DNA from: Cytophagaceae bacterium | GTDB taxonomy: Bacteria; Bacteroidota; Bacteroidia; Cytophagales; Flexibacteraceae | Reading direction: 5' to 3' | Assembly (NCBI GenBank): GCA_027490155.1 | Contig: JAIXYP010000054.1 | Span: 1-64,000, forward strand | DNA length: 64,000 bases | In this document: in pieces, positions 1-64,000 of the stretch | Numbering within the stretch: the stretch's first letter is position 1 | Layout: each line of letters opens with the position of its first letter | Made by a program: the position numbers and the translations under genes | The notes under the pieces: generated by a model | The model's input: only the letters and a program-made list of their open reading frames with translations | Told to the model about the DNA's origin: nothing | Databases searched by the model: none

Positions 1-375
1 AATGTCGATCGGGAGAACCAGGTTATGGTATATCAACGGGGGGCACTACTAATAGTGGTCAACATCCACCCGACCAATTCACAGACTGAGTATAAAATCA
101 AGCTACCGATTGCCGAGGCTTACCAGCTCATCCTCAGTAGCGACGATGCGATCTTTGGAGGATTCCAGCGGCAGCCTTCGGGACTCGAGTACTGGCCAGA
201 TGGTTTTGGGGACCTATCGCTATATGTGCCTAACCGTACGATTTTGGTCTATAAACCGCTTGCATTGCTCAAGGCCGCCAGCAGCACAAAGGCTTCTGCC
301 AAGGCCACTACTAAAAAAACGAGCTCTAAAGTCAAATCAGAATCCATTACCGATTCTATCTCTAAGCCTGCCTAA
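1..375 (+). CDS. glgB: 1,4-alpha-glucan branching enzyme, C-terminal fragment
   Basis: This is the 3' end of a gene that begins left of the window; the frame is open from base 1. The visible part matches the C-terminal all-beta domain of GH13 branching enzymes, with the pattern ALLIVVNIHP followed about 30 residues later by SSDDAIFGG. The enzyme forms alpha-1,6 branches in glycogen in the cytoplasm; the catalytic barrel is outside the window. The last 35 or so residues are a Lys/Ser/Ala/Thr-rich tail beyond the usual domain end. The radical SAM gene starts 21 bp after the stop, so the two may be cotranscribed. The assignment rests only on the tail domain. Confidence 0.8.
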   Translation, partial: NVDRENQVMVYQRGALLIVVNIHPTNSQTEYKIKLPIAEAYQLILSSDDAIFGGFQRQPSGLEYWPDGFGDLSLYVPNRTILVYKPLALLKAASSTKASAKATTKKTSSKVKSESITDSISKPA

Positions 376-396
376 CGACCACATGTCTTCCACCTC

Positions 397-1377
397 ATGC
401 GCTTAGTCCGGCATCCAATCTTGGCCAATTATTACGTCACCTACCGCTGCAACGCCAGCTGTGGATTCTGTGATATTTGGGAAAAGCCCTCGCCCTATGT
501 CACACCCGAGGCGGTGGCCAGCAACCTTGAAGCGCTCAAACGACTAGGTGTCAAGGTTGTTGACTTTACTGGTGGTGAGCCTTTGCTGCACCGGGACTTG
601 CCGAAAATGCTAGCAATGGCTAAGCAACGAGGCTTCATCACTACCGTCACGACTAACTGTTTACTCTATCCCAAATACGCCCAGGATCTTGTCGGTTTGG
701 TAGATATGCTCCACTTTTCGTTGGACTCACCAATAGCTGCTGAGCACAACAAAAGCCGCAATGTCAACTGTTTCGACCACTTCGTTCGCAGCATTGAGGT
801 GGCCAAAAGCCTGGGCCAACGCCCTGATATTCTGTTCACAGTCTTTGGGCATAATGTACACCAGATACAAGAGGTCTATGACCAGTTTTGCAAACCCAAT
901 AACTTGGTCTTGATCCTGAACCCCGTCTTTGAGTACAACGAAAAGGCTAAGGATGAGCAGCTAAGCCCTCAACAACTTAGGGCACTTCGTGCCTGGGCCA
1001 CCAAACCAGGTGTGTACCTCAACGAGGGTTTTATTGACCTCCGCCTCCGTGGTGGTAACCAGATTGACGCCCCAGTCTGCCGTGCTGCCAGTACCACTAT
1101 CGTGATCTCCCCAGAGGATAAGCTACTGATGCCATGTTATCACCTTGGCCTCGAGGCCTTGCCAATCAATGGGGATCTAGAAACCCTCTGGCGCAGTCCT
1201 GCTGTCCAGCAGCTTGTCCGGATGGAAGGGCGACACGACGCCTGTCAAGGTTGTACGATCAATTGCTACATGCAGCCTAGCTTTGCCGTCGAGCTCAGCC
1301 AATATTGGTGGTCAGCCTTGCCAAGCACCCTCAAATACAACAATATGAAGGGTACCTGGAAACAACTTTTGGGCTAA
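397..1377 (+). CDS. radical SAM/SPASM-like protein
   Basis: A 326-residue radical SAM protein. The cluster-binding motif CxxxCxxC is at Cys18, Cys22 and Cys25, and the SAM-binding GGEP at residues 59-62. A C-terminal set of cysteines (228, 247, 283, 286, 290) resembles a SPASM or twitch domain that would hold a further Fe-S cluster. The MRLVRHP start lies just upstream of the first motif. Such proteins modify peptides, cofactors or lipids; the substrate cannot be read from sequence and no precursor peptide gene is visible nearby. It sits between glgB and a VOC gene on the same strand. The family is firm, the function unknown. Confidence 0.85.
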   Translation: MRLVRHPILANYYVTYRCNASCGFCDIWEKPSPYVTPEAVASNLEALKRLGVKVVDFTGGEPLLHRDLPKMLAMAKQRGFITTVTTNCLLYPKYAQDLVGLVDMLHFSLDSPIAAEHNKSRNVNCFDHFVRSIEVAKSLGQRPDILFTVFGHNVHQIQEVYDQFCKPNNLVLILNPVFEYNEKAKDEQLSPQQLRALRAWATKPGVYLNEGFIDLRLRGGNQIDAPVCRAASTTIVISPEDKLLMPCYHLGLEALPINGDLETLWRSPAVQQLVRMEGRHDACQGCTINCYMQPSFAVELSQYWWSALPSTLKYNNMKGTWKQLLG

Positions 1378-1422
1378 TCTGCATCACAATATCATCACAA
1401 CTATTCACCTGACTTACCAACC

Positions 1423-1776
1423 ATGTTTCTTGGACTCCGAACCCTCGTTTATCATGCGCCTGACCTTGTGGCGGCACGTGCATTTTATGTAAAACTTACC
1501 GGGCAAGAACCCTACTTTGAGGCACCTTATTACATCGGCTTTGACATCAATGGCTTCGAGCTGGGCCTAGATCCTGATGTGGACCATATCAAGGTAGGCA
1601 ATAACCAAGTTGCCTATTGGAAAGTGGCGAATATTGCTCAGGCCCTAGAGTGGTCTTTGCAGTGCGGGGCTTTGCTAGAGCAACCAGCCACCCAAGTTGG
1701 TGAGGGCACCCTGGTAGCTCAAGTCATCGACCCTTGGGGCAACTACATTGGCCTGATCGAAGAGGAAACCCATTAG
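1423..1776 (+). CDS. VOC (glyoxalase/bleomycin resistance fold) protein
   Basis: A 117-residue protein with one vicinal-oxygen-chelate module. It opens with RTLVYHAPDLVAARAFY and ends with VIDPWGNYIGLIEE, the paired beta-alpha-beta signatures of the fold. The family covers lyases, dioxygenases and metal-dependent resistance proteins. The PWGN near the C-terminus with a following Glu is typical, but which ligand is bound cannot be told. It follows the radical SAM gene by 45 bp on the same strand and is probably the last gene of that transcript. Confidence 0.85.
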   Translation: MFLGLRTLVYHAPDLVAARAFYVKLTGQEPYFEAPYYIGFDINGFELGLDPDVDHIKVGNNQVAYWKVANIAQALEWSLQCGALLEQPATQVGEGTLVAQVIDPWGNYIGLIEEETH

Positions 1777-1798
1777 ATTATTGAGTGGAATAATTTGT

Positions 1799-2533
1799 TT
1801 ACTTCTGCATGCAGACTACTGGTAACTTGTCATAATATTTGATGCTATCAGGCAGGTTGCTGAGGCAGTCTGCAGGATTGTTGGCCCAATATAGATGTAC
1901 AAGATAATTTGGTAGGGTGGGGATGGAACCAATCTTGTTGAAGTTGCAATGTAATTTCAGTAGGGTTGGTGGCAAAGTCGGCAGCTTTTCGATTTGGTTG
2001 AAGTAGCAGCTTAAATCCTCTAGCTTATTTGGCAAGGCGGGCAAATCCTTTAGCTCATTGTTGCCTACCAATAGCGTCACCAAGGTCATGGGCAGGTACG
2101 GGATTTGGCGAAGATGGTTGTTGTCACAATACAGCCGAGTTAGCCTTGGAGGCAGTGGGTTGGGCAGGGCATCAAGCCCACAGTCGTTTAGGTACAAGGT
2201 TGTCAAAGATTCGGGCAGTAGGCCTATTCGTATTTTAGGGTTGTTGTTCAGAATCAATGCATTTAGCCGTTTGAGGTACTGAACGCCTTCTAACGACTTG
2301 ATTTGTTGCCCTGATAGGTCCAACAAATCTACAAACTCCGAGGCGGCTATGGAGGTATCAAGGTAGTTTCTGGCCATCAGCTTCGGGTGCTGACCTATTA
2401 GGCATCGACGTAAGTTGGCGTCCGGGATGAATACTCCATGCTTTGGTTTTAGGATCGACTCGCAGCTACTAATCTGACTCCAGATTAAAAGGGCTGTAAT
2501 CAGCTGGATAATGGCTAACATACGATTTGTCAT
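1799..2533 (-). CDS. leucine-rich-repeat lipoprotein
   Basis: A 244-residue exported lipoprotein. The N-terminus has a hydrophobic signal segment ending in a lipobox-like ISSC at about residue 24. Residues 65-230 hold seven or eight short leucine-rich repeats of about 20-21 residues with LP.LP..L..L....N.L..LP spacing, the compact style seen in YopM/SLRP-like proteins. Its ATG overlaps the stop of the upstream LytTR regulator as ATGA, so translation is probably coupled to the two-component system. LRR proteins usually bind other proteins; a surface or periplasmic sensor or adhesion role is possible, but no partner is identified. Confidence 0.75.
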   Translation of the reverse strand: MTNRMLAIIQLITALLIWSQISSCESILKPKHGVFIPDANLRRCLIGQHPKLMARNYLDTSIAASEFVDLLDLSGQQIKSLEGVQYLKRLNALILNNNPKIRIGLLPESLTTLYLNDCGLDALPNPLPPRLTRLYCDNNHLRQIPYLPMTLVTLLVGNNELKDLPALPNKLEDLSCYFNQIEKLPTLPPTLLKLHCNFNKIGSIPTLPNYLVHLYWANNPADCLSNLPDSIKYYDKLPVVCMQK

Positions 2534-3267
2534 CCTCTGGTTCCAAAAAGGTTAACCACATCCTCCCGATAGGTCCTGCCGACAGGCAACCAAAGATCCT
2601 GCACCTGGACCTCATTGTTGGAGGATCGGAAACTCATGATTGCAGAGGTGCGGACCAACCAACTCTTGTGGATGCGCAAAAAATCCCCTGCTGGCAGGCT
2701 GGCTTCCATTGCTGCAAGACTGCTACGGTGGGCATATTTGCGCTGCTGGGTATATATATTGCAATAGGCCCCCTCAGCCTCAATCTTGATGATATCCTCT
2801 ATCAGTACTTTCTCGATAACATTGTTTTCACGTAGGCCAATACTAGGTTTTGTACTGGATACTGAACCTGCTTGATCAGGATTAAGCCGCTCAAAATTTT
2901 CGACAGCTAGCTCTAGGCTGCGCTCCAGCATCAATGCATCATAAGGTTTGGTCAGGAAGGCGTATGCCCCAACCTGTTTGGCGCGTTCGAAGGTAGCTTT
3001 GTCACCCATAGCTGTCAAGAAGATCACAGGGGTCGGCCTGATTTCCATAAGCTTGCCGACCAGCTCGATCCCATCAACAGTTCCTCCTAGCCTGATATCG
3101 ATCAGGAGTACGTCAGCCTTATGACGTTGGAATTGTTCTACTGTATCATCGGCATTGGTCGTGATGGCCACAAGCTCATGACCGAGCTCCTCCATCAGGA
3201 TGGATAGCTGACGTGCCTCTAATCTGTTGTCTTCTGCTGCTAATATCTTGAGTTTGTTCGTGGTCAT
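2530..3267 (-). CDS. LytTR-family response regulator
   Basis: A 245-residue response regulator. The receiver domain spans residues 7-120, with acidic Glu12/Asp13, phospho-acceptor Asp57 in LLIDIRL and Lys107 in LTKPYD. The C-terminal LytTR DNA-binding domain covers about 145-243 and includes the FLRIHKSWLV stretch typical of that fold. It lies 37 bp downstream of a TPR histidine kinase on the same strand, its likely phosphodonor, and overlaps the LRR lipoprotein start by 4 bp. Its DNA target is unknown; LytTR proteins commonly control extracellular polysaccharide and surface functions. Confidence 0.92.
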   Translation of the reverse strand: MTTNKLKILAAEDNRLEARQLSILMEELGHELVAITTNADDTVEQFQRHKADVLLIDIRLGGTVDGIELVGKLMEIRPTPVIFLTAMGDKATFERAKQVGAYAFLTKPYDALMLERSLELAVENFERLNPDQAGSVSSTKPSIGLRENNVIEKVLIEDIIKIEAEGAYCNIYTQQRKYAHRSSLAAMEASLPAGDFLRIHKSWLVRTSAIMSFRSSNNEVQVQDLWLPVGRTYREDVVNLFGTRG

Positions 3268-3304
3268 TCAGGTTCAGGGCAATCGTACGGAAGTTAAATC
3301 AAAA

Positions 3305-5365
3305 CTAGGAATTTGTCAGGATCGGTTCGTTAAGGGTTGTTGGAATCTCGATCTGCATCTTGGTTCCTTTGCCAACAACTGAGCTGCCCGAAATTTTACC
3401 ACCAAGTCGTCCTACAAAACTAACCACGACCTGCATGCCAAGTCCGATGCCAGGTTCACCATGGGTGCCAGCCCTGCTCTCGAACCGATTGCCTTTCAGC
3501 AAGGCCGCAAGCTCGTCAGATGTCATGCCATGGCCACTATCAGATACAATAAACGTCACAACCTCATTCGCTTTTATAGCCACGAATGTGATCGACCCGC
3601 CAGCTGGGCTAAACTTAATGGCGTTGCTCATCAGGTTACGGATAATGATCGTCAATAGGTTGATGTCAGATTTGAGTTGAATGTTTGGCTGGATCTCGTA
3701 GGTTACTGTAATGCCCTTTTGTTTGGCCAAGGGACCAAGGCCAGCCAGCAAATCTGCCAAGGTTTGGCTACTGATATGCTGAGGACGAACCGCAAAATTG
3801 CCGCCAGAGCCTAGCTGATTGGTAGCCCAGTTTAGTAAGTTATCTAGCATCGAATTGACGTGGGTTGTGGCCTGCGAAACTTCTTGCGCTAGGCTAAGGA
3901 GTTCTTCCTGATTATTCTGTTTGACGTAATGGTTTATCATCCCACCGATGTGCCCAAAAGATGCCATTGGCCCCCTTAGTTCGTGCCCCAACAGCGAAAA
4001 CATCTTGTCTTTGAACTGATTGAGGGCTTGCTCCTTTTTCAATGCCTTGTTCCGCAAATAAAGGTAGGACCAAAGCAAAGCCACTACCAGAGCCAGCACT
4101 CCTCCAAGCCCAATTAAGATCCAGCTTTGGGCCTGCTTTTGGTCAAGATCCTGCTTGAGCAAGATATTCTCATTGATCTTCTTTTGGGTGTCATACTCGG
4201 TCTGGAGTTCCTCAATTTGGCGGCGTGACGTTTCATTGAACATGCTTTCGTTAAGCTGCTCATAACTCTGGTTCAGTTTATAGGCTTGGCGGTAGTCAGC
4301 AACCAAGCCACAGAGGTTGATACGGGTTTTAATTGTTTCGGCTAGAGCTCGTTTGTTGCCAGACCGTTTGCTATGGATCAATGCACTATCGTTATCAATC
4401 AAGGCTTGGCTGAGTTGACCATTGGCCGTATGCGCATCCGATAAATGGTTATACCCTTGGGCTATCGTGAGCGGGTTGTGATACTTATGGCCCCAAACAA
4501 TAAGGGTACCAGCAGTCTGGATCGCATCAGGATACTTTTGCTGGGCAAGATAAACTTTAGCGATTAAGTCCAAGGGCTCAGCCATGGAAATATCATGTCC
4601 TGCTAGGGAATAGTCCCGATAGGCTAAGTGTAGGAAGTGGCTTGCACTGTCATACTTGCCCTGCTGGTAATAAACCGCACCAAGAGCAGTGTTGACCCTG
4701 CCAAGACCACCGTTATTTTGGTTTTGGCCGTAGCTTCGTTTGGCCAAGTTGAGGTATGCAATCTGGCTGGGGGACTGGCGTTTGGTACCATAAATACTTG
4801 CAACCCGGATATATGCGGCAGCCAAGAGATCACCATCCTTGGCAGTTTCTGCAGCAGCCACAGAGGCAACTGCCGAGCTCATTGCCTTGTCATAACGCCC
4901 GTAATACTCGTATAGCAAGGCAAGGGTCAGCTGTAATTTGGTCCGCAAGACGGCATTTTTTCCAGTCAGGATGATAGGTTCGGCCTTACGAATTGTTGAT
5001 AGGGCTGCTGCATAGTCGCCTAAGGTATGCTGTATGTCTGCAATGTCAACCCAAATTTCGGCCAGAAGGGTATCGTCTTTCAGCGATAATGCGGACGATT
5101 CTGCAAGTTGGAGAACGAAAAGAGCCGAGTCATATACAGGGCCAGAGAGATAATCTTCGGACTTGAGGATATAGAAACGCACTTGACTAGTGCTTGGCGG
5201 CCCATTAGGAGCGGTAAAGTTCGCTGCTTCTGAGGAAATTGGAAATAGTACAAGCCACAATACCCATTGCCCCCAAAGCCAAAGCAGTGGCCGCAGTACG
5301 CTTGGTTTGGGCTTGATACCCATGCTGAGTTGACCAATCATGGGCGCTAGTGGTAGTGTGGGCAA
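3305..5365 (-). CDS. TPR-containing sensor histidine kinase
   Basis: A membrane sensor kinase of up to 686 residues. After an N-terminal hydrophobic export segment come TPR-like helical repeats (about residues 60-380, presumably periplasmic), one transmembrane helix near 415-435, a short coiled coil, and the kinase core. The H-box is FSLLGHELRGPM, the N-box NLMSNAIKF, and the G boxes DSGHGM and GIGLGM. The first possible start (5365) is very close to the terminator of the upstream tRNA, so the ATG at 5323, leading straight into the signal segment, may be the real one. It probably phosphorylates the LytTR regulator immediately downstream. Confidence 0.9.
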   Translation of the reverse strand: MPTLPLAPMIGQLSMGIKPKPSVLRPLLWLWGQWVLWLVLFPISSEAANFTAPNGPPSTSQVRFYILKSEDYLSGPVYDSALFVLQLAESSALSLKDDTLLAEIWVDIADIQHTLGDYAAALSTIRKAEPIILTGKNAVLRTKLQLTLALLYEYYGRYDKAMSSAVASVAAAETAKDGDLLAAAYIRVASIYGTKRQSPSQIAYLNLAKRSYGQNQNNGGLGRVNTALGAVYYQQGKYDSASHFLHLAYRDYSLAGHDISMAEPLDLIAKVYLAQQKYPDAIQTAGTLIVWGHKYHNPLTIAQGYNHLSDAHTANGQLSQALIDNDSALIHSKRSGNKRALAETIKTRINLCGLVADYRQAYKLNQSYEQLNESMFNETSRRQIEELQTEYDTQKKINENILLKQDLDQKQAQSWILIGLGGVLALVVALLWSYLYLRNKALKKEQALNQFKDKMFSLLGHELRGPMASFGHIGGMINHYVKQNNQEELLSLAQEVSQATTHVNSMLDNLLNWATNQLGSGGNFAVRPQHISSQTLADLLAGLGPLAKQKGITVTYEIQPNIQLKSDINLLTIIIRNLMSNAIKFSPAGGSITFVAIKANEVVTFIVSDSGHGMTSDELAALLKGNRFESRAGTHGEPGIGLGMQVVVSFVGRLGGKISGSSVVGKGTKMQIEIPTTLNEPILTNS

Positions 5366-5382
5366 AAGGATTAAAAAATAGC

Positions 5383-5418
5383 AAAAGCCCTGTAAGTGAG
5401 CTGACTTGCAGGGCTTTT
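5383..5418 (-). terminator. rho-independent terminator after tRNA-Arg
   Basis: A 15-bp stem (5383-5397 with 5404-5418, one G-T wobble) around a 6-base loop, followed on the minus strand by TTTT and then a T6 run. It lies between tRNA-Arg and the sensor kinase gene and should end the upstream transcript. Confidence 0.85.
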
Positions 5419-5433
5419 GTTGTGGGGTAGAAG

Positions 5434-5507
<74 letters not shown>

Positions 5508-5554
5508 AAATGTGAATGCTGGGGCGCAAAAGTGGGTAATTTTGACCAAAATTC

Positions 5555-5587
5555 AAAACCCTGGCTACGGTTGGCAACCAGGGTTTT
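5555..5587 (-). terminator. terminator hairpin after rpsJ
   Basis: A perfect 10-bp stem (AAAACCCTGG at 5555-5564 with its complement at 5578-5587) around a 13-base loop, 46 bp past the rpsJ stop. The stem itself ends in TTTT, but no further T run follows, so it may only attenuate. Confidence 0.6.
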
Positions 5588-5633
5588 AAGGGTTTTGGTC
5601 ATCAGGAGCGCAGCCTAGGCTGGCCCCCAATCA

Positions 5634-5939
5634 TCATACTTTGATCTCGACGTCAACGCCGCTAGGCAGGTCAAGCTTCATGAGTGCATCAACAGTTTTG
5701 GTGTTGCTGCTGTAGATGTCCACCAAGCGCTTATAGGTGCAAAGTTGGAACTGCTCACGGGCCTTCTTGTTCACGTGTGGCGAACGGAGGACGGTGTAGA
5801 TTTGTTTTTCGGTAGGCAACGGGATCGGACCGTTCACGACGGCACCAGTTGCTTTTACAGCCTTGACGATTTTCTCGGCTGATTTATCTACCAGGTTATG
5901 GTCAAAGCTCTTGAGCTTGATACGGATTTTCTGGTTCAT
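5634..5939 (-). CDS. rpsJ: 30S ribosomal protein S10
   Basis: A 101-residue S10 of normal length. Recognisable blocks are [12 protein letters not shown] at the N-terminus, [20 protein letters not shown] in the middle loop, and [12 protein letters not shown] towards the end. It binds 16S rRNA in the head of the small subunit; S10 (NusE) also serves in antitermination complexes. It is the last gene of the str operon here, 5 bp downstream of fusA. The S10 operon genes (rplC, rplD and so on) that often follow rpsJ are absent; a hairpin and a tRNA gene come next. Confidence 0.97.
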
Positions 5940-5944
5940 ACTGA

Positions 5945-8080
5945 TTAGTGGTTAACGCTAGAACCTTTTGCTTTAGAGACTACTGTCTCAGCAAGGTTGT
6001 TCGGCAAGAATTCGTAATGAGACAAGGTGATGCTGGCACTGGCACGGCCAGAGGTGATGGTACGGAGATCCGTCACATAACCAAATAGCTCGCTTAGTGG
6101 CACATCTGCCTTCACGATCTGGGCTCCACCTTTGCTGTCCATACCTTTCATCAGGCCACGACGACGGTTAAGGTCGCCGGTGACTGGACCGGTATATTCG
6201 TCTGGGGTGATGACCTCAACGCTCATGATCGGCTCGAGCAAACGGGCACCTGCTTGTTTGGCTGCTTCTTTGAAGCCAATGCGGGCTGCAAGCTCGAACG
6301 ATAGGGCATCAGAATCGACGTCATGGTACGAACCGTGGAAAATACGCACTTTGAAACCTGTCACTGGGTAGCCAGCGAGTGGTCCGTTCTTGAGACACTC
6401 TGTAAATCCTTTCTGGATCGCAGGAATAAACTCTTTCGGGATAACACCACCGACGATACCATTGACGAACTCTAGGCCTTCTTTGCCGTCTTCACGGGGG
6501 CTAAGTTCAAAAACGATGTCAGCAAATTTACCACGACCACCAGTTTGTTTTTTGTACACCTCGCGGTGCTCAACTGATTTGGTAAGGGCTTCTTTGTAGG
6601 CAACCTGTGGTGCACCTTGGTTGATTTCTACCTTGAACTCACGACGCATACGGTCGATGATGATCTCGAGGTGAAGCTCGCCCATACCACGGATGATCGT
6701 CTGACCAGTTTCTTGGTCGGTCTCAACACGGAGGGTAGGATCTTCTTCGACCAGTTTGGTGATGGCGTTGCTCAGTTTGTCAAGATCGGCTGTTTTCTTA
6801 GGCTCGATCGCGTAGCCAATAACTGGCTCTGGGAACGACATTGACTCAAGGATGATTGGTTTGCCTTCTTCGACGAGGGTGTCACCAGTCTTGATGTCTT
6901 TGAAACCAACACCAGCGCAGATGTCTCCTGCCTCTACCAAGTCAAGCGGATTTTGCTTGTTGGCGTGCATTTGCATCAGGCGGCTGATACGCTCTTTCTT
7001 CTCGGTACGCATGTTGAATACGTAGCTACCGCTCTCTAGCTTGCCAGAGTACACGCGGAAGAAACACAAACGACCGACGAACGGATCAGTAGCAATCTTG
7101 AAAGCCAAAGCTGCAAACGGACCTTTAGGGTCTGGTTGGCGGTCTTCCTCGAGGCCTGTGTCAGGGTTGGTGCCAACCATTGCAGGGAGCTCAAGTGGGC
7201 TTGGCAAGTAGGCCATGACGGCATCGAGCATGGTTTGTACACCTTTGTTCTTGAAGGCAGAGCCGCACAAGATCGGGGTGATTGTCATCGCGATGGTAGC
7301 CTTACGTATAGCGGCCATCAGCTCTTCGCGGGTGATGCTATCAGAGTCTTCGAAGAATTTCTCCAGTAGCTTCTCATCATGCTCGGCGATGCTCTCGACG
7401 AGATAGGTGCGCCACTCCTTGACGGTGTCAACGAGATCTTCTGGGATTTCGATTTCGTGCCAAGTCTTGCCTTCGTCGTGTGTATTCCAGACGATGGCTT
7501 TCATGGTCAGTAGATCAACAACACCTTTGAATGTGTCCTCAGCACCGATTGGTACCTGAAGAGGTACTGGTACGGCATTGAGTTTTTCCTTGATTTCCTT
7601 GATGACGTTGAAGAAGTCAGCACCAGCACGGTCCATCTTGTTGACGAAACCAATACGTGGGACGTGATACTTGTTAGCCTGACGCCAAACGGTCTCAGAC
7701 TGCGGCTCAACACCAGACACAGCACAGAACAACGCAACTGCACCATCAAGTACACGCAAAGAGCGCTCAACCTCGACTGTGAAGTCAACGTGACCTGGTG
7801 TATCGATCAAGTTGATTTTGTATGACTGAGTCTCTGGAGTTACCTCGCCTTGTTCGGTAGGGTAGTTCCAGTGGGTGGTTGTAGCGGCCGAGGTGATGGT
7901 GATACCACGCTCTTGCTCTTGCTCCATCCAGTCCATGGTTGCGGCACCGTCATGGACCTCACCAATTTTGTGGGTTTTGCCGGTGTAATAAAGGATGCGC
8001 TCGCTTGTCGTTGTTTTACCAGCGTCAATGTGCGCCATGATGCCTATGTTGCGCAGGAGCAACAGATCTTGCTTGGCCAT
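5945..8080 (-). CDS. fusA: elongation factor G
   Basis: A 711-residue translational GTPase of full EF-G length. The G1 motif is AHIDAGKTT near residue 17, the switch II motif DTPGHVDF near residue 93, and the NKMD guanine-specificity motif follows near 147. Domains II-V are complete, including [11 protein letters not shown] and the C-terminal [14 protein letters not shown] drives tRNA-mRNA translocation and, with RRF, ribosome recycling. It lies between rpsG (2-bp spacing) and rpsJ (5-bp spacing), the classical str operon position, which favours the canonical translation factor over a paralogue. Confidence 0.98.
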
Positions 8081-8082
8081 GA

Positions 8083-8550
8083 TTAGAACCTAAAGTGTGA
8101 GAAGGCCTTGTTAGCTTCGGCCATACGGTGAGTGTCGTCTTTCTTCTTTACAGCGGCACCTTCGCCTTTGCTGGCAGCGATAATCTCGCCCGCAAGACGC
8201 TCAACCATTGTTTTCTCGCCACGAAGACGCGAGTATTTGATCATCCATTTGATGCCGAGGGAGACTTTGCGGTCTGGGCGAACTTCGCTCGGAACCTGGA
8301 AGTTGCTACCACCTACACGGCGGCTGCGTACCTCGACGGCTGGCATGATGTTGTTTAATGCTTTGCGCCACAGCTCTAGGCCGTTTTCGCTGGTGCGTTT
8401 CTCGACTAGCTCGATTGCACCATAAAGGATGTTGTAGGCGATGGTTTTTTTACCGTCGAACATCAGGTTGTTAACAAAACGTGTCACGAGCGTATCCTGA
8501 AACTTAGGGTCAGGAAGCAGGTAGCGTTTTTTAGGCTTGGATTTCCTCAT
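8083..8550 (-). CDS. rpsG: 30S ribosomal protein S7
   Basis: A 155-residue S7 when started at the ATG at 8550 ([17 protein letters not shown]), the usual N-terminus. An in-frame GTG at 8589 would add 13 residues with no family counterpart, so I prefer the ATG. Conserved segments include [20 protein letters not shown] and [10 protein letters not shown]7 nucleates assembly of the 30S head and lies near the E site. It follows rpsL after a gap of about 114 bp and precedes fusA by 2 bp. No clear Shine-Dalgarno sequence is present, which is common in this phylum. Confidence 0.95.
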
Positions 8551-8664
8551 TTCTGTAAGGGCCTGTGATGATGCAGCAGCTCTGGGCACGCCTGCTCATC
8601 GGGGTTGAACCTTTTTTTTGTGTTAAATAATGGGGTTGGTCACGCACAGAGGCCGACTATGCCC

Positions 8665-9081
8665 TTATTTTTTCTTGCCGCCTTTGGCTGGTGCTGCGGC
8701 TGGCTGTCCTGGTTTAGGACGTTTGGCGCCATACTTACTACGGCTTTGCAAACGACCTTTGACACCTGCGGTATCGAGGGCGCCACGGACGATGTGATAG
8801 CGTACACCTGGCAAATCTTTAACACGGCCACCACGGATGAGGACGATGCTATGCTCTTGCAAGTTGTGACCTTCGCCTGGAATGTAGGCGTTGACCTCTT
8901 TGCTATTGGTAAGGCGTACACGGGCCACTTTACGCATAGCCGAGTTTGGCTTTTTAGGCGTTGTGGTGTACACACGGGTGCAGACGCCCCGGCGTTGCGG
9001 GCAGGCGTCTAGTGCTGGCGATTTTGACTTGAAGACCAAGGTCTCCCGTCCTTTGCGCACCAACTGTTGGATTGTGGGCAT
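8665..9081 (-). CDS. rpsL: 30S ribosomal protein S12
   Basis: A 138-residue S12, first gene of the str operon. It has the decoding-centre loops [18 protein letters not shown] and [12 protein letters not shown]. The lysines and proline where streptomycin-resistance changes usually occur look wild type. The C-terminus carries an extra Pro/Ala/Lys-rich tail of about 14 residues ending in GGKKK. It is transcribed from a consensus-type promoter at 9211-9241, giving a leader of about 120 bases. Confidence 0.97.
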
Positions 9082-9210
9082 TTCTGAACAGTTAAAGGTT
9101 CTACTTTTTGCACTGGAGCTGTGTGTTCGTTACCGTCTTTTACTTGGCCTCTCGGCCGCTTCAATTGGGTACAACACACCCAAAAAGAGTTAGTTGTTTG
9201 ATTTGAGGTG

Positions 9211-9241
9211 CAAAGGTACGGAAATATTCTCGGCCTACAAA
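9211..9241 (-). promoter_or_regulatory. Bacteroidota-type promoter of the str operon
   Basis: On the minus strand this reads TTTG, 19 bases, then TACCTTTG, a perfect match to the -33/-7 consensus of this phylum. It lies about 130 bp upstream of rpsL and faces away from the tRNA-His promoter. Confidence 0.8.
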
Positions 9242-9403
9242 TGCCCTAGTCATAAACTAGGTGTTACGCTTTTGCAGGGTCTGGTCATTATCACTGCACC
9301 TGTTGGTCCGCCATTTTTCCAAAAATACATGACTACAAGGCCCTAAAGCAAATCCTAAGGGCAATATAAGGTATGCTGCCTTCATATTTTTTCGGTCAGA
9401 CTA

Positions 9404-9433
9404 TTGCGCTATCAGTGACTATTGCTACTTTTG
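9404..9433 (+). promoter_or_regulatory. Bacteroidota-type promoter of tRNA-His
   Basis: TTG at 9404-9406, 19 bases, then TACTTTTG at 9426-9433, matching the TTG-N19-TAnnTTTG form. Expected transcription start is near 9440, about 24 bases before the mature tRNA. Confidence 0.8.
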
Positions 9434-9463
9434 CAACCCGATCAGGCAAAGTGTCTGATATAC

Positions 9464-9538
9464 GGCGATCGTAGCTCAGTCGGTTAGAGCGCCAGATTGT
9501 GGTTCTGGAGGTCGTGGGTTCGATCCCCATCGTTCGCC
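9464..9538 (+). tRNA. tRNA-His (anticodon GTG)
   Basis: A cloverleaf with anticodon stem CCAGA/TCTGG enclosing TTGTGGT, anticodon GTG. The T arm reads GGGTTCGATCCCC. An extra 5' G at 9464 pairs with discriminator C at 9538, the His-tRNA identity feature. The acceptor stem appears to hold one T-T mismatch. CCA is not encoded. Its own promoter and terminator flank it, so it is a single-gene transcript. Confidence 0.95.
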
Positions 9539-9868
9539 CTTATTGTGTTGTAGTGCTAGGCACCTCGCCTCACATTTTCCTTGACGCCTTGCCCTTTTGA
9601 CAAAAAAGCGCAAGGCGTTTTTCGTTGCAATGGAGGCAACATAGCCTACATCTGGCTAAATTGTGCCCGCCCTTGTCTTTCGCCTCTGTCTAGTTAGTGC
9701 TGGCGATTGACATTGTTGTGTCTAGCCTTGATTTCATTTGGTAGGTTGGCATTGGTTGTTAGGTTGAGCTTAGGCAATTTGGGTTGACTTTTGTGCTTTT
9801 GAATCCATCGACGTGTTGACACCTATTATACACACTCTTATTGTCCTCCTTGCCCTTAGTTTTTTTAG
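9539..9868 (+). other. intergenic region tRNA-His to ftsW
   Basis: About 330 bp without a convincing gene. It holds the tRNA-His terminator (9584-9622). The rest shows several TTG trinucleotides but no clear TAnnTTTG box, so the ftsW promoter is not assigned. Confidence 0.5.
9584..9622 (+). terminator. rho-independent terminator after tRNA-His
   Basis: Stem CGCCTTGC (9585-9592) with GCAAGGCG (9610-9617), followed by five T. It lies 46 bp past the tRNA. Confidence 0.85.
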
Positions 9869-11056
9869 ATGATAACGAATTGGCTCAGAACTAACCTCAA
9901 AGGTGACCGTGCAATCTGGATAGTGGTTGTTTTCCTGACAATGTTCAGCATTGCGGGGGTATATAGCAGCATTGGCACTTTAGCCTACCGCAAGCAGGCA
10001 GGCAACACCGAGTATTACCTGCTGAAACATTCGTTGTTGATGTTGGTGGGGTTGAGCTGCCTCTATTTTGCACATAAGGCCAACTATCGCCACTTTGCTA
10101 AGTGGAGTAAGATTGGCTTAGTGATCTCGTTACCCTTATTGTTGTTTGCCGTGTTTAAGGGGACTGAGATTAACTCGGCCTCACGTTGGTTCACGATACC
10201 GATCATTGGCCAAACGGTCCAGCCATCGGATTTGGCCAAGTTATCGCTCATAACCTATGTGGCGGCTTTTTTGTCCAAGTACCAAAACACCCTTGAGCTA
10301 TTACGGAAACAAATCTTCTGGCTATTGGCTTGGATTGTTGTCATCTGTGGCATGATCATGTACTCCAACTTTAGTACGGGCATTATGTTGCTTGGCACTT
10401 GTGGCTTACTGATGTTGGTAGGTCGTGTGCCAATGAAACTGATCGGGAGCTTGGCCTTACTGGGGATACTGGCCGGTGGTGTGATGTATGTTTGGGGCGA
10501 GCGTGGCAAAACACTTGTTAGTCGCATCGAGGTCTATATGTCTGCCGATGATGTACCCTTCCAGGCCGAGCAGGGCTTTATTGCCATTGCTAGTGGTGGC
10601 TGGATTGGTCGAGGCCCAGGTAACAGCCAACAGAAGGACTTTTTGCCGCACCCTTATTCCGACTTTATCTACGCCATCTTGGTAGAGGAGTATGGCTTTT
10701 TCATTGGGGGGATATTGCCCTTGGCGCTTTACCTGACACTACTTTGGCGAGGTACGATTGCTGTTAGGAACAGTAGTAATGCCTTTGCGGGTTTGCTCTC
10801 GGCTGGCCTGACGATTAGCTTGGTATTGCAGGCTTTGCTGAATATGTGCGTAGCTGTTGGCCTTTTTCCCGTTACTGGGCAGCCTTTGCCATTGGTAAGT
10901 ATGGGTGGCAACTCCTTGATAGCAACGGGGTTGTCGATCGGGATTATTTTGGCTGTGAGCCGTGCTGACAAGCCCGATCAGGAGCCCGATGGTACCCAAC
11001 GTCGGGTTGCGTTCTCGAACCAAGACGCCGATGATGATGACCTAGATCAAGATTGA
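9869..11056 (+). CDS. ftsW: peptidoglycan polymerase FtsW (SEDS family)
   Basis: A 395-residue polytopic membrane protein of the FtsW/RodA/SpoVE family with about ten predicted transmembrane helices. Family landmarks include SASRWFTIP, QPSDLAKLSLI, the FLPHPYSDFIYAILVEEYGF loop, and GLFPVTGQPLPLVSMGG near the C-terminus. SEDS proteins polymerise lipid II glycan together with a class B PBP at the division septum. Position next to murG favours FtsW over RodA. An acidic tail (DADDDDLDQD) ends the protein. This is the first part of a split dcw cluster. Confidence 0.95.
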   Translation: MITNWLRTNLKGDRAIWIVVVFLTMFSIAGVYSSIGTLAYRKQAGNTEYYLLKHSLLMLVGLSCLYFAHKANYRHFAKWSKIGLVISLPLLLFAVFKGTEINSASRWFTIPIIGQTVQPSDLAKLSLITYVAAFLSKYQNTLELLRKQIFWLLAWIVVICGMIMYSNFSTGIMLLGTCGLLMLVGRVPMKLIGSLALLGILAGGVMYVWGERGKTLVSRIEVYMSADDVPFQAEQGFIAIASGGWIGRGPGNSQQKDFLPHPYSDFIYAILVEEYGFFIGGILPLALYLTLLWRGTIAVRNSSNAFAGLLSAGLTISLVLQALLNMCVAVGLFPVTGQPLPLVSMGGNSLIATGLSIGIILAVSRADKPDQEPDGTQRRVAFSNQDADDDDLDQD

Positions 11057-11144
11057 GGCATGTGCTCTAGCTCATCCCCTAAAGGTGTTTCCTAAAGTTT
11101 TTGTTTGTGGGGCCTATGCGGTCCGAAGCTATTGTAATTGAGCT

Positions 11145-12269
11145 TTGAAGAAGTATATCATTTCTGGCGGCGGAACGGGTGGTCATATCTACCCAGCCAT
11201 CGCTATTGCGCAGGCCTTACAACAACAAGACCCAGAAGCAGAGGTGCTTTTCGTTGGTGCGGAGGGCAAAATGGAGATGCAAAAGGTGCCCCAGGCTGGC
11301 TACCGCATCATAGGTTTGCCGGTGGCTGGCCTCCAACGCCAGTTATCGCTCCAGAATCTTGGTCGCAACCTATTGTTCCCGTTTAAGCTCATCGCTAGTT
11401 TGGTTAAGGCTTATCGGGTAGTGGCAGATTTTGGGCCAGATGTCGTTGTTGGGGTGGGGGGATATGCCAGCGGCCCTGTTTTATTCGTAGCCCAATTGAT
11501 GGGCATTCCTACCCTGATCCAGGAACAAAATAGCTATGCTGGCCTGACCAACAAACTGCTGGCCAAACGGGTGAAACGGATCTGTGTGGCCTACCCTGGG
11601 TTGCAACGCTACTTTCCGCATGAGAAATTGGTCTTTACAGGCAACCCGGTCCGGCAATCCTTAACGGCCCTAACAGAGGCGCACCGCAATACTGGGTATA
11701 AATTTTATGGCTTTGACCCTGCTAAGCCAGTCCTGCTGGTGATTGGTGGTAGCCTTGGGGCAAGGACAATCAATCGAGCATTGACCGAGCATCATGATGC
11801 CCTCTTGAACGCGGGTGTCCAGATCATTTGGCAGACTGGTAAGTCTGGTTTTGGTACTGTTTCAGATCAGATAAAGCAGCTTTACCCTGATGGGCAACCA
11901 AGTGGGTTGGTCATTACGGAGTTTATTGCCGATATGGACATTGCCTACAGCACAGCCGATGTGGTGCTGAGTAGGGCAGGGGCCTTGTCGGTATCCGAGC
12001 TGACCTTGGTAGGCAAGCCGACGATCTTGGTGCCGAGCCCAAATGTAGCTGATGACCACCAGACGAAAAACGCAAGGGCCTTGTCAGATCGGCATGCTGC
12101 GATAACGATTCTAGACCAACAACTTTCGGAGCAGTTGTTGCCAGTTGTCCTGACCTTGCTGGATGACAACGAACGACGCAAAACCCTTAGTGCAGCAATC
12201 AAACAACTAGCGATGCCGAATGCTGCAGCGATGATTGCGGGCATCGTGCAGGAGCTTGCCGGAAATTAA
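11145..12269 (+). CDS. murG: UDP-GlcNAc:undecaprenyl-pyrophosphoryl-MurNAc-pentapeptide GlcNAc transferase
   Basis: A 374-residue GT28 enzyme that converts lipid I to lipid II at the inner face of the membrane. The N-terminus (K)KYIISGGGTGGHIYPA is the family's lipid-acceptor glycine loop, which fixes the start at a TTG codon; no ATG gives a better N-terminus. Also visible are GVGGYASGP, IQEQNSYAGLTNKLLA, the second glycine loop VIGGSLGARTIN, and VLSRAGALSVSEL in the UDP-GlcNAc site. It follows ftsW by 88 bp. The next gene on this strand is murC, 3.4 kb away past two oppositely oriented genes. Confidence 0.96.
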   Translation: MKKYIISGGGTGGHIYPAIAIAQALQQQDPEAEVLFVGAEGKMEMQKVPQAGYRIIGLPVAGLQRQLSLQNLGRNLLFPFKLIASLVKAYRVVADFGPDVVVGVGGYASGPVLFVAQLMGIPTLIQEQNSYAGLTNKLLAKRVKRICVAYPGLQRYFPHEKLVFTGNPVRQSLTALTEAHRNTGYKFYGFDPAKPVLLVIGGSLGARTINRALTEHHDALLNAGVQIIWQTGKSGFGTVSDQIKQLYPDGQPSGLVITEFIADMDIAYSTADVVLSRAGALSVSELTLVGKPTILVPSPNVADDHQTKNARALSDRHAAITILDQQLSEQLLPVVLTLLDDNERRKTLSAAIKQLAMPNAAAMIAGIVQELAGN

Positions 12270-12283
12270 ATGGCAGATGTAGC

Positions 12284-13753
12284 CTATTGACTCACCACCA
12301 CCTTTCCATTCACAACCTGCCCAGCGGTCATGAGGCGATAAAAATAGACACCCATCGGGAGCTGACCTAGATCTAGGGCTTGGCCGGGCAACACCGACCA
12401 TTGTCCTACAGACTGCCCATTAACACTCACCAAACTAAGCTGGGCAGGGTTGTTGAGCCCCCGAAAGTTGAGTACCCCTGAGGTTGGGTTAGGGTATGGT
12501 GTGACTGCAATGGCTGCCACGGTGCTGTTGGGCAGGGCGACGGGGTCAAACTTGCGACCGATGCGGGCTACCTTGGTGAAGAGGTAGTCATTACTTGTGC
12601 CTACACCCCCGGTCGGCGGGCGACGAACTAGGTTGTAGCCTACCAAGATTGCACTTTCGTCGGGGTTGTAGACCATACTATAATAAATTCTGACTTCCTG
12701 ATACCCACCTAGACCAATTGGTACTTTTGAGATTGTAATACCATTGTTATCAACCTTCTCAAGATAATATAGACCTGTTCGATCGTCAGCAGATTGGAAA
12801 ACAATGCTACTATCCTGATTGATTGATGGAATGACGTTGCCAAGTCCAGAGCTGTCAACAAATCGTTGCCACAGAGGGTTCAATTGGCTGTCATACTTCC
12901 CTAGTATGTACTTGCTAGTGGTGCGGTAGTTGAAGGTTCCACTGGCAAGATATCCACCATCTGCCGTTCGTTGGACAGCAGCGTTATCGATCCCTACATT
13001 GTCAGGGGAGGTAAAGATGACTTTGGCAGTATCTCTAGTAAAACCATTGGAGTCCACTGGCAGCACGGCAATATGCTGCCCCTTTTGGCCAGAGACCAAG
13101 ATGCGGTTGTTGAAATCATTGCTGGCATAACACCAACAAGGAAATGGGTGGCGGGGGTTATATTGTTGGAGCCACTTTTGCTGCAGATTCTGGTCAAAAC
13201 GCCCCACCATCCAGTCGCATTGACTGGTGCCTAGTGTGCTAGGGGTGTTGTAGCCATAGGTTACGATATCACCGTTGGGGGCTTCGAAGAGGCCGAGGTT
13301 TTTAGCTCTTACCCCTCCATTTACGATTATTTCCTTCCGTGCAATTTCACGGCCCGCCGTATCACATTTGAGTAAGAACTGGTTATTGACTCTGGTGTAG
13401 TTTTGCAGCATCTGTTCGTAGACTATAACGTACAGAAACTTGTTACTATGGTAAATCAATCCATAACTCGCACCATAAAACCCTAACGTACGATTCCAGA
13501 GGGTGTCACCATTGGAATTGATTTTTGTTAAGGCTGCACCAGCATTACTTCTGATCGGTGGGCCACCTGGAACAGGGATTTGCCCACTTGCCCAAAATGT
13601 CTCACCACAAATGATGTAGCTGTTACTATCAATCTTAACAATTCCGTAGGCAATTTCAATTTGCCGATCAGGATAGACCTTATTCCAGATAACCTGTTGT
13701 CCAAAACTGGACAGTGAGCATACAAAGAAAGAAAGTGTGAGGAGGATTCTCAT
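12284..13753 (-). CDS. type IX-secreted protein, paralogue A
   Basis: A 489-residue exported protein, started at the ATG at 13753 because that begins the signal peptide (MRILLTLSFFVCSLSSFGQ). The open frame extends 65 codons further upstream, but that part only mirrors the end of the neighbouring gene. The middle contains WMVGRFDQNLQQKWLQQY and similar segments suggesting a beta-propeller-like surface protein. The last 75 or so residues (YPNPTSGVLNFRG to NGKVVVSQ) form a type A sorting domain for the type IX secretion system. It is a close tandem copy of the gene at 13828-15303. Ligand and function are unknown. Confidence 0.85.
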   Translation of the reverse strand: MRILLTLSFFVCSLSSFGQQVIWNKVYPDRQIEIAYGIVKIDSNSYIICGETFWASGQIPVPGGPPIRSNAGAALTKINSNGDTLWNRTLGFYGASYGLIYHSNKFLYVIVYEQMLQNYTRVNNQFLLKCDTAGREIARKEIIVNGGVRAKNLGLFEAPNGDIVTYGYNTPSTLGTSQCDWMVGRFDQNLQQKWLQQYNPRHPFPCWCYASNDFNNRILVSGQKGQHIAVLPVDSNGFTRDTAKVIFTSPDNVGIDNAAVQRTADGGYLASGTFNYRTTSKYILGKYDSQLNPLWQRFVDSSGLGNVIPSINQDSSIVFQSADDRTGLYYLEKVDNNGITISKVPIGLGGYQEVRIYYSMVYNPDESAILVGYNLVRRPPTGGVGTSNDYLFTKVARIGRKFDPVALPNSTVAAIAVTPYPNPTSGVLNFRGLNNPAQLSLVSVNGQSVGQWSVLPGQALDLGQLPMGVYFYRLMTAGQVVNGKVVVSQ

Positions 13754-13827
13754 TATTCGACCTTTGAAAGTTTGTGGTGGTGGGTTTGACCGTCTTGGGT
13801 GTAGGAGAGGATCATGATGAACGAGGA

Positions 13828-15303
13828 TTAATGGCTGGTAACCACCACCTTCCCATGCACCACCTGCCCAGCAGTCATGAGGCGATAAAAATAGACACCC
13901 AACGGGAGCTGGCCTAGGTCTAAGGCCTGGCCGGGCAACACCGACCATTGTCCCACGGACTGCCCATTAACACTTACCAAACTAAGCTGGGCAGGGTTGT
14001 TAAGCCCCCGAAAGTTGAGGATACCGGCAGTTGGGTTGGGATAAGGCGTAACTGATAAGGCTGCCACCGTGCTGTTGGGCAGGGCGACGGGGTCAAATTT
14101 GCGACCGATGCGAGCGACTTTGGTGAAGAGGTAGTCGTAGCTTGTACCAGGGCCAGTACCAGGGGGTGGAACCCGTACCCAATTTAGGCCAACAAGAATG
14201 GCACTTTCATCTGGATTGTAGGCCATGCTATAATAACCGTTAATGGAGGTCAAATTTGGAATTCCAAGTGGAACTGTCCATTGGGTCGCATTATTGGAGT
14301 CTATTTTTTCTAGAAAATTTTGACCAACTCTGTCTGAACCATATTGGATTACGATAGAACCATCTTGGTTAATTGTAGGTATGACAGCGCCTAGTCCAGC
14401 GCTATCTTCATATCGTTCCCAAAGAGGATTAAATTGGGCATCATACTTACCGAGAATGTACTTCGCATAAGTGCGGTAATTCATTGAACCAGAAGCGAGA
14501 TACCCCCCATTTGCCATTCTTTGAACTGCTACGTTTTCTATGCCAGCGTTATCTGGTGAGGTATAAAGCACCTTCGCCGTATCCCTTGTAAAACCATTGG
14601 AGTCCACGGGCAGCACGGCTATATGCTGCCCCTTTTGGCCCGAAACCAAGATGCGGTTGTTAAAGTCATTGCTGGCATAACACCAGCAAGGGAAGACGTG
14701 GCGGGGGTTATACTGCTGGAGCCACTTTTGCTGCAGATTCTGGTCAAAGCGGCCCACCAACCAGTCGCATTGACTGGTGCCAAGTGTGCTGGGGGTATTG
14801 TAACCGTAAGTCACGATATCACCATTGGGGGCCTCGAAAAGGCCTAGGTTTTTCGTCTTTACGCCACTACTTAAAGTAATCGCCTTACGTCCAAGTTCGT
14901 TGCCGGCAGTGTCACATTTTAGTAGATATTGGTTATTGACCCTTGTGTAATCTGGCAAAGTCTGTTCCCACACCAGTACATAAAGAAACTTGTTGCTGTG
15001 ATAGATCAGCCCAATGCTTGAACCGAAATACCCAAGGTTACGATTCCAGAGGGTATCCCCATTGCCATTAATGCGGGTTAATGAAGCACCAACAGGACTG
15101 TTAAACGGATTACGATTGGGAATTGTAATCCTATTTCCTGCCCATGTAGATTCACCGCAAATCAAATAATGATTTGTGTCAATCTTTGAAATTCCCCGTG
15201 CAATTTCATATCCATTAAATTGTAAGACCTTATTCCAGATAACCTGTTGTCCAAAAACGGACAGTGTGCAAACCAAGAAAGTGAGTGTGAGGAGGATTCT
15301 CAT
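13828..15303 (-). CDS. type IX-secreted protein, paralogue B
   Basis: A 491-residue tandem paralogue of the downstream gene, with the same signal peptide style (MRILLTLTFLVCTLSVFGQ), shared middle blocks such as NGDIVTYGYNTPSTLGTSQC and AVLPVDSNGFTRDTAKV, and the same sorting domain (YPNPTAGILNFRG to GKVVVTSH). The two differ mainly at residues 27-60 and in the stretch before the sorting domain. The 60 bp before both start codons are also nearly identical, so the duplicated unit included the leader. Both lie inside the dcw cluster on the opposite strand. Function unknown; surface attachment or secretion is inferred from the sorting domain. Confidence 0.85.
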   Translation of the reverse strand: MRILLTLTFLVCTLSVFGQQVIWNKVLQFNGYEIARGISKIDTNHYLICGESTWAGNRITIPNRNPFNSPVGASLTRINGNGDTLWNRNLGYFGSSIGLIYHSNKFLYVLVWEQTLPDYTRVNNQYLLKCDTAGNELGRKAITLSSGVKTKNLGLFEAPNGDIVTYGYNTPSTLGTSQCDWLVGRFDQNLQQKWLQQYNPRHVFPCWCYASNDFNNRILVSGQKGQHIAVLPVDSNGFTRDTAKVLYTSPDNAGIENVAVQRMANGGYLASGSMNYRTYAKYILGKYDAQFNPLWERYEDSAGLGAVIPTINQDGSIVIQYGSDRVGQNFLEKIDSNNATQWTVPLGIPNLTSINGYYSMAYNPDESAILVGLNWVRVPPPGTGPGTSYDYLFTKVARIGRKFDPVALPNSTVAALSVTPYPNPTAGILNFRGLNNPAQLSLVSVNGQSVGQWSVLPGQALDLGQLPLGVYFYRLMTAGQVVHGKVVVTSH

Positions 15304-15709
15304 TATTCGACCTTTGAAAGTTTGTGGTGGTGGGTTTTGCCGTCTTGGGTGTAAGGGAGGATCATAACTGGTATTGGGGATTGGGTTCTGGGTGGGTTAA
15401 AGATACTCGTATTTGTTAAGAAGATCAGATTTGTATCAACATGGTTGCCTTGCCGCTTAAAATTCTTGGTTTTGGTCTTTTCTGTGCTTGGCCCATTCCA
15501 GATGACAAATCGTAGGTATGGGTGTTTGTGGCCTAGAGCATAAAGGCCAGGCTTTGCTGCTGGATATCACTCGTTGTTAGTTGTGTCTGAATAGGCGGGG
15601 CGATCACCCAGACATTCAAAAAACCAAACTATACACGCCCACTATGCCCTATCTTTGTATAGGCCACTGCTGCCCACCTCGGGAAGTCCAATTGTGGCCA
15701 ATCTCTACG
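15304..15709. other. divergent intergenic region before murC
   Basis: About 400 bp between the second T9SS gene and murC. It holds the duplicated leader (15304-15365). A Bacteroidota -7 box TATCTTTG at 15650-15657 points towards murC but lacks a TTG at the right distance. No gene seen. Confidence 0.5.
15650..15657 (+). promoter_or_regulatory. -7 element before murC
   Basis: TATCTTTG fits TAnnTTTG. A transcript starting near 15663 would begin downstream of the first possible start codon (15581), which supports the start at 15710. No clear -33 box is present. Confidence 0.5.
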
Positions 15710-17137
15710 ATGTCCCAACCTGCCACACCACAACCTGCTGTTTTACTGTCCATTGACCCTGAGCTGAACCTCAAGCGTTATACCCACATCTATTTTTTGG
15801 GCATAGGTGGCATCGGGATGAGTGCACTGGCGCGCTGGTTTTTGGCCAATGGCTATGTGGTGGCTGGGTACGACAAAACATCCACCCCTTTGACCCAGGC
15901 ATTAGAAGCTGAGGGGATGGAAATCAACTACCAAGATGTGCTGTCTGCAATGCCAGACTGGATCAAGACTTGGTCAGACAAAATCTTGGTCGTCTTGACG
16001 CCTGCCATCCCAACCGACCATCAGCAGTGGAACTGGCTCCTGGCCAAGGAGTTCAGGATTTTCAAACGGGCAAAAGTCCTTGGTTTGATTGCATCTGGTC
16101 ACAAGACGATCGGCATTGCAGGGACACATGGCAAAACAACTACCAGCACCATGTTGGCACACCTGCTCAAGTCAGGTGGGGTAGCGACCACCGCCTTTAT
16201 GGGCGGGATTGCACGCAACTATAACACCAACCTATTGCTAAGTACAAAACCAGCAACTGAGACATGGTTAGTGGCTGAGGCCGATGAGTTCGATCGGTCC
16301 TTTTTGCACCTCTATCCCCAGATTACGGTCCTAACTAGCACCGATGCTGACCATCTTGATATCTATGGTCACGCCGATGATCTGCTAGAGACATTTGGGT
16401 TGTTCGTGGGGCAAATCCAGGTGGGAGGGACGGTCTATACGCGCAAGGGTATCACGACGGTAGTTCCGTCCCATGCCAAACACCATGAATTTGATTTGGC
16501 TTCTGCTGAAATATGCGCTCAGGATCTTAAGGTCCATAATGACTGTTTTTCGTTCGATGCTAAGCTACACAACCAATTGGTGCCAGGCATAGTGCTCCAG
16601 ATGCCTGGTTATCATAACGTTGCCAATGCCCTAGCGGCAGCAGCTGTTGCCAGTGAAATTGGCCTAAATGCGGACCAGATCAGGGAAGGGCTCAATTCCT
16701 TTAAAGGTGTTGGTCGGCGGTTCGAGTTTGTGAAGCAGACAGGGGCTACCACCTTTATTGATGACTATGCCCATCACCCTACAGAGATAGAGGCATTTTT
16801 GAGTTCAGTCAAGGCGATGTACCCAAACAAGCGGGTTACAGCCATATTCCAACCACATCTATATAGCCGCACCCGCGATTTCCTGATGGGTTTTGCGCAG
16901 GCATTAGGCCTAGCAGATGAGGTTATCTTGTTAGATATCTACCCCGCGCGCGAGCAGCCTATACCCGGCGTGACCAGCGAACGGTTGCTGGAGCTTATCC
17001 CGATCCAGAACAAACTCCTATTACCCAAACAGCGATTGGTCGGTTATTTGGCTAACCATCCAGTAGAGGTTATCTGCACGATTGGTGCCGGAGATATCGA
17101 TGCCATGGTGCAGTCGATTGCCCAGGTATTGAGGTAG
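15710..17137 (+). CDS. murC: UDP-N-acetylmuramate--L-alanine ligase
   Basis: A 475-residue Mur ligase that adds L-Ala to UDP-MurNAc in the cytoplasm. The N-terminal Rossmann motif is FLGIGGIGMSALA, the ATP-binding loop GIAGTHGKTTTSTML, and the C-terminal part has DDYAHHPTEIEAFL, characteristic of MurC. The longest frame starts at 15581, but its first 43 residues have no family match and precede a -7 promoter box, so I chose the ATG at 15710. It continues the ftsW-murG-murC order of the dcw cluster. The expected next gene, ftsQ, is 24 kb downstream. Confidence 0.95.
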   Translation: MSQPATPQPAVLLSIDPELNLKRYTHIYFLGIGGIGMSALARWFLANGYVVAGYDKTSTPLTQALEAEGMEINYQDVLSAMPDWIKTWSDKILVVLTPAIPTDHQQWNWLLAKEFRIFKRAKVLGLIASGHKTIGIAGTHGKTTTSTMLAHLLKSGGVATTAFMGGIARNYNTNLLLSTKPATETWLVAEADEFDRSFLHLYPQITVLTSTDADHLDIYGHADDLLETFGLFVGQIQVGGTVYTRKGITTVVPSHAKHHEFDLASAEICAQDLKVHNDCFSFDAKLHNQLVPGIVLQMPGYHNVANALAAAAVASEIGLNADQIREGLNSFKGVGRRFEFVKQTGATTFIDDYAHHPTEIEAFLSSVKAMYPNKRVTAIFQPHLYSRTRDFLMGFAQALGLADEVILLDIYPAREQPIPGVTSERLLELIPIQNKLLLPKQRLVGYLANHPVEVICTIGAGDIDAMVQSIAQVLR

Positions 17138-17261
17138 AGGTTTATGCCCATTGGCAGTTGGCTAAACCTATCCAGATTAGCCTACCCTAGGCTAAGAGAG
17201 GCTTATCTGGTTTTGAGCGGGCTAAGTTTTTAGCAATACCTTGCCTGCTATCCTTAACAAC

Positions 17262-17298
17262 AACAAGGCCCCTCAGTATACTGCTGAGGGGCCTTGTT
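17262..17298. terminator. bidirectional terminator between murC and the polysaccharide operon
   Basis: A perfect 15-bp stem (17262-17276 with 17284-17298) around a 7-base loop, between the converging 3' ends of murC and the tyrosine-kinase-like gene. GC-rich core with A/T-rich flanks on both sides. Confidence 0.88.
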
Positions 17299-17333
17299 AT
17301 TATAATCATCAAATGTAGCAGTCAGACTAGGAT

Positions 17334-19679
17334 CTAGTCGTTATTGCCATTGAAGTTAAAAGTGGTGCCAGTGCTGTTTGGCTTGGGATCCACGCGGTGG
17401 CTTCCGTTGCGGCCTTCGTGGTAGTCAAAGCTCTGGGAGTTGCCATTGTTTTTACGACTCTGGAATACGCGGCTATACCATGGGGCACCACCGTTGTTGC
17501 TGTAGCGACTGACATCACCCACGATGTCACCCATGTTGTCGTTCCGGATCTGGTTGAGGACTACACCACCAAACTTAGCACCATACTCTTGCAGGTTCTC
17601 TATGTTGCGCAGGTCTGCTTTGCTGATCACGGAGTAGCTTGGATAAACTGCAATGACTTTGTCGGCATATGGCATCAGCTCTTCGGTGTCATTGTATTGC
17701 AATAGGCTGCGACACTCGACGATGATGTAATCGTAATCCCTTCTCCAACGGTCGAATAGGCTCCTCCAGGCATAATCAGGCATGATTTCGCTTGGGGTCA
17801 TGCTGCTACGGCCTGTGCCAGCAACATCGATCCTTTTGGTGACCTCAGTTGTGTTGTTTGGCAAGACGAGGCTGTTCATGCCGTTGTTGATCAGCTCTGG
17901 GGCCTGGAACAAACGTGTAAGCTCGTTATTACGGAAGTTAGCATCAGCAAGTAGGACCCTTTTGCCGGTGAGGCCGAGGGCATAAGCCAAGGAGACAGCT
18001 ACTGTGGTTTTGCCAGCTTGCCCACTAAAATCAGTCAGGACATAGACTTTGGAATCAGGGTCTTGTTCGATCTGGGTACGGAGTGAACGCACCTGATTTT
18101 TGAACATCTCGAGCGAACCATCAGCTTGCTCCTCGCGGAATACCCTGCCAAGGTCGAACGAACCACTCGGGATCATATTTAGGCCAGCCACAGGGCGAAC
18201 ACCAGTTTCACGCTCGAACCCGGTTACGTTCCGGACACTATCATCAAAATAGTCAACAGCGAGGATGATAAGGGCCACTAACAAGAAGGCAGCAAAACCA
18301 GCAATGGCCACAAATAGCCAGATACGGTTGGTTTCTGGGCGCTCAGGCGCAACACCTTTCTCGATCGTTTTGAGGGCTTTATAGAAGTTTAAAGAGCCGA
18401 ACTGTAGGTCATTGAGTTTGTTTAGGATAACCAAGTAGGCCTGCATGTTGGTCTCGATCTCACGTTCTAGTTTGTTGATCGTGGCCTCATGCGGCGTATA
18501 GCTATTGATCTTGTTCTCGATCCGGTTGCTTTCGGCGTCAAGAGAAGAGGTAGCGTTTTTGGCAATTTCGAGGTCAAACTCGGCATTTAGCTGACGGTCC
18601 ACCAAGTTTTGTTTGGTCGTGTTTGGGTTCAGCAAGAATGCCTCATGATTGGTTTTTACTAGGTCATCAAACTCAGCACGGATCCTTTCGGCATTGCGTA
18701 GATAGACAGAGTCCCGCATGTTGCTCTCGACAAATTTGTCTTGATTTTCGGCAATCCGACGGCGATACTCTTCCATCCGGCGGTTGAAATCTCCAGATAG
18801 CGCCTCTAGATACTGACGCTTGCGGGGCGCAAACCGACCTTCAATTTCTTTAATGTTATTTTTGAGGCCGTAGAGGTTTTTGCGCTCTTGCTCGCGTGCG
18901 ATCTCAATGTCTTTTTGCTGATCAACGAGGGCTTTGGTTTGCTCGTAGAGGTTAATGACGCGGTTGCGCATCTTGTAGTTCTTGAGCTCTTCGACTTTGG
19001 CTTCCATCTCAAGGCGTTTGCGCTCAGCCAATCGACGTAGGTACTCCAATAAGTTGTTGTTATTGCTAAGGCTAACTTGGTTCCGGATTGTCATCAGGAT
19101 CTCGCATGCTCTGTTGACGGCGAAAGCAGAAAGCTGTGGGTTTTCGCTGCCAAACTCAATTTTCATGTAGTCAGACTCGGGCACACGTGTGACTGATGTG
19201 GCACGGTTGATTGACTCGGCATCATATCCGTACGAACGAAGCAAACGATAGAGTAAATCTTCGGTGCTGGCGTTGGCAGACAAAATGTTCTCGGCCTGGA
19301 GTTTGCGACGTAGTAGGGCAATCATGCCACCTTCGTCCACAGCCAGCTCTTTGGACGGTGTCCGGAAGGCTTTGCTTTTGTTCTCGAGGTCATGCAGGAG
19401 TAGCTCGTAGCCTACAGCAGTGCTCAGTGGCTGGGACTTAATGAGCTCCATAAGGTTAGCAAACTTGGTGTTTACCTCAAATGGCTGCATATAAACGTAG
19501 CCCCCAAGTGGGTTGCCTTCGCTTTGCTCGGTGATGCCAGTAGCCATAATGGCACGCGCCTTGTAGGTTTTGGGCAGGCTAGCAACTACCAAGAAGACGA
19601 TCAGCATTACTACTAGCGGGATGCCGAGCAGTAACCATTTCCTCCGCCAGAGGATGTTGAAATAATACGATAGTTCCAT
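17334..19679 (-). CDS. Wzc-like polysaccharide copolymerase with BY-kinase-type domain
   Basis: A 781-residue inner-membrane protein, last gene of the polysaccharide operon. A first transmembrane helix at 14-34 opens a Wzz domain, followed by a long coiled coil (about 200-430) and a second helix at 452-476. The cytoplasmic ATPase domain (about 520-710) has Walker A SGQAGKTT (552-559, Lys557) and Walker A' LLADAN (Asp579). The Walker B position reads YIIVECRS, with Glu655 where an Asp is usual. The C-terminal tail is Asn/Ser-rich with few tyrosines, not the usual Tyr cluster. It probably sets chain length and couples export; kinase activity is uncertain. Confidence 0.88.
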   Translation of the reverse strand: MELSYYFNILWRRKWLLLGIPLVVMLIVFLVVASLPKTYKARAIMATGITEQSEGNPLGGYVYMQPFEVNTKFANLMELIKSQPLSTAVGYELLLHDLENKSKAFRTPSKELAVDEGGMIALLRRKLQAENILSANASTEDLLYRLLRSYGYDAESINRATSVTRVPESDYMKIEFGSENPQLSAFAVNRACEILMTIRNQVSLSNNNNLLEYLRRLAERKRLEMEAKVEELKNYKMRNRVINLYEQTKALVDQQKDIEIAREQERKNLYGLKNNIKEIEGRFAPRKRQYLEALSGDFNRRMEEYRRRIAENQDKFVESNMRDSVYLRNAERIRAEFDDLVKTNHEAFLLNPNTTKQNLVDRQLNAEFDLEIAKNATSSLDAESNRIENKINSYTPHEATINKLEREIETNMQAYLVILNKLNDLQFGSLNFYKALKTIEKGVAPERPETNRIWLFVAIAGFAAFLLVALIILAVDYFDDSVRNVTGFERETGVRPVAGLNMIPSGSFDLGRVFREEQADGSLEMFKNQVRSLRTQIEQDPDSKVYVLTDFSGQAGKTTVAVSLAYALGLTGKRVLLADANFRNNELTRLFQAPELINNGMNSLVLPNNTTEVTKRIDVAGTGRSSMTPSEIMPDYAWRSLFDRWRRDYDYIIVECRSLLQYNDTEELMPYADKVIAVYPSYSVISKADLRNIENLQEYGAKFGGVVLNQIRNDNMGDIVGDVSRYSNNGGAPWYSRVFQSRKNNGNSQSFDYHEGRNGSHRVDPKPNSTGTTFNFNGNND

Positions 19680-19940
19680 GGTAAAGTTTGTTGAGAGCGC
19701 TTGTATTTTGATTGGGAGGTGGGCCGATTGGTTGTATTGTTTGTCAACAGACTCAATATGGGCCTAACTGGAAAATGAATAGGTGGACTAGGAAGGATAA
19801 TGCGCTCGGTTGGCTAAGTTGAGTTAGCACCCACAAAGATGGATGTTGAGGATCTTCTCTATGGTCGAAATAAGCGACAATACTTACAAGCGTAACCTAA
19901 ATATTAAAACTGTACTGGAAGGCGATTGATGAAGGTGGTG

Positions 19941-21041
19941 TTATTTAACTTCTTCGAGTTTGACGCCGATCCACTCCTCGAGGTAAGCCTTGGCCATAAA
20001 CATATTGTGGCGGCTGGTGATCACGAGTTGGGCTGCATCAGCATAGGCTTTTTGGATTTTGGCAAATTCTTCGACTGGAACTTGACCTGTCTCGAAGTTG
20101 AGCTTCATGACTTTGAGGGTCATTTCCTGCTCGTTGGCTAGTTCGGTCTCGCTCTTGGTGAGGTTTTTATACATCAAGAAACTCTGATACCGTTTAATTG
20201 TCTCGGACCTCATGAAGTGTTTTTGGTAGTTGAGATCTGCCTGAGCAATGTTGGTGCCCTCACGGCTATTCCTGACGCGGCTACCGTAGTTTACAAACTG
20301 CCCAAGGTTGAAAGACAGACCAGCACCAAGGCCACTTGGGGCAGCACTGATCGTTGGGCGTGCACCAGCACCGTTGCCATAGTCAGTAAAGTTGGTTTGG
20401 GCAAAGAAAACGATATCCGTGAACCAAGATCTTCGTGTCTGGAGGTGATACTCTTGCGTTTGTTTAAGTTTAGCCTCAAGGCCACGGTTGATTGGTAGGT
20501 TTTTCCAGGCGGTTTGTACTAAACGTTCCTCAAAGTCAGCAGGGAATGAGTCCTCTGGCATTATCAAACGACGATAGTCGGTTGTAGGGACATTATAGCT
20601 AGCCGCATAGGTTGCACTACTGTCTTCATAGCTTGTCGCACGTGCATTTTTGGTACCACGATCCGTGCGGTCAGCATTTGTCTTGGTAGAGCCAGCCTTT
20701 TGTTTGGCTGGCGGATCAACATAAATGGTTTCGGGCTGGATGCGGTTTGCTGGCGGACGCTCAACATATACTGTTTCGGGCTGAACTCTGGTAGCTGGCC
20801 TAGGGGCTGATTGTTGTACAGGCGGACGCTCTACATAAACGGTTTCGGGCTGAATGCGGCCTTGTGATGCAGGGCGCTCTACGTAAACAGTTTCTGGCTG
20901 CACAGTACCAATCGGACGACGCACTGGGGTAGGCTGTGGTGCTGAGGACGAGGAGCTGCTGCTACTGCTGCTCCGTGGCTGAGCAATTGACAGCGCAACG
21001 CTACTGACAAGGACTAGGATGCTTAATAATATGTTTTTCAT
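19941..21041 (-). CDS. exported TolC-like protein with QPET repeats
   Basis: A 366-residue protein started at the ATG at 21041, which begins a signal peptide (MKNILLSILVLVSS...SIAQ). After a run of ten serines come four copies of QPET-V/I-YV-E/D-R/P-P starting at residues 48, 64, 87 and 102. The C-terminal half (about 170-366) looks like one TolC/outer-membrane-efflux helical domain, with paired amphipathic helices and the segment LNYQKHFMRSETIKRYQSF. A complete TolC has two such halves. It lies between the Wzy-like and Wzc-like genes, so an outer-membrane export role is plausible. The repeats' function is unknown. Confidence 0.7.
   Translation of the reverse strand: MKNILLSILVLVSSVALSIAQPRSSSSSSSSSSAPQPTPVRRPIGTVQPETVYVERPASQGRIQPETVYVERPPVQQSAPRPATRVQPETVYVERPPANRIQPETIYVDPPAKQKAGSTKTNADRTDRGTKNARATSYEDSSATYAASYNVPTTDYRRLIMPEDSFPADFEERLVQTAWKNLPINRGLEAKLKQTQEYHLQTRRSWFTDIVFFAQTNFTDYGNGAGARPTISAAPSGLGAGLSFNLGQFVNYGSRVRNSREGTNIAQADLNYQKHFMRSETIKRYQSFLMYKNLTKSETELANEQEMTLKVMKLNFETGQVPVEEFAKIQKAYADAAQLVITSRHNMFMAKAYLEEWIGVKLEEVK
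20709..20906 (-). repeat. four QPETVYVERP-type coding repeats
   Basis: Four degenerate copies of a 10-residue motif (QPET[VI]YV[ED][RP]P), spaced 15-23 residues apart, in the N-terminal linker of the TolC-like protein. The Pro/Arg/Tyr content suggests an extended, possibly peptidoglycan- or partner-binding segment. Confidence 0.85.
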
Positions 21042-21155
21042 AGGTCTGTATTTGGGGCCTAGCCTTTCTTGTTGATTGTCAAACAATGTTGGTTCAGCGT
21101 TTGGCTAGGAGGACTCAGGCAATGGGTAACTACTACTAAAGAAGGGATATTCAGG

Positions 21156-22742
21156 TTATGTCAGTGGTACCGAGTTTTGGTTGGTGAAGGCTCTACTCAT
21201 TCCGATGGACCCTGAGTGGTATGGATTGAGATTCTTGGATGGCGAAGAGGTATCTGTGAACTGTTTCTTCTGATCCAGCTCGTATAGCTTGGTGCTCATT
21301 GCAAGCATCACGAAGAAAATCAGGTTATTCGGGATCTGTCCGATGGCTTCTTGTGGGAAGTTCGCTACGGTCAGGATCAACAAACCAGCAAGCAGTGCTA
21401 TACTGAAGTTCTGGAGCTTAGGGTCCTGGATCTTGTAATGATTTTTGACGCCGTTATTGAAGGTAACGAAAAACAGCAAGAGGTACACAAATAGGCTTAC
21501 ATAGCCTTGCTCCACAGCAACACGGACAAAGCCGCTATCAGGCGGGAAGTCAGCCAAAGGAGCACCTTGGCTAAAACGTTTGCCCCAATAACCTGTTGAT
21601 CCTAGGCCAGCACCAAATGGCAGGCTTTGGATAAAGGGCTTAACGAAAGCCTTGTTCGCTTCGCGGACTTTATAGCTTTCATCTTCCTCTGGGCGGAAGG
21701 CTGTCTGGAACCGAATAAGGTTTAGGTTGCCACCTGTTGGCATTTTAGCCAAGATAAAGCCTATCGCAAAGACTGCCACCGCAAGAGCTATGATGTTGCG
21801 CTTGAGGGTAATGGTACTAAAGAAGGCAATCCCGACTGGGAAGGCAATATAGGCAGCGCGGGTACCCGAGTGGATCATGGCTGTTGCCATCAGGATGGAT
21901 AAAAGGATCAGGCCAATCCGATAGGATGCACGATAAGGGCCAGAGGCCAAAATCAAACAAACTACACTGGTGAGAGCCATGAAAACGCCATAGATCATTG
22001 GGTCAGACAGGAAACTAAACTTCCGAAAACGCCCCATGATGTATAGCAGACCGTAACGTTCGGAGTCCATCATGATCCAGTCGGTCTCGAACTGGAAGAA
22101 GCCGACGTACTCCTGTTTGAGGCCGTACAGCATTACCAAGATGGCCAAAACGACCCATAATTTCATCAAGTTGGTGATGTACTTGACGTTGTCGACAGCA
22201 TAAAGCGTCACATAGTACATTACCATGAAGCCAGCTGTTGACCGTACGGTATAGACCCAAGCCAACCTACTAGCAGCTATCGGATTAAAAAGCTGGATAA
22301 AAATCATCAAAATCCAGATGCCAACCATGTAGGCAACTGGGTTGTGCATAAATTTCCAACTTGCCCGTTGGTTTATCTGCCGTGCTAGCAGACCAACAAA
22401 CGTACCTGCAATCATGATGTCCATGGCTAGGCCAACAGGGGCTTCGCCTACAAATCGTTTGATGCCAAGGACGAAAAAGGACAAGCCAAAGATCATAAAC
22501 AGCCCCGCTTTCTGGTTAACGACGGCAGCCATAAAAAATGGTAAACCAATCAGGCTCACCACGATCGTGATGCCGATTTTGTATCCCGCCATGACCATGC
22601 CATACCCCATGCAGCTACACATCACGAGCATAATGAGGATACCGAAGGGCGTACTGAACCGATTCTCCTTAAGGGCATGAAACTGACGGGCCAGAAATGA
22701 ATCTGCCTTAAGTTCCTGTATTTTGAGATTAAACGTGTCCAT
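21156..22742 (-). CDS. O-antigen ligase/polymerase family membrane protein (Wzy-like)
   Basis: A polytopic membrane protein of 528 residues when started at the ATG at 22742; a longer start at 22808 would overlap the upstream glycosyltransferase. About twelve hydrophobic segments are visible. The motif region SGTRAAYIAFPVG followed by a large loop with PDSGFVRVAVEQGYVSL is typical of the Wzy_C/O-antigen ligase superfamily. In this operon it most likely polymerises repeat units at the periplasmic face. The C-terminus is a Ser/Asn-rich cytoplasmic tail. Confidence 0.87.
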   Translation of the reverse strand: MDTFNLKIQELKADSFLARQFHALKENRFSTPFGILIMLVMCSCMGYGMVMAGYKIGITIVVSLIGLPFFMAAVVNQKAGLFMIFGLSFFVLGIKRFVGEAPVGLAMDIMIAGTFVGLLARQINQRASWKFMHNPVAYMVGIWILMIFIQLFNPIAASRLAWVYTVRSTAGFMVMYYVTLYAVDNVKYITNLMKLWVVLAILVMLYGLKQEYVGFFQFETDWIMMDSERYGLLYIMGRFRKFSFLSDPMIYGVFMALTSVVCLILASGPYRASYRIGLILLSILMATAMIHSGTRAAYIAFPVGIAFFSTITLKRNIIALAVAVFAIGFILAKMPTGGNLNLIRFQTAFRPEEDESYKVREANKAFVKPFIQSLPFGAGLGSTGYWGKRFSQGAPLADFPPDSGFVRVAVEQGYVSLFVYLLLFFVTFNNGVKNHYKIQDPKLQNFSIALLAGLLILTVANFPQEAIGQIPNNLIFFVMLAMSTKLYELDQKKQFTDTSSPSKNLNPYHSGSIGMSRAFTNQNSVPLT

Positions 22743-22762
22743 TGGATCTTGGTGCTGTTGGG

Positions 22763-23713
22763 CTAAACGGCCTGTAAGAGATTGAAACTGTCTGGGCTGA
22801 GGTGCCACTTAAGGGTCTCGGCATAGACTTGTTTGTTGGCCTTGCTCTCTTGGTCAGAGAACGGCATAAATCTACAGTACCAAAGCACAAGGTAGATACT
22901 GGCACGGAGGCGGTACAACCAATAGTCGGTCAGGCCATAGTGCTTTAGCAAAAAGATATAGAAACTCTTATAGTTCTGGATAAACATCGCAGCCTTACGC
23001 TGGCGTGTGCTCGCGCGGCCGATGTGGACAATGTTGGCTTCGGAGCAGAACCAGCTATCACGGCCAGCCTTTTGAGCCCGCATGAAGTAGTCCATCTCCT
23101 CAGCATAGATGTAGAAGCGCTCGTCGAGGTTGCCAATAGAGCCTAGGAAATCACGGCTGAAAAGCATCACGGCACCATAGGCCCAGTCGATCACCTTGGT
23201 AGTGTCATGTGCCCAGCCATTGCTCTGGAACTTGCCGAAGATGCCGAACTTAGAGGCCAGATCGGTAAAGAATCTGTTTTCCAGGAAAGACCTGCCGAAG
23301 CTATAGAACTTATGGACAGAACGTTGGAGCGTCCGGTCATCATTGAGCAAACGTGAGGTAATAATCCCGAGTTTAGCAGCTGGTTTGCTGTCTGCAAAGG
23401 CAATCATTTTGTCGATGGCAGAATCCAATACAACTGTATCTGGGTTAAGCAAGAGCATGTAACGGCCGGTACCAATCTCGAGGCCTTGGTTGTTGGCTTT
23501 TGCAAAACCTAGATTTTGGGCATTGGCGATCAAAATCACCTCTGGAAACTCGGTGGCTACCATCTGTGCAGAGCCATCTGCGCTGTTATTGTCAACCACG
23601 ATCACTTCGGCCACGAATGCAATCATCTCGGTCTGGATCGACCGCAAGCAGGCACGCAGCAAGTTGGCTGTGTTCCAGTTTACGATGATAACAGATACGT
23701 CAGGACTATGCAT
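22763..23713 (-). CDS. family 2 glycosyltransferase
   Basis: A 316-residue GT-A enzyme. The N-terminus VSVIIVNWNTANLL and the VVDNNSADGS loop form the nucleotide-sugar site, and LLLNPDTVVLD supplies the metal-binding acidic residue. The C-terminal part resembles rhamnosyltransferase-like proteins, with EEMDYFMRAQKAG. It would add one sugar to the lipid-linked repeat unit. It sits 20 bp before the Wzy-like gene and about 65 bp after a very small membrane protein gene. Confidence 0.9.
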   Translation of the reverse strand: MHSPDVSVIIVNWNTANLLRACLRSIQTEMIAFVAEVIVVDNNSADGSAQMVATEFPEVILIANAQNLGFAKANNQGLEIGTGRYMLLLNPDTVVLDSAIDKMIAFADSKPAAKLGIITSRLLNDDRTLQRSVHKFYSFGRSFLENRFFTDLASKFGIFGKFQSNGWAHDTTKVIDWAYGAVMLFSRDFLGSIGNLDERFYIYAEEMDYFMRAQKAGRDSWFCSEANIVHIGRASTRQRKAAMFIQNYKSFYIFLLKHYGLTDYWLYRLRASIYLVLWYCRFMPFSDQESKANKQVYAETLKWHLSPDSFNLLQAV

Positions 23714-23778
23714 TTTGGGTTGGTCAATCGAGATGGGTAATAGAGGATTATTCGTGCTTTCCTAGTAGTTAGCCGAGG

Positions 23779-23919
23779 CTACTTACCAAAGATAATATCG
23801 AGGAAAACATATACCAAGATAAAGGTAACCAATGCCATCGTTACCACCCTAGCTAGACCCTCGCGGCCACGCTTAAGCGCTTGGCTGCTAAATGGCTTAG
23901 ATGTTACGTGCTTATTCAT
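23779..23919 (-). CDS. 46-residue single-pass membrane protein
   Basis: A small open frame: ATG at 23919-23917, stop at 23779-23781. The N-terminal half (MNKHVTSKPFSSQALKRGRE) is basic and polar; the second half (about residues 24-44) is a single hydrophobic helix containing VTMALVTFILVYVFLDIIF. It lies in the polysaccharide operon between the acyltransferase and a GT2 gene, on the same strand, with gaps of about 100 and 65 bp. I do not recognise it. A small subunit or regulator of the polysaccharide machinery is possible. Confidence 0.65.
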   Translation of the reverse strand: MNKHVTSKPFSSQALKRGREGLARVVTMALVTFILVYVFLDIIFGK

Positions 23920-24021
23920 CGTGTAAGATTATGTATCAAATTTAACTTTTTTTGCGCCAATAATCGATACCAAATACGTCTAAATGGCTAATAATGACGA
24001 TAAAGATGTTGTTTGACAAGA

Positions 24022-24657
24022 TTAACCCTGTTTAATTTGGTCCCAAGTACCTGTAAGGGAACTGTATTTTTTGATTGGTTTTGCTGGGTTTCCGGCCACA
24101 ATCGTGTAAGAAGCTACATCCTTAGTGACCACACTACCTGCCGCTACGATGCTATGTTTGCCAATCTGGACACCTGCAGTAATGACTGCATTGGCCCCAA
24201 TCCAGGCCTCATTTTCTATGACAATCAGCTTGGTATCGACTGGCTGGCGCCATATCGGGAGGGTCAAGTCTTGATACTGATGGTTCAGCCCACTGATCAC
24301 GATGTTCTGGGCTAGGATAACATCATTGCCGATCGTGACTGGACCTATTAGAACGCAGCCGATACCGATACGGGTATTATCTCCGATAATCACATCCCCT
24401 ACGCCATTGTTTACAGTAGAGTAGGACTCGATGGTGCTAAAGTCTCCTAGACTATACTTATTGAACGGCAAGATATCCTGTCGGCAAGGGCTGACGATGG
24501 TGCTGCCACGGCCATAGTGATGGATAAAGGGGTTGAGGAACCACTTGACCCAAAGCCTTGGCTTGGCTTGTCCTGAGGGCATGAGGATCCAAAGTGTCCA
24601 ACGCTTCAAGGCGGGGCTTGTCTTGAGGCGATCCTTTAGCCTATTGATTAGTCCCAT
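24022..24657 (-). CDS. hexapeptide-repeat acyltransferase
   Basis: A 211-residue left-handed beta-helix acyltransferase. Hexapeptide repeats run from about residue 85 (IGDNTRIGIGCVLIGPVTIG) to the end, interrupted by a catalytic loop with LNHQYQDLTLPIW. The C-terminus VVTKDVASYTIVAGNPAKPI is typical of WcaF/CysE-like O-acetyltransferases. It probably decorates the exopolysaccharide or a lipid-linked intermediate with an acyl group. It overlaps the upstream glycosyltransferase by 17 bp, a sign of tight operon packing. Confidence 0.88.
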   Translation of the reverse strand: MGLINRLKDRLKTSPALKRWTLWILMPSGQAKPRLWVKWFLNPFIHHYGRGSTIVSPCRQDILPFNKYSLGDFSTIESYSTVNNGVGDVIIGDNTRIGIGCVLIGPVTIGNDVILAQNIVISGLNHQYQDLTLPIWRQPVDTKLIVIENEAWIGANAVITAGVQIGKHSIVAAGSVVTKDVASYTIVAGNPAKPIKKYSSLTGTWDQIKQG

Positions 24658-25876
24658 CTTCCTCTACTTGATTGATGACACCATAAATTTCTTTTACGTT
24701 GTTTTCCCAGCTATGGCTCATCGCAAATGTACGGCGCTGTTGTGCTTGCTCCTTTGTATTGGTCTGGAGGGCATGGTCGATGACGCTAATCCACTCGTCC
24801 ACTCCATCTGCCAAGAGGCAATGGTTTCCAAAGGCTTTCATAAACTCTGTGCGGGTGGCCACTGCAGGTTTACCCATCGCTAGGTACTCATCTATCTTGA
24901 GTGGATAGTTGCCTTTGGTGATCTCGTTATGAGCCTGTGGGTTGATGCAGACGTCAGAGTGATAGATATAGGCAGGCACGATATTGATGTTTTTTTTGCC
25001 TAGCAACAAGACATTGCCTAGTTGGTGAAGCTTGCTGTTAGCAAAGGCATCATCTTCGGGCCCGACCATGACCCAATCCCAGTCTGGCCTTGCCTCTGCC
25101 ATACCAATCATAAGGTCCAGATCGAGCCTGATGGCGGTAAGGTAGCCAGTATAGATAATTTTGGGCCGATTATCTGCAGGAAGGTCAAAGGGTAGCTCCC
25201 AGTCCTTGTCTGGGTTAAAGTGGGTAGTATTACAGCCTTGGCCTATGTAGTATGCTTTGGCGGTGTGCTGGGCGGCCCATTCGCGTAGATACTCTGAGTT
25301 GGCCACCACAGCTGTTGCTTTAACCATGTGGACGGGCTCGAGCCGACGTCCATGACGCTGCCAATACGGGACGCCCTGTAGGAAATCGCGGGTATAGTAA
25401 AGATAGGTTGTGCAGGGGAGATAATCCTTTAAGAAACAGCAGCGCAACGCATCACTATCGACCAAGACGATTACATTTTTGAAGCCTAGGGCATCGGCAG
25501 CTTGTTGGACATTGGCGGCCAAACGTTTGGCATTGAGGCGATTGAGTTTTTCATAGATCAACCCATCTGGCAAAAAATTGATGCTCTCTAGCGTAAGGAC
25601 GGGGTCCATCAGCCAGATGTTTTTGCGGTCGATCAGGGGGCGGACCGAAGGGCGTGTACCCTTCAGGACTTCCTTCTTGCGCTGGACATTAGGGTCAGTG
25701 GCTTGGCGGTAGGCCGTAATCCGATCTAAGGGCGGGTCGACGTACAGGACTCTGTTGCCACTAGTGGCAATTTCGAGCGATATGTTGCGGCTATTGCTGC
25801 CTGTCTCGACAAACCATGACAAGACCGAAAAGACGATAAAGTCTCTGCCTGTGATGTTTTTGTTTGGGTTGTCCAT
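24641..25876 (-). CDS. GT-B glycosyltransferase (TuaH-like)
   Basis: A 411-residue GT-B fold glycosyltransferase. The N-terminal half opens with IVFSVLSWFVETGSNSRNIS and VLYVDPPLDR, a pattern seen in teichuronic acid-type TuaH proteins. The C-terminal domain has IIYTGYLTAIRLDLDL and the donor-site segment PLKIDEYLAMGKPAVAT. It is soluble with no membrane segment, and probably acts at the inner membrane on lipid-linked saccharide. Specificity is unknown. Confidence 0.85.
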   Translation of the reverse strand: MDNPNKNITGRDFIVFSVLSWFVETGSNSRNISLEIATSGNRVLYVDPPLDRITAYRQATDPNVQRKKEVLKGTRPSVRPLIDRKNIWLMDPVLTLESINFLPDGLIYEKLNRLNAKRLAANVQQAADALGFKNVIVLVDSDALRCCFLKDYLPCTTYLYYTRDFLQGVPYWQRHGRRLEPVHMVKATAVVANSEYLREWAAQHTAKAYYIGQGCNTTHFNPDKDWELPFDLPADNRPKIIYTGYLTAIRLDLDLMIGMAEARPDWDWVMVGPEDDAFANSKLHQLGNVLLLGKKNINIVPAYIYHSDVCINPQAHNEITKGNYPLKIDEYLAMGKPAVATRTEFMKAFGNHCLLADGVDEWISVIDHALQTNTKEQAQQRRTFAMSHSWENNVKEIYGVINQVEEDGTNQ

Positions 25877-25934
25877 AAGACGAGGGTAGAGGTGTTGTGA
25901 TTGGGAGATATATTGGCAATTTATAGCATTAGCG

Positions 25935-27272
25935 CTATTGGGGTTGTTGAGATCGATCTGATATGATGCTTAATCGCTTAAGTCCGATCTCGTAAGCAGT
26001 AAAGAGGTACCGGAATGAGCGGAACAATTTAATCTGAAAAAAACGATTCAGCAACCAAGCTGCTATCAGCAAAAAGACCAGCTGTGTTGTTAGCGTGGCT
26101 GATGCAGCCCCTATTGCTCCCCACCGTAGGATGAAGAAATAATTCAGTGCAAAGTTGAGAAAGGCCATTGAGAGGGCTATACCGAAATTGATATGGGGAT
26201 GGCCAGAGGAGTCCATCTGGGTGCCAAATTGCCTCAGGAAGGGTTGGAGCAGTGCGCAACATGCCAAGATGGGCAGAAGGGGTGCGGCAGCTAGGTACTT
26301 GGGCCCTGCGATCAGCAACATAATAGGCCCAGGGATGGCCCAGCACAATAATACAACTGGCAAAAGCAGCCCTACAATCGCCCCGACACCTTTGTAAAAC
26401 ACCGTTTTGACTTCTTCATTATCACCTTTGTGTTGGAGTGATACCTTATACGGGTATAGGATGCTGGCGGCTGTAGAGACGGGTACTTCTGCAAGTGTAT
26501 TGATCCGGACTGCAGCGTTATAGTCAGCCACAACGGACTTGGTTGTTAGGCCAGCCAAGAGGTATTGATCGACGCTACTATAAAGTATGGCACTGACATT
26601 GGTGCCAAAAACAAACTTCCCGAAATGCAATAACCGACTCACCCAGCCCCAATCCACGGTTGGTGAAAGGGCAAAATCACGTCCGACGCCGAGAATAGCA
26701 ACAATGCTACCCAGAGCTGCACAAATCAGCTGGACGACCGCCAAATGATGCAGATCTGGAGGGGAGTTAAGCCAAAAATGGTAGGCGATGTAGGAAAAGA
26801 AAAGTCCTGCTCTAATCAAAGTTGCAAGCAGAACAGGCCCAAAGTTGAGCCTAGATTGCTGCAGGACATTGATCTGGCTGAACGGGATTAGGCTCAGGGT
26901 AGTGAGGCCATAGATCCAGAATAAATCAACAATGATCGGTGACTTGAGCAAGTTGGCAAATAGTTGGCTACCTACACCTAAGAGGACGGCTGAAAGAACA
27001 CTAATGCCGATATTGATCGTCAGACTAGCCCGCATGATGTCACCTTCTTGCTCGGGGTGGGCTTTGAGGTACTTGATCTTGGCATTCTGGACCAGTCCGT
27101 TACGGGCCACTTCGATCAGGCTGATGGTTGTCATGAACAGGGCCCAGGTCCCAAATACATCTTTCGGTAACAGCCGAGCCAACAGAATGAAGCCACCAAA
27201 GCCAAACAAAAGCCCTAGTACATTCTGGACCAGCGAGTATAGTCCGGATGCAAGTAGTTTGTTATTAGGCAT
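25935..27272 (-). CDS. polysaccharide flippase (Wzx-like)
   Basis: A 445-residue integral membrane protein of the MOP/MVF superfamily with about 12-14 transmembrane helices. The N-terminal segment GLLFGFGGFILLARLLPKDV and the following LFMTTISLIEVARNGLVQNA are typical of lipopolysaccharide flippases. It would move undecaprenyl-linked repeat units across the inner membrane to the Wzy-like polymerase. It sits centrally in the operon, 46 bp after one GT gene and 58 bp before another. Confidence 0.9.
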   Translation of the reverse strand: MPNNKLLASGLYSLVQNVLGLLFGFGGFILLARLLPKDVFGTWALFMTTISLIEVARNGLVQNAKIKYLKAHPEQEGDIMRASLTINIGISVLSAVLLGVGSQLFANLLKSPIIVDLFWIYGLTTLSLIPFSQINVLQQSRLNFGPVLLATLIRAGLFFSYIAYHFWLNSPPDLHHLAVVQLICAALGSIVAILGVGRDFALSPTVDWGWVSRLLHFGKFVFGTNVSAILYSSVDQYLLAGLTTKSVVADYNAAVRINTLAEVPVSTAASILYPYKVSLQHKGDNEEVKTVFYKGVGAIVGLLLPVVLLCWAIPGPIMLLIAGPKYLAAAPLLPILACCALLQPFLRQFGTQMDSSGHPHINFGIALSMAFLNFALNYFFILRWGAIGAASATLTTQLVFLLIAAWLLNRFFQIKLFRSFRYLFTAYEIGLKRLSIISDRSQQPQ

Positions 27273-27318
27273 TGGGGGATATTGGTCTTTGTGGAAATGT
27301 ACTTCGAGCTGATAGGAT

Positions 27319-28425
27319 CTAATGGCCTAGCATTCGGTCATACAATTCCTTGTTTTGTTGTGCGACGGACGCAAAGTCATGGTGCTGGAGGCCGTAAACT
27401 CGTGCTGCACCTGCAATTTGGTTAGTTCTTTCTGGATCCAGAAGGACCATTCGCATGGCCTCTGTCAGTGGGTGGACTTCATTGATTGAAACTAGGGTTC
27501 CCGTAATACCATCCGTAATGACCTCTGCATTATTAAGGATGTCACTAGCAATACAATACCGGCCTGCCACCATACCTTCTATCAGGGACAAGGACAAACC
27601 TTCCCAACGAGAGGGTAGGACTAAACAATCGATAGAGGCAAGCTGAGAAGGCACGTCCTGGCTGAAGGCGCGAAGCTCTGCTTGGCCATTAGCAATTTCG
27701 GTCTTGAGTAGCTCTTTGACTGCAGGCTCAAGCTCACCACCACCGACAAAAACTAATCGTGCTTCGGGATATACAGCACTAAGCTGGCTAAAGGCTAGGG
27801 CTAATAGTTCGGGGTATTTTTGATAGGTCATACGCCCTACAAAGCCAAAGGTAACTTTGTGTCGTTGGACCTGAAGTGGTGGTATGGCGGCAAATTCAGC
27901 CACTGGGATGCCGTTTACGATGACATCTGGCTTTGGGATATTGAGTGTTTGGGCACCAAATAATGCATCTTGTTGACCTACACAAACCACCTTGGTGGCC
28001 AGTTTGCAAATCCAGGACTCGATCTGTCGTCTGACGAACCGTTGGGCACCACCTAGGCCTGGGTGCATGGACCACCCATGGACGGTATAGATGCTTGGTA
28101 AATGGGCCCACTTGGCTGGCAATAGCACATTGCTGGCAGCACGAGTGCCATGTGCATGGACCAAACTAATGGTCTTGCGGTCGGCCAGCAGTTTGGCCAC
28201 AAGCCGAATGGTCTTGACATCGAAAGGAGAGGTGGTAGGGTAGTGGATCACCTCAAAACCCTCATCTCGGAGTTGTCGCCCGATCGCCCCATCCTGAAAG
28301 GTCAGGATCGTATTCAGGACACCCATCTGCCGTAAAGCCCGCACCAAGTTGGCCACATACATCTCGCCTCCACCAAAGGTCGTCTGGCGGATGGCATGTA
28401 AGATATGAATAGGCGTTGTGGGCAT
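27319..28425 (-). CDS. family 4 glycosyltransferase
   Basis: A 368-residue GT-B enzyme. The acceptor-side glycine motif is TTFGGGEMYVANLVRAL near the N-terminus. The donor-side domain has FGFVGRMTYQKYPELL and the family 4 signature LPSRWEGLSLSLIEGMVAG, with the two Glu of the EX7E motif. It is soluble or peripheral and probably elongates the lipid-linked repeat unit. Confidence 0.92.
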   Translation of the reverse strand: MPTTPIHILHAIRQTTFGGGEMYVANLVRALRQMGVLNTILTFQDGAIGRQLRDEGFEVIHYPTTSPFDVKTIRLVAKLLADRKTISLVHAHGTRAASNVLLPAKWAHLPSIYTVHGWSMHPGLGGAQRFVRRQIESWICKLATKVVCVGQQDALFGAQTLNIPKPDVIVNGIPVAEFAAIPPLQVQRHKVTFGFVGRMTYQKYPELLALAFSQLSAVYPEARLVFVGGGELEPAVKELLKTEIANGQAELRAFSQDVPSQLASIDCLVLPSRWEGLSLSLIEGMVAGRYCIASDILNNAEVITDGITGTLVSINEVHPLTEAMRMVLLDPERTNQIAGAARVYGLQHHDFASVAQQNKELYDRMLGH

Positions 28426-28472
28426 TAATTTGGTGGTCCTATAGGGGTATGGCTTGTATTATTGGCTTGACC

Positions 28473-29741
28473 CTAGGATCGATCCTGTTGGGATGAATCG
28501 GATAATGATCCTTGATTGTCTAGGTCTTGGAGGTCCAGCACATGGGTATTGCTGGTGGCCAAGAAATCCTTCTTGGTTTCTTTTATCCTGAGCAGGGCAC
28601 GCATCAACCGACCCACAAATTGGGGCAGTCTCTTGACGGCATGGCTCATCTGGATGTTGGGCGCCATCTGGCTGACTGCAAAATGATAATTGATCAGGAA
28701 GGCTAAAATAGAGATGATCAAGCCAAGGGAAATGGCATAATGTGCAGTCGCCAAGCCAAGCAATGTCAGGAGTGACGCAGACAAGATCAGTACTACTACC
28801 GGAGGGAACATAAACCAAATGGCAAATAATATCCAGTGGATAGAACCACGAAGAAGGCCCTTTGCCAACAGCTCAAACCCAAGTGGTAGGTAAATAAAAT
28901 AGCTACCGAGCCAACGGGTTCGTTGACGCTCTAGCTGGGAGCCATCTGTGATTTTTTCGTCATAGACCAAGGCTCGCTCGGCAAACGCGATCCTGTGGCC
29001 AAGCATTATTGCTTTGACCTGCAGTAGCTTGTCTTCGGCGGGGATAACCTTTTCTGTCTGAAATACCTTTTCGGCCAAAATCTCTCTGTAGAGATCAACC
29101 GATAGAACCATACCAGACCCACTTACGGCGGAAGACCCACCTAGGAGAAATGGTACTCTGCGGTTGACAAAGTTGTAGTAGGCCTCTCCCATTCCGTCCA
29201 GTTGAGCGATCTGGTTCTGAGCATTTTTGGCAACTCGTTTGCCCTGGATGACATCAAAGCCAAGCTGCCAAAGTTTATTGGCCTCTGCAAGGAATTGTGG
29301 CGAGGCCAAGTTGTCTGGGTCGAAGATGACAGCAGCATTAAACTGGTCAGCCATGTGGTCCAGTGCAAGGTCAATGGCCCTAGTTTTGCTATTTAGGGCA
29401 GTGGCTGGGTAAAGAACACTGATACCGGCGTGGGCACTGATCTCGGGGTCTATAACACATTGATCGGCCACAACGAAGATGTGGTAGTCCTTGTGGGTTT
29501 GAGCCAACAAGGATCGTACCAATGGGGGAACCAATGCACCAGACTTCCAGGCTGTGATGATGATGCCAAACTTTGCTGGTTGGCGGTTTTTGGCCTCTGG
29601 TCCAGTAGCGATGGGGCTAATCGGTTCAACAGGTCGGCGAATGCAAAAAACTAGGCTAGCCAAAGGATGTAGCCACAAGAATGCACCAACCATCAGGCTT
29701 GCAGATAGCAAAATCCATGAAATTTGGTGATCAAATGGCAT
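28473..29741 (-). CDS. membrane-anchored family 2 glycosyltransferase
   Basis: A 422-residue GT2 protein. An N-terminal helix (about 8-28) is followed by a GT-A domain with IIITAWKSGALV, the acidic VIFDPDNLASP and the Q..R.RW acceptor motif QRTRWLGSYFIY. Three or four helices follow between about 290 and 355. The architecture is that of processive or membrane-associated transferases such as hyaluronan/cellulose-synthase relatives. In a Wzx/Wzy operon it is more probably a single-sugar transferase. The C-terminal tail is polar and Asp/Ser-rich. Confidence 0.88.
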   Translation of the reverse strand: MPFDHQISWILLSASLMVGAFLWLHPLASLVFCIRRPVEPISPIATGPEAKNRQPAKFGIIITAWKSGALVPPLVRSLLAQTHKDYHIFVVADQCVIDPEISAHAGISVLYPATALNSKTRAIDLALDHMADQFNAAVIFDPDNLASPQFLAEANKLWQLGFDVIQGKRVAKNAQNQIAQLDGMGEAYYNFVNRRVPFLLGGSSAVSGSGMVLSVDLYREILAEKVFQTEKVIPAEDKLLQVKAIMLGHRIAFAERALVYDEKITDGSQLERQRTRWLGSYFIYLPLGFELLAKGLLRGSIHWILFAIWFMFPPVVVLILSASLLTLLGLATAHYAISLGLIISILAFLINYHFAVSQMAPNIQMSHAVKRLPQFVGRLMRALLRIKETKKDFLATSNTHVLDLQDLDNQGSLSDSSQQDRS

Positions 29742-29791
29742 TCTTTAGCGTGTTTTGGTCATAGGGTATGGGCAAGCCGTAAAAAGGATTA

Positions 29792-30562
29792 CTACTTATC
29801 TTTGACGAAGGACATCGTGAAACCAGAGGCAAAATAGTGAGGCAACTTAGTGGCCAACACACAGTCCCACCACTGAAGCCGTAGCCGTGACCTAAAGATG
29901 AGGGACAAGGGGAAAACCTTGGCGATAAAAGCGACTTTGCCGAACTTCAACATCTTGAAACCAGCGTCACGTCCTAACCTGACTAATGCAGATTTGGTAA
30001 AGTACTGTACGTGCGTGAGATCACCACTGGCACTTTGGCCTGTGACACCCTTGTACCCAAATAAGGACTTGATGCCCAAGTACAGCTTTTTGATTGGGCT
30101 TTTGAGGATAACCTGTTGTGGGCGGGTCACTAGGAGTTCGCGCGGGCCCCAACCATTTGGTACTGAGACACAGACCACACCATCTGGCTTGAGCAACTTG
30201 TTAATGACACGCATTACTGAAGCTGGGTCGTAAAGATGCTCTAATACCTCACTGCAAATGACGGCATCAAAGGGCTCAAGTGTCTCAATCTCCTCAGCGG
30301 GCAGCACTCTGAACTCCAGATTTTCACTGAAGACATTGCGTGCTTGTGCTATGGCGATGGTTTCTGGGCTTAGATCTACCCCTAATACTTTAAAACCTAC
30401 CCCTGCAAGCTGCAGACTAACATTGCCGTTGCCACAGCCAAGATCGAGTACCCGAGCATTCGTGCCACCAAAACGCTTGATGAGGGTGTCCTGAAAAAAA
30501 ACCAAGCGCCTAAAGTCCTCTGGCTCGCGGTAGTGGGAGTAATTGACAAATGACATTGGCAC
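29792..30562 (-). CDS. SAM-dependent methyltransferase
   Basis: A 256-residue class I methyltransferase. Motif I is RVLDLGCGNGNVSLQL (about residues 38-53), followed by the acidic LGVDLSPE and the post-motif EVLEHLYDP, typical of UbiE/COQ5-like Methyltransf_11 members. It is part of the polysaccharide operon and probably methylates a sugar or terminates chains, although small-molecule methylation cannot be excluded. An internal ATG two codons in may be the real start. Confidence 0.88.
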   Translation of the reverse strand: MPMSFVNYSHYREPEDFRRLVFFQDTLIKRFGGTNARVLDLGCGNGNVSLQLAGVGFKVLGVDLSPETIAIAQARNVFSENLEFRVLPAEEIETLEPFDAVICSEVLEHLYDPASVMRVINKLLKPDGVVCVSVPNGWGPRELLVTRPQQVILKSPIKKLYLGIKSLFGYKGVTGQSASGDLTHVQYFTKSALVRLGRDAGFKMLKFGKVAFIAKVFPLSLIFRSRLRLQWWDCVLATKLPHYFASGFTMSFVKDK

Positions 30563-30594
30563 GGTAGGTAAGGATCGGGATGTGGTCTCTGCTG

Positions 30595-31449
30595 CTATTG
30601 CGACTCGCTCTGCAACATGGCCGGGATGGTGAGAAAAATGATCTTCATGTCAAGCATGAAAGAGAAGTTTTCGGCGTATTCGTTGTCAAGGTCAACACGC
30701 TCTTGTTCGGACACGTTTGACTGACCTCTTTTGGTCACTTGCCATAAGCCAGTGAGGCCGGCAGGGGCCAAAAAGCGTTTGATGCTGCGGTCTGTGGTTA
30801 GTTTTTCGGCTTCGCTGAGTGGAAGGGGTCTGTTGCCAACTATGGACATATCGCCACGCAAGATGTTGAACAACTGTGGCAACTCGTCCAGGCTGGTGTT
30901 CCGGATAAAGTTACCAAGAGGGGTGATCCTTGGGTCGCGTTTGATTTTGAAGAATGCCTGTTTGGAACCTTTATGCTCGATGAAGAGGTTCTCGCAGACG
31001 ATTTTTTTGTCGTAAAATAGCTTTTCGCCGTTGCAAGTTTTGCCAGTCCGGAGGCAATCTTGGCAAAGGTTTTGAGGTTGGGTGGCGCCTTGGTACATAT
31101 TGAGGTGCCCTAACTTGTCGATAAGTCCATCGGCATTTGGCACCATGGACCGGAACTTAAAGAGTGGGAATATGCGGTAGTTTTGGCCGACGCGATTGGC
31201 AGCGTAAAAGATGGCTGCCGTGGGGTACTCTAGCTTGAGCAACAAAGCAATTACTGCAAGCACTGGCGACAATAATATGATTGCAATACCCGACCCGATG
31301 ATGTCGATGGTTCGTTTCCAGAATGGCACACCCCTAGCCCGCATTTTTTCGAGCACGGCAGCCTCGACTTGCTGTAAGGTCGCTTTCTCGGTAAGATGAC
31401 CTGCGCTTGTGGCTTGCTTCGAAGTTTTGTCGCTAGGTTTTGCGGCCAT
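30595..31449 (-). CDS. undecaprenyl-phosphate sugar-1-phosphate transferase
   Basis: A 284-residue initiating sugar transferase. After a polar N-terminus, a hydrophobic hairpin at about 47-72 leads to the catalytic domain with FPLFKFRSMVPNAD, RDPRITPLGNFIRNTSLDEL, PQLFNILRGDMSIVGNRPLP and GLTGLWQVTKRG. These are the landmarks of WcaJ/WbaP-type enzymes, which load the first sugar phosphate onto undecaprenyl phosphate. It is the first gene of the operon. Between FKFRSM and the RDPRIT block is an insert with Cys129, Cys132, Cys139 and Cys152, which may bind a metal. Confidence 0.93.
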   Translation of the reverse strand: MAAKPSDKTSKQATSAGHLTEKATLQQVEAAVLEKMRARGVPFWKRTIDIIGSGIAIILLSPVLAVIALLLKLEYPTAAIFYAANRVGQNYRIFPLFKFRSMVPNADGLIDKLGHLNMYQGATQPQNLCQDCLRTGKTCNGEKLFYDKKIVCENLFIEHKGSKQAFFKIKRDPRITPLGNFIRNTSLDELPQLFNILRGDMSIVGNRPLPLSEAEKLTTDRSIKRFLAPAGLTGLWQVTKRGQSNVSEQERVDLDNEYAENFSFMLDMKIIFLTIPAMLQSESQ

Positions 31450-31590
31450 TGGGGATCAGAAAATGCCTGGGTTGTTGTCAGATAGGCCTATGGTAAAGGC
31501 AAATGCTCGTAAGTAAAAGCTGTTGGTTACTGTTGGTTTCCTAGGATTGTTTCAAGAGGTTAGGAGATAGCTGGTGACAGAACACTTTCT

Positions 31591-31983
31591 TTAAAGGAGG
31601 TGTGGAAGACCTAGGGTGATGCACATACGTGCCTTAAGCTCAATAGGGTTGAAGGGCTTAACTAGGTAGTCACTAGCGCCTAGCTGGAAACATTTGATTT
31701 TTTCTGACGTTTTTTCGTTGGCAGACAGGACAATAACCGGGATTTCGGCCCAAGTTGTGTTGGCCTTGAGTCGCTCCAGTAATTGGTAGCCATTCAGGTT
31801 TGGCATGTTGATATCCGAGACGATTATGTCTGGTACATTGCCACCCTGTAACCATTGGAGGGCCTCGACGCCATCCGTTTTGGTAATCAGGTCAAAATTG
31901 TCACGTAGATAATTGGTAAGGAGCCAAACCATGGCTACTTCATCATCCACCAGTAACACTAACTTCTTGTCTGTTGCCGACAT
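31591..31983 (-). CDS. single-domain response regulator
   Basis: A 130-residue stand-alone receiver domain: acidic pair Asp13/Asp14, phospho-acceptor Asp57 in IIVSDINMPN, Ser87 in VIVLSANE and Lys109 in LVKPF. There is no output domain. It lies 141 bp upstream of the polysaccharide operon on the same strand, and no cognate kinase is adjacent. It may act by protein contact, for instance on the polysaccharide machinery or in a phosphorelay with the hybrid kinase at 53.6 kb; both ideas are inference. Confidence 0.9.
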   Translation of the reverse strand: MSATDKKLVLLVDDEVAMVWLLTNYLRDNFDLITKTDGVEALQWLQGGNVPDIIVSDINMPNLNGYQLLERLKANTTWAEIPVIVLSANEKTSEKIKCFQLGASDYLVKPFNPIELKARMCITLGLPHLL

Positions 31984-32370
31984 GTATCTGAGTAGCTCTG
32001 ATGCTGGGACTGGGTACTATTTTGGTTGACGAACAGAAGCAAAATAAGTTGTCAGTCGAAATAATGGTGAAGCTAATCGGGAAAGATTTTGACGAACTTC
32101 TAATGTCAAATGTAAGGAAATGCCGCAAAATGTAAAATTTTTTAGCAAAAAAATCTGCCAACCCAACTTACAACTCCACCATATTATGTCTAGTTGGGGG
32201 CAATTATTGGATGAAAATATTGGTATTACGAGCTTTAATCGCCGATTTTTATGTTTTTGTAAGACTAGGTTAGCGCCTTATCTTAGAGGAGGTGATTGGC
32301 CTGTGAGGAAAGGGAAGGCTTGACATGGGTATATATTAGGCGTAATGTTTTGATCAAAAAGCAGAGGTTT
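31984..32370. other. intergenic region upstream of the receiver gene
   Basis: About 390 bp. A CAAATGTA at 32107-32114 reads TACATTTG on the minus strand and may be the -7 box of the receiver gene. No -33 TTG at the usual distance. A short plus-strand frame here (67 codons) has no family features and is not called. Confidence 0.45.
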
Positions 32371-32679
32371 CTAGTTGGATTTAGCCACCGCCTCCTTGAT
32401 CATTCGGCTGAGCTCGGAAGCGGATTTGGTCCCGCTGATTCGCCATAAGATTTTCCCCTTTGCAAACAGGATTAGTGTCGGGACGCTTCTGATTTGGTAT
32501 TTAGAAGCTGCGCTTTGGTTCCGATCCACATCTACCTTGATAACTTTGAGGTCTGTGGACATGGTTTTGGCAAGTTTGTCGAGCTCGGGAGCCATGGCTT
32601 TGCATGGCCCGCACCAAGTCGCAAAAAAGTCAACCAAGACTGGGGTTTCGCCATCGATCAAGTCCTTGAAATTACTCAT
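32371..32679 (-). CDS. thioredoxin
   Basis: A 102-residue single-domain thioredoxin with no signal peptide. The active site is FFATWCGPCKAMAPEL (Cys23/Cys26) and the conserved cis-Pro lies in RSVPTLILF. It would reduce disulfides or persulfides in the cytoplasm. It is the last gene of the sulfur-relay operon and overlaps the preceding small membrane protein gene by 4 bp (ATGA). Context suggests it accepts sulfur or electrons from the rhodanese proteins upstream, but a housekeeping role is possible. Confidence 0.93.
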   Translation of the reverse strand: MSNFKDLIDGETPVLVDFFATWCGPCKAMAPELDKLAKTMSTDLKVIKVDVDRNQSAASKYQIRSVPTLILFAKGKILWRISGTKSASELSRMIKEAVAKSN

Positions 32680-32864
32680 GATGATTGCTTGGGTTGGTAA
32701 ATGCTAGCAGCAAGGCCACCCATCAGGATGCCGTATCCCATGCTGGTGTACCAATTGCTGGTTATCAGGCAGGTGCCACTGGCGCAGCCAACAAAATACC
32801 AGTATGCGAGGCCAGCTAGGCTGCCTAGGCCCATGCCAAAAACGATAATGCGACGTGGTAACAT
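32676..32864 (-). CDS. DUF6132-like small membrane protein
   Basis: A 62-residue protein with two hydrophobic segments (about 8-26 and 41-58) joined by a Cys-containing loop FVGCASGTCLITSN. The loop and size match a small family common in Bacteroidota next to rhodanese and thioredoxin genes. The two cysteines could hold sulfur, a metal or a disulfide at the membrane face. It is translationally coupled to the downstream thioredoxin. Biochemical function is unknown. Confidence 0.8.
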   Translation of the reverse strand: MLPRRIIVFGMGLGSLAGLAYWYFVGCASGTCLITSNWYTSMGYGILMGGLAASIYQPKQSS

Positions 32865-32911
32865 AGTAATTGGGGGCTTTGAGGTTTGAAAGTGTTTAGA
32901 TTGTAATTGCC

Positions 32912-33646
32912 CTACTTGAGGTCAGTGATGAGCTTTGTAAGTGCTTGTTCGGACTGAAGGCCTATAGAACGCATGGCTACCTTGCCCTCTTTGAAGCTGA
33001 TCAGTGTCGGGATTTCCTCAATGCCATAGAGCTTGGCTAGTTCTTGATTATCATCTACGTTCACTTTCAGAATTTTGATATCAGGGTTGGCTTTGGCAAG
33101 AGCCTCAAGGGTTGGGGCCATCTTTTTGCATGGTCCACACCAAGGAGCGTAGAAGTCCACTAGCACGTTCTTTTTTGCGGCTAGTAAATCTTCGAGGTCT
33201 TTTGCAGCATTACCAGCACTGGCTGTAGGAGAAGCTGCACCAGTACCTGTAAGTGGCAAGCCAGCTGCCTGCCAGGCCAATATTCCTCCCTTAAGGTCAT
33301 AGACGGTACTGAATCCTGCCTTTTTGAGGTCTGAGGCAGCACTTGCACTACGACCTCCACCTAGGCAATATACCAGAACGGGTTTGGTTTTGTCTAGGGA
33401 CGCAATGGCAAGAGGGAGCTTATTGTCATTATAGTCATAAACCACAGCTCCTGCAATAAGGCCCTTTGCTACCTCGCCAGGAGTCCTGACGTCCAGAACC
33501 TGAATGTTGGGGTTCTTAGCAAGTAGGTCCTTTGCATATGCAGCCTCCACACGTGTGACGGCTTGTCCATCGGCTTTGTTACAGGCTTGGATAACCAATA
33601 ATATGGCCATGGTTGTGGCCAATAGGTACTGGGTGAATCTCTTCAT
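32912..33646 (-). CDS. rhodanese-thioredoxin fusion lipoprotein
   Basis: A 244-residue exported protein. The signal peptide ends in a lipobox (LVIQAC, Cys22). Residues 33-133 are a rhodanese domain with active-site Cys94 in LVYCLGGGRS. Residues 145-244 are a thioredoxin domain with PWCGPCKKM (Cys170/Cys173). Such a fusion could pass a persulfide from the rhodanese Cys to the thioredoxin pair within one periplasmic molecule. It is the third gene of the five-gene operon. Confidence 0.92.
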   Translation of the reverse strand: MKRFTQYLLATTMAILLVIQACNKADGQAVTRVEAAYAKDLLAKNPNIQVLDVRTPGEVAKGLIAGAVVYDYNDNKLPLAIASLDKTKPVLVYCLGGGRSASAASDLKKAGFSTVYDLKGGILAWQAAGLPLTGTGAASPTASAGNAAKDLEDLLAAKKNVLVDFYAPWCGPCKKMAPTLEALAKANPDIKILKVNVDDNQELAKLYGIEEIPTLISFKEGKVAMRSIGLQSEQALTKLITDLK

Positions 33647-33710
33647 AAATAACGGGGGAAGTTAGGTCGGGTGCTAAATTTGGTCGGATATGCCTTAAAA
33701 AGCGCGATGA

Positions 33711-34013
33711 CTAGACGACTTTGCCACGCCATGCTGTGATACCACCCACAACATTTGTAGCGTCAAAACCTAAAGGCTCCATCACTTGGCAGGCTGTTGC
33801 GCTTCTGCCTCCAGATCGGCAATAGACAAGCCATGGCTTATCCTTCGGAAGCTCTTTGACTCTACCCTCGAATCCTGGGGCGTAGATATCGATATGGTAG
33901 GTTCCTTCTAGATGGCCCTCCTGATACTCGGCGGAGGTTCTGACATCGAGTAGGTAGTGGTCCGAGGAGGTTTCGAGCAGGTGTTGTGCTTCGGTGGTGC
34001 TGATTTCTTTCAT
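33711..34013 (-). CDS. rhodanese-like sulfurtransferase
   Basis: A 100-residue single rhodanese domain without signal peptide. The active-site loop is WLVYCRSGGRSATAC with Cys65; the CxSGGRS form is typical of small sulfur carriers of the GlpE/PspE type. A second Cys at 75 might resolve the persulfide. It lies 83 bp after the MBL-rhodanese gene and 64 bp before the fusion lipoprotein and is presumably cytoplasmic. Confidence 0.93.
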   Translation of the reverse strand: MKEISTTEAQHLLETSSDHYLLDVRTSAEYQEGHLEGTYHIDIYAPGFEGRVKELPKDKPWLVYCRSGGRSATACQVMEPLGFDATNVVGGITAWRGKVV

Positions 34014-34096
34014 CTGACTAAAGATGTTTGTAGGAGAGAAACTGGTGGTGACTTTAATTTCTGGCCGACCCAGTGGTATAAGTAAGCCTTGTTAAA

Positions 34097-35491
34097 TTAA
34101 GCAGCATTTTCAACAGAATCTGCTGCGGATTTGGTGGCAGCAACAATCGCTCCATAGCCACCAACAATATTACTAACGTCCTTAAAGCCATTGGCCTTGA
34201 GCATAGAAGCAGCGATCATGGACCGGTACCCACCTGCACAATGGACTTGCCAAGGTTGGGTTTTGTCAAGGCTATGTAGGCCTTGCCTTAGGTCACGCAA
34301 GGGTGATATTGTAACATCGGGGAGATGCCCGTTATTAAATTCGGTAACACGCCTTACATCAAGCACTTTTTGTGGTGCTTCGGTTGTCTGGGTGATAAAT
34401 GCTTCAGGGCTAATGTTGGGGATGTGATCTAGCTCAAAATGCTGGCCCCATTCACTTTGCGGCTCGCCAACAACACCAAGCACGTTGTCAAAGCCTACGC
34501 GGGCCAATCTAGTGATGGCCTCCTTAGTTTGCCCCTCTGCGGTGACAACCACAAGTGGTTGCGATACATCCCACAGGGTGCCGACCCAAATCGCAAATTG
34601 GCCACCGAGCCCAACATTGATGGCACCTTTGATGAATTCGGCTGAGAAGGCTTCGGCAGATCGGCAATCAAGCAGGACAGCACCACTAGCTATTGCCTGC
34701 TTCACTGAAGCAGCAGTTAGGAATTGGGTACCACGTTCTACAACTTGATCCAGAGGTTCGTAACCTTTACGGTTTATAAGGGCGTTCTGGACAAAGTAGC
34801 GAGGTGCTGGTAGTTGGTCTTCTAGTATCGTCTTGGAAAAAGTCTCGAAATCCATTGGCTGAAGGGCATAGTTATTCGCCTTCTCCTGGCCAATGGTTGT
34901 TTGTTTTTCGGTACCGATCGTCTTGCCACACATGCTGCCAGGACCGTGGGCAGGATAGACTACGAGGTCATCTGGCAGGGCTTTGATTTTTTCGAGACTA
35001 TTGTAAAGCCGCTTGAGCTGATCCTCTTTGCTGACAATGACCCCATCGAGCAAATCAGGTCGGCCGACATCACCAACAAAAAGCGTGTCACCACTAAAAA
35101 AGGCTACATAATTACCATCCTGATCGCTAACCAAAAAACATGTTGACTCGGGCGTATGACCTGGTGTATGTAGGGCTTTGATCGTGAGCTTACCTAGGGT
35201 AATGGTCTCACCATCAGCAAGGTTCAGGATTGGGTATTGGCTGACGGCCTCTGGTCCGTAAACGATGGTTGCACCCGTGGCCATTGCTAGCTCTTGGTGG
35301 CCACTAACGAAATCAGCATGAAAATGTGTCTCCAGCACGTATTTGATCGTAGCACCTCGTTCGGCTGCCTTCCTCAGATAATAATCGGGCTCCCTAATGG
35401 GGTCTATTACGGCAACCTCGCCTTCGCTTTCGAGGTAGTAGCTCGCCTGTGCTAAGCAACTGGTATAGATTTGTTCGATGTAGTGGTTCAT
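34097..35491 (-). CDS. metallo-beta-lactamase persulfide dioxygenase-like protein with two rhodanese domains
   Basis: A 464-residue cytoplasmic protein started at the ATG at 35491 (MNHYIEQIYTSCLAQ), the usual N-terminus; the ATG at 35509 lies only a few bases after the likely transcription start. The MBL domain has THFHADFVSGH (His56, His58, Asp60), His112, Asp135 and His182, the single-iron ligand pattern of ETHE1-type persulfide dioxygenases. Two rhodanese domains follow. The first (about 255-345) lacks the catalytic Cys, reading VVTAEGQTKEA; the second has Cys418 in VHCAGGYRS. It would oxidise glutathione-type or protein persulfides to sulfite. Confidence 0.92.
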   Translation of the reverse strand: MNHYIEQIYTSCLAQASYYLESEGEVAVIDPIREPDYYLRKAAERGATIKYVLETHFHADFVSGHQELAMATGATIVYGPEAVSQYPILNLADGETITLGKLTIKALHTPGHTPESTCFLVSDQDGNYVAFFSGDTLFVGDVGRPDLLDGVIVSKEDQLKRLYNSLEKIKALPDDLVVYPAHGPGSMCGKTIGTEKQTTIGQEKANNYALQPMDFETFSKTILEDQLPAPRYFVQNALINRKGYEPLDQVVERGTQFLTAASVKQAIASGAVLLDCRSAEAFSAEFIKGAINVGLGGQFAIWVGTLWDVSQPLVVVTAEGQTKEAITRLARVGFDNVLGVVGEPQSEWGQHFELDHIPNISPEAFITQTTEAPQKVLDVRRVTEFNNGHLPDVTISPLRDLRQGLHSLDKTQPWQVHCAGGYRSMIAASMLKANGFKDVSNIVGGYGAIVAATKSAADSVENAA

Positions 35492-35520
35492 AAGTGTAGG
35501 TCTTGGCATTAATCCTTTGC

Positions 35521-35528
35521 CAAAGGTA
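35521..35528 (-). promoter_or_regulatory. -7 element of the sulfur-relay operon
   Basis: TACCTTTG on the minus strand, matching TAnnTTTG. No TTG lies at the expected -33 distance. The transcript would start near 35515, giving a leader of about 24 bases to the chosen ATG. Confidence 0.5.
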
Positions 35529-35911
35529 AGGCCTTTGAGCTACTGGTCGTACGATAGGATCCCTAAAGGTGGGGGATTGGTAACCAGATTTTATAAGAAT
35601 GCTAAGTCAGGTGGCGTAATCATAGGTAGGTGGCTCAGGCAATGGACTATTCAGCCTGACCTCGTTAGGGGAAGGAACTTGTTTTTGGCTAGCCTATGCA
35701 TAATCCTAAGATCCGTGAGAGGTAAATTTAGATGCTCTGGATGAGGAAGGCCAAGTTATTCGGTAAGCTAGAATGAAGGCCTGAAGTTGGTGCGGAGGTA
35801 TTGATGAAGTCCGAATCCTCAAAACGTGCTCAAAAACAGCGATTTAGTCATGTCTGGCAATGTTCTTGTGGTAGGGGTTAGAAAAAAATCACACTTTTTT
35901 TGGTCAAGTAC

Positions 35912-35943
35912 TTGACATCGTATCCCACAATATACTATGTTTG
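35912..35943 (+). promoter_or_regulatory. promoter of tRNA-Gly
   Basis: TTG at 35912-35914, 21 bases, TATGTTTG at 35936-35943. This would place the start near 35950, about 60 bases before the tRNA. Confidence 0.6.
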
Positions 35944-36011
35944 CAGTCCCAAAAGCGACACACACTGGCAGACGAAGCCAAAAGTATTGCAACTGTACCG
36001 TGGGGCATCAA

Positions 36012-36087
36012 GCGAAAGTAGCTCAGTTGGTAGAGCGCGACCTTGCCAAGGTCGAGGTCGCGGGTTCGAACCCCGTCTTTCGCTCCA
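36012..36087 (+). tRNA. tRNA-Gly (anticodon GCC)
   Basis: A standard cloverleaf with acceptor GCGAAAG/CTTTCGC, D arm AGCTCAGTTGG, anticodon stem CGACC/GGTCG enclosing TTGCCAA, and T arm GGGTTCGAACCCC. The 3' CCA is encoded (36085-36087), unlike the other two tRNAs in the window. A terminator follows within 12 bases. Confidence 0.97.
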
Positions 36088-36098
36088 GTTAAGTCTAG

Positions 36099-36126
36099 AG
36101 GACAGTCAGAAATGGCTGTCTTTTTT
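36099..36126 (+). terminator. rho-independent terminator after tRNA-Gly
   Basis: Stem GACAGTC (36101-36107) with GGCTGTC (36114-36120), one G-T pair, followed by six T. Confidence 0.85.
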
Positions 36127-36162
36127 GTTTAAACCCACTGCTGTCAGCATTTCTTGAGTGTG

Positions 36163-36170
36163 TATATTTG
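36163..36170 (+). promoter_or_regulatory. -7 element before the AT-rich unknown gene
   Basis: TATATTTG fits TAnnTTTG. No -33 TTG at 17-23 bases. It would start a transcript near 36176, ahead of the short frame at 36210 and the gene at 36283. Confidence 0.4.
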
Positions 36171-36209
36171 CCTACCATCTGTTTTAAATCGTTGGCTACT
36201 GGTAACCTC

Positions 36210-36305
36210 ATGTCTAGTACACTTCCTCAATCTGAACTAGCCTTTGATCAAACTGCCAAACAGGTCAATCTAGCTATTCTTTATGATCATGGACCAGCTT
36301 TTTAA
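36210..36305 (+). CDS. short leader open reading frame (31 residues)
   Basis: ATG at 36210 to TAA at 36303-36305, encoding MSSTLPQSELAFDQTAKQVN and eleven further residues. It overlaps the first 23 bp of the next gene in another frame. It may be a leader peptide, or the original start of the downstream gene separated by a frameshift. Evidence is limited to position and codon run. Confidence 0.3.
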   Translation: MSSTLPQSELAFDQTAKQVNLAILYDHGPAF

Positions 36306-36819
36306 TTCGAGCATGAAGCTTATTGCCAACAAAATCAGTCAAGATGGAACTGGGAACGAGCTGGCTGAATCTGTTCTATTTTCCAATTGGGTTTTAATAG
36401 AGATCATTTGTTTGCAAGAGCAACTGATTAATGCCGAATTTTTACTTGATATTGTGATAAGTAAAATTCGGAACAGCAAGTTTAACTTATTCCGGATTGT
36501 AGAGCAAATATTTGGTTATTTGTTTGAAGAGGACATGCAAAAAGTAGTTAGATGTTTTATTCGCAAGGTCGATGTTTTTATTCTATATTGTGTCAATTGG
36601 AATAAAATAAAATATAAAGAGATCGTTAAATCAATAACGTTGAACCTTGTTCTTGAGCAAGGTGGTCTTCCTCGTCATTATTTGTTACCTAGTTGTGATT
36701 GCCTATATTCCAATTATCTTTCTGTCCCTATTGGTCTTAATTCAGAGTGGCTAGAAGCTCTAAGTGACTTTATTTTCTTACCTCACCCTAAAATACATGG
36801 ACACCACCACTCAATCTAA
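36283..36819 (+). CDS. unknown protein, AT-rich gene
   Basis: A 178-residue predicted protein I do not recognise. It is rich in Ile, Leu, Phe, Asn and Lys, with likely helices and no clear signal peptide. Cysteines are scattered (for example LPSCDCLY near residue 138). Base composition is clearly more AT-rich than its neighbours, which suggests recent acquisition or relaxed selection. Its end overlaps the phosphohexomutase start by 23 bp. A second ATG two codons in (36289) is an equally good start. A frameshift relative to the 36210 frame cannot be excluded. Confidence 0.5.
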   Translation: MIMDQLFNSSMKLIANKISQDGTGNELAESVLFSNWVLIEIICLQEQLINAEFLLDIVISKIRNSKFNLFRIVEQIFGYLFEEDMQKVVRCFIRKVDVFILYCVNWNKIKYKEIVKSITLNLVLEQGGLPRHYLLPSCDCLYSNYLSVPIGLNSEWLEALSDFIFLPHPKIHGHHHSI

Positions 36820-38524
36820 AGTACAGGCCTGGCTAGACGGGCCATACGATGCCGACACCAAGGCTACCATCCAGCACCTGCTAGACACTGGTGCCGAAAC
36901 GGAGCTCACTGATTCCTTCTATCGCAACCTCGAGTTTGGCACAGGCGGCCTCCGGGGTGTAATGGGTGTCGGTAGCAACCGCATCAACAAGTACACCATC
37001 GGCATGGCGACCCAAGGGCTAGCCAACTACCTGAAGCTGGAGTTTCCGGACCAGCCGGTTTCCGTTGCAATAGCGCATGACAGCCGCAACAATTCTGACA
37101 AGTTTGCGGGTATTGTTGCTGATGTGTTCTCGGCCAACGGTATCAAGGTCTATTTCTTCACTGCTTTGCGCCCTACGCCACTACTCAGTTTCGCCATTAG
37201 GCATTATGGCTGCCAAAGTGGGGTAGTGCTTACCGCCAGCCACAACCCTAAGGAGTACAATGGCTACAAAGCCTACTGGACTGATGGTGCCCAAATGGTC
37301 GCCCCGCATGATACCAATGTTATCAATGAGGTTGAGGCTGTCAAAATCGAGGATGTGCAATGGACACGCAACGAACAACTGGTACAGCACGTAACCACTG
37401 AGGTTGATGAAGCTTACTTTGACAAAATGGTCACCCTGTCGGTTGATCCTGAGGTAATCAAACGCCAGCAGGATCTCAAGATCGTCTATACGCCAATCCA
37501 TGGTACTGGCATTACTGTTGTGCCAGAGCTATTGAAGCGCTTTGGGTTTAAGAATGTACATGTTGTAGAGAGCCAATCCACGCCAGATGGCAACTTCCCT
37601 ACCGTGGTGTATCCTAACCCTGAGGAAAGTGAAGCGCTAAGTATTGCTTTGGAGGAGGCCAAGTCGATTGATGCGGACTTGCTTTTGGGCACTGACCCAG
37701 ATGCAGATCGTGTTGGTATCGCAGCCAAAAATCATCATGGTGACTGGCAATTGCTGAACGGCAACCAAACTGCCACCTTGTTGGTGTACTATATGCTCAA
37801 TAGCTGGAAGGCTGCTGGCAAACTCACAGGTAAGGAGATGGTCATCAAGACGATCGTAACTACTGACATTATCAGCAAAATGGCTGCCGACTATGGTGTT
37901 GATTGCCCAGAGACACTCACAGGCTTTAAATACATCGCAGCTGTGATTGCTGCCCAAGAAGGCAAAAAGACCTTCATTGTAGGTGGTGAAGAAAGCTATG
38001 GCTACTTGGTGGGCGACTACGTCCGCGACAAGGATGCTGTCATCAGCTGTGCCTTGATCGCCGAGATGGTCGCAGCAGCAAAGGACAAAGGCCTAAGCCT
38101 GTTTGATCAGCTGATTGAGATCTACCAGAAGTATGGCTTCTATAAGGAAGGTCTTATTAGCCTGACCAAGAAAGGCAAAGCAGGGGCTGAAGAAATCCAG
38201 GCAATGATGGCGGAGTTGCGCGCCAATCCGCCCAAGACCATCAACGGATCTGTCGTGACCCATTTGCTGGACTATAAGTCTGGCAAGTCTAAGGACCTAG
38301 CAACAGGTTTGGAGTCAGATCTGGACCTAGATAGCAGTAATGTGCTACAGTTCCTGACAGCCGATGGTAGCAAGATTTCGGCACGTCCGAGCGGTACCGA
38401 ACCTAAGATCAAGTTCTACTTTGGTGTTGTAGAGCCGCTGAATAGTCCAGGAGACTTTGACAAGGTATCTGCCGAGCTAGATACCAAAATCAAGGCTATC
38501 ATCGCAGACCTGAAACTGACATAG
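36797..38524 (+). CDS. phosphohexomutase (phosphoglucomutase/phosphomannomutase)
   Basis: A 575-residue alpha-D-phosphohexomutase. The phosphoserine loop is LTASHNPKEYNGYKAYW (Ser148), the metal loop GTDPDADRVGIA, the sugar-binding GGEESYGYLVGDYVRDKDA, and the phosphate-binding SARPSGTEPKIKFYF. I start it at 36797 (MDTTTQSKVQAWL); the longer frame from 36764 starts inside the preceding gene. Length and motifs fit the PgcA/PGM2-like branch that interconverts glucose-1- and glucose-6-phosphate, so it could feed nucleotide sugars to the polysaccharide operon and to glycogen. Confidence 0.93.
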   Translation: MDTTTQSKVQAWLDGPYDADTKATIQHLLDTGAETELTDSFYRNLEFGTGGLRGVMGVGSNRINKYTIGMATQGLANYLKLEFPDQPVSVAIAHDSRNNSDKFAGIVADVFSANGIKVYFFTALRPTPLLSFAIRHYGCQSGVVLTASHNPKEYNGYKAYWTDGAQMVAPHDTNVINEVEAVKIEDVQWTRNEQLVQHVTTEVDEAYFDKMVTLSVDPEVIKRQQDLKIVYTPIHGTGITVVPELLKRFGFKNVHVVESQSTPDGNFPTVVYPNPEESEALSIALEEAKSIDADLLLGTDPDADRVGIAAKNHHGDWQLLNGNQTATLLVYYMLNSWKAAGKLTGKEMVIKTIVTTDIISKMAADYGVDCPETLTGFKYIAAVIAAQEGKKTFIVGGEESYGYLVGDYVRDKDAVISCALIAEMVAAAKDKGLSLFDQLIEIYQKYGFYKEGLISLTKKGKAGAEEIQAMMAELRANPPKTINGSVVTHLLDYKSGKSKDLATGLESDLDLDSSNVLQFLTADGSKISARPSGTEPKIKFYFGVVEPLNSPGDFDKVSAELDTKIKAIIADLKLT

Positions 38525-38552
38525 CTATAGATTAGCAATCCGGCACGCTACG

Positions 38553-38601
38553 AAATCCTCATCTACTCAATCAAAATGATTGTGGCGGATGAGGATTTTT
38601 T
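38553..38601 (+). terminator. rho-independent terminator after the phosphohexomutase gene
   Basis: Stem AAATCCTCATC (38553-38563) with GATGAGGATTT (38588-38598), continuing into a T6 run. Long 24-base loop. Confidence 0.75.
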
Positions 38602-38703
38602 GATGGCCTCTAGCTTGCATTGACCTAAGAGTACCCAATCCATCTGACGCTATCTACTGATTCGGTTTTGGACCTAACAACTGCGTTTGAAATGGGATCT
38701 ATC

Positions 38704-39588
38704 CTATAAGATCGGTGGACCATCAACCTTGATCAACTTGGCAAACTGCTTACCTTTTTCGTACTGGTAGAGTGCATTCTTACTCTTTGTTTTATGCATC
38801 TCATAGATAGTTAAGGTACTATCTTGACGCTCGAAACAGCCAAAAAAGCCTAGTTTGTTAGCCGAGTTATAGAGCTCGATCGGCATCAGTTCGGCATTCG
38901 CGTCTGGGCCATTGACCACTACATTGTACCTCAAGAATCCCTTGACACCCATTAGCTGCCCGTCTGGAGCAAAGGCGACGGTACTAGTCAGGATTTGTTT
39001 CCCATCTTTGTCTGTAACATGATAGACACCAGCAATCAGGTTGCGGTGGACCATGTACTTGAAGGCGGAAATATTGCTGATCTTGACGGTATCAGGCATG
39101 GTATAGCCGTCAAGTGTGAGGGGCGGGTTGGCTTCGCCGATCGTGAATAGTTGCCAGCAAACATTGCGTGAATTGTATCGCAGCTCATACAAGTTATCTA
39201 GCCGATAGTGGCCGTTGCCAAGCCGAACGAGTTCAAACGAACCTTTGCGGTTGTCCTCGTCGAGCATCTCTACTTCATTCCGATGAGCGTCGAAGATTAG
39301 CTCGGTAAATGGCGTGTAGGTGAAATGCGGGCGGTTTGACCAGTTTTCGAGGTTTTTGAGCGCTTCGCGCATTACCATCCTGCCCTCAGGTTGCGAGATG
39401 TATATTTGAGGATCCTGATCAGTATAAAAATTATCACGAGGCTTGTCCTCGTCGCAAGCCCAGAGCAGTATAGTGGCCAAAATGGCCAGTAAATGGACCA
39501 TTGACTTTAGGTAGGGCACTTGACCCCAAATGCGGTCCTTACGGCGATGCGGTATGCCCAAGATCAGTTCGGGAGATTGTTTAGACAC
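38704..39588 (-). CDS. predicted lipoprotein of unknown function
   Basis: Up to 294 residues. A hydrophobic segment with lipobox-like ILLWAC at residues 40-45 suggests export and lipidation; the real start may therefore be the ATG at 39501 (MVHLLAILATILLWAC). The mature part is beta-rich and polar with no motif I recognise. The gene stands alone between converging and diverging neighbours. I assign no function. Confidence 0.65.
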   Translation of the reverse strand: MSKQSPELILGIPHRRKDRIWGQVPYLKSMVHLLAILATILLWACDEDKPRDNFYTDQDPQIYISQPEGRMVMREALKNLENWSNRPHFTYTPFTELIFDAHRNEVEMLDEDNRKGSFELVRLGNGHYRLDNLYELRYNSRNVCWQLFTIGEANPPLTLDGYTMPDTVKISNISAFKYMVHRNLIAGVYHVTDKDGKQILTSTVAFAPDGQLMGVKGFLRYNVVVNGPDANAELMPIELYNSANKLGFFGCFERQDSTLTIYEMHKTKSKNALYQYEKGKQFAKLIKVDGPPIL

Positions 39589-39712
39589 TGGTTAGAATAA
39601 GGTGAAAGTTAGTCCCACCAACTGCAATGTAGGTTATGCACTTTTTCTCATAGACAGATGCCCTAAAAACACAAGAGGCTACCAGGTTACCTATCCCGTT
39701 AGTTTTGTCCTT

Positions 39713-39720
39713 ACCTTTGT
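39713..39720 (+). promoter_or_regulatory. -7 element before gldA
   Basis: TACCTTTG, exact TAnnTTTG, 77 bp upstream of the gldA ATG. The -33 region lacks a TTG at the best distance. Confidence 0.5.
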
Positions 39721-39797
39721 GTTATCCTAATTGTGCCAATTGCAGCCCAAGGTTATCAGTATAGGCTCGCCTAAAGTAGACTAGTTTTTCAATCTCT

Positions 39798-40730
39798 ATG
39801 TTCCAAGTAGATCAGCTAACCAAAATATACGGCCAACAACGAGCAGTCAACAACATCTCGTTCGAGGTCAAGGAAGGTGAGATTTTGGGATTTTTGGGTC
39901 CTAATGGTGCAGGAAAAAGCACCACCATGAAAATTGCGACTGGCTATCTGGCTGCAACGTCTGGCACGGTCACTGTAGCTGGCTACGATGTCCGGACTCA
40001 TAGTCTGGATGTGAGGCGACAAGTCGGTTACCTGCCAGAGCACAATCCGCTCTACTTAGATCAATATGTGCGGGAGTATCTCGCCTTTGTAGGTAGTGTC
40101 TATGGAATTAAAGGGGCAGATCTCAGTCGGCGTACAGATCAGGTCATTCAACAAACAGGATTAGGGCCCGAACAACACAAACTAATTGGGGCACTGAGCC
40201 GTGGCTATCGGCAGCGTGTTGGCTTGGCAGCCGCTTTGATCCATGAGCCTAAGGTCTTAATTCTGGATGAGCCTACCTCTGGGCTGGATCCCAACCAGAT
40301 TGTTGAGATCCGGAACTTGATCAGGAACCTAGGCCAAGAGCGGACGGTTATCTTCAGTACGCACATCATGCAGGAGGTCAAAGCAATCTGTGACCGCATC
40401 GTCATCATCAATAAGGGAGAGTTGGTGGCAGATAGCAAGGTAAGCCAAGTGCAAGACAAGTTGAAGGAGGTTAGGCAGAACCAGGCCAGCTATTTGGCCG
40501 AGTATGCCTCAGCTATCAATGCTCGAGATCTGCTAACCATCCCAGGGGTGGAAGATGTCAAAGATTTAGGCGACAACAAATTCGAAATCGTTGCGACCAC
40601 CAGTCAGGATATCCGCCCATTGATTTTCAAACTTGCTACTGAAAGGGGTCATGCACTCATAGGCTTGCAGCAGCAAGAGGGTACTCTAGAGCAACTTTTC
40701 AAAGAGCTTACGCAAGGCAAGGTGGTCTAG
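39798..40730 (+). CDS. gldA: ABC transporter ATPase, gliding-motility GldA type
   Basis: A 310-residue ABC ATP-binding protein. Walker A is LGPNGAGKSTTMK, the Q-loop region reads YLPEHNPLY, the signature LSRGYRQRVGLAAALIHEP and Walker B VLILDEPTSGLDPNQ, with the switch His in FSTHIMQE. The YLPEHNPLYLDQYVREYL stretch and the 80-residue C-terminal extension match GldA, partner of the GldF/GldG membrane proteins needed for gliding in this phylum. gldF and gldG are not in the window. GldA versus a general CcmA/NatA-like ATPase is an inference from similarity of pattern. Confidence 0.82.
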   Translation: MFQVDQLTKIYGQQRAVNNISFEVKEGEILGFLGPNGAGKSTTMKIATGYLAATSGTVTVAGYDVRTHSLDVRRQVGYLPEHNPLYLDQYVREYLAFVGSVYGIKGADLSRRTDQVIQQTGLGPEQHKLIGALSRGYRQRVGLAAALIHEPKVLILDEPTSGLDPNQIVEIRNLIRNLGQERTVIFSTHIMQEVKAICDRIVIINKGELVADSKVSQVQDKLKEVRQNQASYLAEYASAINARDLLTIPGVEDVKDLGDNKFEIVATTSQDIRPLIFKLATERGHALIGLQQQEGTLEQLFKELTQGKVV

Positions 40731-41168
40731 GATTTAGGGGGAAATCAGCATCAGACGCTAGGTAAGAAAACTTTCGTTTTTGCTGCTTTTTTTGATCGTA
40801 TGTGACCTATCGGGCTATTTATTTCAGGAAAAGCAACCTATCGGAAGTTTAAGTTTAATAGTCTGATTCTAGAGTATATATAGCAGGGTACTATAGGGCC
40901 TATTTACTATTGTTATCATACAATAACGGCCAGATTGGCGCAAAATTGTCCTAAACGGAAGGGGGGAGGCGCGTTATTTTTCAAATATGAGCAATATTAC
41001 TTGTTGCGCCTTCGGCTCATAAATCCTACTTTTGTTTGTTACGATCCTGAGCTCCAGAAGCTACAATGGGATGGATTAGCCTCTATCAAAAGCTGATATA
41101 GTGAAATCCAAACACTTGTTAGTGAGGCTGTTAGGTGGGTAGCTCGGGTCTATATCTATCGACAAAAC
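40731..41168. other. intergenic region before ftsQ
   Basis: About 440 bp. It holds an inverted repeat ATTGTTATCATACAAT around 40905-40930 and the ftsQ promoter at 41004-41034. The first 250 bp are AT-rich without a gene. Confidence 0.5.
41004..41034 (+). promoter_or_regulatory. promoter of the ftsQAZ segment
   Basis: TTG at 41004-41006, 20 bases, TACTTTTG at 41027-41034. Expected start near 41041, leaving a leader of about 128 bases. It gives the detached ftsQ-ftsA-ftsZ block its own promoter. Confidence 0.7.
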
Positions 41169-41999
41169 GTGAAAAAGCTCATCATGGCTTGGCCAAAACT
41201 GCGCATACCAAAGGTGTGGGTTTCGGCTATGTGCGTTTTGGGCTGCTTGGGGCTTTGGGGTTTTGCAGGTATCAAGCAAGAAAGTCGCCATTGTGAGCAG
41301 ATTTTGGTCCGGATCATGAACGATGGAGGCAACCAGTTCCTTTCAGCTTCGGAGCTACGGAAGGAGGCTAACATGGTCAATGGGCATGAGTTTTGGCTCA
41401 TAGGACGACCTTGGCACGAGATCAACTTGGCCGAGGTAGAACGGCATATCTCCAAGCTCGATTTTGTGGATAGGTCACGTGCCTGGAAGGACCACTCAGG
41501 TATTCTGCATCTAGATGTTTGGCAGATGGAGCCATTCGTCCGGCTGATGACCTATGGCAACCGAGATAGGTATCTTGATACCAAAGGCTTCAACTATCCA
41601 GTTTCAGAGTCGTTTACTGCAAGGGTAATGATCGCGGATGGACCAGGTGTTAATGTTCTGCTTGAAAAAGTCGCTCTTCAAGGAGACTTCACTGACAAAC
41701 GCAATCCTAAGGCCAAGGTGGACCCTGAGGCTGAGGCTTTGTTCAACCTATTACTCAAGATCAACACTGACCATTTCTTAAAACCACTGATTGCTCAGGT
41801 AACAGTGTCTGACAATGGAGAGGTCACGATGTACCCACAAGTGGGCAACCAAGTCATTTATTTTGGCAAGCCAGAAGGGGTCGATAACAAAGTAAGAAAA
41901 TTACAAGCCTTCTACGAACAGATCGTTGCTGCCCGTAGTTGGGACAAATACCGGTCTGTCAATCTGAAGTTCGAAAACCAAATTATCTGTGAGCAATAA
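41169..41999 (+). CDS. ftsQ: cell division protein FtsQ
   Basis: A 276-residue bitopic membrane protein. A short cytoplasmic N-terminus and one helix (about 17-35) precede a POTRA-like region with WHEINLAEVERHISKLDFVDRSRAW and a beta domain. FtsQ links early and late divisome proteins in the periplasm. Sequence conservation is low, but the 11-bp overlap with ftsA, followed by ftsZ, makes the call secure. The frame begins at a GTG; an ATG at 41184 is an alternative. Confidence 0.9.
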   Translation: MKKLIMAWPKLRIPKVWVSAMCVLGCLGLWGFAGIKQESRHCEQILVRIMNDGGNQFLSASELRKEANMVNGHEFWLIGRPWHEINLAEVERHISKLDFVDRSRAWKDHSGILHLDVWQMEPFVRLMTYGNRDRYLDTKGFNYPVSESFTARVMIADGPGVNVLLEKVALQGDFTDKRNPKAKVDPEAEALFNLLLKINTDHFLKPLIAQVTVSDNGEVTMYPQVGNQVIYFGKPEGVDNKVRKLQAFYEQIVAARSWDKYRSVNLKFENQIICEQ

Positions 42000-43332
42000 C
42001 CCTCTAACCGTCCAGGCCAATAAGGTCGTATTAGGCATTGACATAGGCACCAGCAAGGTGGTGGCTGTCATTGGTGCGCTCAACGAAAACGGCAAGCTCA
42101 ACATCATTGGCCAAGGTAGGGCCAATTGTGAAGGCGTTGTTAGCGGTCAGGTGCTCAATATCGATAAAACAGCCAATGCCATTAACCTTGCCGTAGCCGA
42201 AGCTGCTAAAACCGTCTCAGTCGAGATTGACGAAATTAACATCTCCATCTCTGGCCCTAATATTCTAAGCGCACTCCACCGGAATGGCATAACACGCATC
42301 GAGGAAGAGGACGAAATTAGCGCAGAGGACATCAAGCGGCTAGTGGACGAAACGTTTTCGGCAGTCGTTACTCCGGTTGGCTATAAAATTCTGCATGCCT
42401 TGCCTCAGAAGTACCACATCGATGGCCAAGCCTATATATACGATCCAGTTGGTCGGCAAGGTGCTAGGCTTGAGGCTGACTTTAATGTCGTATCAGCCAC
42501 CATGAACAGTATCCTCAATATTAGCAAGAGTCTTAAGCGGAACGACATCACGGCCAACAACCATTACGAGGCTGGACTCGCTAGTGCTTTGGCAGTATTG
42601 CTGCCAGAGGAAATGGATATGGGTGTAGTGCTTATCGATATGGGTGCTGGCACAACCGAGATTTTGATATTCCATGACAAGGTGCTTCGGCATTTATCCG
42701 TTCTGCCCTTTGGCGGCAATATCATCACCAAAGACATCGTCGAGGGCTGTAACATCCAGGAAAAGCAAGCTGAAGCCATCAAGCAACAGGTTGGCAATGC
42801 CATCCCCGAGAATACCATAGAGGGTAATTATATCGCGATCCCTGGCATCAAAAACAGGGCATCCAAGGAGATTTCGGTACGGAACCTGTCGCGCATTATT
42901 GCGGCCCGCACCGAGGAACTTTTTGAGATTATCGACAACGAAATCTCGAACAGTGGTTGGGCTGACCGGATGGGTGCAGGGATCGTCCTGACCGGAGGTT
43001 GTGCCAATATGTTGGGCCTCAAGCAGTTGGTCGAGACCATGACAGGCTTCGAGGTCCGGATAGGACACCCGAATGAATATCTTGGGAAATCCAAAACCGA
43101 AGCGATCAAAAATCCTTCTTATGCCACCGCTGTCGGTTTAGCGCTTGCGGGTTCAATGTATCTAGACGAACGTGATAAGGCGCATAACACTGCCAAACGT
43201 GCCTCAAAGGCAGCTAAGCCCAAGGCTGTATCAAACAATGGGTCTAACCCTTCCAAGTCTCTTGATGGAATATTCAAGAAATTGAGCGATTTTATAAACA
43301 ATGATGACGACAGTTTGCCTGATAAATATTAG
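41989..43332 (+). CDS. ftsA: cell division protein FtsA
   Basis: A 447-residue actin-like ATPase. Phosphate 1 motif is LGIDIGTSKVVAVIG, phosphate 2 VLIDMGAGTTEIL, and the adenosine motif GIVLTGGCANMLGL. The SHS2/1C domain lies between about residues 85 and 165. The C-terminal tail is a Lys/Ala/Ser-rich linker followed by a short amphipathic end (FKKLSDFIN) suited to membrane attachment. It tethers FtsZ filaments to the membrane. GTG start, overlapping ftsQ. Confidence 0.96.
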   Translation: MSNNPLTVQANKVVLGIDIGTSKVVAVIGALNENGKLNIIGQGRANCEGVVSGQVLNIDKTANAINLAVAEAAKTVSVEIDEINISISGPNILSALHRNGITRIEEEDEISAEDIKRLVDETFSAVVTPVGYKILHALPQKYHIDGQAYIYDPVGRQGARLEADFNVVSATMNSILNISKSLKRNDITANNHYEAGLASALAVLLPEEMDMGVVLIDMGAGTTEILIFHDKVLRHLSVLPFGGNIITKDIVEGCNIQEKQAEAIKQQVGNAIPENTIEGNYIAIPGIKNRASKEISVRNLSRIIAARTEELFEIIDNEISNSGWADRMGAGIVLTGGCANMLGLKQLVETMTGFEVRIGHPNEYLGKSKTEAIKNPSYATAVGLALAGSMYLDERDKAHNTAKRASKAAKPKAVSNNGSNPSKSLDGIFKKLSDFINNDDDSLPDKY

Positions 43333-43476
43333 GCCAGACGATAGGTTCCACTTATCCTCAAGGTAAGGCCCTAGTTTTGTCGTTGCCCCATTACCGCTGC
43401 CCAATCATCGACCAATATTGCCCACAACATACTATCCTCTGCCAAGGCAGTCCACCACTTACAAGCCTACTCACGC

Positions 43477-45174
43477 ATGATAACGCCACGCTTTAATCCT
43501 GATGATTTGCACGACAAGTCATCAATCCAGGATGTCAACTCCGACCAAGAGACATCAGCACGCCCTATTTACTCCTTTATCAACCCTGATCATGATGATA
43601 TCATCATTAAGGTTGTGGGTGTAGGGGGCGGTGGCAGCCATGCCGTCAAAAACATGCAAAAGGCAGGTATTCGTGGGGTTGACTTTATGGTTGTCAATAC
43701 CGACCGGCAAGCTCTCAGGAACAACCCAGTCCAGAAGAAAATTCAGATCGGTACCACCCTAACTGGTGGGCTAGGAGCTGGCTCAAATGCTGAGGTGGGT
43801 GAGAAGGCTGCACAAGAAAGCCGACAAGAGATCATCGACGCACTCAGTGATGGTACACGTATGGTGTTTATCACGGCAGGTATGGGTGGCGGCACTGGTA
43901 CTGGGGCATCCCCAATTATTGCAGAGGTGGCACGCGAATTGGGTATCCTAACTGTGGGTATCGTTACCTTACCATTCTCAACAGAGGGCGTGCCAAAGAT
44001 GGAGCGTGCCTTTAAAGGTGTAGCGGCGCTAAAGGAATATTGCGACACAGTATTGGTGATCCTGAACGATAAGTTGGTCGAGGTTTTTGGGTCCTTGTCT
44101 TACCTAGACGCCTACCAAAAGGCTGATAGTGTCTTGCTCACAGCTGCCAAAAGCATCGCAGAGATCATCACTGTCGAAGGACACCCGAACGTTGACTTTA
44201 ATGACGTCAAGACGGTAATGCAAGATAGTAGAACCTCTGTAATGGGGACTGGCATCGCAAGCGGAGAAAATGCCTGTCGCACTGCCGCCGCGCAAGCCCT
44301 CGATAGTCCATTACTTAACAATTATAACATTGCAGGTGCCAAGTTTATCTTGGTGGGCATCTTCTTTGGCAAGGTGTCTCCTAACATCGCCGAGATAGAC
44401 CAGGTCAACTCGGACATTCAGGAGCAGACAGGCTTTAACTCTGAGCTTAAATTTAGTGCATTCCAAGATCCTGATCTTGAGGATGAGATCCGGGTGACTG
44501 TCATTGCGACGGGTTTTGAGGATGACGATCCGTTCTATGGCTACTCACGTCCGTCGGAGATGTCTGGTAACGCTCGCGAGCGTGTTGTAAGGGAGACTGC
44601 CAAAACAGTGCACCTTTCACCCAACAAAGCTCCAGCTGCACCGTCCCAACAAGCCGCTGCGCCTCAGCAGCAGCAGACGTACCAGCAGCCACAGTCCCCA
44701 CAACAGACCAATAATGCCTCACGTCCTCTCTTCACTAAGGATGAGCATGAAAGGGCGGCTTCCTATCAGCAACAGCAACAACAAGCCCCCAAACAAAGTC
44801 CCCAAACGCCCAGAACTACAGTCAATCTTGACGGTACGCTCATGCTGAACGGATTTTCGGTGCCGGCTGAGGACCCGACAGACAAAATATTTGCCGAACA
44901 GTCCTTGTCAGACAACCGTCTGGATGCCTTGGTAGAGCAGCGCAAGGCGAGGCAAGAACGCCAGCGTCAGCTCAATGACCTTAAACGTCAAGGTGTTAAC
45001 GGAGTGGCAAGCCCTGAGGGTATCAAGATGATGAACGAGCCTACCTGGCTCAGGATGAACATTGACCTTAATGACAACGTTAATCCTGGAAGCCGTCAGG
45101 TTAGTCGTACCACAGTCAACATGGACAATGAGTTGCGGGAGAACAACCGTTTTTTGCATGACAACATTGACTAG
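43477..45174 (+). CDS. ftsZ: cell division protein FtsZ
   Basis: A 565-residue tubulin homologue. The nucleotide site shows VGVGGGGSHAVKNM and the tubulin signature GMGGGTGTGASPIIAEVA; the T7 loop is NVDFNDVKTVM. The core ends near residue 340, followed by a long Gln/Pro-rich linker (about 375-440) and a C-terminal region containing PTWLRMNIDLND and ending NNRFLHDNID, a tail style seen in Bacteroidota FtsZ. It polymerises into the Z ring. Located 144 bp after ftsA; a -7-like box TAGTTTTG at 43372-43379 could add an internal promoter. Confidence 0.97.
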   Translation: MITPRFNPDDLHDKSSIQDVNSDQETSARPIYSFINPDHDDIIIKVVGVGGGGSHAVKNMQKAGIRGVDFMVVNTDRQALRNNPVQKKIQIGTTLTGGLGAGSNAEVGEKAAQESRQEIIDALSDGTRMVFITAGMGGGTGTGASPIIAEVARELGILTVGIVTLPFSTEGVPKMERAFKGVAALKEYCDTVLVILNDKLVEVFGSLSYLDAYQKADSVLLTAAKSIAEIITVEGHPNVDFNDVKTVMQDSRTSVMGTGIASGENACRTAAAQALDSPLLNNYNIAGAKFILVGIFFGKVSPNIAEIDQVNSDIQEQTGFNSELKFSAFQDPDLEDEIRVTVIATGFEDDDPFYGYSRPSEMSGNARERVVRETAKTVHLSPNKAPAAPSQQAAAPQQQQTYQQPQSPQQTNNASRPLFTKDEHERAASYQQQQQQAPKQSPQTPRTTVNLDGTLMLNGFSVPAEDPTDKIFAEQSLSDNRLDALVEQRKARQERQRQLNDLKRQGVNGVASPEGIKMMNEPTWLRMNIDLNDNVNPGSRQVSRTTVNMDNELRENNRFLHDNID

Positions 45175-45197
45175 CTAGGCTTGTTAGTCGGATACTA

Positions 45198-45237
45198 CAA
45201 AAGCGGGAGCTCCATAACTAAGGGCTCCCGCTTTTTT
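45198..45237. terminator. bidirectional terminator between ftsZ and the copper ATPase gene
   Basis: A 12-bp stem (45199-45210 with 45224-45235), 13-base loop, then T6 on the plus strand; A-rich on the other side. Sits between converging genes. Confidence 0.88.
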
Positions 45238-45274
45238 GGGATAGTATTCCGGATAGGTCGAACAGGCAATTGGC

Positions 45275-47767
45275 CTAGCTCTTGATAAAATGATGCCCTA
45301 CTTTGATACGGATACTATTTAGTACCACTGTGATGGAGCTAAGAGCCATCGAGAGACCTGCCCATAAGTGGCTGTCATGGATATTGAACAAGGCAACAGA
45401 CAAACCAGCAGCCATCGGGATCATGAGGAGGTTATAGCCAAAGGCCCAAATTAGGTTCTCACGAATGCGGGCATTAAGCTGTTTGCTGATACCATAGGCG
45501 GTGTCGATTGCATTGAGGTCAGGCCGCATGAGGGTGATAGCGGCTGCTTGTTGGGCTATATCCGTCCCTGCTTTGACGGCAATACTGACATCTGCCACTG
45601 CTAGGCTTGGTGCGTCGTTGATCCCGTCTCCTATCATTGCCACGATTTTGCCCTGTGCCTGAAGCTGCTGGATATACGTAGACTTATCAGTCGGCAACTG
45701 GTTTGCCTTTGCGTTTGTAGCTGGTATTCCGAGCTGGGCAGCTAGGCTGGTGACAGGACTTTCCTTATCACCACTCAGCAGGTGGACATTGATGTGTTTT
45801 TCTTCGGCCCAGTGGATAATTTTAGTGGCATCAGGACGAAGTTCGTCTTGTAAAAAGAAACAAGCAACCACAGTGCCCTCGACCCCGATCCAGACTTCGG
45901 AGGCCTCGGAATGAGATATATTGGCTTGGTTACTGAAACGATCGAGCGATGGTGGCACTAAGCAACCTTTGGCCCGGAGCCATTCTGGCTTGCCAATCAG
46001 GACTGAAAAATGATGCGATTGCTCAGCATCCAGAGCTTCAGTGGTTTCTGTAGGAGCATGCGGAAAGCGAAACAGCTCTTTTAGCTGGGCAGCTGGGTCT
46101 ATTGGAACTTTTCCCCAATAATTAACCAAAAAAACCTCCATGCCATTCCCTGGGTGGTTTATGTCGTTCAGGAGCACAAAGTCACTCCCTTGCTCTGTTG
46201 CCTTGTTTTGGTCAGTGGGTCCATTAAGCGAGGCCCAGTTCATAATGGACTTGGTCAGTGGGTGGTTGTTGACTTCGGACACTAGCCCAAGTATGGTCCA
46301 GAAGTCTTGCTTAGCCTTTGATGATAAATAGGCGTCGCATACGTAAGGGATACCCACAGTGAGTGTCCCCGTTTTATCAAAGACGATATCGGTGATGGTG
46401 CCTAAGGCCTCAAGGCCGTCACTTTTGCGAACAAGAATGCCATTTTGAGAAGCTATCCCTATAGCCTTAACCATCACGATTGGTGTGGCCAGCCCTAGTG
46501 CACAAGGGCAGGAAACAATCAAGACTGTGATCATGGACCCTAGCCCTAGGCTGCGTGCCTGTGCCGTAGTGGCGACCAAATCCCAGGCGAACCAACCGGC
46601 CTGTACCATAGCCCCGGCGGCCAGCCAAAAGCCTAGTGCTGCCACGCTCATAATCAGAACGAAAGGGATAAACCGGGCAGCTACCCTGTCTGCCATACCT
46701 TGTGACTTACTAGGTGTACTTTGGGCTATTCTGATGGCTTTGATGGCTGTTTCGATCACGGTTGTACCCACTTTCGACTTCATGACCTGTACCTGGAGGC
46801 TTCCATTGAGATTAAGGGTGCCCGCCCAGACTTCTTGGCCAAGTGTTTTGAGTTCAGGCATCGCCTCCCCGTTAATGATTTGCTGGTCCACCTCGCTAGT
46901 ACCGGCAATTACGGTTCCATCGATCGGGATTAGCTCACCTGGCCGGACTAGGACGACATCCCCTTCTATCAGTTTTAGTACACTAATTTGCTTAACAGTT
47001 TTACCACTGACTAAGTTGGCCACCGTAGGTTGCCGATTGATAAGATTTTTGAGGGCTTGGCCAGTTTTTCGTTTAACGTTATCTTCCAGAATACGACCTA
47101 CTGTAACGGAAGCAAGCACAAGAAATGGGCCGTCAAACATGACCATCGGATGGAAATCTTGTTGCAACATCCATTCAGGATTAAATATCGAAAGTAATGA
47201 ATAAAATGTGGCCACCATTGAGCTAATAAATATTAGTGAATCCATCCCTGGTCTTCGATTGATTAATTGTTGTAATCCGTTTGCAAGTGGCAGATTAGAA
47301 ACAAAACCAATCAAAACGAACGAAAATCCGAACGTATTGATAATAACAGAATAATCAATTGGTGTATAACTTAGTTCGGAAATAGGTCGTAAATACCATG
47401 CAAATAAAATCAGGAGTGCCAAGAAACAGGATATAATCAAATACTTCCCCGGATGCATTGGCCTGATTGATGAAATAGGATCATCAAGTTTGTTAATCGG
47501 TTCTAGGGTATCCGTTGGCCAAATCTTGGTGCTATGATGAAGGCTATAACCTTGTGTTTTGAGTCTCATGACCCATTCTTCAGGTCGTGTTAGGGTCGTG
47601 TCATAGGTGATAAATGCTTCATTATCAACAATGTTGAACTGGGACCCCTTAACTCCATTAAAATAGGATAAAGTATCCTTGATGGCATTAGCACAGCTAG
47701 AACAGGTCATCCCCCGGACCTCAAACGCCTGTGTGACTAGATTGGTATTTTCGTCGGAAGTATCCAT
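45275..47767 (-). CDS. copA: heavy-metal (copper-type) P1B ATPase
   Basis: An 830-residue membrane ATPase. An N-terminal HMA domain carries GMTCSSC (Cys22, Cys25). About eight helices follow, with the metal-binding CPCALGLATP in helix 6, the phosphorylation motif DKTGTLTVG, HPLTKSI of the nucleotide domain, and GDGINDAPSLAVAD. The CPC motif and a single CxxC HMA point to monovalent copper export (or silver). Between the phosphorylation and hinge motifs is a longer than usual loop. It is next to HMA-domain proteins and an AraC-HMA regulator, which fits a copper-resistance module. Confidence 0.92.
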   Translation of the reverse strand: MDTSDENTNLVTQAFEVRGMTCSSCANAIKDTLSYFNGVKGSQFNIVDNEAFITYDTTLTRPEEWVMRLKTQGYSLHHSTKIWPTDTLEPINKLDDPISSIRPMHPGKYLIISCFLALLILFAWYLRPISELSYTPIDYSVIINTFGFSFVLIGFVSNLPLANGLQQLINRRPGMDSLIFISSMVATFYSLLSIFNPEWMLQQDFHPMVMFDGPFLVLASVTVGRILEDNVKRKTGQALKNLINRQPTVANLVSGKTVKQISVLKLIEGDVVLVRPGELIPIDGTVIAGTSEVDQQIINGEAMPELKTLGQEVWAGTLNLNGSLQVQVMKSKVGTTVIETAIKAIRIAQSTPSKSQGMADRVAARFIPFVLIMSVAALGFWLAAGAMVQAGWFAWDLVATTAQARSLGLGSMITVLIVSCPCALGLATPIVMVKAIGIASQNGILVRKSDGLEALGTITDIVFDKTGTLTVGIPYVCDAYLSSKAKQDFWTILGLVSEVNNHPLTKSIMNWASLNGPTDQNKATEQGSDFVLLNDINHPGNGMEVFLVNYWGKVPIDPAAQLKELFRFPHAPTETTEALDAEQSHHFSVLIGKPEWLRAKGCLVPPSLDRFSNQANISHSEASEVWIGVEGTVVACFFLQDELRPDATKIIHWAEEKHINVHLLSGDKESPVTSLAAQLGIPATNAKANQLPTDKSTYIQQLQAQGKIVAMIGDGINDAPSLAVADVSIAVKAGTDIAQQAAAITLMRPDLNAIDTAYGISKQLNARIRENLIWAFGYNLLMIPMAAGLSVALFNIHDSHLWAGLSMALSSITVVLNSIRIKVGHHFIKS

Positions 47768-47810
47768 GTTGATTATCAGGTTCTGTTAAAGATACAAAGG
47801 TCCGCTAAAC

Positions 47811-47844
47811 AAAAAACCTGGCCATTATATCTAATGGTCAGGTT
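47811..47844 (-). terminator. terminator between the AraC-HMA gene and the ATPase gene
   Basis: On the minus strand, stem AACCTGACCATTA with TAATGGCCAGGTT around a 4-base loop, then a T run. It should end or attenuate the regulator transcript before copA. Confidence 0.85.
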
Positions 47845-47878
47845 CTATCAAAATTAGGTTAGTTAACTGCTTGGTAGT

Positions 47879-48457
47879 CTAGTCGGTCAACTTATCGATG
47901 CGTAATCGGTCGGTTGGCTTCTGGCTTTTGTAACTGCTAGGAGTCATACCCGTTATTTGGCGAAATTGATTGCTGAAATAGGCAGCAGAACTATAGCCTA
48001 ATCGGGCTGCAATTTCACTCATACTCATTTGTTCCTCATGGAGCCACTCTTTGGCCTGTTCAATCTTTTGCATGATCGTGAACCGCTCGAGCGACATCGT
48101 TTCGTATGTGCCAAAAAGATGTGTCAAGGTAGAATAGTCCTTAGCCATCTCTTGCTCGAGGTAGGCAGACATATTGAGGTGCATGTGCTCTAACTTGCCT
48201 GAACGAACTAGATTGCGTATTGTGTCCTTAATCCGTTGGACTATGATCTCCCCAGGTTTCTGGATAATGTCAAAGCCAATATCACGCAATTTTTGGGCAA
48301 GTATCGGCAATCCAACACCCGTGCCAGGATCATTGAAGATGGCTTGGCCTAGTTTGACGCTGATCGGTACGTAGCCACTGCTGATGAGCAAGGCTTCGAC
48401 TGCCATGATGCAGCGGTCGCACACCATGTTTTTGATACTGATGCTTTTAGTTTCCAT
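47879..48457 (-). CDS. AraC-type regulator with N-terminal HMA-like metal domain
   Basis: A 192-residue fusion. Residues 1-70 resemble a heavy-metal-associated ferredoxin fold with KNMVCDRC (Cys13, Cys16). Residues 80-182 form an AraC/XylS DNA-binding domain with two helix-turn-helix units, including EIAARLGYSSAAYFSNQFRQ and ITGMTPSSY. The simplest reading is that metal binding at the CxxC controls DNA binding, and that the target is the neighbouring ATPase and lipoprotein genes. It is 9 bp downstream of the HMA lipoprotein gene. The direction of regulation is unknown. Confidence 0.88.
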   Translation of the reverse strand: METKSISIKNMVCDRCIMAVEALLISSGYVPISVKLGQAIFNDPGTGVGLPILAQKLRDIGFDIIQKPGEIIVQRIKDTIRNLVRSGKLEHMHLNMSAYLEQEMAKDYSTLTHLFGTYETMSLERFTIMQKIEQAKEWLHEEQMSMSEIAARLGYSSAAYFSNQFRQITGMTPSSYKSQKPTDRLRIDKLTD

Positions 48458-48466
48458 CTATCGGCT

Positions 48467-48913
48467 TTAGTTGTTAGGCAAGATAGAGGTGAGCATCAAT
48501 TGGGAATTAGTTGGATGGTAAACGGCTAATGCCTTTACTTTGATGGTGCGCTCATATTGGCAACAATCGGGTAAGTTTTGGTATGCAGAGTCGGTGGACG
48601 CTTTGAACTCGGTATCATGCCCCGATGCGGCAATGAGATCGCAAACCTCAACCTTGGTCAGGTTGGTGCCAGACAGACTGGCTACGAATGTTTGAGTCTC
48701 AGGTGTCCAACGTGGATTTTGGACTCCGGCTTGCTTAACAGCTTCGATGATACGCTCTTGGCACATTTCGCAATTACCCAATACCTTAAAGCTAACGACC
48801 TCAGCAGAAGCGGTAGGTTGGTTGGTATTGGTTTTGGGTGTACTGTCGGTGTTGCTACAAGCAACGCTGAATGATGCCACCGCAAGGCAGAGCAGTATTC
48901 TTAATGTGTTCAT
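48467..48913 (-). CDS. HMA-domain lipoprotein
   Basis: A 148-residue exported protein started at the ATG at 48913, which opens a signal peptide ending in lipobox FSVAC (Cys19); the longer frame from 49003 has no signal. A low-complexity Thr/Asn linker leads to an HMA-like domain with GNCEMCQERI (Cys48, Cys51). A CC pair follows at 117-118. It probably binds copper in the periplasm and may pass it to an export partner. It is in the same transcript as the AraC-HMA regulator. Confidence 0.85.
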   Translation of the reverse strand: MNTLRILLCLAVASFSVACSNTDSTPKTNTNQPTASAEVVSFKVLGNCEMCQERIIEAVKQAGVQNPRWTPETQTFVASLSGTNLTKVEVCDLIAASGHDTEFKASTDSAYQNLPDCCQYERTIKVKALAVYHPTNSQLMLTSILPNN

Positions 48914-49086
48914 GATTAGTTGATGATTAAAGTCAAAAATAAGGTGTGCCATGCGGTTGCCTTGTCTGGCGCCTAGCAAGGCGTTCAGGGCAAGAAGCAC
49001 CAATAAGTGGTGGCCAAACGACTAATCTGAATTAGTTGGTTGAGCTTTGCATTGCCTGACTATTGACTACTAATTCGATTGTAGTT

Positions 49087-49533
49087 CTATAGCCTTAAAT
49101 TTTGGCATTGGTCCAGAATGGGTATTGAGTGACCAAGATTTGTATAGTAGCTAACTGCTCGATCGTCGAGGACCATAAAGTCCGTCAGGGTTGGCAGCGT
49201 GACAAGGGCCCGGCCTGTAATTTGGTTCAGCAAAAAGCCTAGAGGCTGTCTTGCTTTTGGGCAGTTGTCATATTGGTTGACGCTAGCATCAATGAATGTA
49301 CCTTGGATATGTCCGAGGTGTCTGGAACAACAGTTATGGCCGAGAAATAACTTAGGGCAAGCCTCAGGGGCGTCGGCGCAGCACGGTCGGCTGCAGTCTG
49401 TTGAGATGGGTAGGATATAGGCGTTACCTTGTGCAAGAACAGCGTCATTGCAGCAATTTTCTTCGAGGTCAGGGATCCCTATTTGGGAGGCCAACATCAG
49501 CACAGTCATTACTATACACAACAACTGACGCAT
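49087..49533 (-). CDS. exported cysteine-rich protein of unknown function
   Basis: A 148-residue protein with a cleavable-looking signal (MRQLLCIVMTVLMLASQIG). The mature part has about twelve cysteines in its first 80 residues, including three CC pairs (ENCCND, RPCCAD, HNCCSR), and is Cys-poor later. The position upstream of copper-module genes, and the resemblance in layout to small CC-containing Bacteroidota proteins found near cation efflux genes, suggest metal binding. I do not recognise a named family with confidence. Confidence 0.7.
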   Translation of the reverse strand: MRQLLCIVMTVLMLASQIGIPDLEENCCNDAVLAQGNAYILPISTDCSRPCCADAPEACPKLFLGHNCCSRHLGHIQGTFIDASVNQYDNCPKARQPLGFLLNQITGRALVTLPTLTDFMVLDDRAVSYYTNLGHSIPILDQCQNLRL

Positions 49534-49683
49534 ACTAAAGCTTAATGGGAGGGGTTGGAAATGGTGAGTGCCAGAGATATTTTAGCTGGCAAATGTATAT
49601 ACGGAAGCCTAAAATGCTTCCGTATATCCCTATTTCCGAAAGAAGTTACCTAAAGTTGTTCGGCAACCTATAAAATCAGGTAA

Positions 49684-50217
49684 TTATTTCGATTTTGTGT
49701 ACTGAAGGTTCAACAAAAGTTTGACGTCATCTGATACGACGATGTTGCCAGCCTCGGTCACAGCGCTCCAGACAAGACCAAAATCTTTGCGGTTGATAGT
49801 ACCTGTGATTTCGAAGCCTGCCTTTTCGTTACCATAGAAATCGGTCGCTGTGCCGCCGTACTCGGCTTTCAGGATTACGGCCTTGGTAACACCGTGCAGC
49901 GTAAGGTTACCCTCAACACTGTATTGCGTGTCGTTCAGTTTCTTGAAGTTGCTCGACACAAAGGTGAGCGATGGGTGGTTGTCAGCATCGAAGAACTCGG
50001 CAGACTTAAGGTGAGTGTCGCGCTGCTCCATTCCTGTGTCGATGCTGTTGATATCGGCACTGAATGAGGCTTTGGCTCCTACCAGATCGTCACTAATGGT
50101 GTCTAGCGTTCCGCTGAAAGATTTAAACGAACCGGTGACGGTGCTGATGACAAGGTGCTTGACCTTGAATTGTACTTCGCTGTGCGATGGGTCAACGGTC
50201 CAGTTTGCTGTAGCCAT
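49684..50217 (-). CDS. YceI-family lipid-binding protein
   Basis: A 177-residue lipocalin-like protein started at the ATG at 50217 (MATANWTVDPSHSEVQF), the normal family N-terminus without a signal peptide; the frame from 50304 adds residues with no counterpart. Landmarks are VDPSHSEVQFKVKHL, the DTHLKSAEFFDADNHP turn and the AGFEITGTINRKDFGL strand. YceI proteins bind isoprenoid-type lipids or amides. The role here is unknown. A -7-like box and a palindrome lie upstream at 50402-50422. Confidence 0.93.
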   Translation of the reverse strand: MATANWTVDPSHSEVQFKVKHLVISTVTGSFKSFSGTLDTISDDLVGAKASFSADINSIDTGMEQRDTHLKSAEFFDADNHPSLTFVSSNFKKLNDTQYSVEGNLTLHGVTKAVILKAEYGGTATDFYGNEKAGFEITGTINRKDFGLVWSAVTEAGNIVVSDDVKLLLNLQYTKSK

Positions 50218-50534
50218 GATGTAGTGGTTGTGGGGTTTGAGGTTTGAAAATTGTCTAAAGTCGTAACGGTTGTCGGGTACTAACTCACTTATAATAAGCA
50301 ACATTGCAAAAACCGTGCTGTCAGCTTAGTACTGACAATAATGGTATTTGGGCTTGAGACCTGTCAGGTTTGTACTCCCTTTAACTATCATTAAGACGAT
50401 ACAAAAGTATATGTTGCAACATGTATAAGCCTTGTCAACGTCTTGTATAAATGCCGCTAAGTCTTGTAAAAAGAGGCACAGCGAGATTGCAATTTCCTTA
50501 AGTGAACAAGCCTCTAGGTTTCCCAGATGCTATT
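50218..50534. other. intergenic region upstream of the YceI gene
   Basis: About 320 bp without a gene. It contains CAAAAGTA at 50402-50409 (TACTTTTG on the minus strand) and the perfect palindrome ATGTTGCAACAT at 50411-50422 just upstream of it. Confidence 0.5.
50411..50422. promoter_or_regulatory. 12-bp palindrome, possible operator
   Basis: ATGTTGCAACAT, perfectly symmetric, placed immediately upstream of the minus-strand -7 box TACTTTTG (50402-50409). This is where an activator or repressor of the YceI gene would bind. Confidence 0.45.
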
Positions 50535-50852
50535 TTAAGCCCCTAATAGCCTGATTTCTTTTATGATGCCTGCGCCTACATGGCGGCTGATTTGGGCCAT
50601 TAGGCGTTCTCTGGTCAGGTGAAACTCCTGCCGTAAGGAGGGTGAGGTAATGATCATGACCAAAACGCCCTGCTGGACGTACATCTTCTGGATATTTAGC
50701 AAAACGGAAGGGCTAAATGTGCCGTTGATAAAGTCTAGTACACGTGTTTCGTTTACCTTTTGGTCCATATTTCCCTTGCGCAGTACCTCGGCGAGCATTG
50801 TTGCCAAGGATTGCGGTTCGTTCGCACGCTGGTCTTTAGGGTACTTGGCCAT
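50535..50852 (-). CDS. DUF721 (DciA-like) protein
   Basis: A 105-residue DUF721 protein. The core runs from SLATMLAEVLRKGNMDQKVNE through SPSVLLNIQKM and VLVMIITSPSLRQEFHLTRERL to the C-terminal KEIRLLG. The family includes DciA, which helps load the replicative helicase DnaB where DnaC is absent. Family membership is good; the helicase role is inferred from DciA of other phyla. It lies 47 bp downstream of the cobalamin adenosyltransferase gene. Confidence 0.85.
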   Translation of the reverse strand: MAKYPKDQRANEPQSLATMLAEVLRKGNMDQKVNETRVLDFINGTFSPSVLLNIQKMYVQQGVLVMIITSPSLRQEFHLTRERLMAQISRHVGAGIIKEIRLLGA

Positions 50853-50899
50853 TTGTAAGAAGGTGTGGAATCAATATGACGATTAGGCAGAGATTTAGG

Positions 50900-51457
50900 T
50901 TAGTTGATGACAGAACGAGGTGCCCAAACAACTTCCTGAACACCTAAGTCTTTGGTCATCAGCCTTCCGAGGACGAAAAGGTAGTCACTCAATCGGTTCA
51001 GGTACTGGATGACTAGTCCATCTACAGGGTCGTGGTCGTTGAGGCGGATTACTTGGCGTTCAGCCCGTCGGCAAACGGTGCGTGCTAAGTGTGCAAAACT
51101 GACCGACTGGTGTCCTCCAGGAAGGATAAAGTTCCGGAGTGGTTCAATTTGGCTGTCCATCATGTCCATTGCATGCTCCAATTGTTCGATGTCAGCTTCG
51201 GTGACATCAGGCCGGATGATGTTGGATTTACTAGGTTCGGTTGCGAGGGTGGCTCCGATCGTAAAAAGTAGGTCTTGAATGGCTTTTAATTCAGGAGCTC
51301 TACTGAGGTTGACATGTTGGTCACGAAGTAGGCCGATCCAGCTATTGAGCTCATCAACTGTGCCATAGGCCTCGATGCGTTCGTGTCCTTTGGACACTCG
51401 GGTACCACCCAAGAGGCTAGTCTGTCCTTTATCTCCTGTTTTGGTGTAGATTTTCAT
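50900..51457 (-). CDS. cob(I)alamin adenosyltransferase, PduO type
   Basis: A 185-residue PduO-type enzyme started at the ATG at 51457 (MKIYTKTGDKGQTSLLGG), the family's ATP-binding N-terminus. An in-frame ATG at 51541 would add 28 atypical residues. Further landmarks are YGTVDELNSWIGL, FILPGGHQSVSFAHLARTVCRRAER and the final LNRLSDYLFVL. It transfers the adenosyl group from ATP to cob(I)alamin. No cobalamin-dependent enzyme or riboswitch is visible nearby. Confidence 0.94.
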   Translation of the reverse strand: MKIYTKTGDKGQTSLLGGTRVSKGHERIEAYGTVDELNSWIGLLRDQHVNLSRAPELKAIQDLLFTIGATLATEPSKSNIIRPDVTEADIEQLEHAMDMMDSQIEPLRNFILPGGHQSVSFAHLARTVCRRAERQVIRLNDHDPVDGLVIQYLNRLSDYLFVLGRLMTKDLGVQEVVWAPRSVIN

Positions 51458-51576
51458 GGTCTGAGTTGTTTTAGGCGGCAGAGGTATGGAATGCTGTCTA
51501 GTTAACCTGGCTTCAATAGGCAGCCAGTATTGGTCAGCCATTATTCCGCATGTCCTAGCACACGGCTAATATAGAG

Positions 51577-51604
51577 CAAAGGTAAAGCTATGTTGTCATA
51601 ACAA
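51577..51604 (-). promoter_or_regulatory. promoter of the adenosyltransferase-DUF721 pair
   Basis: On the minus strand: TTG (51604-51602), 17 bases, TACCTTTG (51584-51577). Expected start near 51571, with a leader of about 114 bases to the preferred ATG. Confidence 0.65.
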
Positions 51605-51658
51605 TAGTTGGTTCTGGATATTTGGGTATGGTTGCCCAGAATCATATCTGGCAAGCGA

Positions 51659-52156
51659 CTAAAGCATCGGTTGGTTCATGACCCTTAGTTGGTCTGAACT
51701 TAGCCAAGCATTGACAAATCCGTCTCCGCCAACAGTTGCCCCTAGCCGATGGTAAAAATCAATAGCTGATTGGTTCCAGTCCAGCACCTGCCATATTAGC
51801 TGCGCACAGTCTTCACGCCGTGCAATATCAGCAACAGCCAAAAATAAGGACTTGCCGATACCCAAGTGCCGAAAATCAGGCTCCACAAATAGGTCTTCGA
51901 GGTAGAGACATGGGCCACGCCAAGTGCTGTATCGATAATACCAAACAGCCATCCCGACAGGTTGTTTATTCACCTCTGCTATCATGAAGGCCATCAGAGG
52001 TTTATCCCCAAACGCATCCTTAACTATGTAATCAGCTGTATTTGTAACCTGATCAAGTCCACGTTCGAAGATCGCGAGTTGTTTAATTAGGTGTAACAAG
52101 GCAGGGGCATCCTTTGGGGTGCCCATTCGCAGGATTGGGTTTATTGTCGACTCCAT
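51659..52156 (-). CDS. GNAT-family N-acetyltransferase
   Basis: A 165-residue GNAT protein. The acetyl-CoA site is in LFVEPDFRHLGIGKSLFLAV, preceded by LYLEDLFVEP and followed by WNQSAIDFYHRLGATVG. The pattern resembles diamine (spermidine/spermine) acetyltransferases. Substrate is not determined by sequence. Stands alone upstream of the cobalamin genes. Confidence 0.88.
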   Translation of the reverse strand: MESTINPILRMGTPKDAPALLHLIKQLAIFERGLDQVTNTADYIVKDAFGDKPLMAFMIAEVNKQPVGMAVWYYRYSTWRGPCLYLEDLFVEPDFRHLGIGKSLFLAVADIARREDCAQLIWQVLDWNQSAIDFYHRLGATVGGDGFVNAWLSSDQLRVMNQPML

Positions 52157-52259
52157 TGGAGGTAAGGTACAGTTATGATATGGGCGTTAAGGTGCCAGAT
52201 TTTAGGTCGGGTGGTACAATAATCTTACGAATGGGACAGCAACACATCTGCTTGACCTA

Positions 52260-52267
52260 TATCTTTG
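52260..52267 (+). promoter_or_regulatory. -7 element before lgt
   Basis: TATCTTTG fits TAnnTTTG; it overlaps the first possible lgt start at 52265, which supports the downstream ATG at 52325. Confidence 0.5.
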
Positions 52268-52324
52268 GTTTTGGTGTCGATGTCAGGACGCAAATCGCTG
52301 CACGAACATAACGCCACAGGTGAT

Positions 52325-53434
52325 ATGATACTAGACTTTATCTTGTGGGACGTCAACCCAGAGGTTTTCCATAGCCTGAGTCAATCGGAATCGGTGTTCA
52401 GATTTTTGGGCAACTTGCGTTGGTATGGACTGCTGTTTGCAACGGCTTTTTTGGTTGGCCAATGGCTGATGCAAAAAATCTACCATACAGAAGGCAAACC
52501 TCCTCGTGATGTTGACACCCTTACGCTTTATATGGTGGCCGGGACGGTTATCGGTGCTCGCTTAGGACATTGTTTGTTTTATGAGCCGAACTATTTCCTA
52601 GCCCACCCAGTCGAAATCTTATTCATCTGGCAAGGTGGGTTGGCGAGCCATGGGGCGACCATCGGTATTTTGTTATCAGCATGGCTATTTTCGCGTAGCC
52701 GACCAGGACAGCCTTATCTGTGGCTGATGGACCGCATTGTTATTTTGGTGGCCTTGGCTGGTGCCCTAATCCGGACGGCAAACTTCGTTAATGCCGAAAT
52801 CGTTGGCAAACCTACCGACTTGGCCCTAGGTACGGTGTTTGCAGCACCAACCAGGATATACCTTGAGGAGGGCTTAGCAAAACAAGTCTTGGACGTAAGC
52901 TCTTTTAAGGGAAATAAAGATACGGTAATTAACGGTCAGCAGCTAACTGCCGTCAGGTTTGACCTGACATACGACGGCGCCACTAATGACACACGGAGTG
53001 TCAACTTTAGCCTCCTAAATGACGTGTCACAGCTTATCTTCCGGGCAAACGAGCCAGAGCTGAATGTTATTCTGCCAGCCCAGCCCCAAGTTAGGGTAGT
53101 GCCAGAAGGGAACAAAATTGTAGGTTCGATTATGGTTTGGGGCTTGCCTCGCCATCCCGCTCAGCTCTATGAGGCTTTCACTTGTTTGCTTTTGTTTGTC
53201 GCCCTTTGGCGCTATTGGTCCAAAAAGGGGACGCAGGTACCACATGGTAAGCTTGTTGGCACATTCTTGATGGTGGTTTTTGGACTACGTTTTGCTTATG
53301 AGTTGCTAAAGGAGAACCAAGTTGGCTTTGAGGATAACCTTGCCTTCAACATGGGCCAGATCCTGAGCATTCCTCTAGTATTATTAGGGGTGTGGTTGGT
53401 TTTTAGGACACGCAGTGGCTCTGTGCAGTCCTAG
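52325..53434 (+). CDS. lgt: prolipoprotein diacylglyceryl transferase
   Basis: A 369-residue membrane enzyme that adds diacylglycerol to lipobox cysteines. Visible landmarks are RWYGLLFA, GARLGHCLFYE, WQGGLASHGATIG, IRTANFVNAE (signature, Arg150) and LPRHPAQLYEA. The signature reads IRTANF rather than the usual GRxGNF. About 100 residues (roughly 174-272) are inserted between the signature and PRHPAQLYEA, giving a longer protein than the usual 260-300. Start chosen at 52325 because the earlier ATG codon coincides with a promoter box. It serves the several lipoproteins in this window. Confidence 0.92.
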   Translation: MILDFILWDVNPEVFHSLSQSESVFRFLGNLRWYGLLFATAFLVGQWLMQKIYHTEGKPPRDVDTLTLYMVAGTVIGARLGHCLFYEPNYFLAHPVEILFIWQGGLASHGATIGILLSAWLFSRSRPGQPYLWLMDRIVILVALAGALIRTANFVNAEIVGKPTDLALGTVFAAPTRIYLEEGLAKQVLDVSSFKGNKDTVINGQQLTAVRFDLTYDGATNDTRSVNFSLLNDVSQLIFRANEPELNVILPAQPQVRVVPEGNKIVGSIMVWGLPRHPAQLYEAFTCLLLFVALWRYWSKKGTQVPHGKLVGTFLMVVFGLRFAYELLKENQVGFEDNLAFNMGQILSIPLVLLGVWLVFRTRSGSVQS

Positions 53435-53569
53435 CGCCAAATAAGTTCTGTTTTTGCCGAAGCGCTGATTGGCAAACTATGGGAAAAGCGCATAAATCCC
53501 ACTTAACGAATACCACCAGCTTACATCAATTTCGGAGGTATATTTGCGGCACTGTAATTTTTGTTAGCC

Positions 53570-53598
53570 TTGCCGAATAGGTAGGGTCTATAGTTTTG
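53570..53598 (+). promoter_or_regulatory. promoter of the hybrid kinase gene
   Basis: TTG at 53570-53572, 18 bases, TAGTTTTG at 53591-53598. Expected start near 53605, only about 12 bases before the ATG at 53617. Confidence 0.6.
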
Positions 53599-53616
53599 CA
53601 GGAAGCCTGATAATTG

Positions 53617-56019
53617 ATGGAGTCGCAGAATCCGACATCTAGGAACATAATCGAACGCTATACCCGTGGCTACCTCATTGCATTGGGTATGGTCGCTTTG
53701 TTGACAGTGGCAGGGCTAACGGTGCTGCAACAACTGGTAAGCAATGAGCAAGGTGAATCTTTGCTTATTAACAAAACTGGTAAACAGCGGTTCTATTCTC
53801 AGCAGATCGCGAAGGCGATTCTTGTTCTGGCCGACTCAGTGTCTGAAAACCGAAAGACCGAGCTGGCTACTGCCTACAGTGCTTGGGTCCTTTCTCAGCA
53901 GGAGTTACAGTTGTTGTCAGCCAACCCTAAGTTTGGACATTTGTTGCGCAGCCAAGATGTGGCGGCACTTGTAGCGGCCCAAAAGGATGATTACCTGGTC
54001 ATAGAGCAGGCTGCCAAGTCAGTCATAAACCACAAAGGCGACAATGCTTCGCTCCGAAGATTAGCATCATCAGCTGGCCGAAAGGTTCTCGGTGTAGAAG
54101 GCGCATATTGGGTCAATATTGACAAAACGGTTACCCAGCTCAATCTAGAGTCGAACGCACGTATCCAATTGTTAGAGTGGCTCCAGATTGGTTTGGCCGC
54201 CATTATCGTGTTGCTTTTGGGCATTGAGACCCTTTTTATCTTCAGGCCATTGTCAGGCGTCATCCATAAGTTTTTGGCAAATGAAGTCTCGGCTCGGCAT
54301 CAACTAACAAGGCAGACGGTGGTGCTACGCCAGATTCAGCTTGATAATGAGACCTATATCAAGACCCTTGCAGAAAGCCAAAAACAACTGGAAGCATCAC
54401 TCGATGAAGCATTGATGCTTAAAAGCCAGGTTGAATGGCGTGAGTTTCGTCTTATTGAGGCACAGGCCATTGGCAAGATGGCAAGTTTTGAGACTGATGG
54501 GCTAGGCCAACTAACCCGCTGGACCTCCCACTTTCCGAAACTCCATGGCATCCCCGCCGATTCGGCCCCTAATCGGTATCCCCTCACTAAGCATATTCAC
54601 CTGCATGATCAGGCCGCCTTCAAGGTACAATGGCTGGATAATCTAAATCGAGGTATACCTTTTAACCTCGAATACCGCATCATTCGTGAGGGCACAACTG
54701 CATGGATTCACTGCCATGCCAAACCTGTCCTGAACGCTGAAACCCAACAATACTACTACGTCGGCACAATCCAAGACGTAACGGATGAAAAAGAGGCTTT
54801 CGAACAGATTACAATCGCTCGTGATCTTGCGCAGCAAGCAACCATTGCGAAGACCATGTTCCTGAGCACCATGAGCCATGAGATCAGAACCCCGCTCAAC
54901 GCTGTAATTGGTTTTACTGAGTTGCTGATGCTGGAGGATCCTAAACCATCTCAGCTCGAAAGTCTAGAGATCCTGAAATACTCGGCCAACCATCTCCTGA
55001 GCCTCATTAACGATATCCTAGATTTCAACAAGATAGACTCGGGCAAGATCGAGTTTGAGCAGGTTGAGTTTGACCTATCCCAGGTCCTGCAATCTGTGGG
55101 CAAGTTATTCTCGCTTAAGATTGAGGAGAAAAAATTAGGTTTCACGATCAGCGAACCTGCCAAGTTTGGCAACTATTTGGTTTCTGATGTTACTCGCTTT
55201 AATCAGATACTTCATAACCTAGTTAGCAATGCGCTCAAGTTCACCGAACAAGGCCAGATTGAGATTGGATACCTTATCGAGCGTGAGACAGATACAGAAG
55301 TCAACCTAACGTTTTATGTATCTGATACTGGTATTGGTATATCAGAGGAGGGTAAGGCCAAATTGTTTCAGGCCTTTACCCAAGCACACTCGTCCACGAC
55401 ACGACTTTTTGGGGGTACAGGCCTAGGGCTATCAATCAGCAAACGGTTGGTAGAGTTGCAAGGTGGGCGTATCTGGGTTGAGAGCGAAAAAGACAAAGGG
55501 ACCAAGTTCAACTTTAATCTCAGTTTCGGCAAGGGTGGCCTCATTAAGCAAAATGCCATGTTGCCTTACAGTCATGATCATGAAGAACGCCGCAATCTAG
55601 AGCAGGCCGAAATTTTGGTTGTTGACGATAATGCAATCAATGTGATGATCGCTCAAAAGTTTATCGAGCGATGGCATGGGCGGGTCACTACTTGTAGTGA
55701 TGGGCAGCAGGCGATCGACCTCATAGCTAAAAGGCAGTTTGATGTCATCCTGATGGATCTTCAGATGCCCGTTATGGATGGCTTTGCCGCCACTTCCTGG
55801 ATCAGGGCACAAGCTGATCCTGACATTATGTACCTTCCGGTTGTAGCACTCACGGCTAGCGTAGCCCTCAGTCTTCAGGAGGAGGTTATGTCTAAAGGGT
55901 TTGATGCCTACGTATCCAAACCATTCAATCCGGCCGAGCTTTATCGTGTTATCCGGAACCATATCAAAAAGCCTACTAAAAATGGGGTTTTTAGTTCTGT
56001 TGGTGTCAGCACCTCCTGA
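53617..56019 (+). CDS. hybrid sensor histidine kinase/response regulator with PilJ-like sensor
   Basis: An 800-residue membrane hybrid kinase. The N-terminal helix (about 18-38) is followed by a periplasmic PilJ-type sensor with LLINKTGKQRFYSQQIAKA, a second helix near 188-208, a coiled coil, and a PAS domain (about 285-390). The HisKA box is FLSTMSHEIRTPLNAVIGF with His421; ATPase boxes are NLVSNALKF, DTGIGIS and GTGLGLSI. A receiver domain ends the protein, with Asp714 in VILMDLQMP. The PilJ-like motif is known from nitrate/nitrite and pilus sensors. No partner regulator is adjacent, so a phosphorelay to the orphan receiver at 31.6 kb is possible. Confidence 0.93.
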   Translation: MESQNPTSRNIIERYTRGYLIALGMVALLTVAGLTVLQQLVSNEQGESLLINKTGKQRFYSQQIAKAILVLADSVSENRKTELATAYSAWVLSQQELQLLSANPKFGHLLRSQDVAALVAAQKDDYLVIEQAAKSVINHKGDNASLRRLASSAGRKVLGVEGAYWVNIDKTVTQLNLESNARIQLLEWLQIGLAAIIVLLLGIETLFIFRPLSGVIHKFLANEVSARHQLTRQTVVLRQIQLDNETYIKTLAESQKQLEASLDEALMLKSQVEWREFRLIEAQAIGKMASFETDGLGQLTRWTSHFPKLHGIPADSAPNRYPLTKHIHLHDQAAFKVQWLDNLNRGIPFNLEYRIIREGTTAWIHCHAKPVLNAETQQYYYVGTIQDVTDEKEAFEQITIARDLAQQATIAKTMFLSTMSHEIRTPLNAVIGFTELLMLEDPKPSQLESLEILKYSANHLLSLINDILDFNKIDSGKIEFEQVEFDLSQVLQSVGKLFSLKIEEKKLGFTISEPAKFGNYLVSDVTRFNQILHNLVSNALKFTEQGQIEIGYLIERETDTEVNLTFYVSDTGIGISEEGKAKLFQAFTQAHSSTTRLFGGTGLGLSISKRLVELQGGRIWVESEKDKGTKFNFNLSFGKGGLIKQNAMLPYSHDHEERRNLEQAEILVVDDNAINVMIAQKFIERWHGRVTTCSDGQQAIDLIAKRQFDVILMDLQMPVMDGFAATSWIRAQADPDIMYLPVVALTASVALSLQEEVMSKGFDAYVSKPFNPAELYRVIRNHIKKPTKNGVFSSVGVSTS

Positions 56020-56150
56020 GTAAGGACCATTATTTGGCCAAAGTCTCAGCCCACAAAAAATCGGCACAACCAAGCGGACTGAATGATCGATGGTGTTTTC
56101 GGCAATCGATAACTTAACAATTGCACCTGCCACAGGTTTATTTTTTTGCG

Positions 56151-56158
56151 TACCTTTG
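56151..56158 (+). promoter_or_regulatory. -7 element before rpsA
   Basis: TACCTTTG, exact TAnnTTTG. A start near 56164 would give a structured leader of about 110 bases before rpsA. Confidence 0.6.
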
Positions 56159-56236
56159 CAGCCCGTGCCAAGTGGCAAGGGTTATGCCATGGGAACATGG
56201 TGTAGATAGTTTAACCTAAAAAGTCTGTCATGGCCT

Positions 56237-56267
56237 GGTGCCCGTCTTGGCAGAGTAACTGGGCACC
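56237..56267 (+). promoter_or_regulatory. rpsA leader hairpin
   Basis: GGTGCCC (56237-56243) pairs with GGGCACC (56261-56267); the stem ends 8 bases before the rpsA ATG. It could hide the start region and be the site of S1 autoregulation. Confidence 0.5.
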
Positions 56268-56275
56268 GCAAATTC

Positions 56276-58066
56276 ATGACAAATTCCCCTAATAATTTCG
56301 ACTGGGACAGGGTTGACTCAAAAGGTTTTGGCGCTGGCTACAGCAATGCTGAGATAGCAGAGCTAGAGTCGCTCTATGCCGCCACCCTTATTGAGGTGCA
56401 AGAAAACCAAGTGGTTGTCGGTACCGTCGTCGGTATCAATGACAAGGACGTGATCCTGAACATCGGCTTTAAGTCGGATGGTTTGGTATCCCTGTCTGAG
56501 TTCCGCGACATCGAAGACCTACGTGTGGGTGACACCGTTGACGTCTTCATCGAGGACCAAGAAGACAAAAATGGCCAATTAATCCTTTCACACCGCAAGG
56601 CGCGCATCGTCCGTGCATGGGAAGGCATTAAGCAAGCCCTCGAAAACGACACCACCCTTGAAGGGCTGGTTAAGCGCCGTACCAAAGGCGGCCTTATCAT
56701 CGACCTGTTTGGTGTTGAAGCTTTCTTGCCTGGTAGCCAGATTGATGTCAAGCCAATCCGTGACTTTGATATCTACGTCGGTAAGAAGATGGAAGTCAAA
56801 GTGGTCAAGATCAACTACACCAACGACAATGTCGTGGTTAGCCACAAAGTCTTGATCGAAAAAGATCTCGAGTCGCAAAAAGCAGCCATCCTCAACAACC
56901 TCGAAAAAGGTCAGGTGCTGGAAGGTGTGATCAAAAACATGACCACGTTCGGTGTTTTTATCGACCTTGGTGGTGTTGATGGTCTGTTGCACATTACCGA
57001 CATCTCGTGGGGCCGTGTTAGCCATCCGGATGAGGTCTTGTCACTCGACCAAAAAGTACAAATCGTCGTCCTTGATTTTGACGAAGAGAAAAAACGTATC
57101 AGCCTTGGCATGAAACAACTCACGGCACATCCGTGGGATAGCCTGCCAGCTGAGATCGAGCCAGGTAGCAAAGTACGTGGCCGCATCGTCAACGTTGCTG
57201 ATTATGGCGCATTCCTAGAAGTGATGCCAGGAGTCGAAGGTCTGATCCACGTCTCAGAAATGAGCTGGAGCCAGCACCTGCGAAACCCACAAGATTTCAT
57301 CACCGTTGGTGGTGAGCTTGATGCTGTTGTCTTGACACTAGACCGTGATGAGCGCAAAATGTCACTCGGCATCAAACAACTTACCGAAGATCCTTGGACC
57401 AAACAAGATCTATTGGTTAAATATGCTTCTGGCACCAGCCACACCGGTACTGTCCGTAACCTGACCAACTTCGGTCTCTTCATCGAGCTAGAAGAAGGTA
57501 TCGACGGCCTTGTACACGTGTCTGACCTGAGCTGGACCAAAAAGGTGAAGCACCCAAGCGAGTTCACCAAAGTGGGTGAGAAACTTGAGGTCAAAGTCCT
57601 TGAGCTTGATGTCGAAAATCGTCGTCTAGCCCTTGGTCACCGTCAGCTTGAGGACAACCCTTGGGATACGTTCGAGACTATGTTCTACAGCGGCTCAATC
57701 CACAAAGGTTCAATCATCTCCAAAACTGACAAAGGTGCTCAGATCGAGCTACCATATGGCGTTGAAGGATTTGCAGTTGCTAAAAACCTTGTCAAACAAG
57801 ACGGCACCTCGGCCGAAGCTGGCGAAAGCCTTGACTTCCGTGTGCTTGAGTTCAACAAGGATGAGCGTCGCATCGTCTTGTCACACACTGCCATCTTCTC
57901 GACTGCTGCCCCAGCTACTGAAGGCAAACCAGCCAAGAAAGGCAAAAAAGGTGCTGATGAGGCCGATTCAACCCCTGTGGTCATCAACAATAGCCCAAGC
58001 AGCAACACCCTCGACGAGGATGGTGTCTTGGCCGCCCTCAAAAGCAAAATGGAAGGCAACAACTAA
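56276..58066 (+). CDS. rpsA: 30S ribosomal protein S1
   Basis: A 596-residue S1 with six OB-fold S1 repeats. The RNA-binding repeats are clear in the middle, with GVFIDLGGVDGLLHITDISW, GAFLEVMPGVEGLIHVSEMS and GLFIELEEGIDGLVHVSDLS. A Lys-rich segment and an Asn/Ser tail end the protein. S1 helps recruit mRNA, of special weight in Bacteroidota where Shine-Dalgarno sequences are rarely used. It is a single-gene transcript with its own promoter, leader hairpin and terminator. Confidence 0.96.
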   Translation: MTNSPNNFDWDRVDSKGFGAGYSNAEIAELESLYAATLIEVQENQVVVGTVVGINDKDVILNIGFKSDGLVSLSEFRDIEDLRVGDTVDVFIEDQEDKNGQLILSHRKARIVRAWEGIKQALENDTTLEGLVKRRTKGGLIIDLFGVEAFLPGSQIDVKPIRDFDIYVGKKMEVKVVKINYTNDNVVVSHKVLIEKDLESQKAAILNNLEKGQVLEGVIKNMTTFGVFIDLGGVDGLLHITDISWGRVSHPDEVLSLDQKVQIVVLDFDEEKKRISLGMKQLTAHPWDSLPAEIEPGSKVRGRIVNVADYGAFLEVMPGVEGLIHVSEMSWSQHLRNPQDFITVGGELDAVVLTLDRDERKMSLGIKQLTEDPWTKQDLLVKYASGTSHTGTVRNLTNFGLFIELEEGIDGLVHVSDLSWTKKVKHPSEFTKVGEKLEVKVLELDVENRRLALGHRQLEDNPWDTFETMFYSGSIHKGSIISKTDKGAQIELPYGVEGFAVAKNLVKQDGTSAEAGESLDFRVLEFNKDERRIVLSHTAIFSTAAPATEGKPAKKGKKGADEADSTPVVINNSPSSNTLDEDGVLAALKSKMEGNN

Positions 58067-58103
58067 TTAGTTGGTTTGACCTTGGCTAGTAATAGCTTAT
58101 AAC

Positions 58104-58139
58104 AACTACCCCCCTTGACTTGGTTGAGGGGGGTAGTTT
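58104..58139 (+). terminator. rho-independent terminator after rpsA
   Basis: Stem AACTACCCCCC (58104-58114) with GGGGGGTAGTT (58128-58138), 13-base loop, then TTTC. The T run is short. Confidence 0.75.
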
Positions 58140-58242
58140 CGTTTGGTAGGATCGGTTATGAAATTGGTATCATGGTGTACTGGTTTCAGACAAACAAGTC
58201 CACTATCTTGCTAGCCGCTTATGCGGTTTTCGTTTTTCTCAA

Positions 58243-60687
58243 ATGTTATTGCCCAATTCCATGCGCTACATACCCTCCGGTACAATCTTGTCCCATCACC
58301 TGACCAAAACCGCCTTGGTGCTTGAACTGGCCCATGGCACAGCGACCATCGAGGTAGATGCTTTGGGTTTGGTTAAGGTCCAACTTGTAAGGCACGACCA
58401 GCGTATCCCACATAGTTATGCCTTGGCCAAACCTTGGTCATCACGTCAGCTCAGGTTGCCGGAGGTGCAGGAAACCCCTGAGGAATTGGTTTGGCGCCTG
58501 GATTGGGGATCGATCCACATTCGGATTTCCAACCTAGCGATCACCTACTGTAATACCTCAGGCGAGGTCCTCATGGCTGATGATGATGGTCTGGGAATGG
58601 GTTGGTTAGGTGATCGGGTGGGCCACTACAAGGTCCTCCAGCCATACGAACGTTTTGTAGGCCTAGGCGAAAAAACGGGCAACCTTGACCGCTGGGGTAG
58701 GGCCTACACCAACTGGAACACCGATGCTTTTGGCTATGGCACGGAAACCGACCCTATCTATGCCAGCATTCCGTTTTACATGGGTGTCCAAGCGGGCAAA
58801 GTGTATGGCCTATTCTATGATAGCACTTGGAAAAGCGAAATCAACTTTGGAGCCTCTAACCATCGATTCTCCAGTTTTTTGGCCGAGGGTGGACCGCTTA
58901 CCTATTACTTTTTTGCGGGTCCTACTCCACGCCAGATCATCAGCCAATACACCGATCTCACTGGCCGCATTGACTTACCACCATTATGGGCACTTGGGCT
59001 TCAGCAATGCCGGTATAGCTATTATCCTTCCGAAACGGTCCTGCAACTGGCCCAGAACTATCGCCGCAAGGGTATCCCTGCCGATGTAATCTATCTGGAC
59101 ATCCATTACATGCAGGATTTTAAGGTCTTCACTTGGCATGGGCAAGATTTTTCTGATCCTGTTGGGCTGGTCAAAGCGTTGAAGGAGTTAGGCTTTAGGG
59201 TGGTAGTTATCCTTGACCCTGGTATCAAACAAGATGATACCTATGCACCCTACCAGCGGCTTAAAGAAACTGGAGCCTATTTGCGTTACCCCGATGGCAC
59301 TGCCTACACTGCCTCAGTATGGCCAGGCAAGTGTCTCTTCCCAGACTTCAGCACCGAGGAGGGCCGCAACTATTGGGCCCAAGAAATGGAGATCCTGAAA
59401 GATGCAGGCATAGCTGGATTCTGGACCGATATGAATGAAATCGCCAGTTGGGGTCAAGCCAGTCCTGCCATTATCGAAATGGGTTTGGAGTCAGAAAGTG
59501 CTACGGAGCCGGATGGAGAACGATATTCGCACATAGAGGGTCGGAATATATATGGCGCTCAGATGGCAAAAGCAGCCAAGATGGGGTCCCAGTTGCACTA
59601 TCCGGATAAGCGATCTTTTGTATTGACAAGGGCGGCTTATGCTGGCACCCAGCGCCATGCTGCCATCTGGACGGGGGACAATACCGCAAGCGATGAGCAC
59701 CTTCTGCTTGGTGTTAGGTTGCAAAACAGCCTTGGCCTCAGCGGGATGGCATTTGCCGGTACTGATATTGGCGGATTCGTTGGGGAGGCCAGTCCCGATC
59801 TCTTTGCTAGGTGGGTGCAGGTAGGGTGTTTCTCGCCTTTGATGCGTATCCATAGCATGATCGATAGCCGCCCTAGTGAACCGTGGGCTTATGGCGAAAG
59901 GGTAGAGGCCATTGCCAAAAACTACATTAAGCTACGATACAGATTGCTGCCCTACCTATACCAAATCATGCGGGAGGCAAGTATTTCAGGGATCCCAGTA
60001 GTCCGATCATTGATGATCGACTACCCGCACCACCATGCCACCTACGACCATCGATACCAGAATCAGTATTTCTTTGGTCCTTCATTCTTGATTATCCCTT
60101 GTGTCAGCACTCAGGCCTATACTGCTGCGTGGCTACCACCTCACCAAGGGGGCTATTATTGTCTATATAGTGGCAAACACCATGCAGATAATCAGGAGTT
60201 ACCCTTAGCCTCCCCGCCAGAAATGCTCCCGGTTTTGGTCAGGGCTGGCAGTTATTACTGGACCCAAGAGCCGGGTGCACATACGTCAGACCAAGCAACT
60301 GATACTATTACTCTTCATATCTATCATGGACGCGGAAAGACAACAGGGACATACTATGAAGACGAGGGAGAAGGGTTTGGCTACAAACAAGGACATTGCC
60401 TTGTGCGAAAACTTGACATCAACCACCAAGACAAAACGCTGACTATCCATCAGCCAGTAGGTAGCTACCTAAGCAAATTCAAGCAGATATCGATCATGTT
60501 TCATGGCTATGATCACCTTGGTTCAGTTATGGTGGATGGGCAGCCTACCGTGCCACAGCCTCGGACAATTAGGGTGCTAGATCAAGCCCCGAGCTTCGAT
60601 CCTTTGGGTTATGTGCCACCAGTAGCAAGCCAAACAGCTATGGCCATTGATCTACCTTTTGTTGGGGTAATCAAGTTGTCATGGTAG
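58243..60687 (+). CDS. GH31 alpha-glucosidase
   Basis: An 814-residue family 31 glycoside hydrolase with no signal peptide, so probably cytoplasmic. The catalytic nucleophile is in GFWTDMNEIASW (Asp near residue 396), and the acid/base region is WTGDNTASDEHL. The N-terminal beta-sandwich ends near GLGEKTGNLDRWG, and a C-terminal beta domain completes it. GH31 enzymes release glucose from maltose, starch fragments or isomaltose; xylosidase activity is less likely from WTDMNE. The start may be the ATG at 58261. It may work with the glycogen branching enzyme and phosphohexomutase in this region. Confidence 0.93.
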   Translation: MLLPNSMRYIPSGTILSHHLTKTALVLELAHGTATIEVDALGLVKVQLVRHDQRIPHSYALAKPWSSRQLRLPEVQETPEELVWRLDWGSIHIRISNLAITYCNTSGEVLMADDDGLGMGWLGDRVGHYKVLQPYERFVGLGEKTGNLDRWGRAYTNWNTDAFGYGTETDPIYASIPFYMGVQAGKVYGLFYDSTWKSEINFGASNHRFSSFLAEGGPLTYYFFAGPTPRQIISQYTDLTGRIDLPPLWALGLQQCRYSYYPSETVLQLAQNYRRKGIPADVIYLDIHYMQDFKVFTWHGQDFSDPVGLVKALKELGFRVVVILDPGIKQDDTYAPYQRLKETGAYLRYPDGTAYTASVWPGKCLFPDFSTEEGRNYWAQEMEILKDAGIAGFWTDMNEIASWGQASPAIIEMGLESESATEPDGERYSHIEGRNIYGAQMAKAAKMGSQLHYPDKRSFVLTRAAYAGTQRHAAIWTGDNTASDEHLLLGVRLQNSLGLSGMAFAGTDIGGFVGEASPDLFARWVQVGCFSPLMRIHSMIDSRPSEPWAYGERVEAIAKNYIKLRYRLLPYLYQIMREASISGIPVVRSLMIDYPHHHATYDHRYQNQYFFGPSFLIIPCVSTQAYTAAWLPPHQGGYYCLYSGKHHADNQELPLASPPEMLPVLVRAGSYYWTQEPGAHTSDQATDTITLHIYHGRGKTTGTYYEDEGEGFGYKQGHCLVRKLDINHQDKTLTIHQPVGSYLSKFKQISIMFHGYDHLGSVMVDGQPTVPQPRTIRVLDQAPSFDPLGYVPPVASQTAMAIDLPFVGVIKLSW

Positions 60688-60737
60688 CCAATGATCGAAG
60701 TAATGATTTTTGATGATACCAAAGCTACCGCAAAACG

Positions 60738-61139
60738 ATGAAAATTAAATCCTTCCATTTGCCGTTTGGTGTGCAGGTCTTTAAGGCATTCAGCGATGAA
60801 GCGCGAGTCAGGATCTTGCACCTACTTTATGTCCAGGGTGAATTGTGCATCACGGACATCGAGCAGGTGCTGGAGTTCACCCAAAGCAAAACAAGCCGGC
60901 ACCTTAGTTATCTCAAAGCTGCTGGCCTGACGAGCAGCAAACGTCAAGATGCCTATGTTTTGCACCGGCTTAACAATGGTGTATTGCAAATGGTTCAGCA
61001 GTTGTTCAAGTTCATGGCTAATGACCCTCAACTAGAGGCTGACCTCCAGAGCTTTAAGGTCCTGTACAGTAACCGCGAGCTTGTCATCAGTAGGATGAAG
61101 TTAGCTCAGCAACTCGGTGGAGGTTTGGGTATGGACTAA
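60738..61139 (+). CDS. ArsR-family transcriptional regulator
   Basis: A 133-residue winged-helix regulator. The core is VFKAFSDEARVRILHLLYVQG, then LCITDIEQVLEFTQSKTSRHLSYLKAAGL with the recognition helix, and a wing SSKRQDAYVLHRLN. There is no ELCVCDL-type metal Cys pair; only one Cys (LCITDI) is present, so metal sensing is not evident. Located 50 bp after the glucosidase gene, it may be cotranscribed with it. Confidence 0.92.
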   Translation: MKIKSFHLPFGVQVFKAFSDEARVRILHLLYVQGELCITDIEQVLEFTQSKTSRHLSYLKAAGLTSSKRQDAYVLHRLNNGVLQMVQQLFKFMANDPQLEADLQSFKVLYSNRELVISRMKLAQQLGGGLGMD

Positions 61140-61168
61140 TAGTAAAATGGATATTTAGTCTGGCAGAC

Positions 61169-61972
61169 TTATTTTGCTGACCTGCCCTCTACACCTTCCC
61201 AAATGTCAGCCACTAGGAACCCAATCCCAAATGTGAACAAGATCCAGGCTGACCCTAATTGTTGGGCCAAAAGGTCCCCGTGATACAAACTAGGATAGAG
61301 ACTTAGCGCAAATCCATCAAGGACGATAGCCGCTGTTGACATGATCAGCATTAGTCGTACCATTACTGTCGTTGGTAATTTTGTTAACCACCGGCCAATC
61401 ACAATGCAGATAAATGCATTAGGTGTCGAGAACAAAAACGGAATCACTTTGGCTAGCCCATCAGCCAGAAATAGCGGTTCGCCTAGGAGGTTAACGAATA
61501 ATACCCCTATGGCCCAGAAGCCTACGCCCAGGCCTATCAATATCAGATATTTTTTGGTGTCGATATGAACATTTGGGATGGTAATTTTTTTGGACAGGAT
61601 CAATGCAAAAATCGATCCTGTGCCAACACCCCAAAGTAGCCAAGCGGCCCCAAAGAGTCTGATTTCGGTGGTTGGGCCATAGAGGTCGCCAAACCAAGTG
61701 AGCGCAATGCCATCCAAGATGGTGGCAACAAAGGCCATGATGTTAAGCGATTGTATGGCACGATCAGGGTGTTGATCCGCAATTCGATTTGCTGTCCAGA
61801 AGAACAAATATGTAACTGGTATTGATGCGATCAGCAGCAGCAACCGATTTGGGCTAGCTTCTGAAAATAGGGTAGGCCCAGTAAAGCGGATAAAGAGGGC
61901 TGCCAATAGCCAGAAAAGCAGTCCGAAGAAAACGGACCACAAATAGGATGCTATGCTAAGACGATAGGACAT
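61169..61972 (-). CDS. DUF5367-like membrane protein with internal duplication
   Basis: A 267-residue protein with eight hydrophobic segments arranged as two similar halves of about four each. The halves align at VATILDGIALTWFGDLYG with AAIVLDGFALSLYPSLYHG, and at LFGAAWLLWGVGTG with QLGSAWILFTFGIG. The half resembles the single-unit DUF5367 membrane family; that name is tentative. The duplication suggests that single-unit relatives form dimers. No function is known. It converges with the ArsR gene. Confidence 0.75.
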   Translation of the reverse strand: MSYRLSIASYLWSVFFGLLFWLLAALFIRFTGPTLFSEASPNRLLLLIASIPVTYLFFWTANRIADQHPDRAIQSLNIMAFVATILDGIALTWFGDLYGPTTEIRLFGAAWLLWGVGTGSIFALILSKKITIPNVHIDTKKYLILIGLGVGFWAIGVLFVNLLGEPLFLADGLAKVIPFLFSTPNAFICIVIGRWLTKLPTTVMVRLMLIMSTAAIVLDGFALSLYPSLYHGDLLAQQLGSAWILFTFGIGFLVADIWEGVEGRSAK

Positions 61973-62099
61973 AGTGTGTTAGAGTTAGATGACTGTTGCT
62001 TTGATCCAGACGGCTCTGGATTATGTTTGTGCAAAGGTCCCAGGATCCTACCACCTTGACTGATCATATCCCGTCAATCATTGCGCATAACACGACAGA

Positions 62100-63101
62100 A
62101 TGCACCTCTCCTTGCCCTTAATCCATGCCATACTTGCTTGTTTCCTCAAGAATGGGTTGTCACCTGCTTCCTTACTGGCTAAAGCTGGGTTTACTGCCCA
62201 CGACTTGGCATCTGCGCAGCCTGAGGTAGCTGCTAAGGCAATGGCATTGCTTTGGGAGGGTGGGATAGACGAAAGCAAGAATCCCTACCTACCACTTATG
62301 GTTGGCTCTCAGCTTTATGTTGAGCAACTAGGTTTGTTGGGTTATATCCTCCAGAACACTGAGCGCCTTGGTGATGCCATTATCGCGCTCGAAAAATATA
62401 GCTTGCTCACAAATAACTTTGTTAGCCTTGGTCATCAGCCGATCGGGAATACCCTTGAGTTGCAGTTCTGGTTCAATACCCAGTTATCAACTATCCCAGC
62501 TCTGAAGCGTGCGTTTACGCTGTTGGAGTTTGGCTTTTTTGCGGGTGGCATTGCACAGCTTTTGGGTACACCAGTTTCACCATTGTATATCAAGGCAGAT
62601 TTAGGAACAGAAGACAGGACGCATCTATCGCAGATATTCGGTTGTGAAGTCCAGCAGGGAGATGGCCTAAACATTATGGCTATCCACGCCTTCTACATGA
62701 CTAGCCCCATCCTAATGCCAGACCCAACCGTGAGGCGGCAGTTCGAAGCCCTCGCAGATCTCGAGCTATCGAAACTAGGGATGGTGGTCTCTTGGTCTGA
62801 TAAGGTACGGCAGCTATTGGTCGCAGGCCTCCAGACCAACCGAATCACGATTGCCGACATTGCTGATGCTTTGGCCATGAGCCCCCGAGTCCTGCAGCGG
62901 CGGCTTAAGCAGGAGAGAACTAGCTTTAGGGCACTCTTAGATGATGTCAAACTGGAGGTTGCGAAGCACTATCTGGCTTTGGGCCTACATGTTGCCGAGA
63001 TAGCTACCATCTTGGGTTATCAAGACCCAAGCGCGTTTAGCAGGGCTTTCCGTGGCTGGACGGGGGGGACGCCGTTGGGATGGCGTGAATTATTTACCTG
63101 A
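62100..63101 (+). CDS. AraC-family regulator with arabinose-binding-like N-terminal domain
   Basis: A 333-residue regulator. The N-terminal 200 residues resemble the OruR/ArcR-type ligand domain (LPLMVGSQLYVEQLGLLGYI and a NTERLGDAI stretch). The C-terminal AraC domain has two HTH units: ITIADIADALAMSPRVLQRRL and HVAEIATILGYQDPSAFSRAF. The ligand is unknown. The divergent DUF5367-like gene starts about 130 bp upstream and is a natural target. Its last 12 bp overlap the convergent gene at the right edge. Confidence 0.9.
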   Translation: MHLSLPLIHAILACFLKNGLSPASLLAKAGFTAHDLASAQPEVAAKAMALLWEGGIDESKNPYLPLMVGSQLYVEQLGLLGYILQNTERLGDAIIALEKYSLLTNNFVSLGHQPIGNTLELQFWFNTQLSTIPALKRAFTLLEFGFFAGGIAQLLGTPVSPLYIKADLGTEDRTHLSQIFGCEVQQGDGLNIMAIHAFYMTSPILMPDPTVRRQFEALADLELSKLGMVVSWSDKVRQLLVAGLQTNRITIADIADALAMSPRVLQRRLKQERTSFRALLDDVKLEVAKHYLALGLHVAEIATILGYQDPSAFSRAFRGWTGGTPLGWRELFT

Positions 63102-64000
63102 GATTTTTTGTATTTCCAGTACTTGTTTAATTATGTCGGAAATTAGTTTACTCCTGTTAGGCAACAATGAAAGACTAGGTTCATGATGGATCTTTGGGTT
63201 AGTATATATTTTGTCAATTGTTGACTGAATCATGATTGCACGTACCTTTAATTCATCAGAATTTGCATTTTTTAACATATCAGCATAAGCAGTTAAGGTC
63301 ATCGCAACTGCTGCTTTAAAAGTGTATTCTTCTTGCAAGTTCCTCTCCTTTCGGTATTGATTTATGATGAATATCATAAATAATCCAACTGGTGAAAGTC
63401 GTAGGGAGTACGATAAGATCGTAAGCCATTCATTTGAGTAGTGGATATCCAATTCTGTGAACATAAAGTATATATATCTACCAGAAATAATTGCCCCTAG
63501 AAAAATTAACGCGATCCAGATGTTTACCGATCTTTGCAAACGTTCCGCTCTATCTGAAAATCTATTGCCCAAAGCTCCATCTGCAGCCTTTCCAGTAAGT
63601 TCAATAATGTACTTTTCCTCAGCTTTTATTTTATCAAGTGCAATTTTTTGGTCGTCAATTAATTTATGTGCATCTGCTAAGGCAGTTTCCAAATCCGCAA
63701 GCCTTAGTTCTAGTTTTTTGTTGTAATCTGAATACTCAAGCTTTAGTGAACTTAATAAAGTACCTGATTCCTCTTTAAAAGTCTTAGTTTCTGTCAAAAT
63801 TTCTTTAGTTTGACTATTCGTTTCTTCGCTATTATCTTTAAAATGTTTTATGTCACTTACAGAATTTTCAGCTAGGTTTTTTAATTCAATAATTTCAGCT
63901 AGTTTGTTTGATATTTCACTTGTTTCTAAAAGCGCACTATTGTGAAGATTGTTTATATCGTTATATTGAGTTAGTAAATTTTGAATGCTATTTGATAGAT
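63090..64000 (-). CDS. coiled-coil membrane protein, 5' end outside window
   Basis: The frame is open to the window edge, so the gene starts beyond base 64000; a TTG at 63797 is not a necessary start. About 303 residues are visible. The first 145 or so are polar and heptad-like, rich in Glu, Lys, Asn, Leu and Ser, with segments such as ELTGKAADGALGNRF at the end, typical of a long coiled coil. Two transmembrane helices follow (IWIALIFLGAIISGRYIYF and LSPVGLFMIFIINQY), then an alpha-helical cytoplasmic end. Base composition is AT-rich. I recognise no named family; its layout recalls membrane-bound effectors or scaffolds found beside defence genes, but this is only a guess. Confidence 0.7.
   Translation of the reverse strand, partial: LSNSIQNLLTQYNDINNLHNSALLETSEISNKLAEIIELKNLAENSVSDIKHFKDNSEETNSQTKEILTETKTFKEESGTLLSSLKLEYSDYNKKLELRLADLETALADAHKLIDDQKIALDKIKAEEKYIIELTGKAADGALGNRFSDRAERLQRSVNIWIALIFLGAIISGRYIYFMFTELDIHYSNEWLTILSYSLRLSPVGLFMIFIINQYRKERNLQEEYTFKAAVAMTLTAYADMLKNANSDELKVRAIMIQSTIDKIYTNPKIHHEPSLSLLPNRSKLISDIIKQVLEIQKISGK

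Follow-up and report, generated by a model that had tools for sequence, protein, structure and literature searches.

The window, meaning the whole 64,000-nt stretch of DNA analysed here, contains a Wzx/Wzy operon on the minus strand in which a response regulator and an initiating sugar transferase are followed by glycosyltransferases, Wzx and Wzy, then by a gene we refer to as half-TolC, and finally by a Wzc-like gene. The series opens with a single-domain response regulator (31591..31983; Pfam Response_reg, E 1.2e-26) and an initiating phosphoglycosyl transferase (30595..31449; Pfam Bac_transf, E 4.6e-57). It continues with a methyltransferase (29792..30562, from reading the sequence), a membrane-bound GT2 glycosyltransferase (28473..29741; Pfam), a GT4-like glycosyltransferase (27319..28425, likewise read from the sequence), the Wzx flippase (25935..27272; Pfam Polysacc_synt_3, E 4.3e-18), a GT1/GT4-type glycosyltransferase (24641..25876; Pfam), a hexapeptide-type acetyltransferase (24022..24657, again a sequence reading), a second GT2 glycosyltransferase (22763..23713; Pfam) and a Wzy-type polymerase of the Wzy_C/O-antigen ligase family (21156..22808; Pfam, E 3.9e-9). 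The half-TolC gene (19941..21041) lies between wzy and the gene for a Wzc-like co-polymerase/ATPase (17334..19679), which has Wzz and nucleotide-binding domains. Pfam thus places the sugar transferase, Wzx, Wzy_C, Wzz and nucleotide-binding domains in one same-strand operon and gives no match to Poly_export (PF02563) on the window's contig, bearing out the first-pass annotation, which had described Wzx, Wzy and Wzc-like proteins with no Wza. No beta-barrel gene was recognised among the annotated genes of the operon.

The response regulator adjoins the initiating transferase, and this pair is kept in many half-TolC loci (L067, L071, L079, L117 and L129 among others). In Myxococcus xanthus, EpsW and EpsZ form a similar pair (PMC12802240). 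The regulator may act as a post-translational on-switch for the pathway. Elsewhere in the window, two tandem secreted paralogues (12284-13948 and 13828-15303, minus strand), 76% identical to each other, lie between murG-like and murC-like genes; their C-terminal ends resemble type IX secretion sorting domains.

The half-TolC ORF starts with an ATG at 21041 and encodes a 366-aa protein whose N-terminal extension is specific to the genus. Residues 1-20 (MKNILLSILVLVSSVALSIA, followed by Q; 20982..21041), ending ...SIAQ, look like a Sec/SPI signal peptide, and an AQ end is common in Bacteroidota. A run of ten serines occupies residues 24-33 (20943..20972). It is followed by four decamer repeats (20709..20900) starting at residues 48, 64, 87 and 102, three of which read QPETVYVERP and one QPETIYVDPP. 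When the repeat region was shuffled, none of 300 shuffles contained even two such decamers. TRF detected no tandem array at the DNA level, so the QPET units are irregularly spaced protein repeats; the stretch is probably a disordered linker. The C-terminal part of the protein has a single match to Pfam OEP (PF02321; residues 172-359, profile positions 2-187 of 187, E 9.3e-11). This domain (19965..20528) corresponds to a single structural repeat of TolC, two-strand beta hairpin included, as indicated by Pfam, the family profile and peaks of beta moment. As far as sequence can tell, the window protein is one complete TolC half. The initial description of an exported protein with a serine run, four QPETVYVERP-type repeats and one TolC-like half therefore agrees with the ORF, the sequence and Pfam. 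The 4.0-Mb window genome encodes about 10 full-length OEP proteins besides half-TolC, so the half size is not a genome-wide habit.

The single-repeat form extends well beyond this genus. A second genome of the genus has a copy with 98% identity and an identical gene layout. A search of genome contigs with the window protein alone matched only the near-identical MAG, and a search of viral contigs gave no match. With a 40-member family profile, half-TolC was found in 147 of 390 sampled genomes and 49 of 129 genera of the order, and high-scoring members of half length turned up in other classes of the phylum. Fifty-nine of 60 proteins are 218-307 aa long, the window protein being counted without its N-terminal extension; the remaining protein has an added FKBP domain. 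A homologue in another genus of the family is only 249 aa, lacks the QPET part and sits between Wzy and Wzc in a similar operon. The QPET extension is therefore local, and the repeats are absent from aligned homologues outside the genus. By these alignments half-TolC is the conserved feature and the QPET part a local decoration, neither conserved nor central; QPET as the key feature of the protein was rejected.

Several members of the family have features of their own. A publicly named instance is the "TolC family protein" WPO38839.1 of Flammeovirgaceae bacterium SG7u.111. Its half-TolC module (locus L138) is carried by the 53.6-kb plasmid CP139022.1, and the module may therefore move between strains. 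On the same plasmid, a gene of the endonuclease/exonuclease/phosphatase family lies directly 3' of half-TolC (L138:15639-16739), and ORFs of similar size follow half-TolC in L054-L056 and L059. Two divergent members, at L049:9810-10949 and L072:9336-10259, carry an FKBP-type prolyl isomerase domain at the C-terminus, and the latter seems to lack the beta-hairpin part. In two genomes half-TolC and Wzc looked as if fused into proteins of 944-965 aa, but these proved to be separate adjacent ORFs.

Canonical TolC has two tandem repeats, contributes four beta strands per protomer and forms a trimeric 12-strand barrel. The half-TolC family profile matches the two E. coli TolC repeats independently (2vdd, E 7.3e-20), with profile positions 32-226 aligning to TolC 226-428 and positions 44-225 to TolC 32-209. 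The half-TolC repeat thus aligns over its full length with either TolC repeat, in the order helix, beta hairpin, helices. The two highest beta hydrophobic moments of the family fall at the positions of the two strands that build the membrane barrel in TolC, which is indirect evidence that both strands are amphipathic as in the TolC/OEP family. While the whole OEP domain is matched, the protein has one repeat where TolC has two, and hence lacks the tandem repeats and four strands per protomer; it is best described from its sequence as a single-repeat member of the superfamily and not as a canonical TolC. The partner genes also differ, being wzc and wzy rather than those for an efflux pump or a type I secretion adaptor. 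A single-sequence AlphaFold2 prediction of the core gave a pLDDT of 38, too low for use.

Gene neighbourhoods link half-TolC to a Wzc and a Wzy, and separate it from Wza. Among 59 half-TolC loci whose genes were annotated by profile, a Wzc of the type found in the window is nearby in 50, and Wzy is likewise present in 50. The half-TolC and wzc genes are frequently neighbours that overlap by 4 bp. The nine loci with no paired Wzc nearby are explained in part by contig ends and dispersed genes. Neither Wza nor a Wza-type Wzc was annotated in any of the 59 loci. As a positive control, the same Wza profile was applied to 20 Poly_export loci from the same order; it recovered all 20 with E below 1e-73, and in 19 of them Wzc is adjacent to Wza. 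Applied to 41 half-TolC neighbourhoods of the order, the profile gave nothing better than E 0.03.

Additional evidence for a dedicated partnership came from the Wzc proteins themselves. In a maximum-likelihood tree of 54 Wzc proteins, one branch with support of 100/100 separates 34 half-TolC-paired from 20 Wza-paired proteins, and many genomes contribute Wzc to both sides. Like the co-polymerases of the Wzc/BY-kinase class (PCP-2a), the paired proteins combine a Wzz domain and a P-loop ATPase domain in one polypeptide. Unlike them, they form a separate clade in which the P-loop is kept, the Walker B Asp is changed to Glu or lost in nearly all members, and all 34 lack the C-terminal Tyr cluster that most Wza-paired Wzc proteins have. 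The window Wzc follows this pattern: Walker A is present, but the full canonical BY-kinase set (Walker A, A', Walker B Asp, Tyr cluster) is not, since the Walker B Asp is Glu and the tail has at most 2 Tyr per 20 aa, where the other Wzc of the genome has 7. Judging from these motifs, the members of the clade are candidates for natural pseudokinases or for co-polymerases under different regulation, and the changes resemble the BY pseudokinase idea put forward for M. xanthus (PMC12004946).

The two genes are also inherited together. The paired Wzc occurs in 144 of the 390 genomes; comparison by hand of the two genome lists placed both genes in 142, half-TolC alone in 5, Wzc alone in 2 and neither in 241. 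At least six genomes (G058, G070, G071, G172, G249 and G252) keep both genes on different contigs or far apart. Tree distances correlate at r 0.93 between half-TolC and Wzc, at r 0.85 between Wzy and half-TolC and at r 0.94 between Wzy and Wzc, whereas the value for Wzx of the same loci is r 0.53; neither these correlations nor the co-occurrence counts are corrected for shared ancestry, and Wzx serves as the internal control. Given the high values among half-TolC, Wzc and Wzy and the lower one for Wzx, the trio behaves as a single unit, with turnover of the flippase beside it.

Taken together, the distinct Wzc clade, the loci that lack Wza and the full-repeat homology to TolC offer good comparative support for the proposal, made at the outset, that half-TolC is a non-orthologous outer-membrane export component. 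The periplasmic adaptor suggested as the alternative finds no support, with the TolC beta hairpin kept and no adaptor domain found. We consider it likely, by a fair margin, that half-TolC supplies the subunits of an outer-membrane channel dedicated to this Wzx/Wzy exopolysaccharide pathway, and that it docks on its own Wzc and replaces Wza. From the comparisons above we infer a location in the outer membrane, an oligomeric state, docking on Wzc and polymer passage as follows. The protein would leave the cytoplasm by Sec export, and several copies would assemble into a TolC-like tunnel, each giving one TolC repeat with one beta hairpin and a helical coiled coil. With two strands per protomer, a TolC-like 12-strand barrel would need six copies, although other copy numbers are possible. 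The periplasmic end of the tunnel would dock on the helical arms that the adjacent Wzc-like protein has in the periplasm, and the polymer made by Wzy would exit through it. Half-TolC would then serve its Wzc as Wza serves the genome's other Wzc.

This proposal has to be weighed against the presence of Wza elsewhere in the same genomes. Half-TolC could be an accessory part with a role in gating, spacing or stabilising, with the polymer leaving through a Wza encoded at a distance. A Wza acting in trans is conceivable, as a Poly_export protein was found somewhere in all 147 half-TolC genomes searched for one (the window's own plus 66 plus 80, a set different from the 147 of 390 in the profile survey), leaving none without any Wza. 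The window genome has exactly one such protein, on contig C18, with Poly_export and SLBB domains. The first-pass annotation had held that a Wza elsewhere in the genome, working together with this locus, would speak against its reading. One Wza does exist, but it lies directly before its own Wzc, which belongs to the other clade, in the arrangement seen for Wza in 19 of the 20 control loci. Moreover, none of the 59 loci joins a half-TolC-paired Wzc to a Wza, and half-TolC appears to retain the parts for building a tunnel of its own. An accessory role is unlikely in our estimation.

A somewhat smaller chance attaches to the idea that half-TolC and its Wzc form a duct for another cargo, for example a small molecule or a glycan linked to lipid or protein. 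Most TolC relatives transport proteins or small molecules, and a paired Wzc with no Tyr cluster and an altered Walker B may not cycle like canonical Wzc. These points are offset by the presence of Wzy in 50 of 59 loci and its co-evolution with half-TolC and Wzc, and by the window operon, which yielded no ABC or RND pump and no adaptor domain. The presence of one repeat, compared with two in characterised TolC proteins, could also point to a full-length TolC gene that has been truncated or is decaying and serves no specific role. We regard this as highly improbable and reject it, since the single-repeat form is itself conserved, which contradicts it: the half length is kept over the phylum together with conserved motifs and synteny, and the window genome has separate genes for full-length TolC.

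The preferred reading, a half-TolC channel subunit docked on its own Wzc, has parallels with characterised export systems. Like Wza and other OPX proteins (PF02563; for the E. coli Wza-Wzc complex, see PMC12881504), half-TolC occupies the same place in a Wzx/Wzy operon and pairs with a Wzc-like partner, in 50 of 59 loci. It differs in being unrelated in sequence, with neither a Poly_export nor an SLBB domain, in not being a lipoprotein by sequence, and in having a partner Wzc of a different clade. The Wza-type genes seen here fit the short OPX proteins described from Bacteroidetes, which carry a C-terminal helix (PMC9601211). Published exits comprise OPX proteins (Wza), the beta-barrels of synthase pathways, and a third system in which an OPX protein and a beta-barrel form a composite (PMC9601211, PMC9603273). 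EpsY/EpsX of M. xanthus, a D1D2-OPX with an 18-stranded barrel, is an alternative outer-membrane exit for Wzx/Wzy polymers (PMC9601211, PMC9603273), as half-TolC would be, and the co-polymerase of that composite translocon also lacks canonical kinase features (PMC12004946). Half-TolC loci, in contrast, contain no OPX, no large beta-barrel was recognised in the window operon, and the duct would consist of TolC halves. The synteny surveys in these studies (PMC9601211, PMC9603273) start from OPX proteins and would thus be blind to OPX-less loci. A literature search, made without most subscription papers and all preprints, found no half-TolC in a Wzx/Wzy locus.

More tentatively, and with a little less than even confidence, we propose that a homo-oligomeric tunnel of TolC halves is a fourth kind of polysaccharide translocon, beside Wza-type OPX proteins, synthase-type beta-barrels and the composite OPX/barrel, and that it is widespread in Bacteroidota. 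Its copy number would be free of the three-fold pairing of TolC and could fit, for instance, a Wzc octamer; both partners are octamers in the E. coli Wza-Wzc complex (PMC12881504). Known exits are few, and Wzx/Wzy loci are expected to contain an OPX, yet here a phylum-wide set has half-TolC and its own Wzc lineage instead. If half-TolC is a true exit, pipelines that label it "TolC family protein" overlook complete export systems. A natural single-repeat TolC also bears on the origin of TolC by duplication, and on how the symmetry of a tunnel is matched to that of its inner-membrane partner.
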